Positions 1 to 64,000 of a DNA stretch of 64,000 nucleotides are shown one piece after another; positions within the stretch are counted from its first letter, which is position 1, and each line of letters starts with the position of its first letter. The stretch comes from Treponema primitia ZAS-2 (GTDB lineage Bacteria; Spirochaetota; Spirochaetia; Treponematales; Breznakiellaceae): contig NC_015578.1 of NCBI RefSeq assembly GCF_000214375.1, positions 3,286,001-3,350,000 on the forward strand, read 5' to 3'. The notes below the pieces were generated by a model. That model worked only from the letters and a program-made list of their open reading frames with translations. It ran no database searches and was not told the origin of the DNA. The translations under genes and the position numbers were made by a program.

Positions 1-623
1 AGCCCATACGTATCGACGCGGTGGTGGTTTCCCATCAGCATGACGATGGGGTTTCCTATGAGGAAATCAAAAAGACCGTTATTGATCAAATTATTAAGCC
101 GATTCTGGAACCCACAGGGCTTCTGGACGGGAAAACCAAGTTTTACATTAATCCCACCGGGCGTTTTGTGGTGGGCGGCCCCTTCGGCGATACTGGCCTG
201 ACGGGCCGGAAAATCATCGTGGACACCTACGGCGGCATGGGCCGTCACGGGGGCGGCGCCTTCTCCGGCAAGGACCCCACCAAGGTGGATCGCTCCGCCG
301 CTTACGTGGCCCGCTATGTGGCCAAGAACATCGTGGCCGCCAAACTGGCGGAACGGGCTGAGGTTGAACTGGCCTATGCCATCGGGGTCCCCTTCCCGGT
401 TTCGGTGATGGTGGATACCTTTGGTACCGCCACGGTCCCTGAAGTCAAAATTGAAGAAGCTGCAAAACAGGTCTTTGATCTTACCCCGGCGGGGATCATC
501 AAAGAGCTGGACCTCCGCAGGCCCATCTACCGCAAAACTGCCAGCTACGGCCACTTTGGGCGTTCGGAATTCCCCTGGGAAAAGACCGACAAGGTAGAGG
601 CGCTTAAGAAAGCGATTAAGTAG
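1..623 (+). CDS. metK: S-adenosylmethionine synthetase, 3' part
   Basis: Makes S-adenosylmethionine from ATP and methionine in the cytoplasm. The reading frame is open from base 3 with no start in the window, so the gene is cut at its 5' end; about 206 C-terminal residues of the usual 380-400 remain. The diagnostic glycine-rich loop [16 protein letters not shown] is present, as are the preceding [13 protein letters not shown] and DTYGG motifs of the C-terminal domains. It ends TAG at 621-623 and is followed by a strong terminator, so it is the last gene of its transcript. Identification is secure; only the missing N-terminus is unknown. Confidence 0.97.
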
Positions 624-646
624 TAAGCCTACGGTGAAAGGATTCT

Positions 647-680
647 AACCGCAAAGTAAACCACTTTGCGGTTTTGTTTT
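647..680 (+). terminator. Intrinsic terminator after metK
   Basis: Perfect 11-bp stem AACCGCAAAGT (647-657) / ACTTTGCGGTT (663-673) with a 5-nt loop, followed by a T-rich run (TTTGTTTTTT). It lies 24 bp after the metK stop and 40 bp before the next gene. Confidence 0.9.
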
Positions 681-719
681 TTCAACCCCAGCTGTTGATT
701 ATCATGCAGGGATGTGTCC

Positions 720-3389
720 ATGAGAAGTGTCCGAACCGCCTACTTTATCCTTCTCTGTTTTTTCTGCTTAGGGCCGCTTTTTGCCCGGGATGTGGAGATT
801 ACCGTAAGCGATGCGGACCTGGAAATACCCCTGGAGGGGGCGGTGATCCGGTCCTGGGACGGCGATGAGTATTACTGCGACGAAGAGGGCCGGGTAAGCA
901 TACCGGTCCCGGATGACCGGCCGGTGGTGATACGCATTGCCTACCCGGGTTATGAAAACGGCCGGCTCATGATCCCGGTGACCGGGGAGCGCTTCTCAGG
1001 AACCCTGCGCCTGGGCGGGGTCATGGAAAACCGGGAACTGGTGATCGAGGCATCTCCCCCAGAGGAGAACGAAATCCGCAGCGGGCGCAGTATTACTATT
1101 GCTGGGGACGCCCTGAACCGCACCTCGGAGATCGGGTTTATCGAAGATGTGATGACCTCAATAAAACTGCTGCCCGGGGTGGGATATTCGGGAATGTTCA
1201 ATGCCCAGCCCTCAATCCGCGGAGGAGACCCGGGGGATCTCATGGCAGCCATGGACGGCTTTTACATAGAAGAGCCCTATCACTGGGGGGGAGCCTATTC
1301 CATCTTTGTCCCCCAGATGGTGGAAAGCGCCCGGCTTTCCCACGGCATTTTTTCCGCCCGTTATGGACACACAATTTCCGGGCTCCTGGAAATTGTTTCC
1401 CGCAAACCTTCCCATACGGAAACCCAGCTGGACCTGGGGGTCTCAACCAGTGAAACCAACCTGGGCCTGTCCTTTCCCCTGGGTGGGAGGGGGGGTATTT
1501 CCGCCTCAGGCAAGGTAACCTATTGGGATCCCTTTGTCTTGGGAGCCCAGCAGCTTTCCAAGGGGGTTCCGGAAATTGAAGTAATCAACAGTATTACTAC
1601 TGCCCCCTATATCAGGGATTTCTCCCTTAATGGGGATTACCGGTTTTCCACCGATATGGACCTGAACTTTACGGGCTTTTTCGGGGGAGACGGGGTAGGA
1701 GCAGAGTACCAGAACACCTTTACCAGGGACGAGCGCCACCGGGACGTGGACCTGGATTTTGATTGGATGAACTACACCGCCTTTGCCATCACCGGTTTTA
1801 CCTGGAGCCCCCGCAGTGATATGCTATTCAGGGCAAGTGCCGGGATTGGCTTCTATGAATCCGACCTGATTGCGAAGATCAACATGAATCAGGAACCGGG
1901 CCCCCCGACGGTTTCCGATCCAGGAGACGGAGATCCTGATGAAGGAGATCCGGCTGAAGGAGACCTTGAAGGCGAAGGAGATACGGAAGACGGAGAAGAT
2001 ACGGAAGGGTCGGGGGACGATATGTCCGACATTGATATTGAAAGTCGTATCCGGAACGTAAAGACAGATATCCACAGTATATCTACCACCATCAACTATC
2101 AGGGCAGAGTTGATTTTGACTGGGAACCCGCAGAGGGCTTCCTCTTTGCTGCGGGATTGCAGGAATTGTATGCCCAGTGGATTAAAACTGAAAACATTGA
2201 CAGTCATATACAATTTGAAGAGCCCGGGCCGTATTATAGCCCGGACTTCTGGAGAGGTCCCGGAAACCGCAAGCTGGAGGTTTTGAATCAGGGGTTCTCT
2301 TCGTCGGTTTATTCCCTGCTGGAATACCGCAACCCCTCCCAGAAATACGGCGCAGAATTAGGGCTCCGGCTGGATCATTTTTACTTTGTGGGAGCGGATT
2401 TTACTCTGCAAACCCTGCCGGTTTTTAACCCCCGGCTCAACCTTGACTACAGTGTTTTCAAAAACAGGGGCATCATTGATGATCTCAGTGTCACCACCGG
2501 AACCGGACTTTTTTCATCCATGAATGACGCCATTACCAGCATTGCCCTAAGTAATAATATTGATGATTTTGAACTGAAGCCAAACCGGTCCTGGACTTCC
2601 CTTCTGGGGCTTAAGATTGATTTTATCCGGGGATTCAGTTTTAATATTGAAGGCTATTTCAAACATGTTTTTGACCGGGCCTATACAGTAACCAATGTCT
2701 ATAGTAATAGTAGCAATAATAGTAGTAATGATGATGATGATGATGATGATGATGACGACGACGAAGGCGAGAGCGAAAATGTACTCTACAGAGAGATATC
2801 CGTGACCGACTACCGGTTTAACGGGACCGGCAGGATCATCGGCTTTGATTTTATACTACAAAAAACAGAATCCCGGTACTGGGACGGGTGGCTATCCTAT
2901 TCCTTTACCTGGGCCCAGTACCGGGATCCAAACGCGGCGCCTGATTTCCCCCCGACCCTCGACAGTGATGGTGTTACTATGTTCGCCGACAGAAGCCGCT
3001 ACGCTAAAACCGGAAACGGCTGGTATTACCCATCCTTTCACCGGTACCACAACATCAACCTGATACTTAATCTCAAGCCCTCAAAGGCATTCAACATAGG
3101 GCTGCGCTTCGGCTTTGCCACCGGCCGTCCCGATGATGATGACAATGACGAGCGGGAGGGTTTTTCATGGCCCGTAGATGTAAAGTTTTCTTTCTTTCGT
3201 TTCAACCCCAAGGGCAAGGTCAACACTGAAATATACCTTGGCATAGAGAACCTCCAGGCCCTGGTATATGACGTCATCTGGATATCCCGGGTCAATGGCT
3301 ATACCGGCGAAGAAGAACCCAGTGAGTATACCCCTGTGTACGATCTGCCCATACCCATGGTTTCCTTTGGGTTCAAGTGGCGGTACTAA
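720..3389 (+). CDS. TonB-dependent receptor-like outer-membrane protein with acidic tracts
   Basis: Predicted outer-membrane beta-barrel with an N-terminal plug. Starting at ATG 720 (AGGGA at 708-712, 7-nt spacing) gives 889 residues; the GTG at 714 is too close to this ribosome site. Residues 1-22 form a signal peptide ending LFA. Residues about 25-105 look like a carboxypeptidase-regulatory-like beta domain, about 120-230 like a plug (LLPGVGYSG, QPSIRGGDPGD), and the rest is aromatic-rich barrel ending in KWRY, a typical terminal strand. Two insertions are very acidic: about 1910-2030 (Gly/Asp/Glu repeats) and 2730-2762 (eleven Asp). No TonB box is obvious. Substrate unknown. Confidence 0.8.
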   Translation: MRSVRTAYFILLCFFCLGPLFARDVEITVSDADLEIPLEGAVIRSWDGDEYYCDEEGRVSIPVPDDRPVVIRIAYPGYENGRLMIPVTGERFSGTLRLGGVMENRELVIEASPPEENEIRSGRSITIAGDALNRTSEIGFIEDVMTSIKLLPGVGYSGMFNAQPSIRGGDPGDLMAAMDGFYIEEPYHWGGAYSIFVPQMVESARLSHGIFSARYGHTISGLLEIVSRKPSHTETQLDLGVSTSETNLGLSFPLGGRGGISASGKVTYWDPFVLGAQQLSKGVPEIEVINSITTAPYIRDFSLNGDYRFSTDMDLNFTGFFGGDGVGAEYQNTFTRDERHRDVDLDFDWMNYTAFAITGFTWSPRSDMLFRASAGIGFYESDLIAKINMNQEPGPPTVSDPGDGDPDEGDPAEGDLEGEGDTEDGEDTEGSGDDMSDIDIESRIRNVKTDIHSISTTINYQGRVDFDWEPAEGFLFAAGLQELYAQWIKTENIDSHIQFEEPGPYYSPDFWRGPGNRKLEVLNQGFSSSVYSLLEYRNPSQKYGAELGLRLDHFYFVGADFTLQTLPVFNPRLNLDYSVFKNRGIIDDLSVTTGTGLFSSMNDAITSIALSNNIDDFELKPNRSWTSLLGLKIDFIRGFSFNIEGYFKHVFDRAYTVTNVYSNSSNNSSNDDDDDDDDDDDEGESENVLYREISVTDYRFNGTGRIIGFDFILQKTESRYWDGWLSYSFTWAQYRDPNAAPDFPPTLDSDGVTMFADRSRYAKTGNGWYYPSFHRYHNINLILNLKPSKAFNIGLRFGFATGRPDDDDNDEREGFSWPVDVKFSFFRFNPKGKVNTEIYLGIENLQALVYDVIWISRVNGYTGEEEPSEYTPVYDLPIPMVSFGFKWRY
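2730..2762 (+). repeat. Trinucleotide tract (GAT)8(GAC)3 inside the receptor gene
   Basis: Eight GAT followed by three GAC codons encode eleven consecutive aspartates, preceded by an AGT/AAT-rich Ser/Asn stretch. Length changes by slippage would stay in frame. Seen directly in the sequence. Confidence 0.95.
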
Positions 3390-3424
3390 TAGGCATGCAT
3401 AAAAAAATATGATACCCTTCACCC

Positions 3425-4579
3425 ATGATGCTATTCCGATTGTATGTACCTATACTGTTGTTTTTTGGTTTGAACACCCTGGTTTTTGCGCAACTTGCAA
3501 CGAATTCCCCTGCCCAGTCGGTTAAACCGGATGCGAATGAACCGGACAGCATGGTATCCCCTCAGCTCATTACGCCGGACAATTCATGGATTTCCAGGAC
3601 CATCCACGAAAATGATACCGACTGGTTCAGCTTTACCGTAGACAGTGACCGTGAGCTTATCATAGAAACAAAGGGCGATATGGATACCTATATGGTTCTC
3701 TATGATGCACAATCCGGGAACGAGCTTGCGTCGGACGATGATGGCGGTGATGAGGGAAACTCAAAAATTGATTATATCAATCAAAAAAAGACAAGCTATC
3801 TGGTTAAAGTAACCAGTTTTAGTAACGAGACTACAGGCTCCTACCAGTTTCAGGCCCGTACCGAAACACTTGCCCGGGACATCAGCGAACCGAACGATAC
3901 CCGTTCCCAGGCAACAACCATCACCCTGGGAATCCCGGCCAACGGTATCTTCCAGTCCGCTGCGGATATTGACTGGTACCGGGTCACGGTTCCCGCAGGG
4001 GGTGGGCAGTTGGTTGTTTATACCGAAGGCAGCCGGGATACCTACATTGAGCTTTGGAGCGGGGCAGATGAAAAGCTTGCGGAGGATGATGATTCAGGCG
4101 CCAACTTTAATGCCCAGGCAAAAGCCGTTGTTCCGGCGGGAATCTTTTATATCAAGGTTACTGAACTTGAGGGGTACCTGGGCCGTTACACCCTGAATGC
4201 CAGAGTTCAGGAGCCTCCCAAGCCTGACAGCTATGAAAACGACAATACACCGGGAACCGCAAAACCCATTGCCCTTGGAGCCCCCCAGGAGCATACCTTT
4301 AGTGACGCCTCGGATATTGACTGGGTGCGGTTTACCATTACTCAGGCGGGTTCCTATGAAATCAGATGTAACGCCTCAGACAGTCTGCTGGACAGTTATC
4401 TTGAATTATATGATGCCAATGAAAACAGCATCGCTGAAAACGATGACGATGGGGACAGCCTTAACGCCCGGATCAGGCAGCGGCTGGAACCGGGAACCTA
4501 CCTAATCAAGGTACGGACCCTGAGTTCCGACCCCCTGGCGGATAATCGCTATACCCTCAGGGTTTCGCTGGTACGATAG
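3425..4579 (+). CDS. Secreted protein with three PPC-type beta domains
   Basis: A 384-residue exported protein: signal peptide to about residue 22 (ending VFA, no lipobox cysteine), then three repeats of a bacterial pre-peptidase C-terminal (PPC)-like domain at roughly 55-145, 155-255 and 270-382. Each repeat has the family pattern: D-x-DW-(F/Y/V)-x-(F/V), then DTY/DSYLELYD, then a D/N/E-rich turn (SDDDGGDEGN, EDDDSGANFN, ENDDDGDSLN), then Y-x-(I/V)-(K)-V. No catalytic domain is present, so it is probably a binding or adhesion module in the periplasm or on the surface. It begins 35 bp after the receptor gene and 12 bp before arfB. Two adjacent ATGs (3425, 3428) are possible starts. Confidence 0.8.
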   Translation: MMLFRLYVPILLFFGLNTLVFAQLATNSPAQSVKPDANEPDSMVSPQLITPDNSWISRTIHENDTDWFSFTVDSDRELIIETKGDMDTYMVLYDAQSGNELASDDDGGDEGNSKIDYINQKKTSYLVKVTSFSNETTGSYQFQARTETLARDISEPNDTRSQATTITLGIPANGIFQSAADIDWYRVTVPAGGGQLVVYTEGSRDTYIELWSGADEKLAEDDDSGANFNAQAKAVVPAGIFYIKVTELEGYLGRYTLNARVQEPPKPDSYENDNTPGTAKPIALGAPQEHTFSDASDIDWVRFTITQAGSYEIRCNASDSLLDSYLELYDANENSIAENDDDGDSLNARIRQRLEPGTYLIKVRTLSSDPLADNRYTLRVSLVR

Positions 4580-4591
4580 GAGTCGTAAACC

Positions 4592-5017
4592 ATGAACCAA
4601 TCCATTCTGCGCCAAACAATCCGTCTCGCCGCCCAGGCAAGCTTCTCCCGCTCCGGTGGTCCCGGTGGGCAGAATGTCAACAAGGTGAACACCAAGGTTA
4701 CCCTGCGCCTGGCCTTGAGGGATTTAGCGGGGATTTCCGAGCCGGAGCTGAACCGCCTGCGGGAAACCCTGGGGTCCAGAATTTCCGCCGGAGATGGCGG
4801 GGAGGAAATCGTCATCGCCGCCAGCGAGGAACGGTCCCAGCATACCAACCTGGAGCGAGCCTATGCCCGGCTGGAAATGCTGGTAACTAATGGTGCCCAG
4901 CTCCCCAAACGCCGACGCCCCACCAAACCCACCCGAGCCAGCCGGGAACAGCGGCTGCAATCAAAGCATCTCCACGGGCAGAAGAAGCAGGAGCGGCAGA
5001 CACCGGGGATGGAGTAA
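4592..5017 (+). CDS. arfB: Peptidyl-tRNA hydrolase ArfB-type (class I release factor domain)
   Basis: Codon-independent release factor homologue that frees ribosomes stalled on truncated mRNA. The GGQ catalytic motif (Gly25-Gly26-Gln27) lies in the family context RSGGPGGQNVNKVNTKV. The 141-residue length fits ArfB/YaeJ, with no stop-codon-recognition domain. The C-terminus is rich in Lys/Arg/Gln, as expected of the tail that enters the mRNA channel. It starts 12 bp after the PPC gene, so it may be co-transcribed. Confidence 0.9.
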   Translation: MNQSILRQTIRLAAQASFSRSGGPGGQNVNKVNTKVTLRLALRDLAGISEPELNRLRETLGSRISAGDGGEEIVIAASEERSQHTNLERAYARLEMLVTNGAQLPKRRRPTKPTRASREQRLQSKHLHGQKKQERQTPGME

Positions 5018-5102
5018 GTCACTCTCGGTGCTTGAATTTAGAATTCCTGTATTGCCCCACCCCTTCACTCTTCCCTGAAATTCACCGATAGTTATAGAGT
5101 AT

Positions 5103-6419
5103 ATGTATAGTTCCAGGCTCGTCCGCCCATTTATCCCCTTCCTCATCTTTCTGGGCATTCAGGCAGCCCTTTCGGCCCTGGATCTGCCGGTGAACCGTAT
5201 CCCCGACGATTCCTCCCTGCGCATATCCCTGGCAGATGCCTGGTTTACCGAGGCGCCCTCGGTGGTGCTTAACCGGCGGCGGCAGATTCGGGAATTGCCC
5301 GGAGGCGGGCGGGTGGAAGTACGGACCGAAGCGGTGGGGGAAGAGTTCATGGTCATCCTGGCCCGGGAACAGAACGGCGCCTTTACCGGGTGGGCCCAGG
5401 GGTCCTGGGTGCTGACCCGCCGACGGGACGATGGCCGCAGCTTGCGGATACGGGTGTTCCCCCAGAGCGATTTCAATACCTACGTCCAGTTCAGGCCCTT
5501 TTCCGCGGATAAGTGCGTCATGGATGTGGTGGTCTACAATTCTTATATAGTGGATTCCCTGCCCCTGGCGCTTCCCTTTGAGCGGCTCTACGTGCTGCCC
5601 CTGGAGGAGGTCCTGGGTCTGGCAAAGGACAAATTTCCCCGGCGCTACTTTGAGCCCCAACTGGGGGCCTACCGGGATATCAGGACCTTTATCAATGAAC
5701 TCCGGGAGCACATCCCTGAGCTGAGCTTCCGGGACGATGGCGCCCTGGATGATCAGGGGCAATACGTTTTCATCAATGACCTGAAAGCCCAGGACGGAGA
5801 GGCAGGGCTTAATTGTTCCGGGTTTGCAAAATGGGTGGTGGACGGCCTGCTCAGGCCCCTTACGGGGGAGCGGCTTTCCATTGCCCCCCTGAAGGCGCCT
5901 TTCGGGAAACGAGGGTCCAGCTTTACCGAGCCCTACGAGGCGCTGCGGGACCCTTTCTTCGGTCTTGACTGGACCCGGAACCTGGCTTCCGCTGCGGGGC
6001 GGGCACTTCTGGACCCGGCCTTTGGGGAACTGCCGGAAATTGAGGTGCAGGACGCCCCCTTCTCTTCGGTGATACGCCGAGAAAAACAGGGGTCGGTGGT
6101 CCGCACCTATCCGGGCTACCTTCCGGATGCGGGGTTCGGCATTGACGGGCTCCAGCCCTTGCTCTATACCCTGGCCATAAACGAGCCGGGACGCATCTAC
6201 CTTGCCTCGGTGAGTGCTGAAATGGACCCGGCACCCCGGATGCGCCAGCATTTCCATGTGGCGGTGCTGATCCCCTACTTTAACGAATACGGCAATTTCC
6301 GGGTCGCGGTGTTTGAAAGCGCCGAGGAAACCAGCTTCAATAATTTCAAAACCCGGTACCCCAGCTATTACTCGGTCAATTTAGTCCGCATACCCGTAGA
6401 AAGCGCCTTTGATCCATAG
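5103..6419 (+). CDS. Secreted NlpC/P60-like (papain-fold) protein, function unknown
   Basis: 438 residues with a signal peptide to about residue 24 (ending LSA). I do not recognise a named family. The centre has GLNCSGFAKW (Cys238), like the nucleophile region of NlpC/P60 or transglutaminase-like cysteine peptidases, and the C-terminal part has RQHFHVAVLIPYF (His383, His385), like the second catalytic block where a His starts a hydrophobic strand. The spacing (about 145 residues) is larger than in typical NlpC/P60 domains because of an insertion. A role in wall or surface remodelling is inference. Upstream is a short AT-rich spacer; downstream the HAD gene begins after 12 bp. Confidence 0.55.
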   Translation: MYSSRLVRPFIPFLIFLGIQAALSALDLPVNRIPDDSSLRISLADAWFTEAPSVVLNRRRQIRELPGGGRVEVRTEAVGEEFMVILAREQNGAFTGWAQGSWVLTRRRDDGRSLRIRVFPQSDFNTYVQFRPFSADKCVMDVVVYNSYIVDSLPLALPFERLYVLPLEEVLGLAKDKFPRRYFEPQLGAYRDIRTFINELREHIPELSFRDDGALDDQGQYVFINDLKAQDGEAGLNCSGFAKWVVDGLLRPLTGERLSIAPLKAPFGKRGSSFTEPYEALRDPFFGLDWTRNLASAAGRALLDPAFGELPEIEVQDAPFSSVIRREKQGSVVRTYPGYLPDAGFGIDGLQPLLYTLAINEPGRIYLASVSAEMDPAPRMRQHFHVAVLIPYFNEYGNFRVAVFESAEETSFNNFKTRYPSYYSVNLVRIPVESAFDP

Positions 6420-6431
6420 TATAAAGATAGT

Positions 6432-7097
6432 ATGAGTAAAATCCACGGGGTTGCCTTTGATTTGGACGGAACGTTTTACCCGAATTATCGGTTTTATGTC
6501 CGTCTCCTCCCCTTTATTTTGAAGGAATACAGGTACCTCTGGGCCTTTGGCAAGGCCAGAAACGCCCTGCGGGCGGAATTCCGGGAGGGTGAATTTTACG
6601 ATCTCCAGGCCCGCCTGATGGGCGACCGGCTGAAGCAGGACTGGATGGCTATCAGGGAGCGGACTGAGCGGATCATTTACCGGGGCTGGGAACCTCTTTT
6701 TAAAAAGGTCAAGCTCTATCCCCATGTCCGGGAAACCCTGGGCGTTTTTAAGGAGTCGGGCCTTACCCTGGGGCTGCTTTCGGATTTTCCCCCGGTGCTT
6801 AAACTGGAATACCTCGGGCTGGACTCCTTCTGGGACGCGGTGATCTGCTCCGAACATACCAACCGGCTCAAGCCTGACCAAACGCCCTTCCTTGAACTGG
6901 CCCGGCAGATGAACCTACCCCCGGAACAGATACTTTACGTGGGCAACAGCGTTCCCTACGATATTGTGGGCTCTAAACAGGCGGGCATGAAGGCCGCCCT
7001 AATCGCCACCAATCCCCTGAAATCCCTGCTTAACCGAAGTAAAGCGGATTTTGTTTTTTCCGACTATCGCCAATTACGCAGTTTTGTGTTAGGCTAA
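6432..7097 (+). CDS. HAD-superfamily hydrolase
   Basis: A 221-residue cytoplasmic phosphatase-type protein. Motif I is FDLDGT (Asp10, Asp12), motif II is GLLSDFP, the conserved Lys is in TNRLKPDQTPF, and motif IV is LYVGNSVPYDIVGSKQAGM, where the usual second Asp of VGD is Asn (VGN). An alpha-helical cap follows motif I. The substrate cannot be told from sequence. It is followed after 5 bp by the coiled-coil gene and is probably co-transcribed with it. Confidence 0.85.
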   Translation: MSKIHGVAFDLDGTFYPNYRFYVRLLPFILKEYRYLWAFGKARNALRAEFREGEFYDLQARLMGDRLKQDWMAIRERTERIIYRGWEPLFKKVKLYPHVRETLGVFKESGLTLGLLSDFPPVLKLEYLGLDSFWDAVICSEHTNRLKPDQTPFLELARQMNLPPEQILYVGNSVPYDIVGSKQAGMKAALIATNPLKSLLNRSKADFVFSDYRQLRSFVLG

Positions 7098-7102
7098 TAG
7101 CA

Positions 7103-10100
7103 ATGATTTTTACGGTTGGAAATCTTTTAACCCTGGGTATAGTTGTCATCGCCCTTATCCTGTTTCGTCAAGTTGACAGGAACAACCGTTCCCTGGACAA
7201 GATGCGCAAGTATGGGGAGCACCTCAAAGAAGACCTGGACGGTTTTGTAGCCCAGAAGGAAGCCGCTGTCCGGGACTACGGGGTAGAACTGGATGTGCAT
7301 CTCAAGTCCGCCAAGGAGCTGATGCACCGGCTCCAGGTGACCGACGAGGATCTGGGAGCCAAAGCTACGGCGGTGGCGAACCTGGATGAAAAAATCAAAA
7401 CCTACGATTCCACCCTGGGCGAACTGGTCCGCATGACCGTCCGGGTGCAGGAAAATTTGAACCGCATACGGGATGAATCCTCCTTTGTGGAGGGGGTGGG
7501 GAAACGGGTCTCGGAGGCCAAGGAAAAGCTCACCCTGGTGGAAAAGGGCCTGGCAGACCTGGGCCGGCATTTTGAGCAGGAGAACGCCGCTTCCCTGGAA
7601 AGGGCCGCCGAGTCCATGTTGGGAGAAGTCCGGTCCACGGTGGCGGATCTCAGAGCTGCGGCGGAAACCGTAGAACGCCAGGTGGATGATCACCGGGAGG
7701 CGGTGAACAGGGTAGAAAAGTCCCGGACCGAAAACCTTGCGCGGGATATGGAGACCGTGGAAAAAACCCTGCGTGAGGCGGTGGAGCAGGCGGGGCTTCG
7801 GGCGGACAAGATGGAAGAGGCCGCCCTGGTTAAGCTTCGGGAACAGGCCATGGAGCGGGTTCAGCGTTTCCAGACCGTGGTGGAAGAAAAACTCAAGGTC
7901 TACCAGGAAAGTTCCAAGGCCCGGCTCACGGACATACAGGATCTGGCGAAGACCATCAAGGAAGAGTGGAAGGCTGACTTTGCGGTGATGGACGGTCAGC
8001 AGAAAAACAATAAAGAAGAATGGAAACGGGATATCCAGGATCTGAACAGCCAAATCCAAGATAGCCGGGATGACTGGAAGAACCTGGTTGAACAGAGTAG
8101 CACAGAAGTACGAAATGTAACGGCCTCGGTGGCCGCCCTGGAAGCTAATACCGCCCGGACCGTGGCAGAGCTTGAGGCCAGGCTGCGGGAACTGGACGGG
8201 CAGACCGCCAATGCGGTTACCCTCATGAAGGAGCGGCTGTCCAAAACCATCGAGGATGCAGGGCAAAAGGCCCTGGAAACGGCGGACGCCAAGCTCGGTG
8301 AATACCGGGCGGCCCAGGCCCGGGAATTTGAGCGCCTGGGTTCCCTGTCTGAGGACGGGGCCAAGCTGGATGCGGAACTGCGCCGGTATATGCAGGAAAC
8401 AGAAAACCGGGTGCGCTCTGACTTTGCCCTCTTTGAGCGGGATTTTGCCGGTACCCGGAATGCGGCAGCTGCGGAATTTGCTTCGGGAATGGACGCGCTC
8501 AGGGCGGAAGTCGCGGGGCTTGAAAAGGAACTGACCGCTCTCAAGGCGGATGCCTACGACCGGGTATCGGACAAACTCAAGACCTTTGAGGACGAATTTG
8601 CCGCAGACCTGTTCCGCCGCCGGGATGAATTCGACACCCGGCTCGGCAAGTGGAAGGATAGCCTGGACTCAGAACTGACCGGGCTTGCCGAAGAATCCCG
8701 GGAGGGTCGGCGCAAACTGGAGCAGAATTTCGAGGACGAACTCCAGCGCCGCTTTGCCGACGAGGACGCTCGGATGGTATCCGAGCTTGAGCACCTTAAG
8801 GCCGAAGCGGGGGCCTTTGAAGAGGGGATACGAAACCAGTTAGCCCAAGCGGATGAAACCCTGGGGACCCTGAAGGATCAGCTTGATCGGAACCTGGATG
8901 ATGCCCGCCTGAGCGCCGAATCCTCGGTCAAGGCGGAGCTCGGCCGCTTCTCCCTTTCCATGGCGGAAACCCTTAAGCAGTACCAGCGGGAAATCGAGGA
9001 GGATCTCCGGAAGATTTCCGCCCAGGTGGAATTCCGCAGCGGCGAATTCGGGGAACTCCTGGACGAATCCCGGCGGAACATCGACGAATGGCAGGGCAAG
9101 TTCGCCGGCCAGATGCGGGACCTGGACGTTTCGGTGGACGAATACCGCCGCAAAGTCCGGGACCTTGGGACCGAAAACGATGAGCGCATTGCAACGGTTC
9201 GCACAGCTATTGAAAACATCCGGGAAGAAGCCGCCACCCAGCGGAGCGAAGCCTTTACCCATACCGGCGAGCAGGTAAAGGTGTTGGATGCAGCTATCAA
9301 GGACGCTGACCGGCGGATCAAGGAATTCCAGGCCCAGACCAAACTCTTTGAACAGGCGGATCAGCTAAAAACCGATTTGGAACGGAAAATCGAAGATATG
9401 CGCAGTGATATGAGCGGCCTTGAACAGCGCCGGGCCGAAGCTGCGGAGCTGGAGATCAAATTTGTCAAGATAAAACGCCTAGAAGAAGATGTGGACGCCA
9501 AGATGGTAAACTTCCAGTCCGAAAAACGCCGCATCGAACTTATGGAGGCGGACTTCAACCGCCTGCTTCAGACCTCCCAGTCGGTAAAAGAAAAACTCGC
9601 CCAGGTTTCCGCCACCGACGACACCCTCCAGGCTGTCCAGGTGCAGATACGCCGCCTGGAAGATGCCCTCAGCGATACTGAGGAAAAGTACCAGCGCATA
9701 GAAAAGAAAAACCAGACCCTGGAAGAAACCAATTCGGGTATTGATCAGAACTTCAGGGCCCTGCAGGAAGCAGAAAAGACGGTGCAGCGGGTGAACCTGG
9801 ACATGCAGCGGCTTACCGAAGAGGAAGCCTCCCTCCGATCCTCCATAGAAAAACTTGTCGCAGAGAACAGCAAAGCTAAGGAAGCTGCGGAAAAAATTTC
9901 CTCTCTGGACGAACTCCTGAGCGCCGTGGAAAGCCGCATGGAAAAACTACAAACCGTCCGGGAATCCCTGGCCAAAGCGGAGACCCGGTTTCAGGAAATC
10001 AACAAGAGCGCCCAGGAACAGTTTAAGTTCATGGCCGCCCTGCTCAAAGACGAGGAGCCGGGCAAGAGACGGAAAGAACGGGGCGCCCCCCCCATAGGCT

Positions 10101-10222
10101 CACGGGAAACGGTAATCCGGCTGAAGCAGCAGGGCTGGTCGGTCGAGGAGATTGCCAATACGATGAAACTTGCGGTGGGTGAAGTGGAGCTGATCCTGGA
10201 AATGGGGAACCGGGGGGTCTGA
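7103..10222 (+). CDS. Very long membrane-anchored coiled-coil protein with C-terminal HTH-like segment
   Basis: A 1039-residue protein of the kind found in spirochaetes (annotated there as SpiroCoCo-type coiled-coil proteins, from memory). Residues about 3-22 are one hydrophobic segment (VGNLLTLGIVVIALILF) followed by basic residues, so the rest should be cytoplasmic. Residues about 30-985 are almost unbroken heptad-rich coiled coil with very few Pro. The last 45 residues read SRETVIRLKQQGWSVEEIA and onward, a helix-turn-helix-like segment preceded by a basic linker (KRRKERG). Length would allow an extended rod of over 100 nm. Function is not known; a structural or nucleoid/membrane tether role is inference. 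GTG/ATG alternatives are absent near the start; ATG 7103 is used. Confidence 0.8.
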   Translation: MIFTVGNLLTLGIVVIALILFRQVDRNNRSLDKMRKYGEHLKEDLDGFVAQKEAAVRDYGVELDVHLKSAKELMHRLQVTDEDLGAKATAVANLDEKIKTYDSTLGELVRMTVRVQENLNRIRDESSFVEGVGKRVSEAKEKLTLVEKGLADLGRHFEQENAASLERAAESMLGEVRSTVADLRAAAETVERQVDDHREAVNRVEKSRTENLARDMETVEKTLREAVEQAGLRADKMEEAALVKLREQAMERVQRFQTVVEEKLKVYQESSKARLTDIQDLAKTIKEEWKADFAVMDGQQKNNKEEWKRDIQDLNSQIQDSRDDWKNLVEQSSTEVRNVTASVAALEANTARTVAELEARLRELDGQTANAVTLMKERLSKTIEDAGQKALETADAKLGEYRAAQAREFERLGSLSEDGAKLDAELRRYMQETENRVRSDFALFERDFAGTRNAAAAEFASGMDALRAEVAGLEKELTALKADAYDRVSDKLKTFEDEFAADLFRRRDEFDTRLGKWKDSLDSELTGLAEESREGRRKLEQNFEDELQRRFADEDARMVSELEHLKAEAGAFEEGIRNQLAQADETLGTLKDQLDRNLDDARLSAESSVKAELGRFSLSMAETLKQYQREIEEDLRKISAQVEFRSGEFGELLDESRRNIDEWQGKFAGQMRDLDVSVDEYRRKVRDLGTENDERIATVRTAIENIREEAATQRSEAFTHTGEQVKVLDAAIKDADRRIKEFQAQTKLFEQADQLKTDLERKIEDMRSDMSGLEQRRAEAAELEIKFVKIKRLEEDVDAKMVNFQSEKRRIELMEADFNRLLQTSQSVKEKLAQVSATDDTLQAVQVQIRRLEDALSDTEEKYQRIEKKNQTLEETNSGIDQNFRALQEAEKTVQRVNLDMQRLTEEEASLRSSIEKLVAENSKAKEAAEKISSLDELLSAVESRMEKLQTVRESLAKAETRFQEINKSAQEQFKFMAALLKDEEPGKRRKERGAPPIGSRETVIRLKQQGWSVEEIANTMKLAVGEVELILEMGNRGV

Positions 10223-10226
10223 GTCC

Positions 10227-11018
10227 CTACCGCTCCGTGGTAACCCCCACCCGCCTGCAAAGCCCGGGCATCACGCACCGGGAGCAAAAGGGGCTTATGG
10301 GCCTGCAAACCCGCTGGCCGTATAACACCAACAGTATATTTATCCGCTTCCAGTATTTTTTCGGTAGTATTTCCCGGAGTATCATTTCTGTTCCTTCCGG
10401 GTTCTTCGATTCCAGAACCCCCAGGCGGTTACTAATTCTGTGCACGTGCACATCCACGCAGATCCCATCCATGTCAAAGGCCTCGGTCAGGACCAGGTTG
10501 GCAGTTTTCCTGCCTACCCCGGGCAGGGCCAGGAGAAGTTCCATGTCCGCCGGAACCTGCCCCTTATAGCTTTCCATAAGAATGGCGGCTATTTTTTGCA
10601 GATTTTGCGCCTTGGTATGGTAGAAGCCCACCGGGTAAATAAGCTTTTCAATTTTTTCAGTTGTAAGGCCCAGGAGCGCCTCTGGGGTAGGGGCCTTTTC
10701 CAGCAGCGCCTGTGACCGGCTTAGTGTCACCTCGTCCTTGGTACGCAGGCTCAGTATCGTTGATGCCAGTACTGCCCAGGGATTGCGCCGGTACCGTTCC
10801 GCCACGGTGGTCACTGAGGGGTCACCCTGTGCAGGCGCAGTCTGCCGGCCTTTTCCCGGCTTTGCACCGCTTGTGCCTGCGGTATGTTCCCGGCCAACGC
10901 TTTCCACCGGCAGCTCCCCCAGTTGTGCGTCCTTCCTCCACTTTTCCAGGGCTTTCACGATTGCGTCCCAGTCCGGCTTGGTTCCGCCGGCCTTCCCTTT
11001 TTTATTCACGGTCCCCAT
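10227..11018 (-). CDS. nth: Endonuclease III (DNA glycosylase/AP lyase)
   Basis: Base-excision repair enzyme that removes oxidised pyrimidines. It has the helix-hairpin-helix LPGVGRKTANLV with the catalytic Lys, the catalytic Asp in CVDVHVHRISNRLG, and a C-terminal [4Fe-4S] ligand set Cys-x6-Cys-x2-Cys-x5-Cys. The start is taken at ATG 11018: an upstream in-frame start would run into ispF, whose stop is at 11029. This gives 263 residues, about 50 longer than E. coli Nth because of a basic, low-complexity N-terminal extension. Last gene of the carD-ispD-ispF-nth operon. Confidence 0.93.
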   Translation of the reverse strand: MGTVNKKGKAGGTKPDWDAIVKALEKWRKDAQLGELPVESVGREHTAGTSGAKPGKGRQTAPAQGDPSVTTVAERYRRNPWAVLASTILSLRTKDEVTLSRSQALLEKAPTPEALLGLTTEKIEKLIYPVGFYHTKAQNLQKIAAILMESYKGQVPADMELLLALPGVGRKTANLVLTEAFDMDGICVDVHVHRISNRLGVLESKNPEGTEMILREILPKKYWKRINILLVLYGQRVCRPISPFCSRCVMPGLCRRVGVTTER

Positions 11019-11028
11019 ATACGCCGCC

Positions 11029-11502
11029 TTACCGTTCCAAAAGACATACTGCCAGGGCTTCCACCGCCAGCCCCTCGCCAATGGGTCCCAAACCCTCGCC
11101 GGTTTTCCCCTTCACAAAAACTAATTCAGCAGAAACCCCCAATGCCTTTGCCAGGGACTCCCGTATCTGTTCGCGCCAGGGCAGGACCTTTTGCCTTTCC
11201 GCGCTCACCACGCAGTCCAGGTTCACCAACTGCCACCCCGCACCCCGCACCAGTTCCCAGGCCGCTTGCAACAAGGCAATAGAATCCGCGTCCTTCCATT
11301 TTGTTTCTGAAGGGGGAAACAGTTCCCCGATATCCCCCAGGGCTGAGGCCCCCAGCAGGGCGTCAATCACCGCATGGGCCAGCACATCCCCGTCAGAATG
11401 CCCCAACTCCCCCAGATCCGAGGGAAGCTCCACTCCCCCCAGGAGGAAGCGCCTCCCGGCAACCAGTTTGTGCAAATCCTTGCCCACACCAATTCTAAGC
11501 AT
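11029..11502 (-). CDS. ispF: 2-C-methyl-D-erythritol 2,4-cyclodiphosphate synthase
   Basis: Non-mevalonate isoprenoid pathway enzyme. 157 residues, the usual size. The zinc-site motif appears as RIGVGKDLH (the usual RIGxGxDxH), and the family motif GHSDGDVLAHAVIDALLGA is intact, as is DIGELFP and the C-terminal TGEGLGPIGEGLAVEA. It overlaps the end of ispD by 8 bp, which implies translational coupling, and is 10 bp upstream of nth. In some treponemes IspD and IspF are one fused protein; here they are separate but overlapping. Confidence 0.95.
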   Translation of the reverse strand: MLRIGVGKDLHKLVAGRRFLLGGVELPSDLGELGHSDGDVLAHAVIDALLGASALGDIGELFPPSETKWKDADSIALLQAAWELVRGAGWQLVNLDCVVSAERQKVLPWREQIRESLAKALGVSAELVFVKGKTGEGLGPIGEGLAVEALAVCLLER

Positions 11503-12247
11503 GGAGGTCCTCCGGAAAGGTAATCTTTTTGTTCTCGACTGAACCTTCCACCACCGCTACAGGGCCGATAAATTCCCCCCAGACTTCCGCATCATCGGTG
11601 TATTCGTAGTGTTCCCGCAACTCCCGCTCCGCCGCCTGTTCGTGGGCCCGCAGTATCTCCGGGAAGGCGAAGCCCTGGGGCGTCTGGGCGGCCCCCACGG
11701 AAGAACGCCTGAGGTGGCGGGTCACAACACCTGATTCATCAAATTCCTTGGGAGTTTCGGTCAGGGGAAGCAGGGGGACCGCCGCCCGGCGCTGCATCGC
11801 CGCATCAATGGTGCGATTTATAAGGGCCGCATCCACCCAGGGCCGGCCCCCATCGTGGATCAGCACGAAAGCCGGGTTCCAGGCTTCAATCAAGGCCAGG
11901 GCGTGGTGTACCGAAGCGCGCCGGGTGGACCCCCCGGGCACAAAGAATATCCGCAGCCGCCCCCCCGGCGCCAGGAGGCCGGCAGGCAGGGCCGCGCGGG
12001 CGGCAGCCTCCCCGGTTTCGGCGCTTGCCGGAAGCTTTCCGGGGTGTTCCCCCGGCACAGTAATAACGATAAGCCCGATACGCGCAATAGCCGCAAAGGC
12101 CCCCACCGCCGCCCCCAGAACAGTCAGCGGCTTCCCCGCATCATCGGTAAAGCCGGGACCCAGGGGGCGGTACTCTTTCTTGAGCCCCCCGCCCATGCGG
12201 CTGGAAGACCCGGCAGCGGTGATGACCGCAGCAATGGCGGTATCCAT
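11495..12247 (-). CDS. ispD: 2-C-methyl-D-erythritol 4-phosphate cytidylyltransferase
   Basis: Transfers CMP to methylerythritol phosphate in isoprenoid synthesis. The N-terminal nucleotide loop AAVITAAGSSSRMGGGLKKEY and the HDGGRPWVD motif are diagnostic, and LRRSSVGAAQTPQGF matches the family substrate region. 250 residues is slightly longer than E. coli IspD (236), with an Ala/Gly-rich insertion around residues 50-95. It starts 9 bp after carD and overlaps ispF by 8 bp. Confidence 0.95.
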   Translation of the reverse strand: MDTAIAAVITAAGSSSRMGGGLKKEYRPLGPGFTDDAGKPLTVLGAAVGAFAAIARIGLIVITVPGEHPGKLPASAETGEAAARAALPAGLLAPGGRLRIFFVPGGSTRRASVHHALALIEAWNPAFVLIHDGGRPWVDAALINRTIDAAMQRRAAVPLLPLTETPKEFDESGVVTRHLRRSSVGAAQTPQGFAFPEILRAHEQAAERELREHYEYTDDAEVWGEFIGPVAVVEGSVENKKITFPEDLHA

Positions 12248-12256
12248 GGCAAACGG

Positions 12257-12760
12257 TTATTTGGATTCCAGGCGGGCAAAAATCATGGATTCCACCTCAT
12301 CCTTAGGCTTGCGGAGGGAGTAGGCAACCTCGTCTTCCAGCAGTTTCAGCGCCGAATCGTAGAGTTTCCGCTCCAGGATAGGCAGCTCCTTGACCTTGCT
12401 CCGGTGATAGAGGGATCGGACTATGGAGGCGATATCCATGACGCTGCCCTTCTTGAGAAGGTCCAGGTTCATCTGATACCGGAGTTTCCAGTCCGAAGGA
12501 ATAGGCTCGTAATCCTCGCTGATCAACTCCAGGGCCTTCTGAGCCTCTTCCTTAGGCACAATCGCCCGAATCCCCAGCCGCTCCGCTTTGTCCACCGGAA
12601 CCATGATGGTCATATCGGACACTTCCAGGTATATAACATAGTAGGGGATTTTTTCGGTCTTAAAATCTTTTTCCTCGATTGAACGGATAACCCCAACCCC
12701 CTGGCTGGGATATACCACCTTCTGCTCAACCTGGAATGTCTTTACGCTTAACTTGTTCAT
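12257..12760 (-). CDS. carD: CarD-family RNA polymerase-binding regulator
   Basis: Small transcription factor that binds the RNA polymerase beta subunit and stabilises open promoter complexes. The N-terminal Tudor-like RID domain is clear (KVVYPSQGVGVIRSIEE, then YYVIYLEVSDMTIMVPVDKAERLGIR), followed by an all-helical C-terminal domain with MDIASIVRSLYHRSKVKELPILERK. 167 residues, as expected. It is the first gene of a four-gene operon with ispD, ispF and nth. Confidence 0.93.
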   Translation of the reverse strand: MNKLSVKTFQVEQKVVYPSQGVGVIRSIEEKDFKTEKIPYYVIYLEVSDMTIMVPVDKAERLGIRAIVPKEEAQKALELISEDYEPIPSDWKLRYQMNLDLLKKGSVMDIASIVRSLYHRSKVKELPILERKLYDSALKLLEDEVAYSLRKPKDEVESMIFARLESK

Positions 12761-12827
12761 TATCGCTTAGTATATACCAAAAACAGGCAAATGTGAATGG
12801 GGTATACCGCATTTAACACCTGGGGGT

Positions 12828-12861
12828 TTAAAAAAAGGCCCTGGTATGAGCCAGGGCCTTT
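12828..12861 (-). terminator. Intrinsic terminator of the lipoprotein gene
   Basis: Stem AAAGGCCCTGG (12834-12844) / CCAGGGCCTTT (12851-12861), loop TATGAG, perfect over 11 bp. Read on the minus strand it is followed by a T run (complement of AAAAAA at 12831-12836). It lies 28 bp beyond the stop of the lipoprotein gene at 12890. Confidence 0.9.
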
Positions 12862-12889
12862 GGGGTCAATCTAGAGTTCCTTCAACAGG

Positions 12890-15736
12890 CTAGGGTTCAA
12901 GGTGATAGCCATCAAAGGTGAATACCGTAGACACACCCTCCCGAATATGAACGGCTTTCCAGAAGTACAGTGTCTTTCCCCCGTACCAATGGTCATCCCT
13001 GGTTGTACGGACAGCAACACGGTAGAGCCCCGGTTTTAAGTTAAAAGTTATCGAACTATTTTGCGGTACCCCAAACGTAGTGCCATCATGCCAATTCTCC
13101 AGTGTACCCGCATTAGTAGAAGACTGCGGCGGTACGTATTGGTTCATCGAAAGGACATTCGGTATTTTGCCGGATCGTGATGATGAAGTTTTTTTGTTTG
13201 ATGGGATTGCTGTTCCTGCTGCCAGTTCAATTTGATCGGTGTTCGGCACATAGCCTGCTTTCCAGTCGATGTATGCAGTATAAAGCCCTGAATTAACGTC
13301 GGTTAAAGCAACAACTTTTTCAGCTTCGGCGTAATTTGAGATAAGTATCTCTTGAATCGGGATATGGCCCTTTGTGCTTTCACGGTTAATGATAGTTACC
13401 GAACCCACGGAGGCCGTGATATCCCGCAGTGCCGTCGGCGTGGTGTACTCCGGATATGACTCCCAAGTTGTATCCTTAAGTCTGACGATGGTCAAAACAT
13501 CGATGTAGGTATTTATCTTTATGGACTCATGATAAACTGTCGAACTGCTATTGTTGCTGCGATAAATATGGACATACATTTCACCGGGTGGGACTTCCAT
13601 TTCATCGGTTTCCTCGTTGGTCGCAAGGTACGGGGTAGAATTGTGGAGCTTGTTGCGCACAGCGGATTTTGTCATGTCCGACAACCCGCCGAGGCGCGTC
13701 GCGTCCCCGCCGTAGTCAAACCAGGGCTTATTCTCATGGGCAGCATCAGCCGGATGAAGCGTATCATCCGATGAACGATTGGTGGCTAACACCGCATAGA
13801 TTTTATTTTTGCCCGTATTCACTACCTTTAAATACGCCCATTGATGCGGAGCAATTACAGGCCCTGTTATCTTGCCTTTGTTGTTGGGATCGTCCGTGTT
13901 ATTCTTCGGTTCGTCTTTTATAGTTGTTTCACCAAACGGCGGGGTTGTACCGATAACAACGGTATTTTTAGGCTCGGTATCCCAATTAGTCGGGTTCCCA
14001 GGATCCTCATCATCGTTAGAGGCATTGAACCACAAAGGATTACCCGGCCCTATTGGCTTTGTTGGATCATAGTACCCCATACGCACCTTATAGGTTCCCC
14101 GCGAAGGGACCTGGTAGTAATAAGTTTGGCCGGGGGCAAGGGGAGGATTGATAAATACCAGGCCGCTGGGGTTTGGCTCCATGGCGGTCTGGGCGCTGCC
14201 GGGTACTTGGTACACGTTAATTACATTAATGTTTGTGTTCGTGTAATCATTTCTGACAGCTATATAATAGGAGGCGCCGGACTGGGTGTCTCCGGTCTTG
14301 CCGGGGTTATTATTGGCCCCGGAATAATCCGTGGATTTATCCTTGTTTGTTTCACCAAAATTGGGATCAGTCCCCACAGTAATCTCATCCGTGGGTTCCG
14401 TCCAATCGGCCGGATGATCCGGGTCGTCGTCATCACTGGGAGCGTTGTACCAGAACGGATTGCCTGGCCCCGGTGGCAATGATGGATCGTAGAACCCCAT
14501 CCGTACCTTGTATTTACCGGTGGTGGGGACTTTGTAATAGTAGATATCCCCAAAGTAAAGGGGCGGCGTAATTACTACTATCCCTGTGGGATTCGGGGCC
14601 AGTGTGGTAGTACCGCCGGGGGCGCTTTCAGGCATTTGATATACGTTGATTGCATTAACAATTGTGTCTTTGTATTGATTTTTGACAACTATGTAATAGG
14701 AGCCTTTTGTGTCGGTTGGAGGGGTAGTCCCGCCGCCGCTATTGCCGCCGTCAGATTGCAATTCTATAGTGGCTGTTTCGCCTTCTTTTACAATTTTTTC
14801 ACTTTGCCCAAGCCATGCAGGGGTTTTATTACCCCCCTTATAGCCTAACTCAACTTTATATTTTCCAGCATGAAGGGCTAATGTAATAGAATCTCCTACT
14901 CCCCCCGCAGTCGCCGGTGGTTTAAGCGCCGGATCCAGCGTAAAGGTCAGTTCGTTTGTGGGGTTCTCGGAACTGATTGCAGGTAAATCTTTGGTAGAAC
15001 CATCAGGCCAGGCGAGGTAGGTTACTTTTATTATGTCAACCGGGTAGTTGCTGTTATTGGTAATTTTCAGATGCCCCCAGCCCGGTAAAGCATTGGGAGT
15101 AGTACCATCGGTATCGGTTCCCGGGGTAGTAAGGTCACCGGATTCAGGGTTATTTGGGTTATTTGGATTCCATTCCGGGTACTCCGGGTCATAGCCGGGC
15201 TCGTCAGGAAAATTCGGATCGTTATGTCCGCCGGTCTTCCACCACAAGGGGGGCTGGAATTTAGTACCCGTATCCAGGATTTTACCATCCGGTTCAACCG
15301 AACCGGGTTCAACCGAAACAGGCTCTACACTTGAATAATAGATCCCATCTTCACTGATGGACACCTCATAGTTTCCGGCGGGCAGGGATAGTTCTTTATT
15401 GTCCCCGGTCCCAACATCTGCGGGGATGACCTTATAGGTCCCATCGGGGTATTTGATCCGGATAAAATGGATGGTTTGACCTTCGGTGTCGTTTTCGATC
15501 GTTAGTTTGCCGTTATCCTCCGGGTCCGGCGTGACGTAGATAATTTCCCCGGGTTTCGTAACTATGACAGTTTCTGTCATTGTTATTAGCTCATTAGGAA
15601 AATCGACTGCTGGGCCCAAACCAGTTTCGCAGGAAATAAGAGCCCCTGCGGCGAAAACTATGCCAAAAATAGCCAGAATCACACTAGCTTTCGGCCCTCT
15701 GTCCATGACACATGATAAAAATTTTTTTCCTTTCAT
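12890..15736 (-). CDS. Large repeat-containing surface lipoprotein, function unknown
   Basis: Start ATG 15736 follows a strong AAAGGAG 7 nt upstream; the longer frame to 15844 has no such site. The 948-residue product has a basic N-terminus, a hydrophobic stretch and a lipobox ending GALISC, so it is a lipoprotein. After it come several beta-rich domains: two about 70-100-residue modules (GKLTIENDTEGQTIHFIRI; GHLKITNNSNYPVDIIKVTY), then two tandem copies of about 130 residues starting SYYIVVKNQY and SYYIAVRNDY, then a C-terminal region starting WAYLKVVNTGKNKIY. Linkers are rich in Pro, Asn, Asp and Gly. Possibly a surface binding protein; no known family recognised. Confidence 0.75.
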   Translation of the reverse strand: MKGKKFLSCVMDRGPKASVILAIFGIVFAAGALISCETGLGPAVDFPNELITMTETVIVTKPGEIIYVTPDPEDNGKLTIENDTEGQTIHFIRIKYPDGTYKVIPADVGTGDNKELSLPAGNYEVSISEDGIYYSSVEPVSVEPGSVEPDGKILDTGTKFQPPLWWKTGGHNDPNFPDEPGYDPEYPEWNPNNPNNPESGDLTTPGTDTDGTTPNALPGWGHLKITNNSNYPVDIIKVTYLAWPDGSTKDLPAISSENPTNELTFTLDPALKPPATAGGVGDSITLALHAGKYKVELGYKGGNKTPAWLGQSEKIVKEGETATIELQSDGGNSGGGTTPPTDTKGSYYIVVKNQYKDTIVNAINVYQMPESAPGGTTTLAPNPTGIVVITPPLYFGDIYYYKVPTTGKYKVRMGFYDPSLPPGPGNPFWYNAPSDDDDPDHPADWTEPTDEITVGTDPNFGETNKDKSTDYSGANNNPGKTGDTQSGASYYIAVRNDYTNTNINVINVYQVPGSAQTAMEPNPSGLVFINPPLAPGQTYYYQVPSRGTYKVRMGYYDPTKPIGPGNPLWFNASNDDEDPGNPTNWDTEPKNTVVIGTTPPFGETTIKDEPKNNTDDPNNKGKITGPVIAPHQWAYLKVVNTGKNKIYAVLATNRSSDDTLHPADAAHENKPWFDYGGDATRLGGLSDMTKSAVRNKLHNSTPYLATNEETDEMEVPPGEMYVHIYRSNNSSSTVYHESIKINTYIDVLTIVRLKDTTWESYPEYTTPTALRDITASVGSVTIINRESTKGHIPIQEILISNYAEAEKVVALTDVNSGLYTAYIDWKAGYVPNTDQIELAAGTAIPSNKKTSSSRSGKIPNVLSMNQYVPPQSSTNAGTLENWHDGTTFGVPQNSSITFNLKPGLYRVAVRTTRDDHWYGGKTLYFWKAVHIREGVSTVFTFDGYHLEP
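13905..14703 (-). repeat. Two tandem about 125-codon repeats within the lipoprotein gene
   Basis: Copy 1 (about 14330-14703) and copy 2 (about 13905-14274) encode matching segments: SYYI(V/A)V(K/R)N, NVINVYQ(M/V)P, NP(T/S)G, PPL, YYY(K/Q)VP, YKVRMG(F/Y)YDP, PGNP(F/L)WYN/FN, and FGET at the end. Boundaries are approximate, read from the translation. Confidence 0.8.
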
Positions 15737-15788
15737 AGGTTCTCCTTTTTTATAATACCAGGCTAGCAGCACAGATGTTTTTAATAGT

Positions 15789-15817
15789 GTTATGCTCGGG
15801 TACATACCCCTCATAAC
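15789..15817 (-). promoter_or_regulatory. Stem-loop in the 5' leader of the lipoprotein gene
   Basis: On the minus strand GTTATG-a-GGGGTA-tg-TACCC-gag-CATAAC forms a hairpin with two helical blocks, 53 bp upstream of the lipoprotein start. It could be an operator or an RNA stabiliser; nothing links it to a known family. Confidence 0.4.
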
Positions 15818-15893
15818 AAATACTTTTAAGAAATATAGTACCATGCTCCATCTTTTTCAATAAATCCTGGGTATTTTTTTCAGAAAAATATCC

Positions 15894-17249
15894 CTATCCT
15901 TCAATAACCGTCTTTTTCTCCCAGGTACCCCGAACCCAGCGGGTCAGATAAAAACTGCCCCGGACGATAAAGTCGCCCCCCATGGCGAGCCACACCCCCA
16001 AGGGCCCTATACCAAAGGTATAGGACAGGAGGTAGGCGGCGCTGACCCGGACGGTCCACATGGAAATGACCGCCACGATCATCACAAACCGGGCATCCCC
16101 GGCAGCCCGCAGCGCGTTGGGCAGGCCGAAACTCATGGGCCAGCCTATGGCCATGGAAATACAGTGCACTCGCAGGAATGTTTTTGCCAATTCGTGGGCC
16201 TCCGGGCTCAAATTAAATAGGCTCACCATGTTTTCCATGAAGATATAGATAGTCCCGCTAATGATAAAAAGGGTGATGTAGGAGAGCTTCATTATTTTTG
16301 CAGTATTCCGTTTGGCGGATACATAATCACCGGCACCGATACATTGCCCAACAATAGTAATAAGGGACAAACCAAAGGCCATGCCGGGCATAAGCGAAAA
16401 GGAGTTGACCACCCCGGCTATGGCATTCCCCGCCATGGCGGAGGTGCCGAAGCTGGTAAAGATCCGCTGGGTAAGGAGCCTGCCGAGCTGGAACATGGAA
16501 TTTTCCAAGCCGCTGGGGATACCCACATTCAGAATGATACGGATCATGGGAGGGATAAACCGGATTTTAAGCAGCCCCGCCAGGGAGACCGCGCCCTGCC
16601 GGTTTCTGACGAGCAAAACTGTGGTAACCCCAGCGGCAACGATCCTGCTTATCAGAGTGGACAGGGCCGCCCCGACGACTCCGATACGGAGGCCGAAGAT
16701 AAAAAAGGCATTCCCCCCCACATTCAGAATATTCACCAGCAGGGCGATACGCATGGTTACCCGGCTGTTCCCCATAGCCCGGAACAGGGCGGCGTTGGCG
16801 TTATACACCGCCAGGGCAGGATAGGAGAGGGCGGTTATCAGAAAATAAACCGCCGCCGCATTCAGCACATCCTCCGCAACCTTGCCGTAGAGGAGTGTGA
16901 TAATCTGCCGCCGCCAAATCATGCCTATTACCATGACCACCAGGGAGGCTGCGGTAACAATATAGACAAGCTGTTTCGCCGCGGAGCCAGCGTTTTGGCT
17001 GTCCCGGCGGCCTATGTACTGGCTGACCACCACCGAGCCCCCGGTACAAAGGGCGGTAAAGACGATAATCAGCAGATTATTGATATTATCAACGATATTA
17101 ACCCCGGAAACCGCAAATTCCCCCACGGAACTTACCATTACCGTATCCGCCGCCCCCATGGTAACGGCGAGGATCTGTTCTATAATAAGGGGCCACAGGA
17201 GGCGGAAAATCGCCCGGTTGTTCCACTTTTCAGCCATGGATGAAATCAA
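15894..17249 (-). CDS. MATE-family multidrug/Na+ antiporter
   Basis: Inner-membrane exporter with about 12 hydrophobic segments; 451 residues is the usual MATE length. The N-terminus (LLWPLIIEQILAVTMGAADTVMVSSVG) and the middle repeat (GNAIAGVVNSFSLMPGMAFGLSLITIVGQCIGAGD) match the two MATE half-domains. I use the TTG start at 17249 because AAAGG lies 8 nt upstream; ATG 17237 is 20 nt from it and is the alternative. Substrate not predictable. A weak GGGTATTTTT...AAAAATATCCC hairpin just after the stop (15869-15894) may end its transcript. Confidence 0.9.
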   Translation of the reverse strand: MISSMAEKWNNRAIFRLLWPLIIEQILAVTMGAADTVMVSSVGEFAVSGVNIVDNINNLLIIVFTALCTGGSVVVSQYIGRRDSQNAGSAAKQLVYIVTAASLVVMVIGMIWRRQIITLLYGKVAEDVLNAAAVYFLITALSYPALAVYNANAALFRAMGNSRVTMRIALLVNILNVGGNAFFIFGLRIGVVGAALSTLISRIVAAGVTTVLLVRNRQGAVSLAGLLKIRFIPPMIRIILNVGIPSGLENSMFQLGRLLTQRIFTSFGTSAMAGNAIAGVVNSFSLMPGMAFGLSLITIVGQCIGAGDYVSAKRNTAKIMKLSYITLFIISGTIYIFMENMVSLFNLSPEAHELAKTFLRVHCISMAIGWPMSFGLPNALRAAGDARFVMIVAVISMWTVRVSAAYLLSYTFGIGPLGVWLAMGGDFIVRGSFYLTRWVRGTWEKKTVIEG

Positions 17250-17362
17250 AATGTATACCTTTACATAAGGCTACTCCTTATGTGAGGTTCTTGCTAGATA
17301 GGCAAAGGAGGCTCATTTGGGCACTCCCCCACCAGTCTAGGATCAGATGATAGACCATATTG

Positions 17363-17414
17363 GAACAAATTGTTCATAAATTACTTGACACATAGCCTTG
17401 AATAATACATAGTA
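17363..17414 (+). promoter_or_regulatory. Palindrome plus -35 element upstream of the DUF2325 gene
   Basis: A perfect odd palindrome GAACAAATTGTTC (17363-17375) lies 9 bp before TTGACA (17385-17390). The expected -10 region around 17407-17414 is only weak (CATAGT/ATAGTA). The arrangement is that of an operator next to a promoter for the + strand gene at 17485; no regulator is identified. Confidence 0.45.
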
Positions 17415-17484
17415 AATATATGGTATTAATAATATATAATATCATAAAAAGACAAAAAATGACTAATAAGTCCGGGAGCTTAAC

Positions 17485-17775
17485 ATGAATGTAGTAATAA
17501 TTGGCGGAAACGAGTGCATGGAATGTCGATATAAATGTATATGTAAAGAATATAGCTGCAAAGCAAAGGTTTTTACAAAACTTGAAGGCCACTTACTTGA
17601 GCGTATTGGGAATCCGGACTTAATTGTCCTTTTTACCAATCCGGTTGCCCATGATATGGCCTGGGCTGCAAGAACCAAGGCAGCCCAAGCCAATATTCCC
17701 CTGGTACAGTCCCACTGCGGGAGCGGTACTGCGCTGAAGAATATTTTGAAAAATCAAATAGGATCCGGCGCATAG
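17485..17775 (+). CDS. DUF2325-type small cysteine-rich protein
   Basis: A 96-residue protein matching the DUF2325 pattern as I know it: N-terminal VVIIGGNECMECRYKCICKEY, central ERIGNPDLIVLFTNPVAHDM and C-terminal QSHCGSGTALKNIL. Six cysteines, five of them in the first 30 residues, suggest metal or redox chemistry, but the function of the family is not established to my knowledge. GGGAG lies just upstream of the ATG. It stands alone between two minus-strand genes, with its own promoter region. Confidence 0.7.
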   Translation: MNVVIIGGNECMECRYKCICKEYSCKAKVFTKLEGHLLERIGNPDLIVLFTNPVAHDMAWAARTKAAQANIPLVQSHCGSGTALKNILKNQIGSGA

Positions 17776-17792
17776 AATAGAAAGCTTGGCCC

Positions 17793-20700
17793 CTAGCGCT
17801 CAAACAGGGATTTGAGTTCCTGGTGACTCATCCGGGCAAGCCAGGATTCCCCGGATGAGACGGTCATATCCGCCAGTTCCTTTTTGCTTGAGATCATGGC
17901 GTCTATCTTTTCCTCAAAGCTGTTTTTAGTGATGAATCGGTGCACAAAAACGTTGCGCTTCTGGCCTATCCTGAAGGCCCGGTCGGTGGCCTGGTTTTCC
18001 ACCGCCGGGTTGTACCAGAGGTCGTAGTGGATCACCCGGCTTGCGGCGGTGAGGTTGAGCCCCAACCCGCCGGCCTTGAGGCTTACCAGGAGGAGCCGGG
18101 AAGCGGGATCGTTACTAAAACTGGCCAGGGTTTCGGACCGGGCTTTCTGGGTCATGCCGCCGTGGTAGACCAGTACCGGCTCGCCCAGCTCTTCCAGAAT
18201 GATCCGGGAAAGGCAGTCCAGGGTTTCCACATACTGGCTGAAGATTAGGGCCTTTTCCCGGCCTGCGAGGATCTCCTCCAGCAGGGCCTTGAGGAGCTGG
18301 GCCTTCCCCGAAAGGGCGGAGACCGCGGGGCTTTCCTTGTCATAGACCCGGGGGTGATCGCAGATCTGTTTCAGCGCCGTGAGCAGGGACAGTACCAGTG
18401 CGGGCCGTTCCTTGGGATCGATCTTCGCCGACTTCTCCATGATTTCGCTGACCATGCCCTCGTATAGGGCGGCCTGTTCTTTTTCCAGAACTGCGTATTC
18501 ATTGGTTACGATCTTGTCCGGCAGGTCCTTGATGATGGTCTTGTCGGTCTTGAGGCGGCGCAGCAGAAAAGGCGCGGTGATCCGTTTCAAGGAATCGGCT
18601 TTTTCCTGGTTTCGCAGAACTTCTATCGGATAGCGGTACTGGTCCTTGAATTCCTTGGGGCTTCCCAAGTAGCCAGGGAGTATAAAATCAAAAAGCGATC
18701 GAAGATCCTCTAGCCGGTTTTCCACCGGGGTCCCGGACAGGGCAAGCCGGTAAAGAGGCCGCAGTTTCTTTACCGCCCGGGAGATGCCTGTCTCGGTGTT
18801 CTTCATCAGATGGGCTTCGTCCACGATGAGGAGGGAAAACACTTCCTTCTGCAATTTTGCGCTGTCCCGGGCTGCTGTTTGGTAGGTAGTGAGAAACACA
18901 TCCCGGCCGGCTTCAAGCTTCCTGCCTGTTCCGTGGTAGCGGCTTACGGCCAGTGATGGTGCGAACCGTGAAAGCTCCTGTTCCCAGTTCTCCAGTAATG
19001 CTGCGGGGGCCACAATAAGGCAGCGATTCCCCAGGAGGCCGTCCTCCTTGAGCCTGAGCAGTACCGATATTGCCTGGATGGTTTTTCCCAGGCCCATGTC
19101 ATCCGCCAGAACGCAGCCGAAACCCGCCAGGAGGAGAGAGCAAACCCAGTTATAGCCCCGCTTCTGATAGGGCCGCAGGGTTGCTTTCAAGGAAGGCGGC
19201 GGGGAAAAGCGGCGTTCTTCAAAAAGTTTTTTGACGATCTCCCCTGCATCAAATGAGAGAACACTGTCCCCGGCAAAATGGGCCTTGAGAAAATCCATGG
19301 CGCCCGGTTCGCCGGTCTTCGCCTTTTTAAGAAGTGCCGCCAACTCATCTGCGTTGAGCCGGACAAAGCCGTCCCGGAAGCGGATCAGGTCCCGCTTTTG
19401 TTTCAGAAGCTTTTCAAATTCTTCAATAGAAAGGATACTGTCCCCCACCGCTACCTGCCATTCCCAGTCCAACAGGGAATCAAGCCCCAGGAAGCTGACC
19501 ATGCCGCCCCGGTCCTTGCCCGTCCCCTTGAGCACGAGTCGGGGCTTGAGTTCCCGGTGCAATGACTTGGGTAGGTCCACCCCAATCCCCAGCCGGGTAA
19601 GCAGGGGCGAGGCAGATTCCAGAAATTCAGCCAGCCGTTTTTCAGAAAGGGGAACCTTTTTATGGACCAACAGGGATCGTATTTCCGGGAGATAATTGGA
19701 AAGCGCCATGGGAGATCGGAGCGCCCCCAGGGTATCGATTTTCATGCCCCCGGGAAGCTTTTTAAGCGAGGCGATCTTCATCAGGGGTATCCTGGCAATC
19801 TCCCCGGGGCCTTCAATAAGAGCGTCCATGGAAAGGGTGTAGGTATCCGATTCGGCGAGAACTTCTGTTGAATTTCCCGATAGTTTTCCTGCGGAAGATC
19901 CGGCATCTTCCATCAATTTCCGCGGGGCATCTCTCACGGTGAACCGATACTTCCAGGCAGTAAAGTCGATATGGAGCACCGACAGCCACCGATCTATGGA
20001 AACCGGGAGACTCCGCAGGGCCGGGGAAGAAACCCCCATGCTTGCGCCCTGGAAAAAAAGGGCCAGCAGTTCCTTATATTCCCGGCTTCCAGCCCTTGCC
20101 CGAAAGGCAAAGTAATTCCGCTTGACCCATTCTCCCATGAAGGCCGAGCTGAGAAGATCCACCACGCTCCGGCCCGAAGCCTTGGCCTCCCCTTTGTCCG
20201 CCATCGCAGTTTTTTTGTCCGGCACCGCAAGCTTTTTCCCGACAGTGACTCCCCTACCCCGCTTCGTCGATTTCTCGTCATGGTCCTTGAAAGACAGCAT
20301 TCCTGTTTCCAGGGAAGCCAGGGCGTCCAAGGCCTGACCAATCTGGGGCAGGGTTTCGTAGGGCTTCCAGATGATCCGCAGTATCCCATCCTTCAGGAGG
20401 ACAAAGGGAATAAAGGCGCAGGAACGGGCCGCCTGCCCTAGAAACCTAAAGAGGTAAAAAAGAAAGGTATAATCCCCAGTCCCGTCATCGGAAGAAAAAT
20501 TATCAAAGCTCTGCCAGACCTCGAAAAGGGTATGCCGGGTCTTTTTCCCCAAGATGTCCGTTTCCTCAAGAAAGACATCCTCCCCCGGGCCGGGGTTGGG
20601 ACAAAGCACGGCCCAGCGGGACCTTGAATAGCGGTGCTCCGTATCACCATCATTATTGCCGTCACCGACGCTGGTTTCATCGGCACCGATGAAATCGGCA

Positions 20701-21449
20701 CTTTCCCAGGGGCTAAACCGGGCCGCCCGGTGGTAAAACTCCGCCATGCTAAGGGCAAAGTCCCGGTCCCCAAAAGGCGGCTTGGGTGGCAAAAGGGAAA
20801 CAATAAGTTCCGCGCAATGGGGTATCTCCGCGAACAGGGCCGCAGGAATGGTGCCAGCGACGTCAGGCGTAGGAATGGTGTCAGTCACCTTTTTAGGCGG
20901 CAGGGCTGCGGTTACTGTAAAAGGGGCGGGCAAGTTCAGGGCCACGGATTGGCCGAACCGGGCTTCCAGGTCCATGCCCCGGAGACGAAAGAGGAGCCGG
21001 GGGTCTGCGTCCACTTCACGGGCAATGATGTAGTAGAGGGCCGCCATGTGCTTGCAGGGGTCCCCGTAGTCAGGGCAGCTGCAGGACCGCTTCATGTCCC
21101 GCCAGCGTTTGGGGATCAGGCTGATCCCTTCGGCCTTGAGCTTTTCCAGGAATTCCTCAGGCAGTTCCCCTGCGGCGATCCGGGCAAGGAGGCCGGGATC
21201 ATCCTCGATCATCCGATACAGCTGCTCCCGTTCATTGAGCGCGGGGAACACAATCTCTACCCGGTAAAAGGGGCGGTAGTTCCCCTCCACCTCGGCCGAT
21301 GCCTTGCCCTCCTCAAAGTCCAGGGACAGGACCCGCCCGGTATTAGCGTAGGTCTTACCACGATCCAGCCGTGCGCCCATCTCGTAACTATTTAAGACCT
21401 CGATAAACCAGGCGCCCCAGGGGGTTACGCCGTATTTAACCTTTGCCAT
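17793..21449 (-). CDS. SNF2-family helicase with N-terminal SWIM zinc finger
   Basis: Large ATP-dependent DNA translocase, 1218 residues. The SWIM motif is Cys123-x-Cys125-x6-Cys132-x-His134 (CSCPDYGDPCKH). A poorly conserved middle region of about 600 residues follows, then the SNF2 ATPase: motif I DDMGLGKTIQA near residue 783, motif II VDEAH near 878, SGTPVENRLEDL, and the second lobe with LIFSQYV, VSLKAGGLGLNLTAA and QATDRAFRIGQ. The layout matches bacterial SWIM-SNF2 proteins; role in DNA repair or transcription is not defined. Monocistronic as far as can be seen. Confidence 0.92.
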   Translation of the reverse strand: MAKVKYGVTPWGAWFIEVLNSYEMGARLDRGKTYANTGRVLSLDFEEGKASAEVEGNYRPFYRVEIVFPALNEREQLYRMIEDDPGLLARIAAGELPEEFLEKLKAEGISLIPKRWRDMKRSCSCPDYGDPCKHMAALYYIIAREVDADPRLLFRLRGMDLEARFGQSVALNLPAPFTVTAALPPKKVTDTIPTPDVAGTIPAALFAEIPHCAELIVSLLPPKPPFGDRDFALSMAEFYHRAARFSPWESADFIGADETSVGDGNNDGDTEHRYSRSRWAVLCPNPGPGEDVFLEETDILGKKTRHTLFEVWQSFDNFSSDDGTGDYTFLFYLFRFLGQAARSCAFIPFVLLKDGILRIIWKPYETLPQIGQALDALASLETGMLSFKDHDEKSTKRGRGVTVGKKLAVPDKKTAMADKGEAKASGRSVVDLLSSAFMGEWVKRNYFAFRARAGSREYKELLALFFQGASMGVSSPALRSLPVSIDRWLSVLHIDFTAWKYRFTVRDAPRKLMEDAGSSAGKLSGNSTEVLAESDTYTLSMDALIEGPGEIARIPLMKIASLKKLPGGMKIDTLGALRSPMALSNYLPEIRSLLVHKKVPLSEKRLAEFLESASPLLTRLGIGVDLPKSLHRELKPRLVLKGTGKDRGGMVSFLGLDSLLDWEWQVAVGDSILSIEEFEKLLKQKRDLIRFRDGFVRLNADELAALLKKAKTGEPGAMDFLKAHFAGDSVLSFDAGEIVKKLFEERRFSPPPSLKATLRPYQKRGYNWVCSLLLAGFGCVLADDMGLGKTIQAISVLLRLKEDGLLGNRCLIVAPAALLENWEQELSRFAPSLAVSRYHGTGRKLEAGRDVFLTTYQTAARDSAKLQKEVFSLLIVDEAHLMKNTETGISRAVKKLRPLYRLALSGTPVENRLEDLRSLFDFILPGYLGSPKEFKDQYRYPIEVLRNQEKADSLKRITAPFLLRRLKTDKTIIKDLPDKIVTNEYAVLEKEQAALYEGMVSEIMEKSAKIDPKERPALVLSLLTALKQICDHPRVYDKESPAVSALSGKAQLLKALLEEILAGREKALIFSQYVETLDCLSRIILEELGEPVLVYHGGMTQKARSETLASFSNDPASRLLLVSLKAGGLGLNLTAASRVIHYDLWYNPAVENQATDRAFRIGQKRNVFVHRFITKNSFEEKIDAMISSKKELADMTVSSGESWLARMSHQELKSLFER

Positions 21450-21540
21450 GGGGATATAATTATCTGTTTTTGGGGAATTGGATAGAGTCCCCTGAGGCGG
21501 CTTGTCATTTTTCGGTGTCTACACAAAAGCGGCGTGTACT

Positions 21541-21576
21541 ATGTACTGGCTGACCATTAACGGACAGCCAGTACAT
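21541..21576. other. Perfect 12-bp stem-loop between the porin and SNF2 genes
   Basis: ATGTACTGGCTG (21541-21552) / CAGCCAGTACAT (21565-21576) with a 12-nt loop, 18 bp past the stop of the FadL-like gene on the minus strand. There is no T run on either side, so it may be a rho-type or processing structure rather than an intrinsic terminator. Confidence 0.6.
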
Positions 21577-21593
21577 ATAGATAGCTTCCTCGG

Positions 21594-23042
21594 TTAAAAC
21601 TTATACCCTACCCCAATCCCAACTTCTAAAACATCTTTGTTGAGAGTACCGGATACGTTGTAAACTTCCAAGTTGAGAGGCGCGGGGGCGTATTGGCTCA
21701 CGGAATAATCCACCGGCAGAGAGTGGCTGTACAGGAAAGACAGGATCAGATCCAGGCCGTTCTTGAAAGCATAGGAGCCGCCCAAGCCGCAGGAAATTGA
21801 ATCCAGGGGAGGGCTCGCGCTCGCATTCAGCAGGGTATGCGAATCGTTAAAATATTTGTCCTTTGCGCCGGATTCGGTGTACATAACCCCCAATCCTACC
21901 TTAATCGCCTCAGTAATTTTATAGGATCCCCCCAGGGCTACTTCCCAGCCTGTATCGAAGTAGTCATTTATATCCCCGTCTTTTGTCCCGGTCGAATCAA
22001 AGGTCTTACCCAGATTGGCAAGGGAAAGCAGGTAAATAGTCCCCGAAAGGGAAACGCCAAGACTGTCGTTCACCTGATATTCCGCGCCCAGGGCTATGAG
22101 ATGGGGAAGGTTCTGGTTGAACTTGGTACCGTCCACTATGCCGCTTTTGGCAAGAAGTGATTTTCCTGCTGTCGCAAGCGTTCCGTCCAATTTTTTTTCA
22201 TTGTATTTAAATTCAAGATCCGTTTCCATTTCGTATCTGAGGCCGATGGTAAGTCCATCAATGGGCCGCAGATCAACTCCGACAATGGGCGTAACACCCA
22301 GGGCGGAATATTCATATTCACCGCTAAGATAGTACCCAGGGCCATAGGAAGCCTTGAGGGAAAAACCCCGCTGGGGTATAACCAAACGGGCACCCAGGCT
22401 TAGGGACATCAAATCGCCCAGGAAAGAATAGGCTCCCCCTAAGCCAACCCCATAGTATATGCTGGAGGCGTTAAACTCTTGGGACTGGAGGGCGCCAGTA
22501 GTAACGGGCCCACCCTGAGCTGCCGGCAACGACCACAGCGAAGCCCTCAGTGCATTAAGGGCAAAGGTGGAACCTGCGGTACCATCGCCCCATGCAAGGT
22601 CCCCGCCGCCTGCGGGAATCCCGGCTTGCAGGTAGATCGCCAGTTTGCCCGGCCCGATGTCGCCAAAATTATACGCCCCATAGAGATTGGGAATCGCCGG
22701 GGTCAGAAGCTCCGGCTCAAGGGTCTTCTTCACGACACCCCCAAAAGGGTCTGCGCCAAAAATACCGGCTCCAGCTATTGCTCCGGGCGTAAATTTTGAA
22801 TCCTTGTTGCTATAAAACTTGAACAGGGTCTGGTTGCTCAGGTCGAGGCTCAGGCCCCGGGGCAAGAAAGCGGTACCCGCTGGGTTGTAGTTTACAATAT
22901 CCGCCGCATCGGTAGCCGCATTCCGTGACAGGGAGAACAGCCACCGGGCGCTCTGGTTGGTCAGGTAATCCAAACTACCTGCAAACAGAACCGACGGCAC
23001 CAATAGGGCCAATAATAACAATACGCATAATGTCTTTTTCAT
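21594..23042 (-). CDS. FadL/OmpP1-like outer-membrane transport protein
   Basis: 482 residues with a signal peptide (ending VLFAG) and a beta-barrel. The family signature is near the N-terminus: ARWLFSLSRNAATDAADIVNYNPAG followed by LPRGLSLDLSNQ. The middle and C-terminal parts alternate as barrel strands (GLRYEMETDLEFKYN, LGVSLSGTIYLLSLA, IKVGLGVMYTESG) and the protein ends in VGYKF with a terminal Phe. The family imports hydrophobic compounds such as fatty acids or aromatic hydrocarbons; the substrate here is unknown. Long leader region (23043-23247) upstream. Confidence 0.85.
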   Translation of the reverse strand: MKKTLCVLLLLALLVPSVLFAGSLDYLTNQSARWLFSLSRNAATDAADIVNYNPAGTAFLPRGLSLDLSNQTLFKFYSNKDSKFTPGAIAGAGIFGADPFGGVVKKTLEPELLTPAIPNLYGAYNFGDIGPGKLAIYLQAGIPAGGGDLAWGDGTAGSTFALNALRASLWSLPAAQGGPVTTGALQSQEFNASSIYYGVGLGGAYSFLGDLMSLSLGARLVIPQRGFSLKASYGPGYYLSGEYEYSALGVTPIVGVDLRPIDGLTIGLRYEMETDLEFKYNEKKLDGTLATAGKSLLAKSGIVDGTKFNQNLPHLIALGAEYQVNDSLGVSLSGTIYLLSLANLGKTFDSTGTKDGDINDYFDTGWEVALGGSYKITEAIKVGLGVMYTESGAKDKYFNDSHTLLNASASPPLDSISCGLGGSYAFKNGLDLILSFLYSHSLPVDYSVSQYAPAPLNLEVYNVSGTLNKDVLEVGIGVGYKF

Positions 23043-23247
23043 AGATACATCTCCTTCTAAAAAGAATCACATTTATAAAAGGATTACATAAACGAAAAAA
23101 ACCGTCAAGGTGTCTTTATATAGTGGCTGCAGCTGCAACCTGCTTAAGATGTTGTGGTAAAAAACTATAGGGGGTTCTTTCATAGAAATAATAGCAGCAA
23201 ATAGTGTATAAATATAAAGAACGGTCAATACACCTAACGAAACTGTC

Positions 23248-23499
23248 TTACCCCGATTGCTTGCCCTCGTTTTCCTGAAAATACTCGTGTTCCTTCCGCA
23301 CCTCCCGGATCAGTGCCTTTATCTTCCACTCCAGATTGGTCGGTGTGGTGGTGGTAAAGGCGATGCTCCCGGGATCGATCCCCGCTTCTCCCGCAGCGCT
23401 CTTCACCGCCCGGACCACAGCCATCAGCGCATCCCCGTCAAACCCGTGCAGTAATACTACCGGATCCCCGTTTACCGCAGGTTTTTCCTTATTTCCCAT
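23248..23499 (-). CDS. Small DUF3783-type protein
   Basis: 83 residues, cytoplasmic. VVLLHGFDGDALMAVVRAVK and the following TTTTPTNLEWKIKALIREVRKEHEY match the short DUF3783 family as I remember it. It starts 31 bp after the M16C protease gene and is probably the last gene of the fliG-like/M16C operon. Function unknown. Confidence 0.65.
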   Translation of the reverse strand: MGNKEKPAVNGDPVVLLHGFDGDALMAVVRAVKSAAGEAGIDPGSIAFTTTTPTNLEWKIKALIREVRKEHEYFQENEGKQSG

Positions 23500-23530
23500 T
23501 CCTCGTCTCCTCCTTCCTCGCTCCTCATTA

Positions 23531-26500
23531 TCACACCGGCAGCTTCCGTATCTCCACCCCCAGTTTGGCCGCCGCTTTCTCCGCCTCTACAGTCCCGGCA
23601 ATTACCGTAGGTATGCCCCGGCCCTGTTCAGCAGCGGCAGCGGCGATCCGTTTTGCTGCGGCGCAAAGCTCCTCCGCAGTGATTGAAACCATGGATTGCA
23701 GCTTGTTTGCCCGGTGCGCATCCTCAAAGCCATAGAGGAAGCGAAAAAAATCCGAAAGTCCTTTTTCGGCGCCGGTTCGGGGCCGGGTTTCCTTGGCAAA
23801 ACTGCCAATCACCGCCTTGGTCAGGGCTTCCTCATCCGGAGCGTCCTTTGCCGTTGCTTCAAGGATGCCCGGAAAGGCTTCCAAGGAACGGAGTGGGCTT
23901 GGGTCGCGGTAGGTGGAAAGGGAAAAAGTTCCTTCCGCCAAATCAGGGTGGGCAAAGGCCCCATAAGCTCCGCCTTTCATGCGTATTTCCTCCCAAAGCG
24001 CTCCGGTGGAAAGTTGGTGGGCCAATACCGATTCTATGCCCGGCCTGGGGCTGTTCAGGAAAGAACCAGCCAGGGTTACTGCAGCAAAACCTACCTGAAG
24101 GGAAGAAGAGGACAGGACTTCTGCCTTTGGGGTGTTGGCGTCACTTTTGAGCCGATCGAAGAAAGGCGTTCCTTCCGCAGTAACACTGTTCCGGGGCCGG
24201 GGGGCGCCAAAGCTGCTGAAAGTTTCCGCTATGCCCTTTATTGCGCCCTGTATGGCACCGGCGTTTCCGGTGATATTTGCCAGCAGCCCTGCGCGGCTTA
24301 CCAGGGTATCCCGTATGCGGATGAGGGTTTTGCAGATTTCCGCAGTATCCGTGTCGGCAAAGGTATGAACCGTCTCAAGCTGGGAAATACCGTTCCAGAT
24401 TTCCTCCACCGCATGGGAGCGGGAAAAGAGGCGGCTTGAGCGGCCCATGGCGTAGCTGTGCCCCCCAGGCGCCAGGCTTGAATCGGTATCGTTCTTCATT
24501 TCCAGGACCAGGTCCCGGATGCGCCGCTGATCGGAAAAATCCGCCTCAGTAATGATGCGCCGGGCCAGATCCAGAGACTCAGGTATCTTTTCATCCAGGG
24601 CTTTGAGCCGGAAGCAAAGCCAGTCACGACCGCGCAGATCCAGTGTTCCTGTGGGAAGCGCCGCAGAACGGGAAAAGCCCGGCAAACAGGAGCCAGTCTG
24701 GAGGGTACCGTAGAAGGCCCCGGTGGTACGGGCCAGAAGGCTGGAAACCGCGCCGTAGTCCATCCCCGGCAGGCCCAGGGATACTACGCAGCGGGAGAAG
24801 AGGGGGAACCAGGGGTAGTCGGCGCTTTCCAGAATGTCCAGGGGGAAGGCAAGGTCCAGGTAGCTGATACCGTTGGTGAAAATTTCATGGGCTACTGTGG
24901 GTATGCCCTTTGCATCCAGGATTTCCCGGGGGACCTTTTCGATTTCCGGGACCAGGTCCTTCCGGGAAAGGTGGGGGATGGTGGCTAAAGCTTCGGGGCT
25001 CTCCCCTTCGCTCTGAAGTTTTTCCAGAGCCTCGGCTTTTTCCAGTATGTCCCGCCGCTCGGTTTCTGAAAGGGCCGCCTCTTTTTTTGTTAGTGCTTCC
25101 GCCAGGGCAGCATCCTTCTTTTCCTGAAACCCTTCCTCGGGGTCCACCGAAACCAGTGCCCGGTGGGGATTATGCAGCAAATAAGTTTCGATGAGTTTTT
25201 CAAAGTACCGGCTGTCTTCGGCAAAGCGGCGTTTTAGCTCGGTGAAGGCCGGGACAAAGAGCAGGCTGTCCCAGGGCCGCTTTTCCCGGGACAGTTCCGG
25301 AGAACCGAGGTGGAGCCAGGACCGGAGTGCGCGGCGCATCCACACCAGGGAGTAAGGCCCCCCGGACCGGCGTATCTCCCGGTTTGAAAATTCCATGGAC
25401 AGCAATGCTGCTTCAATTTCTTCCTTAGGAATTCCCTCCGATGCCAAGCGCCGCAATGCGTCTATGATTAGTTTCTCTATTTTTTCGCTGATGCCGGTGT
25501 TCCCGTTTTGCCGGTCCACCCCTCGCAGTCCGGCACTAAAGAGGGTTTCCCGGGATTCGTTTTCCAGCCCCGTCGCGGGGGCGAGATCCTCCCCGAGCCC
25601 GGATTCGATGAGCAGACGGGTCAAGGGGGACCCGTCATGGCCCAGCAGTATTTCTGTCAGCGCCCCCAGGGCGATAGTTTCATTCGCGTCCGTGGTGTCC
25701 CCGCAGAGCCAGCTGAGGACCACGGTGGATTTCTGTTCACCCCCCGCAGGGGAAGGGATAGTGATGGTTTGGGGGGTGGTCCACCGTGGGGTCCTGGAAA
25801 TGGGGGCCGCCGCTTTCCCCACCGGAAGAGAGCCGAGGAACTGTTTGTTAAGAAAACTAAGCTGCTTTTCCGTGGAGATATTCCCTGCCAGGAAGATACG
25901 GCAGTTTGCGGGGGAATATTTGCGGCGGTGAAAATCCCGCAGGCCCTCCAGGGTGAGTTCCGGTATCGTTTCCGGGTCCCCGCCTGAATCAAAGGCGTAG
26001 GGAGTGCCCGGCAAAACCGCCCTGACAGACCAGCGGCCTGCGTACTCGTCCAGGGAAGAGTAGGCCCCCTTCATCTCGTTATAGACCACCCCTGTAATAT
26101 GCAACCCTCCTCCGGAGGGTTGCTTTGAGTTTCCCGTTCCGGGAAACTCAGTGTTAGTGTCTGTTTCCGGTGGCGAAAAAGCTAAACGCCACCCCTCCTG
26201 CATGAAGGTCCATTCCGAAAGCTGGGGCCGGAACACTGCATCCCCGTAAACCGCCATGAGGTTAAAGTAATCCTGTTCATTCACCGAGCTGGCAGGGTAA
26301 ACCGTTTTGTCTGGGAAGGTCCAGGCGTTGAGGTAGGTCTGGAGACTTCCCTGGGCCAAGACCAGGAAGGCGTCCTTTAAGGGGTAATGCTCGGAACCGC
26401 AGAGCACAGAATGTTCCAAGATATGGGCGACCCCGGTAGAATCCTCAGGAGCGGTGGCAAAGGCAAAACCGAAAAGGTTTTCCTTGTCATCATTCAAAAT

Positions 26501-26632
26501 GTGGAACACTTCGGCGCCGCTTTTCACGTGCCGTGCCCAGATACCGACAGCTTCCAGTTCCGTTAGATCAACTACTTCCAGTATTTCGAACCCGCTGTCC
26601 AATACCTGTCCTGCGCGCAGAATTGTTGTCAT
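23531..26632 (-). CDS. M16C metalloprotease (presequence-protease/PreP type)
   Basis: Zinc peptidase of 1033 residues, the length of single-chain M16C enzymes with four homologous domains. The inverted zinc motif HxxEH is at His70-Ile-Leu-Glu73-His74 within GVAHILEHSVLCGSEHYPLKD, typical of PreP/Cym1. The C-terminal half has a GGAYGAFAH motif with Tyr that completes the active chamber. No signal peptide, so it is probably cytoplasmic and degrades small peptides. Its ATG overlaps the stop of the fliG-like gene (ATGA, 26629-26632), so the two are translationally coupled. Confidence 0.93.
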   Translation of the reverse strand: MTTILRAGQVLDSGFEILEVVDLTELEAVGIWARHVKSGAEVFHILNDDKENLFGFAFATAPEDSTGVAHILEHSVLCGSEHYPLKDAFLVLAQGSLQTYLNAWTFPDKTVYPASSVNEQDYFNLMAVYGDAVFRPQLSEWTFMQEGWRLAFSPPETDTNTEFPGTGNSKQPSGGGLHITGVVYNEMKGAYSSLDEYAGRWSVRAVLPGTPYAFDSGGDPETIPELTLEGLRDFHRRKYSPANCRIFLAGNISTEKQLSFLNKQFLGSLPVGKAAAPISRTPRWTTPQTITIPSPAGGEQKSTVVLSWLCGDTTDANETIALGALTEILLGHDGSPLTRLLIESGLGEDLAPATGLENESRETLFSAGLRGVDRQNGNTGISEKIEKLIIDALRRLASEGIPKEEIEAALLSMEFSNREIRRSGGPYSLVWMRRALRSWLHLGSPELSREKRPWDSLLFVPAFTELKRRFAEDSRYFEKLIETYLLHNPHRALVSVDPEEGFQEKKDAALAEALTKKEAALSETERRDILEKAEALEKLQSEGESPEALATIPHLSRKDLVPEIEKVPREILDAKGIPTVAHEIFTNGISYLDLAFPLDILESADYPWFPLFSRCVVSLGLPGMDYGAVSSLLARTTGAFYGTLQTGSCLPGFSRSAALPTGTLDLRGRDWLCFRLKALDEKIPESLDLARRIITEADFSDQRRIRDLVLEMKNDTDSSLAPGGHSYAMGRSSRLFSRSHAVEEIWNGISQLETVHTFADTDTAEICKTLIRIRDTLVSRAGLLANITGNAGAIQGAIKGIAETFSSFGAPRPRNSVTAEGTPFFDRLKSDANTPKAEVLSSSSLQVGFAAVTLAGSFLNSPRPGIESVLAHQLSTGALWEEIRMKGGAYGAFAHPDLAEGTFSLSTYRDPSPLRSLEAFPGILEATAKDAPDEEALTKAVIGSFAKETRPRTGAEKGLSDFFRFLYGFEDAHRANKLQSMVSITAEELCAAAKRIAAAAAEQGRGIPTVIAGTVEAEKAAAKLGVEIRKLPV

Positions 26633-28161
26633 ACAATCACATCCTTATCATCGATTAACATAATCCGCCCTTCTTCGCGGTTCAGCCTGAACCAGCTCAG
26701 GAAAGCCTTTGCAGCATCATCCACATCCCGCCGGGGCACCGGCCCCAGGATGCGATCCTCCTCCCGTATTTCAAGCCGCCGCTGGGCGGATATATTTGAA
26801 AGTATTTTTTCGGTGAATTCCGGTGTCTTGCCTTTGAGAAGCATGGCAATATCCTTATCCGGCATGGACCTGAGTTTTTCCTGGAGAGGCCGGTCGTCGG
26901 CCTTCACTACATCCTCCAGGGTATGGATCCGTTCCTTGAGTTCCTGGCTCAACTCAGGGTCCTCATCATCAAGCTGCTGGAGCAGCCGATCCCCGAAAGA
27001 AATGTCCGACTGTTTCAAAATCGCTGCCAGGGTATTTCTCCCGTCGATAGTAATAGTGTCTTTTGAAACCGCGCTGCCGATATGCCGGGCCTTTTCCCGC
27101 AGGGCCCCCGCTACCTGGGCCAGCACCTCCGGGTAGGTTTCCCCCTGCCGGGCAATACGCCGGACAATCTCCATCTTCCGCCCCGGCTCAATATTGATCA
27201 AAGTCTGGGCGGATAGTTTGGAAGGCAGCCGTGAAAGGATCAGCGCCGCAGCTGCTGGGGATTCATCTTTCAAGAGCAAAGCTATCTGTTCCCCGTTAAA
27301 TTCTTCCATAAAAGTGAAGGGGTTTTCCTTGGTTTCAGGCAAGGCCTTGTTGAGAAAATCATTGCCCTTCTCGGGCCCGAAGGCCGCATAGAGCAGCCGC
27401 CGCGCCGCCTCCACCCCGCCTGAGGAGGCCCCCAGGAAACCGTAGGTGGACGACAGGAGGGAACGGAATTCTTCAAAAATCTGCGCCGCCTCTTCGGAGG
27501 AGATACCCCGGATAGAGGCGATTTCTCGGGAGATATCCTCCACCTGTTCCATATCAAGCTTGGCGAGTATCCCCGCCGCCTCGTCCCCCCCGATAAGGAT
27601 GAGGAACTTGGCAACCCGGCGTATTTTGGGATCCGCTTCCTTGTTTTCAGCGCTCCGGGGAAGGACCTTGGGAAGTTTTAAGAAGGGATTGTCCTCAGGT
27701 TTAGACACCTCTCCGCTCCCGGGCTGCTCCCGGGTCTTCACAAACCCATCACCGGGTATCAAAGGCTCGCGGCGCGGCGCGGTTTCCGGGGAGCGGTTTT
27801 TCGGCAAAGATAGGCGGCTTTCAGGTCCGGCGGTGGGTTCATCAGGGTTTCCCCTCGTGGAGTTGCCCTTGGCAGCGGGTTCAGGCTTTTTCATGCTGCT
27901 CTGATACGCCGCTATCCCATGACCCAAGGGCGCCTTGGCTCCTGCCCCTTCAGCAGGCCTTCCGTCTCCCGAAATCGGAGGCTTTCCACCGCTTTTCGGA
28001 GCCGGCGTTGGAAGTACTGGGGGAAACTTTCCGTCTTTCTGAACCGAAGCCGGGGATTTTTGTGGAGCCGATGGTTTTTCACCGCCCTTAGCAGGCACAG
28101 AAGCTTCCGGCGTTTCCTGGGGAGTCAGTTCCGGCCATACCGGTAACTTAATTTTTGCCAT
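26629..28161 (-). CDS. FliG-like protein with long proline-rich N-terminal extension
   Basis: The start is set at ATG 28161 (MAKIKLPVWPELTP); the open frame further upstream only mirrors the divergent gene. Of 510 residues, about 1-170 are Pro/Lys/Ser-rich and disordered-looking, 180-275 look like a FliG N-domain (AKFLILIGGDEAAGILAKLD), 285-400 like the middle domain (EQIALLLKDESPAAAALILSRLP), and 420-505 like the C-domain, including ILSNISAQRRLEIREED and ILGPVPRRDVDDA. Canonical FliG is about 330 residues, so this is more likely the second FliG paralogue known in spirochaetes than the rotor protein. No other flagellar gene is adjacent; it is coupled to an M16C protease. Confidence 0.75.
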   Translation of the reverse strand: MAKIKLPVWPELTPQETPEASVPAKGGEKPSAPQKSPASVQKDGKFPPVLPTPAPKSGGKPPISGDGRPAEGAGAKAPLGHGIAAYQSSMKKPEPAAKGNSTRGNPDEPTAGPESRLSLPKNRSPETAPRREPLIPGDGFVKTREQPGSGEVSKPEDNPFLKLPKVLPRSAENKEADPKIRRVAKFLILIGGDEAAGILAKLDMEQVEDISREIASIRGISSEEAAQIFEEFRSLLSSTYGFLGASSGGVEAARRLLYAAFGPEKGNDFLNKALPETKENPFTFMEEFNGEQIALLLKDESPAAAALILSRLPSKLSAQTLINIEPGRKMEIVRRIARQGETYPEVLAQVAGALREKARHIGSAVSKDTITIDGRNTLAAILKQSDISFGDRLLQQLDDEDPELSQELKERIHTLEDVVKADDRPLQEKLRSMPDKDIAMLLKGKTPEFTEKILSNISAQRRLEIREEDRILGPVPRRDVDDAAKAFLSWFRLNREEGRIMLIDDKDVIV

Positions 28162-28305
28162 AACTCTATAGTACGCGAAACCGGGGCCGGCTTCAAGAAC
28201 CGTCTGGAAGCAAAGACTTGTGGTTTTTTCGGTCCCATGGTAGCTTTCTATAAGGGCAATCCCTGAAAAACGTTTTTTAAGGCGCCCTAAAGGATACATA
28301 CCAAA

Positions 28306-29328
28306 ATGAGCCAAGAAATCCATGTCGTAACCGGCGCCACAGGCCGAACCGGCCTTGCCCTGTGTGCTGAACTCCACAACCGGGGCGCCTACGTGCGGGC
28401 CCTGTATCACCGCAGCACACAGTTTGTGCCCTTCCTGAAGCAGTACGCCGATGAAGCTGTCTTTGCCGACATCAGATCCCCTGACACCCTGGCCGCCGCA
28501 TTTTCGGGGGCCACCTACGTGTATCACCTGGCCGGCATCGTTTCCATTGCCAGTAAAATTGATGCGGACATAGAGGCGGTTAATATCACAGGGGTGCAAA
28601 ACGTCATTGATGCCAGCCTGAGCTGCGGGGTAAAGCGCCTCATTCACACCGGAACTGTTCACACCCTACCCTTTTCGGACAACACCAGTGTTTTAAGAGA
28701 GATCCCCCGGTTTGACCCGGACGCAGTTTCCGGCGCCTATGCGGTAAGTAAGGCGATTGGTTCCAACCTGGTCCTGGATGCGATAAAGGAACGCGGGCTT
28801 GACGCAGTAATCGCCATGCCCTCCGGGATAGTCGGCGCCTTTGAATTAACCCGATCCAATTTTGGGCAGATAGTAGTTGATGTGGCAGAACGCCGCCTCC
28901 CGGTATACGTTACAGGCCGCTACGATTTTGTGGATGTAAAGGATGTGGTGAAGGCCCTGGCGGACCTGGCAAAGCTGGGCGTTTCCGGCGAAAGCTACAT
29001 CCTCTCCGGGCAAACCCTGCATGTCAAGGAAATGATCCAAGCCGCCGCTTCTGCCGCCGGGGTAAAGGCGCCAAAACTGTGCCTGTCCCTGGACTTTATA
29101 AAACTATTTGCCGGTTTCGCCGAACAGGATGCCCTTCGTAAAGGAAAAACACTAACTTTCACCCCCTATGCCTTGAAAGTTCTGGGGGACAATTGCAATT
29201 TTTCCCACGAAAAAATCACCGCCCTCACCGGCTACGCCCCCCGTCCGCCAGCTGAAGCAATAAAAGAGCAGGTTGATTTTTATTTTCAGGTATACAAGAA
29301 AAACTTTCAGGGAGCAAATATAAAATAA
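28306..29328 (+). CDS. NAD(P)-dependent epimerase/dehydratase-family oxidoreductase
   Basis: 340-residue extended short-chain dehydrogenase. The Rossmann motif is VVTGATGRTG near residue 8, AGIVS follows strand 4, and the catalytic Tyr-x3-Lys is in GAYAVSKAIG, with an upstream Thr in HTGTVHT. Closest in style to dihydroflavonol-reductase-like members. It is divergent from the fliG-like gene and overlaps the next gene by one base (TAATG), so it forms a pair with the EFR1-type protein; the partner could supply electrons, which is inference. Confidence 0.85.
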   Translation: MSQEIHVVTGATGRTGLALCAELHNRGAYVRALYHRSTQFVPFLKQYADEAVFADIRSPDTLAAAFSGATYVYHLAGIVSIASKIDADIEAVNITGVQNVIDASLSCGVKRLIHTGTVHTLPFSDNTSVLREIPRFDPDAVSGAYAVSKAIGSNLVLDAIKERGLDAVIAMPSGIVGAFELTRSNFGQIVVDVAERRLPVYVTGRYDFVDVKDVVKALADLAKLGVSGESYILSGQTLHVKEMIQAAASAAGVKAPKLCLSLDFIKLFAGFAEQDALRKGKTLTFTPYALKVLGDNCNFSHEKITALTGYAPRPPAEAIKEQVDFYFQVYKKNFQGANIK

Positions 29329-30092
29329 TGACAAAGATATACTATTTCAGCGGAACCGGCAACACCTACTGGTCGGCAAAAAAACTTGCCGGCCTGATAG
29401 GGGATGCCGCTATTTTTTCGATAAGTCGGGAAATACAGCAGCCGGAAATATGTATTGAAGCAGATGCCGCAGTATTCCTGTTCCCCGCCTATGCCTACGG
29501 GATACCGGGCATGGTAAGCCGCTTCCTGAAAAAAGCCGATATCCGCGCAGATTATCTGGCAGCTGCAGTGACCTACGGAACCTCCCAGGGCGGCGCCTTA
29601 GCCGATGTCCGCCGTATCCTGGCTAAAAAAACCCTGACCTTGAACTACGCCGCGCTCATCCCCAGCGTAGAAAACTACATCCCCATTTTCGGCGTCCAGG
29701 AAAAGCGCGTACAGGATAAGCGTATCGCCATGCAGACCGCAGCGACCGCCCAAACAGCTCAAGCGATTATCGCCCGTGAATCCAACAGCATCAGTACCTT
29801 CCGGCCAATATCTAAAATGATAAGCGCACTTTTTCTCTTTGCCCGTCCTCTGCTGGTCAGGGGATTCCGCCTGACCGCTGCCTGTACCGCCTGCGGGCTC
29901 TGCGCCCGGGTCTGCCCCTCCGGCGCAATCAGGATGACGGTAGAAGGCCCCGTCTTTCAGAAAAACTGCGAACAATGCCAGGCCTGCCTGAACTTCTGTC
30001 CAAGCAGAGCAATCAGCTACAAGCGATTGAAACCGGATACGGAGCGGTATCATCACCCGGAAGTGACGGTGGGGGAGATGGGCGGCGATTGA
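29328..30092 (+). CDS. EFR1-family flavodoxin/ferredoxin fusion
   Basis: 254 residues. The N-terminus is flavodoxin-like: KIYYFSGTGNTYWSAKKLA contains the phosphate-binding SGTGNT loop, then VFLFPAYAYGIPGMVSRFL. The C-terminus carries two 4Fe-4S ferredoxin motifs, CTACGLCARVCPSG and CEQCQACLNFCPSR, each with four Cys. Such proteins are single-chain electron carriers in anaerobes. It overlaps the upstream oxidoreductase by one base and is the last gene before the AT-rich island. Confidence 0.9.
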   Translation: MTKIYYFSGTGNTYWSAKKLAGLIGDAAIFSISREIQQPEICIEADAAVFLFPAYAYGIPGMVSRFLKKADIRADYLAAAVTYGTSQGGALADVRRILAKKTLTLNYAALIPSVENYIPIFGVQEKRVQDKRIAMQTAATAQTAQAIIARESNSISTFRPISKMISALFLFARPLLVRGFRLTAACTACGLCARVCPSGAIRMTVEGPVFQKNCEQCQACLNFCPSRAISYKRLKPDTERYHHPEVTVGEMGGD

Positions 30093-30226
30093 CAAATCCT
30101 TCTCATGATAGTTTACGCCTCCACACTCACGTAGCCCGCCGCCATTCCCTGAAAATACAAAGCTCCTTGGATGCTATGGATTTAAGTGGCGATTAGCAAT
30201 CTACATTTATTTTTCCGGGCGTGTGA

Positions 30227-30252
30227 TATAAACGCAAACAATTGCGTTTATA
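30227..30252. other. Perfect 11-bp stem-loop at the left edge of the AT-rich island
   Basis: TATAAACGCAA (30227-30237) / TTGCGTTTATA (30242-30252), loop ACAA. No T run follows. The 310 bp from 30093 to 30401 hold no gene; GC falls sharply from about 30260 onward. Confidence 0.6.
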
Positions 30253-30330
30253 CAGCGGATATGGAAGAATAGGCAAAATTCATATAAAAGAAGTTAGGTG
30301 CAAGTTTTTTTAAAATATTATAAAAAAACA

Positions 30331-30360
30331 TTGACAAATGATAAAAAATGATTGTATTAT
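30331..30360 (+). promoter_or_regulatory. Promoter of the AT-rich secreted-protein gene
   Basis: TTGACA (30331-30336), 18-bp spacer, TATTAT (30355-30360). Perfect -35 and near-consensus -10, about 50 bp upstream of the start codon. Confidence 0.7.
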
Positions 30361-30410
30361 TGAAATATATCCAATGTCGTCTGTAGCATCGTAAATTTAG
30401 GATGTTTTTT

Positions 30411-31055
30411 ATGAAATTTAAATTCAGTATTGATATTACATGGGTAATATTTTTTATGTTATTATTTTTAACAATACCATATGTGTATTCGCAAGAATAT
30501 GATATTCCAAATAACATTACTATCTATGATGGAAATTTTGAAAAAATTACGTCAAAAATCACCTATTACCCACCACAATTATCTAATACGGGTTTAACCA
30601 ATACAATATTACTATATTATAAAAATGGCTCTCTCACAAATGCTTTATTGTATGGGAAAATGGGAGATTCAAATTCTAGAGAATATTTATCAAATGCCAT
30701 TGATAAATGTATAGAATGGGCTGCCGTTGCCAAAAAGAATGGAGTTCATGAATTAACAAAAAATACGGGAAAAGAATCCGCTGTAATGTTTGCTACGATT
30801 ATGGATAGCCTCTATACAAATGTATATATAGTCAACTATATTTTCAGTATTCAAAAAATAAATGGAAAAGAAACTTATTGCTTGATTATAAATTATAAAA
30901 CGACAGATCAAGCAAATTTGGGCAGGAATGGGGGCTATTTAGTAATTACCGAAAAGGATTTTGGTGAATTGATGAAAATAATCTCTGATGATTTTCTCGC
31001 ACAATATGATAAACAGTATGTAGATAGGCAAAAACAAGGAGAATTATTTCAATAA
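30411..31055 (+). CDS. AT-rich hypothetical secreted protein
   Basis: Start ATG 30411 has AGGA 8 nt upstream; ATG 30402 overlaps that site. The 214-residue product begins with a signal peptide (KFKFSIDITWVIFFMLLFL, cleavage near YVYSQ). No domain recognised. The mature part has mixed alpha/beta character with KCIEWAAVAKKNGVHELTK in the middle and ends KQGELFQ. GC near 30% against about 55% in the flanking genome suggests acquired DNA. It has its own promoter and is not in an operon. Confidence 0.7.
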   Translation: MKFKFSIDITWVIFFMLLFLTIPYVYSQEYDIPNNITIYDGNFEKITSKITYYPPQLSNTGLTNTILLYYKNGSLTNALLYGKMGDSNSREYLSNAIDKCIEWAAVAKKNGVHELTKNTGKESAVMFATIMDSLYTNVYIVNYIFSIQKINGKETYCLIINYKTTDQANLGRNGGYLVITEKDFGELMKIISDDFLAQYDKQYVDRQKQGELFQ

Positions 31056-31220
31056 ATAGTATCGTTAAATATTAAAGTTCCCATAATATATATATAAGCA
31101 AAAAACTGCACATAACCAGGGTGTCGATTAAGTCTATATAAATAACAATACTATCCTTATATTTTAATATTCAACAGTAATAGTGATATTAATTTACGAT
31201 ATTTCGAGCCTGTAACAAAA

Positions 31221-32488
31221 TTAGTGTAAACGGCTATACTACCTAGAAGGAGCAAGTATGGCCTTTTCAAAAGAAGTCCTGGACGAGATTTTGAAGGACT
31301 ACCATGGGCCCGATGACTTTTACGGGCCCGAAGGGATCATGAAGCAGCTGACCAAAGCGCTGGTGGAGCGGACGATGGAGGCTGAGCTGACCGAGCATCT
31401 TGGGTATGAGAAAAGCGACCCGGGTGAAAAACAAATCTCGAACCGCCGGAATGGCAAAAACAGCAAAGAGCTGAGGACCGACCACGGGCCGATGCCGGTC
31501 GAAGTCCCACGTGATCGGGAGGGGACATTCGAGCCTCAAATTGTTCCCAAACACCAGCGGGAGTTTCGGGGGTTCGATGACAAAATCCTTTCGATGTACG
31601 CCCTTGGGCTTACTACCCGCCAGATTCAAGATCACCTCAAGGATATCTACGCGGTTGACGTCTCGCCTGAGCTTATCAGCCGGGTAACCGATGAGGTTAA
31701 GGAACTGGCAGCCGAATGGCGGGGGCGGGCTCTTGAGCCCTTTTACCCGGTAGTTTTCCTGGATGCGCTGCGGGTCAATATCCGCGATGGGGCTGCGGTA
31801 GTCAAGAAATCCGTTTATTTGGCCTTGGCGATACGTTTGGACGGCCAGAAAGAGCTGTTAGGGCTCTGGATTGAGCAGAACGAAGGGGCCAAGTTTTGGA
31901 TGGGCATTATGAATGAACTCAAAAACCGGGGGGTACAGGACATCCTCTTCGCCGCCGTCGATGGGCTGACCGGTTTTCCCGACGCCATTGCCGCGGTGTT
32001 CCCCAAAACCGAGGTCCAGCTTTGCATCGTCCATATGGTCCGAAACTCAGTTCGGTTTGTCCCCTACAAAGACCGGAAGGCGGTGACAGCCAGCCTCAAA
32101 ACTATTTACCTGGCTCCTTCAGCGGAACTTGCCGCCGAAGCGCTGGACGAGTTCTCAAAAGTGTGGGATAAAAAATACCCGATGATTTCAAAGTCCTGGC
32201 GGAGCCGGTGGAACGAGGTCATACCGTTTTTCAAATTCCCACCTGAAATCAGGAAGGCGGTGTATACTACCAATGCCATTGAATCGGTTAATTACACGAT
32301 TCAAAAAATTATCAAACACCGCCAGTCTTTCCCAAACGATGAGGCTGCGGTGAAATTAATTTTTATGGGCTTGAAAAACATTTCCAGAAAATGGACAATG
32401 CCTATACGGGATTGGGGCGCTGCCCTCAATCAATTCGCAATCATTTACGGGGAAGACAGAGTCCCCCTATGATTACCGTTTACACTAA
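31221..32488 (+). mobile_element. IS256-family insertion sequence, apparently complete
   Basis: Perfect 13-bp terminal inverted repeats TTAGTGTAAACGG (31221-31233) and its complement CCGTTTACACTAA (32476-32488) flank one transposase gene. If the ends are taken at AGTGTAAACGG, the flanks AACAAAATT (31214-31222) and AAAAAAATT (32487-32495) match at 8 of 9 positions, a possible target duplication, though low complexity makes that weak. Confidence 0.88.
31258..32472 (+). CDS. IS256-family transposase (DDE mutator type)
   Basis: 404 residues, full length for the family, no interruptions. The three catalytic acids are visible in context: first Asp in VVFLDALRV, second Asp in FAAVDGLTGFPDA, and Glu in YTTNAIESVN. 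The C-x2-H motif is present as QLCIVHMVRNS. The gene has AGAAGGAG just before its ATG. Its GC (about 53%) is much higher than the surrounding island, so it arrived separately. Confidence 0.96.
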   Translation: MAFSKEVLDEILKDYHGPDDFYGPEGIMKQLTKALVERTMEAELTEHLGYEKSDPGEKQISNRRNGKNSKELRTDHGPMPVEVPRDREGTFEPQIVPKHQREFRGFDDKILSMYALGLTTRQIQDHLKDIYAVDVSPELISRVTDEVKELAAEWRGRALEPFYPVVFLDALRVNIRDGAAVVKKSVYLALAIRLDGQKELLGLWIEQNEGAKFWMGIMNELKNRGVQDILFAAVDGLTGFPDAIAAVFPKTEVQLCIVHMVRNSVRFVPYKDRKAVTASLKTIYLAPSAELAAEALDEFSKVWDKKYPMISKSWRSRWNEVIPFFKFPPEIRKAVYTTNAIESVNYTIQKIIKHRQSFPNDEAAVKLIFMGLKNISRKWTMPIRDWGAALNQFAIIYGEDRVPL

Positions 32489-32565
32489 AAAAATTACAAG
32501 TTCGATATTTCTACCAGCAACCATTTTAAATCCTCATTTGAGGGGAATTTACTTCCGTATACCCC

Positions 32566-33557
32566 CTATATCCCGTACCTAAAGGCCAATGGCTGTATAC
32601 ATTTGGCAATATTATGCACCATGCAGTATAACAACCATTGGATATTTACTTTTGTTTTTGTACGGAGTGTAAATTGGTCCATGTCCTTACAATAAGTAAT
32701 ATCTGCAAAAACAGGTTCGATTATCTGCATCCGTCTGGAATAGATTTCTCGCCAGGCGGGATCGTCTATCTTCTTTCGCATCTTGTCACAAAGATTTTCA
32801 GAATGTTTCGAGACCGGGATGTATAAGGTACGCATACGGGTTTTACCTTTGAGGGAAGCAACACACCGGGAAAGAAACTGGCAAGACATGCAATCTTTGG
32901 GAGATGCCTGGTACTTTTCTCCGCTGTTCCGGCTAAGTTTAACAAATCCCTTATAAATGAGTGTTTTTTTATTAGGACAAATAAAAATATTTCTTTCTTT
33001 GTTATAGGTAAAATCATCTGCAGTAAATCGGTTGACCTTGTGGCCTTTCCGATCGTCAAAATAAGGGTCCCGCCTACGGAACTGCTGATCGGGGATTAGT
33101 AGTTCTATATTCCATTTCGCAGCTTCCTGTAAATTGTTTTCCGAGAAGAAACCCGTATCCCCTGTTACCAGCGATTTTTTTAACGGTTCTTCCTTCCCGG
33201 TTATCATCTGCATATTTTCTTGCAGGGAATCAAGCTTGGCCGGAAATGTTCGCTTTCACCGCCGCTTCCGAAGGCCTCCGCTGAAATAATGACTTGATGG
33301 GCTGAATCAGCTTTAGCAATACCATTATACCCCTGAATATATCCATGCGGCCCCTTAATCCTTGCGCTCTCCGGATCGGTGATATTGGATTGTATTTCGC
33401 CGCCAGAACTCCCATACTGTAAATCGAATAATGATAGTTCTGAATGGTCAATGAGATACTCTAAGGCCCATTCAAAGGTGCCCGGAAAGAGCTGGTCTTT
33501 AAAGTTAATATTGAAGAATAGCCCCTAGGAGGGGTCCTGGTATTTATATCGTGCCAT
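32566..33557 (-). pseudogene. Decayed IS1182-type transposase
   Basis: Three lesions can be read. The N-terminus starts MARYKYQDPS (ATG 33557) and meets an in-frame TAG, then continues as FNINFKDQLFPGTFEWALEYLIDHSELSLFD. After this the segment expected between the N-terminal and catalytic parts is missing, and the frame goes straight to EIQSNITDPESARIKGPHGY and QGYNGIAKADSAHQVIISAEAF. Near 33240 one base is lost, shifting to the frame 32566-33213, which holds the C-terminal half (TGDTGFFSENN, CPNKKTL, CMSCQFLSRC, RRMQIIEPVFADI). The element is therefore inactive. Ends were not identified. Confidence 0.85.
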
Positions 33558-33715
33558 AATAGGTATAATACAGCATGGTATTTTATGGTAGTCGATCCTT
33601 TTTGGAAAAAGTCAATTTAATACGCAGTAATACTATTTTATAATTAAATCGACAGTCTTAACAGGTCTGTACAATGCCCGCAACCTGGTTTGTAAATATA
33701 TTGAAATAAATATTA

Positions 33716-33745
33716 TTGACAAAAATAAATAAAACATGATATTAT
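33716..33745 (+). promoter_or_regulatory. Promoter before the truncated 38-codon gene
   Basis: TTGACA (33716-33721), 18-bp spacer, TATTAT (33740-33745), then GGAGG at 33754. The same -35/-10 pair as upstream of the gene at 30411. Confidence 0.65.
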
Positions 33746-33763
33746 AAATTATTGGAGGAAATC

Positions 33764-33880
33764 ATGTTGGAAAGATTGGCATATTCACTTGGCCAAAATG
33801 ATGAAGAACCGAATATAGAATTGGCAAAAGAATTAGTTAAAACAAAAAATAAAAAGGGCACAAAAGAAGCGAATAGATAA
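33764..33880 (+). pseudogene. Truncated N-terminal gene fragment (38 codons)
   Basis: Reads MLERLAYSLGQNDEEPNIE then a Lys-rich end and TAA. GGAGG with 5-nt spacing and a good promoter show a real start. The NDEEPNIELA pattern resembles the beginning of larger HEAT-like proteins I have seen in other bacteria, so this is probably the 5' end of a gene cut by the adjacent transposase fragment. It could also be a genuine tiny protein. Confidence 0.5.
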
Positions 33881-33903
33881 ATTATTAAAAAGGTTGGAAT
33901 AAA

Positions 33904-34324
33904 ATGCGGGCACTTCGCATAACGATATTGTCTAAAAACTATTGTATTAGTAATACTACTATTGTACAATTAGCCAAAGAAAATAAAATAGAAGTACTCA
34001 TACCAGACCCACATTTTAGAACCCAGGATGAGCGGTTTAAAGAAAGGCCTGGATATGCAACTGAAAATAATAAAAAATATGAAGCTAATGATTTTATTTT
34101 CAATGAAGATGATAATACCTATACTTGCCCTTGGGGAAAATTATTAACCTAATTCACACCGAATGGAGATAATAGAACCGATATTTTCAGATGTGGAATA
34201 TTACAAGAGAATGAATCGGTTTACCCTAAGAAGCAAAAAGAAGGTAAACAGTCAATGGTATCTTTGCAGTACGGTACATAATATAGGTAAATGTGTGCCA
34301 GAATATCAGAAGAAATATGGTTAA
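33904..34324 (+). pseudogene. Second IS1182-type transposase remnant
   Basis: 33904-34152 translates to a segment matching the minus-strand copy: IEVLIPDPHFRTQDERF (compare IELLIPDQQFRRRDPYF), YEANDFIFNEDDNTYTCP (compare FTADDFTYNKERNIFICP). It stops at LLT-TAA, skips the cysteine region, and resumes in another frame at 34163 as MEIIEPIFSDVEYYKRMNRF (compare MQIIEPVFADITYCKDMDQF) to TAA at 34324. It is a C-terminal fragment with an internal deletion, from a different, more AT-rich element than the copy at 32566. Confidence 0.8.
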
Positions 34325-34366
34325 AGGGTGAATTGTGGGAAAAGAAAGCCATGGATGCGGATTATA

Positions 34367-34395
34367 TTGACAAATAAATTATATTGTTTTAAAAT
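34367..34395 (+). promoter_or_regulatory. Promoter of the small lipoprotein gene
   Basis: TTGACA (34367-34372), 17-bp spacer, TAAAAT (34390-34395), 34 bp before the start codon. Confidence 0.65.
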
Positions 34396-34428
34396 AATAT
34401 ATTGAAAGATAAAATTAATGGGGGTATT

Positions 34429-34929
34429 ATGAAGAAATATGGATTAATAGCGTTTTTCTTTTTTTCAATAATATTATCATGTGAAAATCTTAATACAGAT
34501 TTACCAAATACGGATATCCTTAAGTATCAAACGCCTACTGGTTTTGAATTTCCGGTTAATACAGAAACCGTTGATATTTATAATTGTCTTATATCTGCGG
34601 GACTTAATAATAATTCAGAAAATATTATTACTGCCGGTTCAAAATATGAAATTACTCAATCGGCTGTTTTAAATGGTATTAATACAACAGATACAAAAAC
34701 AAGGAATATTGATAAAATACAAATAACATATGAAGAATCAGGGCCGCAAATACATGAATATGGTATTATTTTGATATTTGATGATGGCTCAACGGATTTT
34801 TATAGTTATCTTCCACAAGCAGAAAATAAATTGACCTTGCATTGTCATTTTTATTATAAGTGGCAACGGCAAACGACAAATGTTTGGAAGAATGATAAAA
34901 CAACTGGAAAATTAATTCTAAATTTATAA
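34429..34929 (+). CDS. AT-rich hypothetical lipoprotein
   Basis: Start ATG 34429 (MKKYGLIAFFFF) follows GGGGG at 34420-34424; the upstream in-frame ATG at 34402 would put charged residues before an otherwise standard signal. Lipobox SIILSC gives a lipidated Cys near residue 19. The 166-residue product is Asn/Thr-rich, predicted beta, with IHEYGIILIFDDGSTDFYSYL near the end. No family recognised. GC about 28%. Confidence 0.7.
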   Translation: MKKYGLIAFFFFSIILSCENLNTDLPNTDILKYQTPTGFEFPVNTETVDIYNCLISAGLNNNSENIITAGSKYEITQSAVLNGINTTDTKTRNIDKIQITYEESGPQIHEYGIILIFDDGSTDFYSYLPQAENKLTLHCHFYYKWQRQTTNVWKNDKTTGKLILNL

Positions 34930-35403
34930 AATATAATAATATTTTATAAGGAAAATAAACTCACCATTATTGTAAGGGCATAGTGTAGGTGGCAAAACAG
35001 CACATAATTAGGCCGTAGAATAAGTATCTGTAAAGAAGCCCCTTAGAAAAACCTCTATTTTTGTCGGTCTCTTTTCCTATAATATTCTCATTCACTAAAT
35101 ATAAGTGACAGTATTCCTATCATCATGAAACATCGAGCCAAACGTCTATACGGGGCAATGACCCTTTCGGACCATTCCTCAAAAAGCGATAATGCCAGTT
35201 TAAATATTATGGTAAATATTAACTAAATAATAAAGAGCATAATAATGGTGTACGACTTGGTACTTCGCATTACAGGACGAAAAAAGTAATCGCATAAAAT
35301 ATAAAACCATGATATAACAAGATTATGAATACAATTTTGTATATATTTTCAGGATTACCCGGAAGGTGAAATAGTGTTTTGCAGGATTTCTCTCTGGTTG
35401 GTT
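34930..35403. other. Gene-free stretch at the right end of the AT-rich island
   Basis: 474 bp with no open frame that looks like a gene on either strand. About 34990-35035 there is a sequence resembling 31095-31145 (see findings). The rest appears to be decayed AT-rich DNA. Confidence 0.6.
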
Positions 35404-36873
35404 TCAGGGTTCCGGCTCTTCCAACAAAAACGACAGTAACGCAAAATTCTGTTCATCCGGGTTATCAAATTTTGCGCCGGTAAGTTCTTTGATCTTGTTA
35501 AGCCGGTAATTCAGGGAATTACGGTGGAGAAACAGCACCCTGGCGGCTTCATTCTTGTTATGCCCGTGATACAGATATTCAAAAAGGGTTTTATAGAGTT
35601 CGGTATTATGGGCAGTATCATAGGCTTTCAGTATTTGGAGGGCGGGGTGTTGAAACAGTGTATCCCGGTTGGCCTCCCGGGCGATTTTAAGCAAATGGGT
35701 ATAGGCAACAATGGAAGCATCATGGACGCCGCTGGTTCCTTCATCGATGGCCGCGATGGCTTGCCGATACCGGGAACGGAGTTCCGTCAACTGCGCAAAT
35801 TGCATTGAAATGCCGATGGCATAATATTTAATCACAATAATCTTAAGCAGCTCCGCAAGAAAAGTGTTCACCTGGTTTTCCGATACAATCGCTAATACTT
35901 CCTGACCGTAAAGGAACACGGTATTCAGTGTGTTCATGTTTTTTATGATCCCCATCAGCCGCCGCCTTCTGGTCAAAGACGCCTGAGCTGCTATATTACG
36001 GATGGTTATCAGCTTCCATGGGGATGGGATTTTTTTGCCAATAGTTATCGGCATAGTATTGGTCTCTTTTTTACCTTCAATAAAATCGACCAGAATGGAA
36101 TCTATGGTAAGGATCCGCAGATCCTCCCGGGTATTTATCACATGGGTTAATACTTTACAGAGGACCACAGCAGCTTCGCAGTCGCTGGGATTTAGTTTTC
36201 TTGAATGTTCTTCTATGTAGATTGTGGCGACAGGTTCACCGGCAGTATTTATATTTGCTGCAATATAGACATTGCCGAATATCAGCCGGTAGAGCATGGG
36301 TGTGGTTGTCCAATCCTCCAGTTTTTTATTATCCAGGGAAAGTACGGGTGACCCTGCATACGTAAGGGAGACCATATTGGTTTGATGTATTTCCTTCCAC
36401 AAATCATCCAGGGTATCATCGGTATCTTCCACTTCATTGTGGGCAAGTACACGTCCGTCGATATTTGCAATAAAGATAGGAGCCCCGAAAATAGGAACAC
36501 TGAGATCGACCATCCTTTGCAGGGCATTATCCGCTTCGGCGGCATCCCAAAGAGCCGCTTCCCACCGGTTGTAGTAATCGAATAGGGCCAGCAGGCTATT
36601 GGTTACTTCCTCAGCTTTCTGCCTGTATATCAGGATAAATCCCTCGGAGTATACTAAAAGGACACAGTTTTTAAGGGAGCTTCCCAGAAAATCTTCAGGC
36701 TTCTGTATGACATAGATATCTTCCGGCGAAAAAAAGGGCAGGTTGTCGGAATAGAAACGGACCCCGGAAATGACCGCCCTTTTTTCACCCTGATAATGGG
36801 CAATTCTAAAAAAGGGTTGAAGTTTTTCAGCTATAAATTCCGGGCTTAGGGTCATTGCCATATAATAGTGCAT
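35404..36873 (-). CDS. PucR-family transcriptional activator
   Basis: About 489-residue regulator. The C-terminal 60 residues are the PucR helix-turn-helix (LFEYLYHGHNKNEAARVLFLHRNSLNYRLNKIKELTG). A GGDEF-like/CdaR middle region precedes it (IDSILVDFIEGKK to RSRYRQAIAAIDE), and the N-terminal 130 residues are an input domain. Several starts are possible (TTG 36882, ATG 36873, 36861, 36855) with no clear ribosome site; ATG 36873 is chosen. It is divergent from a URO-D-type methyltransferase gene with a shared inverted repeat between them. In acetogens such regulators sit beside C1/O-demethylation genes, so that is the likely target. Confidence 0.85.
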   Translation of the reverse strand: MHYYMAMTLSPEFIAEKLQPFFRIAHYQGEKRAVISGVRFYSDNLPFFSPEDIYVIQKPEDFLGSSLKNCVLLVYSEGFILIYRQKAEEVTNSLLALFDYYNRWEAALWDAAEADNALQRMVDLSVPIFGAPIFIANIDGRVLAHNEVEDTDDTLDDLWKEIHQTNMVSLTYAGSPVLSLDNKKLEDWTTTPMLYRLIFGNVYIAANINTAGEPVATIYIEEHSRKLNPSDCEAAVVLCKVLTHVINTREDLRILTIDSILVDFIEGKKETNTMPITIGKKIPSPWKLITIRNIAAQASLTRRRRLMGIIKNMNTLNTVFLYGQEVLAIVSENQVNTFLAELLKIIVIKYYAIGISMQFAQLTELRSRYRQAIAAIDEGTSGVHDASIVAYTHLLKIAREANRDTLFQHPALQILKAYDTAHNTELYKTLFEYLYHGHNKNEAARVLFLHRNSLNYRLNKIKELTGAKFDNPDEQNFALLSFLLEEPEP

Positions 36874-36920
36874 ATTGCACAAATAAGCAAGAAATTATTT
36901 CTATCACTTCATGCAATATG
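36871..36920. promoter_or_regulatory. Inverted repeat in the PucR/URO-D divergent region
   Basis: CATATTGCA (36871-36879) and its exact complement TGCAATATG (36912-36920), centres 41 bp apart, about four helical turns. The left arm overlaps the start of the regulator gene, as expected for an autoregulated divergent promoter. A TATAGT at about 36953-36958 may be the -10 of the URO-D gene. Confidence 0.5.
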
Positions 36921-36983
36921 AACATATACCTGGGGAAGAATGCCCTTCATACTATAGTTATCATTCTTTAATAAGGAGATTAT

Positions 36984-38237
36984 ATGGCAAACGAAGAACT
37001 TTTTAACCAGCGGCTTAAGCGGGTAGAAGATGCTATCAAGCTAAAAGAAACGGATCAGCTGCCCATGATACCCATGCCCAGCGGGAATCCCTATTTTATC
37101 TACAACAAGGGGTCCCATAAAGCAGTCTATTACAGCCCCGAGGACTGTGAGGAGCCTTATATTAAGTACCACGAGGAATTCAAGCCCGATGTAGGCATGG
37201 GACCCCTGGGCCAGAGCGGCAAGGCCAATGAGATCGCCCAGTCCAACATGATTGACTGGCCCGGACGGCCGGGGACCACTGTTTCCGATATGTCAACCTA
37301 CCAGGTGATTGAACGGTGTTATATGGAAGCAGATGAGTACGATGAACTCATCAAGGATCCTTCCGGTTTTATCTGGAGAAAGTACATTCCCCGGGCCTTT
37401 CCGGGCCTCAAGGGGCTTGAAGGGCTTTCCTTTAATCCCGCAGTTATACTGGGATTGTTCTCCTTTGCATCCATCCTGACTCCCCCGGTAATGGAAGCCC
37501 TGGATAAGCTGAAGCTGATGTATGAAGAAAGTCAAAAGCATGGGGCCATTGCAAACAGGCTTACACAAAAGCTGGGCGAATTGGGATTTCCCCCCTGGAT
37601 GACCGGTATGGCCGAGGCGCCCTTCGATATTATAAGCGATTATTTCCGGGGCACCGCAGCGGTGTTTGAGGATCAAATCGAATGTCCCGAAAAGATCGCC
37701 GCAGCCTGCGAAGTTTTTGCGGATATCCAGATCGCCAACCTCCAGTACTTCCGGGTAGTGCCCATGCCGGTCAAGCGGGTCTTCTTCCCCCTCCACAAGG
37801 GAATGGACGGCTTCATGGGGCCCAAGCAGTATGAAGAACTCTACTGGAAACCCATGGACAGGATCTTTGCCGCTCTGCTTGAGATGGGGGTGACCCCCAT
37901 TATCTATACCGAAGGCAAGTACAACAGCCGCTATAAATTTATTGCAGAGCAGCTAAAGAAGTACCCCGCCGGGTCCTTTGTGATCCACTTTGAGGAAGGG
38001 GATTATGGGGAATTCAAAAAGGCCTTTTCCGGTATCGCCGCTCTTGAGGGAGGCATGCCCCTGCAGCTTTTGGATTGGGGTACCAAGGAGCAGGTGGTTG
38101 ATCGGGTAAAGTACCTGGTGGATAACTGCGCCGCCGGCGGGGGCTTCCTCCTAGATACCGGGGGCAGTATGGAAAGCGTTAAATACGAAAATCTTGTAGC
38201 AATGTTTGAGACCGCCCGGACTTACGGGAAAAAATAG
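36984..38237 (+). CDS. Uroporphyrinogen decarboxylase-family (methyltransferase-type) protein
   Basis: 417 residues of the URO-D/MtaA superfamily, without haem genes nearby, so more likely a corrinoid methyltransferase than a porphyrin enzyme. Family features are the central MKRVFFPLHKGMDGFMGPKQYEELYWKP and the C-terminal KYLVDNCAAGGGFLLDTGG. MtaA-type enzymes have a zinc-binding H-x-C at the strand read here as FVIHFEEGD: His is kept but the Cys is Glu, so zinc binding or activity may differ. Good ribosome site (AAGGAG) before the ATG. Divergent from the PucR regulator. No corrinoid protein gene in the window. Confidence 0.75.
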   Translation: MANEELFNQRLKRVEDAIKLKETDQLPMIPMPSGNPYFIYNKGSHKAVYYSPEDCEEPYIKYHEEFKPDVGMGPLGQSGKANEIAQSNMIDWPGRPGTTVSDMSTYQVIERCYMEADEYDELIKDPSGFIWRKYIPRAFPGLKGLEGLSFNPAVILGLFSFASILTPPVMEALDKLKLMYEESQKHGAIANRLTQKLGELGFPPWMTGMAEAPFDIISDYFRGTAAVFEDQIECPEKIAAACEVFADIQIANLQYFRVVPMPVKRVFFPLHKGMDGFMGPKQYEELYWKPMDRIFAALLEMGVTPIIYTEGKYNSRYKFIAEQLKKYPAGSFVIHFEEGDYGEFKKAFSGIAALEGGMPLQLLDWGTKEQVVDRVKYLVDNCAAGGGFLLDTGGSMESVKYENLVAMFETARTYGKK

Positions 38238-38252
38238 CTCTTATTAAGATAA

Positions 38253-38285
38253 GGAAGAGGAAAGGAAGATTTTCTTTCCTCTTCC
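38253..38285 (+). terminator. Stem-loop after the URO-D gene, probable terminator
   Basis: GGAAGAGGAAAG (38253-38264) / CTTTCCTCTTCC (38274-38285), perfect 12 bp, loop 9 nt, 15 bp after the stop. There is no T run, so the termination role is inferred from position. Confidence 0.55.
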
Positions 38286-38312
38286 CCTCTGTGTTCTTCC
38301 CTCTGGCAAAAA

Positions 38313-38327
38313 AGGTGCCTGGCACCT
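38313..38327. repeat. Short palindrome AGGTGCCTGGCACCT
   Basis: 15-nt perfect palindrome with a central T, 11 bp before recO, flanked on the left by AAAA. The GGTGCC/GGCACC pattern recurs as intergenic palindromes in many bacterial genomes; no other intergenic copy is seen here. Confidence 0.5.
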
Positions 38328-38337
38328 ATTATAGGCT

Positions 38338-39015
38338 ATGGCTCGGCTTTTTACCTATTCAGCCCTTATTCTCCGGGTGCGATCCGTAGGTGAGGCAAAC
38401 CGGGACGCATGGTTTCTCAGCGCCGAGGAAGGCATACTCCGGGCAACGGTGTTCGGGGGGCCGAAAAGCAAGCTCCGGGCCTATGTGGAGCCCTACCACC
38501 GGGGGGACCTGTGGGTTTATCGGGACCCAGTCCGGGATTCCCGGAAGGTGACCGACTTTGATGTCCAGTCCTGGAAGCCGGGCATACGGGAAGCCTATAT
38601 ACGTTCCGCCGCTGCTTCCGCAATCGCCGAAACCGTTCTGGCCACTCACGGCGGCGGGGGCAACTGGGCCGAGGCTTTCAAACTGGTTGACGCCTCCCTG
38701 GAAGCCCTGGACAGTGCCGATGATCCCTGCTGCGCCCGGATTTTCATCCACTTTTTATGGAATTGGGCGGAGTTTCTGGGCGTCAGGCCGGACCCGGAAG
38801 CCCGGGATAACGCTTGTGACCCCCCGGAAAATGGAGTACCATGGAACAAACCGGGGCCGGGTGCCCTGGGTTGGCTTCGGGCGGTACAGGACCTGAGCCC
38901 GGTCCAGTTGACCCGGTACACTCTGGACGAAAGTTCGGCCCGCCAGGCCAGGGGCTTTGTTACCGCCGTCATGGCGGATGCCCTGGGGAAACGGCTGGGA
39001 ACCTGGGATTTTTAG
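38338..39015 (+). CDS. recO: DNA repair protein RecO
   Basis: Recombination mediator that helps RecA load on SSB-coated DNA. 225 residues with an N-terminal OB-fold (TYSALILRVRSVGEANRDAWFLSAEEGILRATVFGGPKSK) typical of RecO, followed by an all-helical domain. The C-terminal zinc Cys cluster of many RecO proteins is reduced (only DPCCARIF and ACDPPENG). First gene of a recO-pdp-recJ group; 27 bp to the next start. Confidence 0.87.
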   Translation: MARLFTYSALILRVRSVGEANRDAWFLSAEEGILRATVFGGPKSKLRAYVEPYHRGDLWVYRDPVRDSRKVTDFDVQSWKPGIREAYIRSAAASAIAETVLATHGGGGNWAEAFKLVDASLEALDSADDPCCARIFIHFLWNWAEFLGVRPDPEARDNACDPPENGVPWNKPGPGALGWLRAVQDLSPVQLTRYTLDESSARQARGFVTAVMADALGKRLGTWDF

Positions 39016-39042
39016 AAAATTTAAGTACAGAGGTAAAGCAAA

Positions 39043-40347
39043 ATGCGTGCTGTAGACATAATCATGAATAAACGGAACGGGAAAGAACTCTCCCGTGAAG
39101 AAATAGGCTTTCTCATAGGCGGCTATGTGGCGGGGGAAATACCGGACTACCAGGTATCTGCCTGGGCCATGGCGGTTTTTTTCCGGGGCATGACTGCAAA
39201 GGAGACCGCCGCCCTGACGGACCTGATGCTCAAATCCGGGGCCTCCATGGACCTTTCGGGCATAAGCGGCCCCTTTGTGGACAAACATTCCACCGGAGGC
39301 GTGGGGGATAAGACCAGCCTGATCCTGGCCCCAATTGTGGCGGCCTTGGGAATAAAGGACCCCATGATGTCCGGCCGGGCCCTAGGCCATACCGGGGGCA
39401 CCCTGGACAAACTGGACGCCATTCCCGGCTACCGCAGCAACCTGGAGCCTGCGGAATTCCGCCGCATCCTTGCCAAGGACGGCTTTGCCATGACCGGGCA
39501 GACTAAGGACATAGTTCCCGCTGACCGGCTGCTCTACGCCCTGCGGGATGTGACCGCCACGGTGGAGTCCATCCCCCTGATCACCGCCAGCATCCTTTCA
39601 AAAAAGGTGGCGGAAGGGGCGGACGCCCTGGTCTTTGACGTTAAATTCGGATCCGGCGCCTTTATGAAGGATGCCGCTGACGGCGAAAAGCTCGCTCGGT
39701 CCCTGGTGGACACCGGGACCGCTATGGGGAAAAAGATCGTCGCCCTGCTCACGGACATGAACGAGCCCCTGGGGAACATGATGGGCAATTTCCTGGAAGT
39801 GGAGGAAAGCCTGGACTGCCTGGAAGGCAAGGGCCCGGCGGATCTGATGGAGGTGACCCTGGAACTGGCCGCCCGTATGGTGGTGCTCGGCGGCAAGGCT
39901 AAGGACGCCTCTGAAGGCCGGCGGCTCTGTGAGCAGGCCCTGGCCGGGGGCAAGCCCCGGGAACTGTTCCTGGCCAACATAGAAAGCCAGGGCGGGGATG
40001 TGAAGAAGTTTCTGGAAATGCGGGGCAGCTACCGTTCCCCGGTGAGTGCGGAAATCAGGGCGGCAAAGCCGGGGTATATCGCCCGGATTGACGCCTGGAA
40101 GGTGGGCCACGCCGGGGTGGACCTGGGTGTGGGCCGGAACCGTACGGAAGACGCGGTCAGCCCCACCGCCGGGGTCCAGTTTCACCTGAAAGGGGGCGAC
40201 AAAGTTGCCCCAGGGGACCTGATCATGACCGTATGGGCCCGGGATAAACCGGGACTTGCGGCGGCCCTGCCCCAGCTTGAGGAATCGGTGGAGTACTCCG
40301 GTTCCGCCCCGGCGAAGCGGCAGTTAGTATTGAAGGAAATAGGATAA
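39043..40347 (+). CDS. Pyrimidine-nucleoside/thymidine phosphorylase
   Basis: Splits thymidine or uridine with phosphate in nucleoside salvage. 434 residues, usual size. The family signature SGRALGHTGGTLDKLDAIPG is intact, with the phosphate site KHSTGGVGDKTSL and SKKVAEGADALVFDVKFGSGAFMKD. The C-terminal domain is complete. Gene could be named deoA or pdp; sequence alone does not settle thymidine versus broad pyrimidine specificity. It lies between recO and recJ with short spacers. Confidence 0.95.
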   Translation: MRAVDIIMNKRNGKELSREEIGFLIGGYVAGEIPDYQVSAWAMAVFFRGMTAKETAALTDLMLKSGASMDLSGISGPFVDKHSTGGVGDKTSLILAPIVAALGIKDPMMSGRALGHTGGTLDKLDAIPGYRSNLEPAEFRRILAKDGFAMTGQTKDIVPADRLLYALRDVTATVESIPLITASILSKKVAEGADALVFDVKFGSGAFMKDAADGEKLARSLVDTGTAMGKKIVALLTDMNEPLGNMMGNFLEVEESLDCLEGKGPADLMEVTLELAARMVVLGGKAKDASEGRRLCEQALAGGKPRELFLANIESQGGDVKKFLEMRGSYRSPVSAEIRAAKPGYIARIDAWKVGHAGVDLGVGRNRTEDAVSPTAGVQFHLKGGDKVAPGDLIMTVWARDKPGLAAALPQLEESVEYSGSAPAKRQLVLKEIG

Positions 40348-40381
40348 AACTTCGTTTTATCTCAGAAGGAACTTATTGATA

Positions 40382-42526
40382 ATGAATTGGGAAAAGAAAA
40401 GCATACCCCCGGAACTGGTAAAGGAACTCTCTGAGCGCTACGGCTGCGACTTTTTAACCGCCTCCGTTCTGGCGCGCCGGGGGATTACCGGGGGCGAAGA
40501 CATACGGTACTTTCTTGAGGACGATCCCCGGCATCTGCGAAACCCCTTTGAGCTGCCCGGCATGGAAGCTGCGGTGGAACGCATCCTGGGCGCAAAGGAA
40601 GAGGGCGAAAAGGTGTTGGTCTTCGGCGACCGGGACGTGGACGGCATCACCAGTACGGCCATGGTCAGCTCTTTTTTGACCGGACAGGGCATAGACCTGA
40701 GATGGCGGCTTCCCCAGGGGGATGAGCCCTACGGCCTTTCCATGAAGGCGGTGGAGGAATTTGCCGCAGACGGGGGCACCCTGATTATCACCGTGGATTG
40801 CGGCATCTCGAACCTTGAGGAAGTTGAAAAGGCCAATGAGTTGGGCATTGATGTGATCATCACGGACCATCATAACCCTCAGGAAGAACTTCCCCAGGCG
40901 TATACCATCGTGAACCCGAAACTGAAAAATTCCGCCTACCCTTTCCGGGACCTGGCGGGCTGCGGGGTGGCCTATAAACTGGTATCCGCCCTGCGCTTCG
41001 CCCTAAAAAGCCATTTCTTCGCCCAGCCCGTATGCCTCCTCAACACCCGGCCCTCCAACGATTCCTACATCATCGAAATAGTAAAACTGCGGAACCTTGC
41101 GGAGACAGACCGGCTCATAGAAACAGTAGTGCCCGGTATGGTGGGGATCACCGAAACCCGGCTGCCCGCCTTTCTGGAAGGCCAGCAGATCCTGGCCTGG
41201 GATGTGGCCTTGCAAAAAAAGACCCTGGCAAAAATCTTCGGCTCCGGTTTTGAAATTTATATGCTTGACCTGGCCCCGGAAGTGGCAAAACAGATACCCC
41301 AAACCGGGGGAAAGAGCCTGCTCCGGCTGAAGGAAATTTCCCGGATCGCCAAATACGCGGAAAATTCTCCCGGGGAGCTGGATATCTTTGTTAACCTCTT
41401 CACTTCCTTTGTACAGAAAAAGGAGGGCCACTTCACCCCCGAGGACAGCGCGGACCTCCAGCTCGCCGCCCTGGGAACCATCGCGGACATCATGCCCCTG
41501 CGTGATGAAAACCGCATCATAGTCCGCCGGGGCCTGGCCTCCATGCTGGAAAAGCCCCGGCCGGGGCTTTCGGACCTGCTGTTCAAACTGGGCCTTTCTG
41601 GGCGGCGCTTCGGGACCAGCGAAATGTCCTGGCAGCTCTGCCCGCCCATCAACGCCACCGGCCGCATGGGCTGCCCTGATAAGGCCGCAGCATTACTGCT
41701 GGCGGATGACCCGGCGGAACGGGACCGGCTAGCTGGGGAAATCGTCGCCCTGAACGAGGACCGGAAAAAGCTGGGCGCCGAAAACTGGGCCGTGGTGGAG
41801 CCCCTGGCCCGGGAAAGCCTGGAACGCTTGGGGGGCAAATTTGTCCTCGCTGCCGGAGAAGGCATCTACCGGGGGGTCACGGGGATCATGGCAAACCGCC
41901 TGGTGAACCAGTTTAAGGTCCCCGCCCTGGTGGCAGCCTTTGGCGAAGAAACCCTCTCAGGCTCCCTCCGATCCGCTCGGGGCTACGACCTTACCTCTCT
42001 TATGGAACAAAACGCGGACCTCTTCCTCGACTGGGGGGGCCACGACTTTGCCGCAGGGTTCAGCATGGTACGGGCCAACTGGGAACCCTTTCTGGAGCGC
42101 CTTGGGAGCATCACCGCAAATTTGGAATTAGGGGAAGAGACCGATGAGGAAACCCTTTCGGTGGATGCGGAATTCGACGCCCCCAGGGTGGGAAAATTCC
42201 TGACACCGGAACTGTTCGGCCTGGTTGACCGCTTTGAACCCTACGGCGAAGAAAACGTTGCCCTTAGCTTCCTGGCCCGGGGTCTCAAGATAACGGACAT
42301 CCAGCTCATGGGAAAGCCCGAAGCCAAACACGTCAAGCTCACTCTGGATACGGGAAAGCACAAGTGGCCCGCTATGTACTGGCAGGCGGTGGATAAGGTG
42401 AACCGGGACTTCGCCCTGAATGACCGGGTAGATTTAGTGTTCACCCTGAACCGGAACTGGTTTAATGGGACCGAGACGCCCCAGCTGATTGTGACAGATT
42501 TGAAGCGGGCGGCTTCCGGGGACTGA
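40382..42526 (+). CDS. recJ: Single-strand-specific exonuclease RecJ
   Basis: 5'-3' exonuclease of the DHH phosphoesterase family. Motif I is FGDRDVDGITSTA, motif II ITVDCGISN, motif III ITDHHNPQEELP, and the DHHA1 half carries GRMGCPDKA and SGSLRSARGYDL. Motif I begins Asp-Arg-Asp-Val-Asp rather than the commoner Asp-Tyr-Asp-Ala-Asp. 714 residues from ATG 40382; a TTG at 40376 has better spacing to AAGGA (40366-40370) and is an alternative. About 100 residues longer than E. coli RecJ, with an insertion around residues 205-320 between the two catalytic lobes. Confidence 0.93.
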   Translation: MNWEKKSIPPELVKELSERYGCDFLTASVLARRGITGGEDIRYFLEDDPRHLRNPFELPGMEAAVERILGAKEEGEKVLVFGDRDVDGITSTAMVSSFLTGQGIDLRWRLPQGDEPYGLSMKAVEEFAADGGTLIITVDCGISNLEEVEKANELGIDVIITDHHNPQEELPQAYTIVNPKLKNSAYPFRDLAGCGVAYKLVSALRFALKSHFFAQPVCLLNTRPSNDSYIIEIVKLRNLAETDRLIETVVPGMVGITETRLPAFLEGQQILAWDVALQKKTLAKIFGSGFEIYMLDLAPEVAKQIPQTGGKSLLRLKEISRIAKYAENSPGELDIFVNLFTSFVQKKEGHFTPEDSADLQLAALGTIADIMPLRDENRIIVRRGLASMLEKPRPGLSDLLFKLGLSGRRFGTSEMSWQLCPPINATGRMGCPDKAAALLLADDPAERDRLAGEIVALNEDRKKLGAENWAVVEPLARESLERLGGKFVLAAGEGIYRGVTGIMANRLVNQFKVPALVAAFGEETLSGSLRSARGYDLTSLMEQNADLFLDWGGHDFAAGFSMVRANWEPFLERLGSITANLELGEETDEETLSVDAEFDAPRVGKFLTPELFGLVDRFEPYGEENVALSFLARGLKITDIQLMGKPEAKHVKLTLDTGKHKWPAMYWQAVDKVNRDFALNDRVDLVFTLNRNWFNGTETPQLIVTDLKRAASGD

Positions 42527-42558
42527 GCTTCATTTACCGGGGCTTTTCTTTTTCATTG

Positions 42559-43203
42559 TCACATTTCCCCGGCGGTCTTTAGAAACTGGTTCATCAAATC
42601 CCTGCTCTCACTATTAATGAACATGGCCATGATCATCCGCAGAAAAGGGTATTTGCGGATCACTTTGCTGGAAGCATAGTATCGGACGTAGAATCGCTGT
42701 TCGCCTTCGGCGCTCAGGGGGATTTTTTTCAAATACCACCGGCCATAGACATCCTTTACATTGCCGTCATCAGAAACATGGCTGAAATCAAGGACAAATT
42801 CTTCCGGGGAATTGAACAATTCTGTTACCGATACACGGTATTTAGTGAGAAAGGAAATGCCGAGCAGTGTCGCCCCTACGGTCATGTCAAGGTAGACTGA
42901 ATCATCTTCCCAAATCACCGTGACGCCTTGGTTTCTCCTGAATATCCGGGGATAATTATTAAACTCCAGAATCGTCCTTCGCAACTTATCCATGGGAATA
43001 TCGGTGGTGATATGAATATCGGTATACATTTCTACCCACCGGAGATTATCATCTCCCTTTTCCTGGGACACCTCAGTTTTAATGATCCCCGGCTTGTTGT
43101 ATATTTTTTCCAATACTTCCTGATCGGGCAATTCAATATCCGCCTCCTGGGCAAATAAACGGGAAAGGCCGAGAAGGAACAGCGCCGGCAGCATCTTTTT
43201 CAT
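42559..43203 (-). CDS. Exported SRPBCC/START-like lipid-binding-fold protein
   Basis: 214 residues with a signal peptide (MKKMLPALFLLGLSRLFAQ). The mature part has the order expected of the START/SRPBCC fold: a first strand with TTDIPMDKLRRTILEFNNYPRIFR, several beta strands and a long C-terminal helix (ESRDLMNQFLKTAGEM). Ligand unknown. Convergent with recJ, 32 bp apart. Family assignment is by pattern only. Confidence 0.6.
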   Translation of the reverse strand: MKKMLPALFLLGLSRLFAQEADIELPDQEVLEKIYNKPGIIKTEVSQEKGDDNLRWVEMYTDIHITTDIPMDKLRRTILEFNNYPRIFRRNQGVTVIWEDDSVYLDMTVGATLLGISFLTKYRVSVTELFNSPEEFVLDFSHVSDDGNVKDVYGRWYLKKIPLSAEGEQRFYVRYYASSKVIRKYPFLRMIMAMFINSESRDLMNQFLKTAGEM

Positions 43204-43337
43204 GGATTGTCAGTATAACGGATTAAAAGATATTATTCCATGGCGTGCAAAAAAGGCCCGGGAATTCCTAATTGGTGCTGTACGCCGCCGTTCCGACTAG
43301 TTTGTATTTTTTTGCGTTTCATGCTTAACTATCAGTA

Positions 43338-44504
43338 ATGAAAGCCCTCCGCTGGTTCGGCAAAAACCCCCTTCCCGGCCTCCCGGTTCTCCTGCTGCTC
43401 CTCATGGCGGGCTTTGCCGGGTGTTCCACCGCCAGCAAAGAAACGGCGACAATTTCAGAACCCTCCTCTGACCCGGCTGCCGAAACCGGGGACTCAGGTG
43501 AAGAAGCGCAGGACCTCTCTCCGGTTCAGGAAAAGCCGCCCTTCCTCCGGCGCATCGCCCTTATCCCCGGTGAAGTCCACCCCGGGGAGCCGCTCACCGT
43601 TGCCTATGTGCCGCCGACCCCCCGGGCTAACGAGCCGCTCCCGGACCAGGCGCCCCTAGCTATTGGGACTCTGCCCCCGGGCGACGACGAGCCGCCCCCG
43701 GCCGCTGCCTCTGCGCCCCACTACCGGGCGGTACTGCGTAATGCCCAGGGGCAACGGCTTACCCGGGCGGAATTTTTCCCCCTGGAAGGGACAGGCCCCG
43801 TGCTGATAGCCATACTGGCGGTTCCCTCCACCGCAGCGCCGGGAATCGCGTCTATCCTGGTTGAAGAAAGCAGCGCGGCCCTGGAGGAAATTCCCATTAC
43901 CATCGCGGACCGGGAATTTGCCGCTGAAATAATCGATCTGGACCAGCGGAACACCAGCATACGCACCGAGCCGGACCCTCAGAAAACCCTCGAATCCGAC
44001 CAGCTCTGGGCTATCATCAATTCGACGGGTGGGGAAATCTTTAGCGAAAGCACCTTTGCGCCGCCGGTAAGCTCTACCCGCAGGACCAGCTTTTACGGGG
44101 ACCGCCGGGTGTACCGCTATGTGACCGGGAAAACCGACACCGCCATCCACGCCGGAGTTGACTACGGGGTGCCCACGGGGACTCCGGTCAGCGCCTGCGC
44201 CGATGGCAGGGTGGTGCTGGCCCGGTTCCGCATCTCCACAGGTAATTCGGTGATCCTGGAACACTTGCCCGGGGTCTACTCCATCTATTACCACATGGAC
44301 AGCATAGCCGTAGCGGAAGGGGCCATGGTGAAAAGCGGGGAATTATTGGGCGAATCGGGCTTTACCGGCCTGGCCACCGGGCCTCACCTTCACTGGGAAA
44401 TCCGGGTATCCGGGGAAAATGCCGACCCCGACGCCTTTACCCTCCGGCCTGTCCTTGACAAGCAGGCCATTTTAAGTAAACTGGAAGAATCAGAAAATCC
44501 GTAA
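43338..44504 (+). CDS. M23-family (LytM) peptidoglycan endopeptidase lipoprotein
   Basis: 388 residues. Lipobox GFAGC gives a lipidated Cys near residue 29. A Pro/Glu-rich linker and a beta domain occupy about 30-245; the C-terminal 130 residues are an M23 domain with zinc ligands in HAGVDYG (H-x3-D) and GPHLHWEIRV (H-x-H), and the GYSIYYHMDS-like block SIYYHMDSIAV. All ligands are present, so it should be an active wall hydrolase anchored in a membrane. Monocistronic; the rpsU gene follows after 104 bp. Confidence 0.9.
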   Translation: MKALRWFGKNPLPGLPVLLLLLMAGFAGCSTASKETATISEPSSDPAAETGDSGEEAQDLSPVQEKPPFLRRIALIPGEVHPGEPLTVAYVPPTPRANEPLPDQAPLAIGTLPPGDDEPPPAAASAPHYRAVLRNAQGQRLTRAEFFPLEGTGPVLIAILAVPSTAAPGIASILVEESSAALEEIPITIADREFAAEIIDLDQRNTSIRTEPDPQKTLESDQLWAIINSTGGEIFSESTFAPPVSSTRRTSFYGDRRVYRYVTGKTDTAIHAGVDYGVPTGTPVSACADGRVVLARFRISTGNSVILEHLPGVYSIYYHMDSIAVAEGAMVKSGELLGESGFTGLATGPHLHWEIRVSGENADPDAFTLRPVLDKQAILSKLEESENP

Positions 44505-44539
44505 AACGTATTTTCTTTTCATGAACTACCGAACCCCGG

Positions 44540-44604
44540 TATACTGAGGTTCGCTTTATCTGTCCTAAGACAGGTTTATTCTGACCGGCAGGAAGGGAGG
44601 TGAT
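44540..44604 (+). promoter_or_regulatory. rpsU leader: -10 element, small hairpin and strong Shine-Dalgarno
   Basis: TATACT (44540-44545) is a likely -10. CTGTC-CTAA-GACAG forms a small hairpin around 44560-44573. GGGAGGTGA (about 44595-44603) is close to the full anti-16S match and fixes the rpsU start at TTG 44609. Confidence 0.5.
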
Positions 44605-44608
44605 TTAT

Positions 44609-44812
44609 TTGGCGCATATCATCGTAGATGATAATGAGATGCTGAAAAAAGCTATCAAGCGGTTCAAACGCATGGTGGAAAAGGAAGGCATCATTCGGGA
44701 ATATAAAAAGCGGGAATATTACGAAAAACCCTCCACTATCCTCAACCGGAAGAAAAAGGCTATTCAGCGGAAGCTGCTTAAAAAGTCCCGGAAAGGCAAG
44801 TCGGACTATTAA
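44609..44812 (+). CDS. rpsU: 30S ribosomal protein S21
   Basis: Small basic ribosomal protein. TTG 44609 gives the standard S21 beginning ([21 protein letters not shown]) with 5-nt spacing to the Shine-Dalgarno; the in-frame GTG 44600 lies inside that Shine-Dalgarno and is unlikely. 67 residues, ending in a Lys/Arg-rich tail ([10 protein letters not shown]), typical of the family. Confidence 0.95.
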
Positions 44813-45122
44813 TAATGAGTAATTAGGAATGAGGAGTTAGGGAATCAGGTACTATAAGGGCAAAGCTAGTCCTTTATTTTCAATAGGGTTCCTGAATTCC
44901 TCGTTTCCAAGTTCTCCCCTTTCATTAATCTTCTTCTCATGTATTGTTTTATCCCTTTTTTCCTGCACTTCCCTCTCCCCCCAGACCGGTCAGTTCCGGC
45001 CGCCCCCAAACAAGGCAGCTACTCCCGAAACCCTGCTTCCCCAATGGGAACCTTTTGCCCCGGGGATAGGCTACTTTGAAGGAAGCACTGAAAAACCTCT
45101 GCTGGAAATCCGGGCGCTCCGG

Positions 45123-45788
45123 GTGGATATGACCCATCCGGGCCTGGAATTTGTGGTAAATTCCGGGGAAACGGTGGGCAGCATCCCCGCTACTACTGTC
45201 TCAAGTTTTGTCCGGGAATACGGCTGCATTGCGGGGATAAACACCGGCCCCTTCAGCCCGGTTTCAGCGAATGTGGAGGAGGAACGGACCATCATCGGGA
45301 TAAGCATAAACAATGGGATCCTGAGCGCCCCGGCGGTTCCCGGGTATGATGCCCTGGTTTTGTACACCACCGGAGAAGCGGCCATAGTCAGCCAGGCTAC
45401 ACTAACTGACCCGGAATCCCTGACAGACATCCGCAGTGCCGTTGGGGGCTTCAGCGAAGTACTGCGGGACGGCGCGGTAACAAAAAAAACCCTGGCCCGC
45501 AACGGCCCCCGGCATCCCCGAAGCGCCGCAGGAATTTCTGCCGACGCGAAGGTACTTTACCTTCTGGCCATTGACGGCCGGCAACTGCGCAGTATTGGTG
45601 CAACTGAAGAAGAAATCGCCCTGATCTTGAAACAACTGGGCGCGGCCCAGGGGCTAAACTTTGACGGGGGCGGATCCACTGCCCTAGCCCTGCGTTACAG
45701 CGATGGAAAGGTCAGGACGGCAAACAACCCCATCCACGGGAAGGAACGGGAGGTCGCCACATGCCTGGGGATACGGGTTGTGGAGTGA
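45123..45788 (+). CDS. Phosphodiester glycosidase-family protein; 5' end uncertain
   Basis: Matches the NAGPA/phosphodiester glycosidase domain: GCIAGINTGPFSPVSA, YLLAIDGRQLRS, GLNFDGGGSTALAL and ANNPIHGKEREVATCLGIRV. The only conventional in-frame start is GTG 45123, but this cuts the first strand of the domain. Upstream, the same frame stays open to a TAG near 44824 and encodes IVLSLFSCTSLSP (44943-44981), a convincing signal end plus lipobox, then a Pro-rich linker leading to LLEIRALRVDMTHPGLEF. So the true protein is probably a lipoprotein starting upstream by an unusual codon or through a lost base. An ATG at 44939 is in the wrong frame. Confidence 0.75.
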   Translation: MDMTHPGLEFVVNSGETVGSIPATTVSSFVREYGCIAGINTGPFSPVSANVEEERTIIGISINNGILSAPAVPGYDALVLYTTGEAAIVSQATLTDPESLTDIRSAVGGFSEVLRDGAVTKKTLARNGPRHPRSAAGISADAKVLYLLAIDGRQLRSIGATEEEIALILKQLGAAQGLNFDGGGSTALALRYSDGKVRTANNPIHGKEREVATCLGIRVVE

Positions 45789-45929
45789 TTGAGCCAATTG
45801 CAACGAATTTATCAGGGTCCAAAAAATATGTCAGGCGTTCTATCTCATTTTTTATATTGATTTTATTCCAAGTACAAATAGTAACAGCCTCCTTTTCAGG
45901 GGATGGCGCCAGGGACACTATGCAAAATC

Positions 45930-45954
45930 GGCGCATGGCGCCTTTTTATTTTTT
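45930..45954 (+). terminator. Intrinsic terminator after the glycosidase gene
   Basis: GGCGC-ATG-GCGCC (45930-45942) followed by TTTTTATTTTTT. It overlaps the last codons of the convergent CsgG-like gene. Confidence 0.8.
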
Positions 45955-46911
45955 CCTTTGGCCAAAACCCATTTGATACCCTAACGAAATATTAAGAACC
46001 CCAAATCCGGTCCCGTGTGTTTTACCATGATTATCTTGATATTCACGTGGACCGCCATTTGCGAGCAATTCAGTATACATTGTTCCAGGTCCAACTTTAT
46101 AACCGCCTCTCAATCCTACCATAAATACTACATTCTCAAAGCGTATTAGCGGTATCCCTGCTCCAAAAAACAGGTCTATTTCAAACGCAGAAGGCCGTAT
46201 TGTTAATGTTGGCAATACGGAAAAAACTGGCCCTACATACGTATCTCCGTAAATACCCAAGGCAATACCAAATATATCAACAGGTTGAAACTGCGCATAA
46301 AGTGAAAATGCCATATGTAAATCTGAAAAAAAATCAACACCCTCGGGCTGTACAAAAGGTTCAGCATAACCAAGACCAAATCCCGTATAAAGCCATTGAT
46401 ATTTCCAGGCATCCGCAGGGTTTATTCTTCCCAATAATCCGGTCAAGGTGGGATCATACTTTATATTTATTGTTCTGATCCCTATTACCTCGGCGGTTTC
46501 TATAACAATCGCCTGAACTCGCATACGGTACATATCACGGTACTGGCCAATAGAACCGGAAAACAAAATTTGGGCACCCATCATTCGGCCAATACCCTGG
46601 ACGGTTTCATCGCTCACAGATCCACTCATGTTAAAATTCAATTCGGATTGCAACAGTTCCAAACGGCTCCTTTCCACAACCTTTACTCTTTTTGTATTGG
46701 AAAAAGCAACCAACAGCTCCTGAATGATAAAATCAGAAAGCTCTTTATTTTCTGCCTCAAAATTTGTAACCACAATGGTCGATCCTGAGGGTAAGTCTGA
46801 TACGAAAAAATCTACAGCATCCAGAATTGCGTCATCCAGTATCATGGCTTGTTGTGCATAAGCCAAAAAGCCGCAAAACAATAAAATGCACAATAAACTC
46901 AACTTTTTCAT
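45946..46911 (-). CDS. CsgG/LpoB-like lipid-envelope protein with C-terminal beta-barrel
   Basis: 321 residues, signal peptide ending AYAQ. Residues about 25-150 match the CsgG/FlgO-type domain common in treponemes: STIVVTNFEAENKELSDFI, RVKVVERSRLELLQSELNFNMSG, GRMMGAQILFSGSIG. The C-terminal 150 residues alternate as outer-membrane strands and end SLGYQMGFGQRKK. The combination of a periplasmic domain and a small barrel is characteristic of uncharacterised spirochaete proteins. Ribosome site GGGGTGA precedes the start. Confidence 0.75.
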   Translation of the reverse strand: MKKLSLLCILLFCGFLAYAQQAMILDDAILDAVDFFVSDLPSGSTIVVTNFEAENKELSDFIIQELLVAFSNTKRVKVVERSRLELLQSELNFNMSGSVSDETVQGIGRMMGAQILFSGSIGQYRDMYRMRVQAIVIETAEVIGIRTINIKYDPTLTGLLGRINPADAWKYQWLYTGFGLGYAEPFVQPEGVDFFSDLHMAFSLYAQFQPVDIFGIALGIYGDTYVGPVFSVLPTLTIRPSAFEIDLFFGAGIPLIRFENVVFMVGLRGGYKVGPGTMYTELLANGGPREYQDNHGKTHGTGFGVLNISLGYQMGFGQRKK

Positions 46912-46914
46912 TTT

Positions 46915-47079
46915 TCACCCCTTATTCCACATGACTCTATCAAATTCAAGACGAAGCTTTGCTGCGGTCCTGGGTGCTACTTGCAACGAAGTTTCCCGCG
47001 CATCCAAATCGTCACTGATATATTTTACGATACTCTCCAAATCAGTCAGTGCTGATGGTAAATATAAAAGTCTGTATAT
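46915..47079 (-). pseudogene. Remnant of a ParE/RelE-type toxin
   Basis: The frame reads YRLLYLPSALTDLESIVKY then ISDDLDA, the typical first 27 residues of ParE/RelE toxins (strand, two helices), followed by an unrelated basic stretch and a stop at 46915. The first codon after TAA is ATA where ATG/AAA would be expected. The C-terminal catalytic part is missing, so this is inactive. Confidence 0.7.
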
Positions 47080-47087
47080 TTAAGACT

Positions 47088-47237
47088 TCACTTCTTCTGT
47101 TTTTTTTCGGCATCCTTTATAATTTTATCCATGCTGGCCATTACTTCTTCATGGGTGTATCGTTTACTAATGGACTCCGCTTCGATTTCGGCCTCTTTCA
47201 GCTTGAGATAGACTTCTGTTTCATCAGCAGTATAATA
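47088..47237 (-). pseudogene. Remnant of a RelB/DinJ-type antitoxin
   Basis: Open frame starting just after a TAG; it encodes TADETEVYLKLKEAEIEAES and KRYTHEEVMASMDKIIKDAE, like the C-terminal half of RelB/DinJ antitoxins. The DNA-binding N-terminus and start codon are absent. It ends 9 bp before the toxin remnant, the normal antitoxin-toxin order. Confidence 0.65.
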
Positions 47238-47306
47238 CTACATATTGTGCTAAAGTCAAGAACGTGTTTTGCAGAGCTGGCTCTTGTCCCGCAACTTTCC
47301 TCTCCC

Positions 47307-48653
47307 CTATCCCTCCAAATACTGCCGCACCGCCTGCCCCATGGCCGCATAGATCTGCCGCCGCTTTTCATCGTCGTGTTCCAGCAGGGTGAATCGGAAC
47401 CCCGGCAGGTCGCTGGCAAATCCCGAAAGGGGCACCACGCAGATCCCCGTGGAGGCCAGGAGCCAGTACACAAAACGTTTGTCCGGGGCAACATTGGCGG
47501 TCTCTTTGCGGATGTACTCCTCCAGGGAGGGGTCGGCAACCGGCAGGGACCGGGAAACCGGCGATTCCAGGATGCCGTTATCAAAGACCGCGGTGGCATA
47601 GAGGGCGCCCCGGGGCTTTTTGCAGCTTATTCCGGGAATACCCAGAAACGCCTGATAAGCTTCTTCGGCACGGCCTTCGAACATGGCGGCCCGGCGAGCC
47701 AGGTGATCCGGGTAGCGGCTGTCCCCGATAATGGAGGGGATGCAGAGCTGGGGCAGGCTGGTAGAGCAGACCTCCAGGCGCTTGGCGTCCAAGAGGCTTC
47801 TGATGTAGGTGTCAAAGCGATGATCCGAGTGGCGGTTGTAGACTTCCACCCAACCGCAGCGGGCGCCGGGCCAGGGCACTTCCTTGGACAGGGAGCGCAG
47901 GGCCAGGCCGGGGACGCCGTCGATGACCTGGGAAAGGGCGGCGGTTTTGGCGCCCCCGTAGACTATGTTGGCGTAGGTTTCGTCGCAGATGATGAACAGG
48001 CCGTAGGTCCGGGCGATGCGGACAAATTCGCGCAGTATTTCTACGGGGTACACCGCCCCGGTGGGATTGTCCGGGTTGATCAGGAGCAAGCCCGCCACAG
48101 AATCGTTGTACTTTACCTTGAGTTCCACATCCTCCATGTCGGGCATCCAGTCCCGGGCAGGGTCCAACCGGTAGGTGAGGTGCTCGTAGCCGGAATGGGC
48201 GGCCTCTGCAGAGGAAAGGGTAGAATATGCCGGGGAAGGCCCCAGCACCCGGGCTTCCCGGCGGAGGAAACCGAATACCTTGGCTACCGCATCCCCCAGG
48301 CCGTTGAAAAAAAGGATATCCTCAGGCTCTATCTTCACCGGGTCAGGAAAGCCCTCCCCTGCCCCGCTTGAAAGCTTAGGCCGGGTGTTTACCCGGGCGG
48401 CCAAAAATTCCCGGGCTTCCATGGCGCCTTCGGTTTCCGAATAGGCGTAGGACATATCCTCAGCGGCCTTTTCCCGGACTATGTCCTTGATCCAGGGCGC
48501 GATGGGCTCACCTTTCTTTACCGGGTCCCCGATGTTCTCCCATTGAATGGGGCGGCTGGTGTTCCACCGGCTTAAACTGCGGGCAAAGGCGACGATTTCC
48601 CGTATCTCGTATTTGAGCTTTCCCGCTCCGGGGTGAACGATGTCTCTTCTCAT
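47307..48653 (-). CDS. Class I/II PLP-dependent aminotransferase, probably alanine-forming
   Basis: 448-residue cytoplasmic fold-type I aminotransferase. PLP-site features are LLLINPDNPTGAVYP (Asn), FIICDETYANIVYGG (Asp, Tyr) and LRSLSKEVPWPGARCGW with the Schiff-base Lys; the substrate-carboxylate Arg is in LPGFRFTLLE. AAAGGAG with 7-nt spacing precedes the ATG. The amino acid specificity is not evident from motifs, but the leader upstream carries five Ala codons in an attenuator, which points to alanine (or alanine-linked) synthesis. That inference is from regulation, not from the active site. Confidence 0.88.
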   Translation of the reverse strand: MRRDIVHPGAGKLKYEIREIVAFARSLSRWNTSRPIQWENIGDPVKKGEPIAPWIKDIVREKAAEDMSYAYSETEGAMEAREFLAARVNTRPKLSSGAGEGFPDPVKIEPEDILFFNGLGDAVAKVFGFLRREARVLGPSPAYSTLSSAEAAHSGYEHLTYRLDPARDWMPDMEDVELKVKYNDSVAGLLLINPDNPTGAVYPVEILREFVRIARTYGLFIICDETYANIVYGGAKTAALSQVIDGVPGLALRSLSKEVPWPGARCGWVEVYNRHSDHRFDTYIRSLLDAKRLEVCSTSLPQLCIPSIIGDSRYPDHLARRAAMFEGRAEEAYQAFLGIPGISCKKPRGALYATAVFDNGILESPVSRSLPVADPSLEEYIRKETANVAPDKRFVYWLLASTGICVVPLSGFASDLPGFRFTLLEHDDEKRRQIYAAMGQAVRQYLEG

Positions 48654-48729
48654 TTTATACTCCTTTGTTGTTTCAATCGGCTGATTTCCAAGGGGAGTAG
48701 ACCTTTCTTTCAGCCCCGGGGCGGGGCAT

Positions 48730-48865
48730 AAAAAAAGCCGTCATCCTCTGCGGAGGATCACGGCCCGATGTTTAAAAGCAAGGGCTAACCGCGATCCTCC
48801 TGGATAGCGGCTGCTGCTGCGAGACTGTATACAACTGTTTGAAGCTGTAACTTTTTCATTAGCCC
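48730..48865 (-). promoter_or_regulatory. Transcription attenuator with alanine-codon leader peptide
   Basis: Minus-strand order: segment 1 CCGCTATCC (48802-48810, overlapping the last two Ala codons), segment 2 GGAGGATCGCGG (48789-48800), segment 3 CCGTGATCCTCC (48752-48763), segment 4 GAGGATGACGGC (48737-48748), then seven T (48730-48736). Segments 1:2 pair (one mismatch), 2:3 pair fully (one G-U), and 3:4 form a terminator (one mismatch). This is the classical ribosome-controlled attenuator layout. A further helix, GGGCTAA (48859-48865) with TTAGCCC (48782-48788), could close the leader. The aminotransferase starts 77 nt downstream. Confidence 0.8.
48785..48859 (-). CDS. Leader peptide with five consecutive Ala codons
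   Basis: 24 codons, beginning MKKLQLQTVVYSL, then GCA GCA GCA GCC GCT (48806-48820), then six residues and TAG (48785-48787). The Shine-Dalgarno is weak (GTAGGG). Size, codon run and overlap with the alternative hairpins mark it as a regulatory leader rather than a functional protein. If Ala-tRNA(Ala) is scarce, a ribosome stalled here would cover segment 1 and favour the antiterminator. Confidence 0.75.
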   Translation of the reverse strand: MKKLQLQTVVYSLAAAAAIQEDRG

Positions 48866-48889
48866 TACTCTGGCAAAAAAATCAGAATA

Positions 48890-48895
48890 TGTCAA
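48890..48895 (-). promoter_or_regulatory. Candidate -35 element for the attenuator transcript
   Basis: Perfect TTGACA on the minus strand; the hexamer 17 bp downstream is CAGAGT, a poor -10. It would start transcription at or just before the leader peptide, so the true start may be further upstream. Confidence 0.4.
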
Positions 48896-48941
48896 TAGGA
48901 TATAATAGCAATTATCATAAACTGAGACTTACTGAGGGTGC

Positions 48942-49100
48942 AAAAAAATCCCCGGTTTCCGTGGTGGAAACCGGGGAAGGAGCCCCAGGGACGATTCCCC
49001 ACTACCGCCAACGGCGGCATATCCTGTGGCTGGGGTGGTGAACCGGCCCTCAAATCCCTTTTAGTATCACCTGGCTTTTAGAAATCCACAACAAAACCTT
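48942..49100 (-). ncRNA. Candidate structured small RNA ending in an intrinsic terminator
   Basis: On the minus strand a strong hairpin CCCCGGTTTCC / GGAAACCGGGG (48950-48977) is followed by seven T. Upstream are more helices: GCCGCC-GTT-GGCGGT inside CCCCA...TGGGG, and GGTG...CACC. TATAAT (minus; 49107-49112) would be a -10 giving a start near 49100, about 155 nt. No coding frame and no riboswitch family recognised. It could also be a leader or a decayed element. Confidence 0.5.
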
Positions 49101-49127
49101 GGTACTATTATATGGTATCTTGGTACT
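49098..49127. promoter_or_regulatory. Direct repeats CTTGGTACT flanking a promoter
   Basis: CTTGGTACT at 49098-49106 and 49119-49127, exactly 21 bp apart (two helical turns), on either side of the minus-strand TATAAT and just before TTGACG (49135-49140) with TATTTT (49158-49163) for the plus-strand regulator gene. Probable operator for one or both promoters. Confidence 0.5.
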
Positions 49128-49186
49128 TTTTTACTTGACGGAGTAAAAATAGTATATTATTTTAATAATACATAGCAAGCATTAGT

Positions 49187-49861
49187 ATGATACATTCATT
49201 TTTAAATATATTAACCCGGGGTTATGTCCGAAAAAGCCTTGCGGGGCTGGGTCTTATTTTCATGCTGGTCGATCTTTTCCAGGGGGACAGCGTCACCAGC
49301 TTTTTGATACTACCCCTTTTTATTGCCCTGGCCTATAAAAGCGGTATTTTTAAGCCCCGGGGTAAACTCAAAGGTATAGCCCTCATCATCCTGATCCTGG
49401 TCGCCCTGGGCAGCCAGTGCCGATTCGGCTTGGGCTTTCTCTTTAAAAGCCTTATCAGTATCGTCAAGGTTTCATGCATCTCTTTGCTGTGGTACCTGTT
49501 CCTCTTGCCGGAGCTGCAAGGGATGATAAAATCCGGGGAAGAAGAGCTGATTAGCCTTCCCGGGGACCAATTTACCCACCGGGATGTGGAGCTGCTCAAC
49601 CGGGTTCTGAAGGGGGAAAAATACGAGTCCATCGCCACAGAATTCGGCATAGCTCTGAGTACCCTGAAAAACCGCCTGCACCTGCTCTTTGCCCTGATAG
49701 GGGTACAGGACCGGACCAGTTTTCTGTCCAGCTATGCCCGGCATACCCTGGTACTTGAGGGGGGCGCCGGCTGCAATAAGAAGAATTCCACCACGAAGCA
49801 AGTTCCGCAGGAACTTGCCGGACACAAGGAACACAAAGGTAAAAAAGGAGGAAGTGAGTGA
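49187..49861 (+). CDS. Membrane-anchored LuxR-type HTH regulator
   Basis: 224 residues. The first 110 contain three to four hydrophobic segments (GLGLIFMLVDLF, FLILPLFIALAY, GIALIILILVALG, SLISIVKVSCISLLWYLFLL). A cytoplasmic GerE/LuxR-like HTH follows: FTHRDVELLNRVLKGEKYESIATEFGIALSTLKNRLHLLFALIG. There is no receiver domain, so the signal may be sensed in the membrane. The tail is Lys/Gly-rich. It lies upstream of accD-accA in the same direction with a 158-bp spacer, so control of fatty acid synthesis is possible but unproven. Confidence 0.7.
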   Translation: MIHSFLNILTRGYVRKSLAGLGLIFMLVDLFQGDSVTSFLILPLFIALAYKSGIFKPRGKLKGIALIILILVALGSQCRFGLGFLFKSLISIVKVSCISLLWYLFLLPELQGMIKSGEEELISLPGDQFTHRDVELLNRVLKGEKYESIATEFGIALSTLKNRLHLLFALIGVQDRTSFLSSYARHTLVLEGGAGCNKKNSTTKQVPQELAGHKEHKGKKGGSE

Positions 49862-49944
49862 GGCTCCCTCCCCTTCCTGTGGTTATTGAATCTTATTGCC
49901 TCATAACTAAAAATCTAACCCTATTCTTTTTAGGCCCGTTTGCA

Positions 49945-49983
49945 TATAATTGGGCTGGTTCCAAAATCTGCCATTTTGGAACC
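49945..49983 (+). promoter_or_regulatory. Promoter and palindrome upstream of accD
   Basis: TATAAT (49945-49950) with a poor -35, followed 6 bp later by a perfect 10-bp inverted repeat GGTTCCAAAA (49957-49966) / TTTTGGAACC (49974-49983), loop 7 nt. Being at the expected transcription start, it could be an operator or a 5'-UTR hairpin; a terminator of the upstream gene is less likely as no T run follows. Confidence 0.5.
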
Positions 49984-50019
49984 CTCTCATTTACCCCGAT
50001 ATTTTTCCTGGAGGATTAG

Positions 50020-50838
50020 ATGGCTACGAATACGGCGGAAACCGCGCCCGGTCATGTGACCTGTCCCCACTGCGGGACCGTTACGGATACCGAGGCCTTT
50101 ACCAAGGCCCACAGGGTATGCGGCAAATGTAACTACCATACCCGCTTGAACTGGCGGGAACGGCTTGAGTGTACTGCGGACAGCGGGAGCTTTAAGGAAC
50201 TTGATTCCCGCATGGGATCCAAAAACCCCATTGGCTTTCCGGATTATGAAAGCAAAATCAGCGCCCTTCAGAAAAGCTGCGGCACCAATGAAGCGGTGGT
50301 TACCGGGGAATGTACCATTCTCGGCCACCCTGCGGTGCTGGGCATCATGGACAGCTATTTTATGATGGGCTCCATGGGTTCCGTGGTGGGGGAAAAGATC
50401 ACCCGGGCCCTGGAATACGGCACAGCGAAAAAACTGCCGGTGATCATCTTTACCACCTCAGGGGGGGCCCGTATGCAGGAGGGAATTTTTTCCCTGATGC
50501 AGATGGCCAAAACCTCGGGCGCAGTGGCCCGGCACAACGAAGCGGGGCAGCTCTATATTTCGGTGATCACCGACCCCACTACCGGGGGGGTCACCGCGTC
50601 CTTCGCCTCCCTGGGGGACATCATCATCGCTGAGCCCGGGGCCCTCATCGGCTTTGCGGGGAAACGGGTTATCCAGGACACCATAGGACAGAAACTGCCG
50701 GAACGGTTCCAGACCGCAGAATTTGTGCAGGAACACGGATTCACGGACATCATCATCCCCCGGAACGAGATGCGGGAAGTACTGGCCCGCTTTCTCAAGA
50801 TGCATAAAAGTGCATCTTCCCGCAAGGAGGCAGTATAA
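50020..50838 (+). CDS. accD: Acetyl-CoA carboxylase carboxyltransferase subunit beta
   Basis: Transfers the carboxyl group from biotin to acetyl-CoA for fatty acid synthesis, with AccA. The N-terminal zinc finger has Cys15, Cys18, Cys34 and Cys37 (CPHC...CGKC), and the crotonase-like core has [11 protein letters not shown] and [18 protein letters not shown]. 272 residues, near the usual size. CTGGAGG precedes the ATG. Stop and the next start overlap (TAATG), so AccD and AccA are coupled. Confidence 0.97.
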
Positions 50839-51638
50839 TGGCCCTCACAGTTGTCAAACGGCTTGAACTGCTCCGGGGCCTCGGTCGGCCCACGGTAAAC
50901 GACTATATACCCCTGATCTTCGAGGAATTCACGGAACTCCACGGGGACCGCTATTTCGGGGACGACCCGGCCATCATCAGCGGCCTGGCCTACCTGGGGG
51001 GAAACCCGGTCACCGTGATAGGCCAGGTCCGGGCCCGGGACATCGAGGAATTCAAACGGGTCAACTTTTCCATGCCCCACCCCGAGGGCTACCGCAAAGC
51101 CCTGCGCCTGGTAAAGCAGGCGGAAAAATTCCGCCGCCCGGTGATCACCTTTATTGACACACCGGGAGCCTTCTGCGGCATAGGCGCAGAAGAGCGAGGC
51201 CAGGGCGAGGCCATAGCCCGGAACCTCCAGGAATTTATGGGCGCTAAAACCCCCATCATCGCTGTAGTCCTGGGGGAAGGCGGTTCCGGCGGCGCCCTGG
51301 CCCTGGGGGTTTGCGACGACATTGCCATGCTGGAAAACGCCCTCTACTCGGTCATCTCACCCCGGGGCTTTGCCTCAATACTGTGGAAGGACGGGGAGCG
51401 GGAAAAGGAAGCGGCGGAACTGATGAAGATCACCGCTGAAGAGCTCCATTCCTTCGGGATCTGCGACAAGGTTATTGCCGAACCCGCAGAAGGGGCCCGG
51501 AGCAACATACAACTCACAGCAAAGAATATTTCCGATTACCTGCTGGAAGCGGTGAAGCGCTATTCGGCGCTGGATATCCGGGAGCTGCTGGAAAAGCGGT
51601 ATCAGAAGTTCAGGGCGATTGGGGAGTTCAGCGAATAG
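50838..51638 (+). CDS. accA: Acetyl-CoA carboxylase carboxyltransferase subunit alpha
   Basis: Partner of AccD. Conserved blocks are [45 protein letters not shown] and [17 protein letters not shown]. 266 residues is shorter than E. coli AccA (319) because the N-terminal helical region is reduced. Begins in the overlap with accD. accB and accC are not in the window. Convergent with the acyl-CoA synthetase gene; a small AATAGC/GCTATT hairpin lies at the junction. Confidence 0.96.
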
Positions 51639-51644
51639 CTCTTG

Positions 51645-53387
51645 CTATTTCTTCGGTTCTTCGTAACTTTTATACATAAAGCGGCGTATCTTCTGCTGGG
51701 CGTTCTTTTCAAAGGGCTTCCGGCGGATGGTAAAGTCGCTTATTTTTTTATACCCCGGCAGGGTGCGGTTGACATCTTCGATTTCCTTTTTTATTAGGCC
51801 CCGGAGAAAGGCATCGTCCAATTCCCTGTCCGGGTAATCCTGCTGCAGAGTTTCAAAGTTGGGTACCGTCACGGCGAAGATCTCCTCCCCGCCGTAGTCC
51901 GGCTCCCTGCGGCCCACCACCAGCATCTCTGCGATGGCCCGGGATCCGTCAAAGTGGGTTTCGATTTCCTCGGGGTAGACATTCTTTCCCCCGGAACTGA
52001 CGATAAGGTTCTTCGCCCTGCCGCTGATGTAGATAAAGCCCTGATCGTCTATGAAACCCAGGTCCCCTGTTTTAAGGTACCCGTCGGGGGTGAACATCGC
52101 CGCAGTAGCTTCGGGGTTTTCATAGTAGCCCAGCATGATCGAAGGAGACTTTACGATGATCTCCCCGATACCCTCTTCATTTTTGTCAATAATCTTCACA
52201 TCGGTATACTTAACCGGCAGTCCCACAGAAACATTGTTCTTGTGCCAGGGGGTACTCACGCTGATCAGGGGGCCGTTTTCGCTCATGCCGTAGCCGTGAA
52301 CGATGTTGAATCCCAGGGAGTCAAAGAAGTCCGCAGTTTTGGGGTTCAGGGGGCCGCCCCCGGCAACCATTATCCGTATGGAGCCCAGGCCCGCTTTCTT
52401 GCGGATAAACTTAAAGACCCGCTGGCCAAATTGATAGTTTCCTTTTTTAGCTTTTTCCAGGGCAATTTTCCGCAGGGGGTCCAGGATGGCCCGCAAAATC
52501 CCCGGCAGGGCCTTGTAGCCATGCTCGATCCCCGCCTTGACCTTGTCGTAAAGTAAGGGCACCGCGATAAGAAAAGTGCCGCCGGCGTCCCGTATATCGT
52601 CAATCACCACCTTGCCCACCAGCTTTTCTACGATAATCGTAGCGGCCCCTACGGAAAGGGGGGAGACAAAAGAACAGGTGGTGGGATAGGTATGGTGCAG
52701 GGGCAACACATTGATAAAAATATCCCAGGGGTAGGCCCGCAGGGAACGGATAGCGGCGTTGGCATTGGCGAGGATCGCCTGGTGGCTGAGGGTAACCCCT
52801 TTGGCAAAACCGGTAGTACCCGAGGTAAAGACGATTGACACCGGATCGGTCCCGGCGATTTCTTCCGTTGCAGGAAGTTTCTGTTCACCCGCATCAGTGC
52901 CGAAGGCTTCAAAAAAATTGTCCCCTTCCTGGCTTATACAGACCCTGACCGCTGCAGGAATCCCCCTGGACAGGAGATCCGCCGCATACTCCCGCTTTCG
53001 CCCGGAATAGAAAAAGGCCTTTGCCCCGGTTAGTTTTAGTATATTGGAACATTCATCCTCGGATACGAGGAAGTCGATGGGAACGATAACCAGCCCGGCA
53101 ATGGCCGCCCCCAGCCAAACCGCTATCCACTCGGGGCGGTTTTCCGACCACAGGGCAACCCGGTCCCCTTTGGAAAGCCCCGCAGCCAGGAGCCCCCGGC
53201 CTATGCGGCGGCTTTCTTCAGCAAGCCGCGTAAAGGACCAGCGGGTAAATTCTTTCTGTTTCCCGGACCGATAAAAAATTGCGGTCTTATCTCCCCAGCG
53301 GACCGCCAAATCCCCAAGCCATGCGCTAAAATTGGGATGGGGCATATCCGGCCAATCGGCAATGTAGTCCTTTGGGTTAAGCATCAT
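51645..53387 (-). CDS. AMP-dependent acyl-CoA synthetase (long-chain fatty acid type)
   Basis: 580-residue adenylate-forming enzyme that activates a carboxylic acid, probably a fatty acid, to its CoA ester. AMP-binding motif VFTSGTTGFAKGVTLSH, then GYGMSENGP, GYLKTGDLGFI and the C-terminal KKISDFTIRRKPFEKNAQQKIRR with the catalytic Lys context. Substrate is inferred from overall resemblance to FadD-type enzymes. It starts one base after the diguanylate cyclase gene ends and is close to accDA, consistent with lipid metabolism. Confidence 0.9.
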   Translation of the reverse strand: MMLNPKDYIADWPDMPHPNFSAWLGDLAVRWGDKTAIFYRSGKQKEFTRWSFTRLAEESRRIGRGLLAAGLSKGDRVALWSENRPEWIAVWLGAAIAGLVIVPIDFLVSEDECSNILKLTGAKAFFYSGRKREYAADLLSRGIPAAVRVCISQEGDNFFEAFGTDAGEQKLPATEEIAGTDPVSIVFTSGTTGFAKGVTLSHQAILANANAAIRSLRAYPWDIFINVLPLHHTYPTTCSFVSPLSVGAATIIVEKLVGKVVIDDIRDAGGTFLIAVPLLYDKVKAGIEHGYKALPGILRAILDPLRKIALEKAKKGNYQFGQRVFKFIRKKAGLGSIRIMVAGGGPLNPKTADFFDSLGFNIVHGYGMSENGPLISVSTPWHKNNVSVGLPVKYTDVKIIDKNEEGIGEIIVKSPSIMLGYYENPEATAAMFTPDGYLKTGDLGFIDDQGFIYISGRAKNLIVSSGGKNVYPEEIETHFDGSRAIAEMLVVGRREPDYGGEEIFAVTVPNFETLQQDYPDRELDDAFLRGLIKKEIEDVNRTLPGYKKISDFTIRRKPFEKNAQQKIRRFMYKSYEEPKK

Positions 53388-53388
53388 C

Positions 53389-54825
53389 CTACTCCAGGGT
53401 GCTCAGACGGAACCCATGTTTTCCGCTTTTCTTGACCTCATACATAGCCATATCCGCCGCATGAACCAGATCATCCGCAGTTTTATTACCCAGGGGGATG
53501 CGAACCGCCCCGATGCTGACCCCGCAGAAAACCGATTGCTCACCGATGCACCATTCCAGGGCAAAACGTTTCAGCAGCAGTTCCTGTATCTGCTCAAGAC
53601 TGGCGGCAGTTTTATTGGCAGCGATAATGACAAATTCATCACCCCCGTAACGGTAGGGCATTCCCAGGATCGCACTTTCATTCTGCAAAAAATGGCCTAT
53701 CTGCCGCAGCAGGGCGTCCCCGGCCAAATGGCCCAGGGTATCGTTCACTTGTTTAAAATCGTCCAGGTCCAGGAAGATCAGGTAGCCCTGCTCCTTTGTC
53801 TGTTCCAGCATGGCCAAGGTACCGTTCATATCCTCCACCAGCTTGCCCCTGTTCGGCAGGGAAGTCAGGGTATCGCACTCCGCCAAACGCCGTACCAGCA
53901 TTTCGTTGTACTTATTTTCCGTAATATCAATGCTGCTCACCACATGGGCAAGTCTGCCATCCACCCACCGTATGGCAGCGTGAACCATGCGGAACCAGGA
54001 TCCGTCCGAGGAGCGCTGCATATCCCAGCTATACACCTGGGTGGGGTTTCCGTCTGCATCGACCAGCTTGTTTTTAGGGCAAAATTCGCATTCTTCTGTT
54101 TTATTGAAGTATAGCGCCTTCCAGCAGGGCTGGCCCTCGATTTTATCCACCCCCCCATGGGGCGCTGCCAGGGATTCGTTGGCAAAGAGCAGTTCGTGGG
54201 TATAGAAATCGTTCACATAGATATCCAGGCCCGCCTTATCAATCACGTTCCGTAGGGATGAGTAGGCGTACTCCAGCCGTTTCTGGTAGACCCGCATCTT
54301 GATATGCCCCGCCAGCACGGAAAGCACCGCATCCGCATCAACGACCTCCCGTTTGGTCAGCCGTATAGGATGGCGCCGGTCCAGCATCCCGATAAAAGCG
54401 GTAGGTTCCTGGTACTCAAAGATGATGGGGATCATGATCAGGGTTTTGGCGGAGAAAAGTTCCAGAAATTTCGCCCCTAGCCTGGTCTTTTTGGACTTGA
54501 GATAGACAATTCCCCCAGGTTTCTGGGTCAGTTCCTTAATATCCCGTTCGCTCAGATAGTCAGAAAGGACAAACTGCTCCCGCAACCCCGCCTCGGGGGC
54601 GCGGTAATGCTCAAAGAGATGAAACACCTTAGCATGATCCGCTTCGTAGACAAATGCGCCGAAGAAGCCAAAAAATTCGCAGGTATCCTTCAATATACCT
54701 GAAATAGACTGATAGGGATCTTTATAGGCGCTAAGTTGTCTGAATATGCCAACAAACAGGTCTTTTTCCTGCTCATCGATCGGTGAATCCGGATCCACTG
54801 AATGCTCCTGCTTGTATTCTATCAT
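53389..54825 (-). CDS. Diguanylate cyclase with GAF-like and PAS domains
   Basis: 478 residues, soluble. Residues about 35-185 look like a GAF domain, 195-315 like a PAS domain with a cysteine patch (QPCWKALYFNKTEECEFCPK), and 320-475 form a GGDEF domain with intact YRYGGDEF, so cyclic-di-GMP synthesis is likely. No RxxD inhibitory site precedes GGDEF. The cysteine-bearing PAS may bind a metal or sense redox state (inference). It is upstream of, and nearly contiguous with, the acyl-CoA synthetase gene. Confidence 0.92.
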   Translation of the reverse strand: MIEYKQEHSVDPDSPIDEQEKDLFVGIFRQLSAYKDPYQSISGILKDTCEFFGFFGAFVYEADHAKVFHLFEHYRAPEAGLREQFVLSDYLSERDIKELTQKPGGIVYLKSKKTRLGAKFLELFSAKTLIMIPIIFEYQEPTAFIGMLDRRHPIRLTKREVVDADAVLSVLAGHIKMRVYQKRLEYAYSSLRNVIDKAGLDIYVNDFYTHELLFANESLAAPHGGVDKIEGQPCWKALYFNKTEECEFCPKNKLVDADGNPTQVYSWDMQRSSDGSWFRMVHAAIRWVDGRLAHVVSSIDITENKYNEMLVRRLAECDTLTSLPNRGKLVEDMNGTLAMLEQTKEQGYLIFLDLDDFKQVNDTLGHLAGDALLRQIGHFLQNESAILGMPYRYGGDEFVIIAANKTAASLEQIQELLLKRFALEWCIGEQSVFCGVSIGAVRIPLGNKTADDLVHAADMAMYEVKKSGKHGFRLSTLE

Positions 54826-54896
54826 GTTTAATCAAATTTAACACATTTTTTTGAAATTTAGTATATTTTTAAAACTATTTAGCCTATAATAGGTCA

Positions 54897-55681
54897 ATGC
54901 TTGGTTTTCTCCTTAAAAAATTCTTCTATGATTTCTGGGATAACCTATATAAGATAGCCCTAATCAACCTGGGCTTTCTGGTATCCCTGGCTATCCCTGC
55001 CATCATCCCCTCACTATTGGACTCCTGGCCCCCTTTAAGCTTGATAATTCTAGCCCTGGGCATACTCTGGTGCTTCGTCTACCTTTCCGCCGCCGCATTG
55101 TCCCTTAAGACAATATCGGATTATAGGTCCTTCGGCTTCTCTGATTTCGTTAAAAATCTTAAAAACGGCTGCCCTACCGGGGTCATCCTGGGCGCTCTGG
55201 CCCTTGCCGCATGGCTTCTGGTAACCCTGGTAATCCCTTTCTATTTCAGTATAAACTCCTTTCTAGGACTTTTTCTAGGGTGCCTCATCTTTTGGGCTCT
55301 GATCATCTCCTCTTGGCCTTGCAATTCTGCTTCCCTATCCGTTCCCGGCTGGACACCAAACTCCCCAAGGTCCTTAAAAAATGTTTTATCATTCTCCTGG
55401 ATAACCCCCTCTTTTGCCTGCTCTCAGGGCTTTTCGCCCTGCTCCTCCTGGCCCTTTCTATACTCCTGCTACTCCTGGCCCCGGGTCCCGCAGGCATACT
55501 CCTGTTCCTGGACGAGGCCCTCCGACTCCGGCTTCTCAAGTACGACTGGCTGGAAGCTAATCCCGGGGCGAACCAAGGCAGGCGGCGGCCCCAAGTTCCC
55601 TGGGAGGCCCTGCTGATAGAGGAGCGGGAAAAAACCGGGAGCAGGTCTTTGAAAAACCTGATTTTTCCCTGGAAGGATTAG
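54897..55681 (+). pseudogene. YesL/DUF624-like membrane protein with a frameshift
   Basis: Two frames together make one about 260-residue membrane protein. Frame A from ATG 54897 gives FLLKKFFYDFWDNLYKIALI, NLGFLVSLAIP and further membrane segments up to LGCLIFWALII (near 55305). Frame B then continues as LLALQFCFPIRSRLDTKLPKVLKK and more membrane segments to the stop at 55681. Each half alone lacks the rest. A single lost base around 55290-55316 explains it. It could be a real mutation, a sequencing error or, less likely, programmed -1 frameshifting. The family resemblance is to YesL-type proteins near sugar-transport genes. Confidence 0.7.
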
Positions 55682-55682
55682 G

Positions 55683-56414
55683 ATGGTGCCCGCTACACCC
55701 CTGAATATGGCACTGCTGCTTATAATTGGGTTCTTTTCCGGGGTATTATCCGGGGCAATCGGTTTCGGCGGGGCGCTCATCCTTTTACCGGTACTAAACA
55801 TCACCCTGGGCGGCGCCCTAGCCGCGCCGGTATTAACGGTTGCCCAGCTCATGGGGAATTCAGCCCGGGTTGCCCTGGGGTGGAGACAAATCAACTGGAA
55901 ACCAGTTATCTGTTTTATAAGCGGCGCCGTCCCCTTAACAATTGCAGGGGCATGGTTTTTCACCATAGCCGATAAGTCTATTATTACAAAAATTACGGGT
56001 GGTTTTATAATACTGTTCGTTCTTATAAAATTTTTCAAAATACCCCTATTAAAGGGATCAAATATGATAATGGTATTCGGAGGTGGCCTGACAGGATTTC
56101 TGTCTGGTCTGATAGGAAGTGCCGGCCCTGTGGGGGCATCGTTCTTCTTATCCTTAAACCTGTCACCCCTTTCCTATATCGCAAGCGAAGCCGTTACCGC
56201 CACGGTTATGCATATAATAAAACTGTTCATATACCGGGGATTTATGGAGATCGGTTACCGGGCCGTAGTTTTAGGCGTTTTAATCGGTATTTCAATGGTT
56301 GCCGGGGTATGGCTGAGTAAAAAAGGTATAGAACGTATTCCCAGGGAGAAATTCCAAATCGGGGTCAGTGTTTTATTGATTGCCATGGGTGTGTATATGA
56401 GTATTGCCGCGTAG
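55683..56414 (+). CDS. TauE/SafE-family (DUF81) membrane permease
   Basis: 243 residues with about eight hydrophobic segments. The family pattern occurs twice: GFFSGVLSGAIGFGGALILLPVL near the N-terminus and GGLTGFLSGLIGSAGPVGASFFL in the second half. Members export sulfite, sulfoacetate or related anions; the substrate here is unknown. It starts one base after the frameshifted membrane gene and is probably co-transcribed. Confidence 0.88.
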   Translation: MVPATPLNMALLLIIGFFSGVLSGAIGFGGALILLPVLNITLGGALAAPVLTVAQLMGNSARVALGWRQINWKPVICFISGAVPLTIAGAWFFTIADKSIITKITGGFIILFVLIKFFKIPLLKGSNMIMVFGGGLTGFLSGLIGSAGPVGASFFLSLNLSPLSYIASEAVTATVMHIIKLFIYRGFMEIGYRAVVLGVLIGISMVAGVWLSKKGIERIPREKFQIGVSVLLIAMGVYMSIAA

Positions 56415-56552
56415 ATTTTTGCATAAAAATAAAGGCCTTTTTCGCCCCAAGATAAAGTAAAGGCTCTGTTCCATAAAGGATCACCTGCTATAAAAATTAA
56501 CTAAAATAGTCATATATTGCATCAAAATAACCCATTCCAATAAAGAGCCCCC

Positions 56553-56582
56553 TTGCAATTTCCTTTGCCCTCCTGTTATACT
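56553..56582 (+). promoter_or_regulatory. Candidate promoter of the ilv-leu operon
   Basis: TTGCAA (56553-56558), 18-bp spacer, TATACT (56577-56582), 39 bp before ilvN. No leader peptide or attenuator is visible between it and ilvN. Confidence 0.5.
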
Positions 56583-56621
56583 ATCTGAAATCTGTGAACC
56601 AGATATGCAAATGGGGGACCC

Positions 56622-57137
56622 ATGAATCAACATGTGGTATCAACCCTGGTCGAGAACCGGGCGGGAACCTTAAGCCGGGTTTCCGGTCTCTTCAGCCGCC
56701 GGGGCTTCAATATCGACAGCCTCACGGTCGGAGAAACCGCAGATCCGTCTATTTCCCGAATGACCATCGCGGTAACCGGGGATGATGGGGTGCTTGAACA
56801 GATTATTAAACAACTCGGGAAACTGGTGGATGTGATAGCGGTCCGGGAACTGGATCCCTCGTCCTGTCTGCGCCGGGAGATCATGCTGATCAAGGTCAGC
56901 GCGGATGAGAAAACCCGGCCTGCAGTGCTCGGGGTTGCCGGGGTATTCCGGTCCCGGGTAGTCGATATTTCCCCCGCCACCATTACCATCGAGGCCACCG
57001 GCGATATTGAAAAGCTCAACGGCCTCCTGCTCCTTTTACGCCCCTACGGCGTTCTTGAACTTGCCCGCACCGGCCTTGTAGCCCTGGAGCGGGGTTCTTC
57101 GGTACTATCCGTATCGAACCTAAGCATTAGCAATTAA
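56622..57137 (+). CDS. ilvN: Acetolactate synthase regulatory (small) subunit
   Basis: Binds branched-chain amino acids and confers feedback control on IlvB. 171 residues. The N-terminal ACT domain reads VVSTLVENRAGTLSRVSGLFSRRGFNIDSLTVG, and the C-terminal domain contains RVVDISPATITIEATGD and ends with an ELARTGLVALERG segment, both typical of IlvN/IlvH. Unusually it opens the operon without ilvB beside it; ilvB is not in the window. Confidence 0.95.
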   Translation: MNQHVVSTLVENRAGTLSRVSGLFSRRGFNIDSLTVGETADPSISRMTIAVTGDDGVLEQIIKQLGKLVDVIAVRELDPSSCLRREIMLIKVSADEKTRPAVLGVAGVFRSRVVDISPATITIEATGDIEKLNGLLLLLRPYGVLELARTGLVALERGSSVLSVSNLSISN

Positions 57138-57228
57138 CCGGCAATTGCGCGGCGTTTCCTTTTAAGGAAAAAGCCGTAGGACAATTACCGGATTCTCAAG
57201 GCCCCTAAAGAGGAAAGCTCTTTAAGGG
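57138..57228 (+). promoter_or_regulatory. Two hairpins in the ilvN-ilvC spacer
   Basis: Hairpin 1: CCGGCAATTG (57138-57147) with CAATTACCGG (57182-57191), one mismatch, enclosing GGCGTTTCCTT...AAGGAAAAAGCC. Hairpin 2: CCCTAAAGAG (57203-57212) with CTCTTTAAGGG (57218-57228), one bulge, loop GAAAG. The second ends 26 bp before the ilvC start. They may tune mRNA stability or ilvC translation. Confidence 0.55.
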
Positions 57229-57253
57229 TGAAGTTTACGAACAGGAGGAAATT

Positions 57254-58255
57254 ATGGCTGTTATGTTTTATGAAAAAGATTGCGACCTGGGGGCCCTAAA
57301 AGGGAAAACCATCGCGGTGATCGGTTACGGTTCCCAGGGGCATGCCCATGCCCTGAACGCCAAGGAATCGGGGATGAAGGTGATCGTGGGGCTCTACGAG
57401 GGGTCCAAGTCCTGGAAACGCGCCGAAGAGGCGGGCTTGCAGGTAAAGACCGCCAAGGAAGCGGCGGAAGCGGCGGATTTCATCATGATCCTCATCAACG
57501 ATGAAAAGCAGGCCAAGCTTTACCTGGACTCCATCAAGCCGGCCCTGAAACCCGGCAAGACTTTGGCCTTTGCCCATGGCTTTAACATCCACTTCGGCCA
57601 GATCATACCGCCGCCGGATGTGAACGTGGTGATGATCGCCCCCAAGGGCCCGGGCCACACGGTGCGGGAACAGTACCAGGCCGGCGCCGGGGTGCCCTGT
57701 CTTATCGCGGTGCACCAGGACCCCACCGGGGATGCCAAGCGGCTAGGCCTGGCCTATGCGGCGGCTATTGGTGGCGCCCGGGCGGGGGTTTTGGAAACTA
57801 CTTTTAAGGAAGAAACCGAGACGGATCTGTTCGGGGAACAGGCGGTGCTCTGCGGCGGTGTTTCCGCCCTGATGAAGGCGGGCTTCGAGGTGCTAACCGA
57901 AGCGGGCTATCAGCCTGAGAGCGCCTACTTTGAGGTGATGCATGAGATGAAGCTCATCATCGACCTGGTTAACCGGGGCGGGCTGTCCTTCATGCGCTTC
58001 TCCATCTCGGATACCGCCGAATACGGGGACTATATAACCGGGCCAAAGATCATCACCGAGGATACCAAGAACACCATGCGCCAGGTTCTGAAGGAAATTC
58101 AGAACGGCAAATTCGCCCGGGAATGGATTCTGGAAAACCAGGTGAACCGCCCTAACTTCAACCGCCTGCGGGCTATCGAAGCCCAGCACCCCATTGAAAA
58201 GGTGGGGAAGGAGCTGCGCTCCATGATGAGCTGGTTGAAACCTGTGGAAAAATAA
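57254..58255 (+). CDS. ilvC: Ketol-acid reductoisomerase
   Basis: Second step of valine and isoleucine synthesis. 333 residues, short class I form. The nucleotide motif is [14 protein letters not shown], followed by [26 protein letters not shown] and the metal-binding C-domain with [12 protein letters not shown] and [24 protein letters not shown] precedes the ATG. Confidence 0.98.
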
Positions 58256-58369
58256 GGGCATCTCCAAAAACTCGGTTAGTTTTTAGAGATGCCCTGCATT
58301 TGCTCGTCTAAAGACTGTGCAAATGCTTTTTAAGCGGTAAATATCTAAAAACTGAAGTTTTTAGATATT
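58256..58369 (+). repeat. Three-hairpin intergenic element, copy A (ilvC-leuA)
   Basis: Hairpin 1: GGGCATCTC (58256-58264) / GAGATGCCC (58286-58294) with AAAAACT-CGGTT-AGTTTTT inside. Hairpin 2: GCATTTGC (58296-58303) / GCAAATGC (58319-58326), then a short T run. Hairpin 3: AATATCTAAAAACT (58340-58353) / AGTTTTTAGATATT (58356-58369). The same layout occurs after leuB, with paired changes. Confidence 0.85.
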
Positions 58370-58413
58370 CGCTAATTTTTCCAACAGGCCTTTTCATGGC
58401 AGGAGGCCATACA

Positions 58414-59985
58414 GTGAGTAATACTACGAAACGGATTGTAAAGATATTTGATACCACCCTGCGGGACGGCGAACAGTCCCCGGGCTGCAGCATGAACATC
58501 CAGGAAAAACTGGAGGTGGCTAAAAAGCTGGAGAAGCTCGGGGTGGATATCATTGAGGCGGGGTTCCCCGCCTCAAGCCCTGGGGACCTGGAATCGGTAA
58601 AGACCATAGCGGGGATCATCAGGGATTGTACCGTGGCCGGGCTTTGCCGATCCCTGGAAAAGGACATCGACGCTGCACGGGAAGCCCTGGCAGGGGCGGC
58701 ACACCCACGGATACACATTTTCCTTGCCACCTCCCCGGTCCACATGGAATACAAACTCAAGCTGTCACCGGAACAGGTGCTGGCACAGGCAGTGGCGGCG
58801 GTGAAGTACGCCGGGAAATTCTGTAAGGATATAGAATTTTCCGCCGAGGATGCCTTCCGCAGTGATCCTGACTTTGTGTGCAAGGTCTTTGGGGCGGTAA
58901 TTGCCGCCGGGGCCACCACGGTGAATCATCCGGACACGGTGGGCTACGCCATGCCCGACGAGTTTGGGGCGCGGATACGCTACATTAAGGAACACACACC
59001 GGGCATGGAAAAGGCAGCCCTGTCGGTGCACTGCCACAACGACCTGGGCCTGGCGGTGGCGAACAGTCTTGCTGCGATAGCCAACGGGGCGGATCAGGCG
59101 GAGTGTACCGTTAACGGCATAGGCGAGCGGGCGGGGAACGCTTCACTGGAGGAAATCGTCATGGGCCTGCGGGTCCGCAAGGATTATCTCAACGCAGATA
59201 CCCGGATCGATGCCACTCAGATCTACACCGCCAGCCGCCTGGTAACCCAGGTGACCGGAGTAAAGGTGCAGCCCAACAAGGCCATTGTGGGGGACAACGC
59301 CTTTGCCCACGAGGCGGGGATACACCAGCACGGGGTGATGGCGAACCGGGAAACCTACGAGATCATGACCCCCGAATCCATAGGCATCCCCAAAAACCGC
59401 ATGGTTCTGGGGAAACATTCCGGGCGCCACGCCTTCGAAGAGCGGCTCAATGATATGGGCTACACCGTGGACGGCGAAACCCTGGAAAGCATCTTCGCTG
59501 AATTTAAGATTCTGGCGGATAAAAAGAAGGTGGTCAGTGACAGGGATATTGAAGCCCTGGTAATGGGAGTCTCAGCATCGGCGCCTGAAACCTGGAAGCT
59601 CGAACACTGGGCCATCAACACCGGCTCTGCTCTGGGCGCCACAGGGATCATCAAGCTGCTGCATAAAGACGGTGAAGCCCGCAAACAGGTCTCGGTGGGG
59701 GACGGCCCGGTGGACGCGATCTTTACGGCGATCAACGAAATTGTCGGCAAAAAACCGGAGCTGGAACTGTACGAGATAGGATCCATCACCGATGGTTCCG
59801 CTTCCCAGGGAGAGACCATGGTAAAGATAGCCTGGGAAGGCCGGCATTGGAATGGCCGGGGGGTTTCCACGGATGTGCTTGAATCTTCCATAAAAGCCTA
59901 CCTTTCGGCGATAAACGCCATGGAGTGGGACCTGGCTGCGGGGATTTCAAAAAGCCCCCTGCGGGAACCCCTGAAAGAAGCTTGA
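58414..59985 (+). CDS. leuA: 2-isopropylmalate synthase
   Basis: First committed enzyme of leucine synthesis. The start is taken at GTG 58414, because AGGAGG (58401-58406) with 7-nt spacing serves it; the in-frame ATG 58396 has the ribosome site inside its own coding sequence. 523 residues. Catalytic-domain motifs are FDTTLRDGEQSPG and VHCHNDLGLAVANS with GERAGNASLEE; the C-terminal LeuA regulatory dimer domain (from about residue 400) is present, so leucine feedback is expected. Confidence 0.96.
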   Translation: MSNTTKRIVKIFDTTLRDGEQSPGCSMNIQEKLEVAKKLEKLGVDIIEAGFPASSPGDLESVKTIAGIIRDCTVAGLCRSLEKDIDAAREALAGAAHPRIHIFLATSPVHMEYKLKLSPEQVLAQAVAAVKYAGKFCKDIEFSAEDAFRSDPDFVCKVFGAVIAAGATTVNHPDTVGYAMPDEFGARIRYIKEHTPGMEKAALSVHCHNDLGLAVANSLAAIANGADQAECTVNGIGERAGNASLEEIVMGLRVRKDYLNADTRIDATQIYTASRLVTQVTGVKVQPNKAIVGDNAFAHEAGIHQHGVMANRETYEIMTPESIGIPKNRMVLGKHSGRHAFEERLNDMGYTVDGETLESIFAEFKILADKKKVVSDRDIEALVMGVSASAPETWKLEHWAINTGSALGATGIIKLLHKDGEARKQVSVGDGPVDAIFTAINEIVGKKPELELYEIGSITDGSASQGETMVKIAWEGRHWNGRGVSTDVLESSIKAYLSAINAMEWDLAAGISKSPLREPLKEA

Positions 59986-59993
59986 GGGATACG

Positions 59994-61643
59994 GTGGTAA
60001 ATAGCAACACTGTTTCTGTGGTAGAAATATTGGATACCACCCTCAGGGACGGAGCCCAGGGGGAAGGTATCTCTTTTTCCTTGCAGGATAAAATCGCCGT
60101 GGTCCGGGCCCTGGATGAGTTGGGGGTTTCCTGGATCGAGGCGGGGAACCCAGGCAGTAATCCTAAGGACCTGGAATTCTTCCGCCTTGCAGGGAAACTG
60201 AAACTGGAGAACTCCAAGCTCTGCGCCTTCGGACCGACCCGAAAGAAGGGTATCAAATCTGAGGATGACCCCCAACTGCAAAGCCTGCTGGACGCAAATA
60301 CCCCCGGGGTGGTGTTTTTCGGGAAGAGCTGGGACCTCCATGTTACCGAGGTCCTCCGGGTCAGCCTGGAAGAAAACATCGCCATGATCGCCGAGACCGC
60401 AGCTTTTCTGAAGGCCCATGGAAAAACCGTAATCTACGATGCGGAACATTTTTTCGACGGATGGCTTGCCAACAGCGAGTATGCCCTGTCCACAGTAAAA
60501 GCGGCCCTGGACGCCGGGGCAGACCGCATAGTCCTCTGCGACACCAACGGCGGCTGTTTCCCGGACACTATTGCTGATGGGGTCCGGGCGGTGGCTGAAA
60601 AGGTGCCAGGCACCATTTTGGGCATACACACCCACGACGACTCGGGCTTTGCCAGCGCCAATGCTGCTGCGGCGGTGAAAGCCGGGTGCCGCCATGTCCA
60701 GGGGACCCTGGTGGGCTTTGGGGAACGCTGCGGGAACACCAGCCTGGCGGCGCTAATCCCCAGCATTGAGATCAAGATAGGTCTCCCCTGCCTGCCTGGG
60801 GGCAAACTGGAACTTATCTACGACCTGACCCGTCAGGTGGCGGAGATCGCCAACGTTTCTGTGCCCGACAACCTGCCCTATGTGGGGGGCCATGCCTTTT
60901 CCCACAAAGCGGGGATGCACGCCGACGGCATACTCAAGCTGTCCCGGTCCTTTGAGCACATCGATCCGTCCCTGGTGGGGAACGAACGGAGCTTCCTCAT
61001 GAGCGAAGTCGGGGGCCGTTCCGCTATTGCCGAGCGGGTCAAAAAGATCGATCCTTCCATTACCAGGGATCATCCGGTAATTGCGGAGCTTGCCCGGAAG
61101 CTGAAAGAACTGGAGGCAGAAGGCTGGCAGTTCGAGGGGGCGGATGGCAGCTTCGAACTTCTGGTACGCAGAGAAATTGCAGCGCAACTTGCAGCTCAGC
61201 TTCCCGCGCAAAATGCAGGACTACTGCCTGCTCCCTTTTTTCACATTGAGGCGTACCGTGTAGTAAGCGAGCACCCCACCGGGGAGACCCTAGCCTGTTC
61301 CCACGCCTGGGTCAAGGTTCTGGTGGACGGGCAGCACGAGATCGCCGCCGCCGAGGGGGACGGGCCGGTGAACGCCATGGACGGCGCCCTTCGCCGGGCG
61401 CTGACCCGGTTCTACCCCCAGCTGGGAAAGGTCCGGCTTTCGGATTACAAGGTCCGGGTCATCGATGGCAAGAATGCTACCGCAGCAAAGGTGCGGGTCC
61501 TCATCGAATCAACCGACGGAATAAAGCGCTGGGCCACTGTGGGAGTTTCGGAAGACATCATTGATGCCAGCCGGGCTGCCCTGGTGGATTCAATTGAATA
61601 TAAACTGATTAGCGATATTGAACAGAAAACTAAGGTACACTAA
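59994..61643 (+). CDS. cimA: (R)-citramalate synthase
   Basis: Condenses pyruvate and acetyl-CoA to citramalate, giving 2-oxobutyrate for isoleucine without threonine deaminase. The start is GTG 59994, with GAGGG (59984-59988) 5 nt upstream; the longer frame would overlap leuA. 549 residues. [17 protein letters not shown], the second HMGL motif [14 protein letters not shown], and [15 protein letters not shown] are present; the Gln-Gly-Glu-Gly-Ile form of the first motif is typical of the CimA branch rather than LeuA. A C-terminal LeuA-type regulatory domain follows an Ala/Gln-rich linker ([14 protein letters not shown]). Confidence 0.9.
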
Positions 61644-61657
61644 TAGGAGGAGATAAA

Positions 61658-62791
61658 ATGGCTTATTCAATAGCATTGGTACCCGGAGATGGGATTGGGC
61701 CGGATGTAACCGCCTGGGCAACGGAAGTCCTGGATGCCGTGGGGGACAAGTACGGCCATGTGTTTAACTACGTTGAACTGGAAGCTGGGGGCAAGGCCAT
61801 TGACAGTACCGGTGAGCCCCTGCCGACAGAAACTCTGGAAGCGGCTAAGCAGTGCGACGCACTTTTACTGGGCGCCGTGGGGGGGCCCAAATGGGATACT
61901 CTTCCGGGGCACCTGCGGCCGGAACGCGCCCTTTTGGGGCTCCGCTCGGGGCTCGGGGTCTATGCCAACCTCCGGCCTGCAGCGCTCCTGCCCCAGCTAA
62001 AGGCGGCCTGCCCCCTGAAGGACGAAGTCCTCATTGCAAGCAACAGCGAAGGGAGGCCTGACTTTGACCTGCTCATCGTGCGGGAACTTACCGGGGGGCT
62101 CTACTTTGGGGAACGGGGCCGGAGCGCCGACGGCAATTCTGCCTTTGACACCGAGACCTATTCTAAAACGGAAATAGAGCGGGTGCTCCGGGTGGGATAC
62201 GCCGCAGCAAAACTGCGCCGGAAAAAGCTCTGCATGGTGGATAAGGCAAATGTGCTAGAATCATCCCGGCTCTGGCGGGAAGTAGCAAAGGAAATCGCCA
62301 AAGAATACCCTGACATTGAAACCAGCTATCTCTACGTGGACAACTGCGCCATGCAGCTAATCCGTGCCCCGGGTCAGTTTGATGTGATAGTCACATCAAA
62401 CCTCTTCGGGGATATACTCTCCGACGAGGCCTCGGTACTCACGGGCTCCATCGGTATGCTGGCCTCCGCAAGCCTTGCCGGCGCCGGGGGCCTCCCAGGT
62501 GGAGAACCGGTAATGGGTATCTACGAGCCCATCCACGGCTCAGCCCCGGATATAGCCGGCCAGGACATTGCCAACCCCCTGGCAGCGATACTTTCCGCAG
62601 CAATGCTGCTGCGCTATTCCTTCGGCCTGGAAAAAGAAGCCGCCGCAGTGGAAAAGGCGGTCAATGTCATACTGGACCAGGGGCTCCGTACCAAGGATAT
62701 AGCCGGCAGAAGCGGAACCGGTGCCAGTGAAAAAATTGTGGGGACCGCGGAAATGGGAAAGGCGGTACTGAAAGCCCTGGAAAACATATAG
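61658..62791 (+). CDS. leuB: 3-isopropylmalate dehydrogenase
   Basis: Oxidative decarboxylase of leucine synthesis, and in the citramalate route also able to act on methylmalate. 377 residues. Family motifs: [10 protein letters not shown] at the N-terminus, [23 protein letters not shown] with the substrate Arg residues, and [32 protein letters not shown] lies 7 nt before the ATG. Confidence 0.97.
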
Positions 62792-62905
62792 GGTACTTCT
62801 AAAAACTCGGTTAGTTTTTAGAAGTACCCCGCATTTGCTCATTTAAAGAATGCGCAAATGCTTTTTTAAGCGGTAAATCTCTAAAAACTGAAGTTTTTAG
62901 AGATT
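62791..62905 (+). repeat. Three-hairpin intergenic element, copy B (leuB-ilvD)
   Basis: Hairpin 1: GGGTACTTC (62791-62799) / GAAGTACCC (62821-62829), with TAAAAACT-CGGTT-AGTTTTTA inside. Hairpin 2: GCATTTGC (62831-62838) / GCAAATGC (62854-62861), then T6. Hairpin 3: AATCTCTAAAAACT (62876-62889) / AGTTTTTAGAGATT (62892-62905). A further, degenerate hairpin-1-like sequence follows to about 62952 (GAAAACCGACCGAGTTTTT). Confidence 0.85.
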
Positions 62906-62984
62906 CCCTATAGGCAAATCTTTGAAAACCGACCGAGTTTTTAGAGGCGCCCTGTAAGTATCCCGGTTTCGTAAGGAGAAGAAG

Positions 62985-64000
62985 ATGCACAGTGATATTG
63001 TTAACAAGGGTGTGGCTAAGGCCCCCCACAGGTCTCTTTTTAAGGCCATGGGCTTTATTGATGAGGAATTCGAGCGCCCCCTGATTGGCATTGTGTCCGC
63101 CAAGAGCGAGATTGTGCCGGGGCATATGCACCTGGACACTATTTCTAAGGCCGCTTCCGACGGAGTACGGGAAGCTGGGGGCATCCCCATCAACTTTCCC
63201 TCTATCGGGGTATGCGACGGCATCGCCATGGGCCACGAGGGTATGCGCTATTCCCTGGTAACCCGGGAACTTATCGCCGACTCTATCGAATGTATGGCCA
63301 TGGCCCACGGCTTTGACGCCATGATCTACATCCCCAACTGCGACAAAATAGTCCCTGGTATGCTTATGGCTGCGGCCCGGCTCAACCTGCCCGGAGTCTT
63401 TATCTCCGGGGGGCCCATGCTTGCGGGGAAGAAGGACGGAAAGACCCTCACCCTTACTACCATGTTTGAAGCAGTGGGCGCCGTGGGGGCAGGGACCATG
63501 AGCGAGGAAGAACTCTACGATCTGGAGGAAGCGGCCTGTCCGGGCTGCGGTTCCTGTTCGGGGATGTTCACCGCCAATTCCATGAACTGCGTTGTTGAGG
63601 CCCTTGGTATGGCCCTGCCTGGCAACGGCACTATTCCTGCAGTGATGGCAGAACGGCTGCGGCTGGCCAAAAAAACAGGCTTTCTGATCATGGATATGCT
63701 AAAAAAGGATATACGCCCCCGGTCCATCATGACCGAACGGGCTTTTATGAATGCCCTGGCCATGGATATGGCCCTGGGCTGCTCCACCAATACTGCGCTG
63801 CACCTTCCCGCCATCGCCCACGAGGCGGGGTTTAAGCTGGACCTGGACCTGATCAACAAAGTCAGCGCCGTTACTCCCAACCTCTGCAAGCTGGCCCCGG
63901 CGGGTTCCACCGCCATTGAGGACCTCCACGCCGCCGGGGGCATACCCGGAGTTTACAAGGAACTGGCAAAGAAAAACCTGGTAGACCTCAAGGTACCCAC
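62985..64000 (+). CDS. ilvD: Dihydroxy-acid dehydratase, 5' part
   Basis: Fe-S dehydratase shared by valine, leucine and isoleucine synthesis. ATG 62985 follows AAGGAGA by 5 nt. The frame is open to the window end, about 338 of the usual 550-570 residues. Cluster and active-site motifs are [35 protein letters not shown] and [18 protein letters not shown], with [13 protein letters not shown] further on. Last visible gene of the operon. Confidence 0.97.

Follow-up and report, generated by a model that had tools for sequence, protein, structure and literature searches.

A probable ribosome-controlled attenuator with alanine codons in the leader of an aminotransferase gene in Treponema primitia and its spirochaete relatives

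In Treponema primitia ZAS-2, the gene for a PLP-dependent class I/II aminotransferase is preceded by an element that is highly likely to be a transcription attenuator that ribosomes control through alanine codons. The cell very probably makes more of the aminotransferase when it is short of alanine, a statement made without expression data. The element lies on the minus strand of the window, which is the whole 64,000-nucleotide stretch of DNA that was analysed (bases 3,286,001-3,350,000 of the 4,059,867-base single-contig genome). A broader interpretation is considered probable, namely that this is an ancient, class-wide spirochaete alanine attenuator in which leaderless initiation at a 5'-terminal AUG times the ribosome against RNA polymerase, that it is the first ribosome-mediated attenuator for alanine, and that it assigns the NF005334 enzymes to alanine supply. 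The features of the locus are as follows.

48890..48895, minus strand: -35 box TTGACA of the leader promoter, 36 nt 5' of the leader ATG, read from the sequence
48867..48872, minus strand: inferred -10 box CAGAGT, a poor match, 7 nt 5' of the leader ATG and at 17-nt spacing from TTGACA
48785..48859, minus strand: leader ORF of 24 codons, MKKLQLQTVVYSLAAAAAIQEDRG followed by a stop, with the ATG at 48859 and the TAG at 48787-48785
48806..48820, minus strand: regulatory codons GCA GCA GCA GCC GCT, five consecutive Ala codons inside the leader ORF
48802..48810, minus strand: strand 1, CCGCTATCC, partner of strand 2 in the anti-antiterminator, seen in folds
48789..48800, minus strand: strand 2, GGAGGATCGCGG, partner of strand 1 or strand 3, its 3' end adjoining the leader stop codon
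48752..48763, minus strand: strand 3, CCGTGATCCTCC, forming the antiterminator with strand 2 or the terminator with strand 4
48737..48748, minus strand: strand 4, GAGGATGACGGC, partner of strand 3 in a 3:4 hairpin of -20.4 kcal/mol
48730..48736, minus strand: T7 tract of the intrinsic terminator, read from the sequence
47307..48653, minus strand: the regulated gene, a PLP-dependent class I/II aminotransferase of the NF005334/PRK06855 family, identified with NCBIfam and Pfam

The leader ORF, the Ala codons, the hairpins and the T7 tract of the original prediction were all located on the minus strand with their coordinates, and its claim of a fully paired 2:3 antiterminator holds, with 12 of 12 positions paired between strand 2 and strand 3 (one as G-U). 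The 1:2 and 3:4 helices each contain one internal mismatch, because of which the 3:4 hairpin was overlooked by a simple terminator scan. The distance from the T-run to the aminotransferase ATG (48653) is 76 nt. Folding, which had been suggested as a check, recovered the competing 1:2, 2:3 and 3:4 hairpins. The 201-nt region folds at -74.8 kcal/mol, compared to -55.4 ± 4.1 kcal/mol in dinucleotide shuffles (z of -4.7), and none of 200 shuffles was as good. A mutually exclusive pair of 2:3 antiterminator and 3:4 terminator, together with the U-run and the 1:2 helix, meets the criterion for an attenuator.

The codon placement also suits attenuation when the folds are recalculated with parts of the RNA masked by a ribosome, for which a downstream footprint of about 12-13 nt was assumed. 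A footprint of this size is general knowledge. According to the masked-fold energies, a ribosome stalled on the Ala run masks strand 1 and not strand 2, and a ribosome at the stop codon masks strand 2. When the RNA is free from 48806, corresponding to a stall at Ala codons 1-2, the 2:3 helix is available at -26.7 kcal/mol before strand 4 exists and would outcompete 3:4 at -20.4 kcal/mol. When the RNA is free from 48774, corresponding to a ribosome at the stop codon, 3:4 forms and is the sole option in the masked fold. In the absence of a ribosome, 1:2 is predicted to fold first, followed by 3:4.

A mechanism can be proposed in which transcription would begin at the leader AUG or immediately beside it, and the ribosome is inferred to load on this 5'-terminal AUG without a Shine-Dalgarno sequence. 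If charged Ala-tRNA is plentiful, the ribosome would get through the Ala run to the stop codon and cover strand 2, leaving strand 3 to pair with strand 4 and transcription to terminate at the U-run. If no ribosome is present, 1:2 would pair and 3:4 would again cause termination. If Ala-tRNA is poorly charged, the ribosome would stall on the Ala codons and mask strand 1, so that strand 2 would take strand 3, no terminator would form and the aminotransferase would be made. The enzyme would then supply alanine, probably via transamination of pyruvate.

The paired strands are maintained in relatives. The consensus fold of the relatives consists of 1:2 plus 3:4, and in nine relatives 86% of the cells of the 1:2 helix are paired, with standard pairs in 95.4% of 2:3 cells and 95.2% of 3:4 cells. 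For the 2:3 and 3:4 cells, this pairing drops to 30-58% once the partners are slid relative to one another. Two pairs of the 3:4 helix are changed on both sides in a compensatory manner, and an apical extension of 2:3 appears compensatory by eye only (CGTTC/GAACG in L009 and L010, CTGATA/TATCAG in L011 and L110), as it was left unaligned by RNAalifold. Strict base-pair covariation is weak within the Treponema-type group because the strands are nearly invariant. Since it is too low there to serve as proof, the argument rests on conservation across the class. At this scale, the 2:3 duplex has a mean z of -2.7 against a shuffled strand-2 region (39 loci, including differently built ones) and lies within the best 5% of base shuffles at most loci.

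To follow the leader through the class, orthologues of the NF005334 aminotransferase were gathered from relatives, the class and the phylum, and their upstream DNA was read. In 40 of the 52 class orthologues with readable upstream DNA, a short leader ORF contains 4-8 consecutive Ala codons; these cases are spread over 12 families (f1, f2, f8, f9, f12, f19, f21, f22, f65, f68, f72 and f75). No leader was found in 10 of the 52, and all 34 orthologues found within the phylum but outside the class lack an Ala-run leader. A terminator lies 3' of nearly all Ala-run leaders, with T-runs of similar length after strand 4 in nearly all relatives. In the remaining two class orthologues (2/52; L055 and L077), the Ala codons are interspersed with others, giving SAKAS and SASAKA, and the leaders are followed by a CCACAG...CTGTGG terminator; both appear to carry this attenuator in a degenerate form.

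The stronger case against a chance origin is comparative, and the prevalence of alanine was also assessed by script. Among 83 upstream regions searched for an ORF of 12-45 codons with at least three identical residues in a row and then a terminator, 34 matched for Ala, with no other amino acid exceeding 4, compared to about 0.1 Ala matches per dinucleotide-shuffled set. In a scan of 574 kb of sequence, the short ORFs that combine a homopolymeric run with a terminator and with a -35 box spaced for a leaderless start were, without exception, Ala leaders of the aminotransferase. A quick, non-bootstrapped tree of 74 aminotransferases requires about 7 changes in the state of the leader, compared to about 25 on average after shuffling, as would suit an old trait that was lost several times.

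Strand 1 contains part of the Ala run, and it must be asked whether the hairpins and terminator simply regulate or trim the transcript, with the Ala codons a by-product of the resemblance of strand 1 to strand 3 (GCCGCAG-type) and no sensing of alanine. Strand 1 shares its pairing partner, strand 2, with strand 3 and would therefore be expected to be GC-rich and GCN-like. However, strand 1 measures about 9 nt, yet the Ala runs measure 12-24 nt. Moreover, when the ATG was picked solely by its distance from TTGAC and a GCN run was sought in any frame, the run was in frame with this promoter-anchored ATG in 39 of 40 leaders, despite the 10-16 variable codons, most often 13, that precede it. Third positions vary while Ala is kept, and lineages with other strand sequences retain Ala. 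In the Treponema-type group, Ala codons 1-3 differ at third positions only (GCA/GCC, GCA/GCG and GCG/GCA) and codons 4-5, which lie in strand 1, are invariant as GCC GCT. Such a pattern would be anticipated if the upstream part of the run is important for its codons and the downstream part for RNA pairing too. The by-product explanation is thus considered improbable, and the leader ORF appears, from comparison of the leaders, to be read as protein.

A translated leader could act through its peptide instead, which would stall the ribosome as an arrest peptide or as a sensor of an antibiotic or of EF-P-like stress, and not through the charging of Ala-tRNA. Leader peptides that sense small molecules do exist (for example PMC10314930, PMC12121999). 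In addition, the leaders from the same genus, from the family and from one genome of another family in the order have a variable N-terminal half and a near-fixed end, LAAAAAIxEDRG directly before the stop, and this near-fixed C-terminal motif of the Treponema-type group speaks for such a peptide. The first eight leaders of this type and the divergent leader of L013 have exactly 24 codons, a length found in 14 leaders. Across the class, however, the flanks vary freely (NAAAAAAF, LAAAAAAP followed by a stop, TAAAAAAR and IAAAAAIL) and the Ala run alone remains. Distant leaders keep the run and are otherwise wholly different, as in MNIRNEIHNIAAAAAILTAVR (L054), MIVRSSDVQILLAAAAAAP (L063) and MNKRSDLYTNSILSAAAAAAFQHGIAG (L083), each ending at a stop, and further divergent Ala-run leaders are MKHTNLSSQHLHLAAAAAAAATMVGPL (L061) and MLLYELNPAATMMLIAAAAAAGMERSAAGGRGLVRG (L093), again each with its stop. 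The gene downstream, moreover, encodes an amino-acid aminotransferase. Arrest by the peptide itself is therefore regarded as very improbable.

Attenuation governed by Ala-tRNA charging remains the preferred interpretation. The original prediction would have been refuted had the Ala codons or the paired segments not been conserved in relatives; instead, the search upstream of orthologues that it proposed found the Ala-run leader in 40 of 52 class orthologues, the Ala run is in frame across 12 families and 2:3 pairing exceeds that of shuffles at most loci. The hairpin logic persists along with the run even where leader sequences are very different. Its assignment of the element as an attenuator is supported by this class-wide conservation and by a link to the aminotransferase gene.

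This link was examined with a covariance model built from nine leaders and run on 200 genomes of the family. Fourteen of the 200 genomes were matched at an E value of 3.4e-16 or better, with one strong match each. Seven of these 14 are model members or were already known, and the other seven are new and, like the first seven, all lie directly 5' of the aminotransferase. A pattern scan independent of the model covered 84,980 species genomes, and all 11 of its matches are directly 5' of the same aminotransferase gene. Two genomes of the same genus (G003 and G004) lack both a close homologue of the aminotransferase and the leader, and none of the AlaA genes in the family (L014-L031) has an Ala leader. 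Weak matches to the covariance model (L117-L121) were rejected as ordinary GC-rich or terminator sequence without an Ala leader.

The promoter of the leader is positioned close to its start codon. No Shine-Dalgarno sequence is present 5' of the leader ATG, a point on which the original prediction was silent. Among the 40 leaders, 39 have TTGAC or TAGAC at a distance of 34-41 nt on the 5' side of their ATG, and in 31 this distance is 35-36 nt. With the -35 box at this leaderless spacing, the transcript should start at or beside the leader AUG. The leader mRNA is thus probably leaderless, with the transcript start inferred from promoter position. The -10 box of the window, CAGAGT, was not called by a consensus scan; relatives have better -10 boxes at the equivalent place, such as CATACT, TACGAT and TATATT. 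In five orthologues (L075, L079, L080, L082 and L090), the leader is absent and a TTGACC promoter lies 35-38 nt 5' of the aminotransferase's own ATG. These loci look like natural losses that would place the gene under a leaderless promoter. An apparent Ala run at L079 belongs to an upstream coding frame and was left out of the count.

The aminotransferase scores 595.8 bits against NCBIfam NF005334 (cut-off 443) and matches Pfam PF00155 (class I/II aminotransferase). Its nearest solved structure is 4cvq (E of 9e-33), which we take to be E. coli AlaA, a glutamate-pyruvate aminotransferase; other near solved structures are the putative transaminase 1xi9, tyrosine aminotransferases and alanine aminotransferase 2. 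AlaA as the nearest solved relative fits an alanine substrate, inferred from sequence similarity, and is no proof of it. The enzyme is proposed to be an alanine supplier because attenuator codons usually match the product.

Attenuation may, however, be real and the enzyme not mainly alanine-making, if alanine stands in for the state of pyruvate or nitrogen and the substrate is another amino acid. NF005334 has no assigned substrate, and the models for tyrosine/nicotianamine (139 bits) and alanine aminotransferases (137 bits) score equally, both far under their cut-offs. In addition, an AlaA homologue is also present in 29 of the 41 class genomes that have the NF005334 enzyme. The enzyme as a simple replacement for AlaA is thereby ruled out, although an AlaA orthologue is missing from the window genome, in which the best identity is 29%. 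The need of so many relatives for a second alanine aminotransferase is unexplained and counts against a role in alanine supply. On the other hand, AlaA is the closest solved structure, the lack of an AlaA orthologue in the window genome agrees with such a role, and in known attenuators the codons correspond to the amino acid made by the operon (PMC1183508). A different main substrate is accordingly judged unlikely, if still a real possibility, and alanine supply is retained as the inferred function.

The theory of classical attenuation and a list of the operons concerned are available (PMC1183508). Like the trp, his, leu, thr, ilv and pheA attenuators of enterobacteria, the spirochaete element has a leader ORF with clustered codons, three mutually exclusive helices, a U-run terminator and a biosynthesis-type gene. 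In contrast to these systems, the element occurs in spirochaetes, alanine would be sensed and a single gene regulated, the leader is probably leaderless, and in the Treponema-type leaders the stop codon abuts strand 2. In Corynebacterium glutamicum, the leader peptide of ilvBNC is translated from a leaderless mRNA with no ribosome-binding site (PMC11857589). The two systems share a leader peptide without a ribosome-binding site on a transcript that starts at the leader, as well as hairpin-based attenuation, and differ in that ilvBNC uses branched-chain amino acid codons and belongs to actinobacteria, with unrelated sequence and gene. Charging of tRNA-Ala is sensed in Firmicutes by the alaS T-box riboswitch (PMC4695836), in which the charging state likewise chooses between terminator and antiterminator, but through direct binding of the tRNA and without a leader peptide. 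Rfam, including its T-box models, gave no match at gathering score for the window and 10 relatives, with chance matches only at E values up to 10. The earlier statement that no well-described alanine attenuator is known, and none in a spirochaete, is in agreement with the open-access literature, in which no alanine attenuator and no spirochaete leader-peptide attenuator was found (subscription papers and supplementary prediction lists were outside the scope). Relative to the attenuators described there, the amino acid (alanine) and the phylum are new, and the leader is probably leaderless.

If the interpretation is correct, alanine would be added to the few amino acids that ribosome-mediated attenuation is known to sense, and this form of control would be widespread and old in spirochaetes. 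It would also provide a testable function for an aminotransferase family named merely PLP-dependent, and the roughly 40 sequence-diverse leaders, together with the relatives that have lost theirs, form a natural set for studying the coupling of leaderless initiation and transcription. Counting against the interpretation are the lack of expression, RNA-end and enzyme data, the weak covariation in the Treponema-type group, the poor -10 box of the window, the ten class orthologues without a leader and the departure of some leaders from the general plan, among them L055, L077, the f21 lineage and L066, which has no detectable T-run.

Several further arrangements were observed. The leaders of family f21 (L054, L069, L071 and L072) combine an Ala run with a CCGCAGTC...GACTCGCGG hairpin, and their T-run follows a second conserved hairpin (CCGGCGGGTC...GCCGG TTTTTT), which constitutes a different terminator arrangement. 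In L116 / L122 (G773), the leader has 23 codons and the 3:4 hairpin is enlarged with a nested stem (CTCAGTGAGCATTGCTCAAGGG). Finally, a second structured stretch lies 5' of the attenuator at 48942-49065 on the minus strand, with a perfect 12-bp hairpin and a T7 at its end (z of -3.6). This stretch is single-copy and absent from 39 relatives save for short partial matches, and may be a small RNA or mark where a transcript that is not annotated ends.
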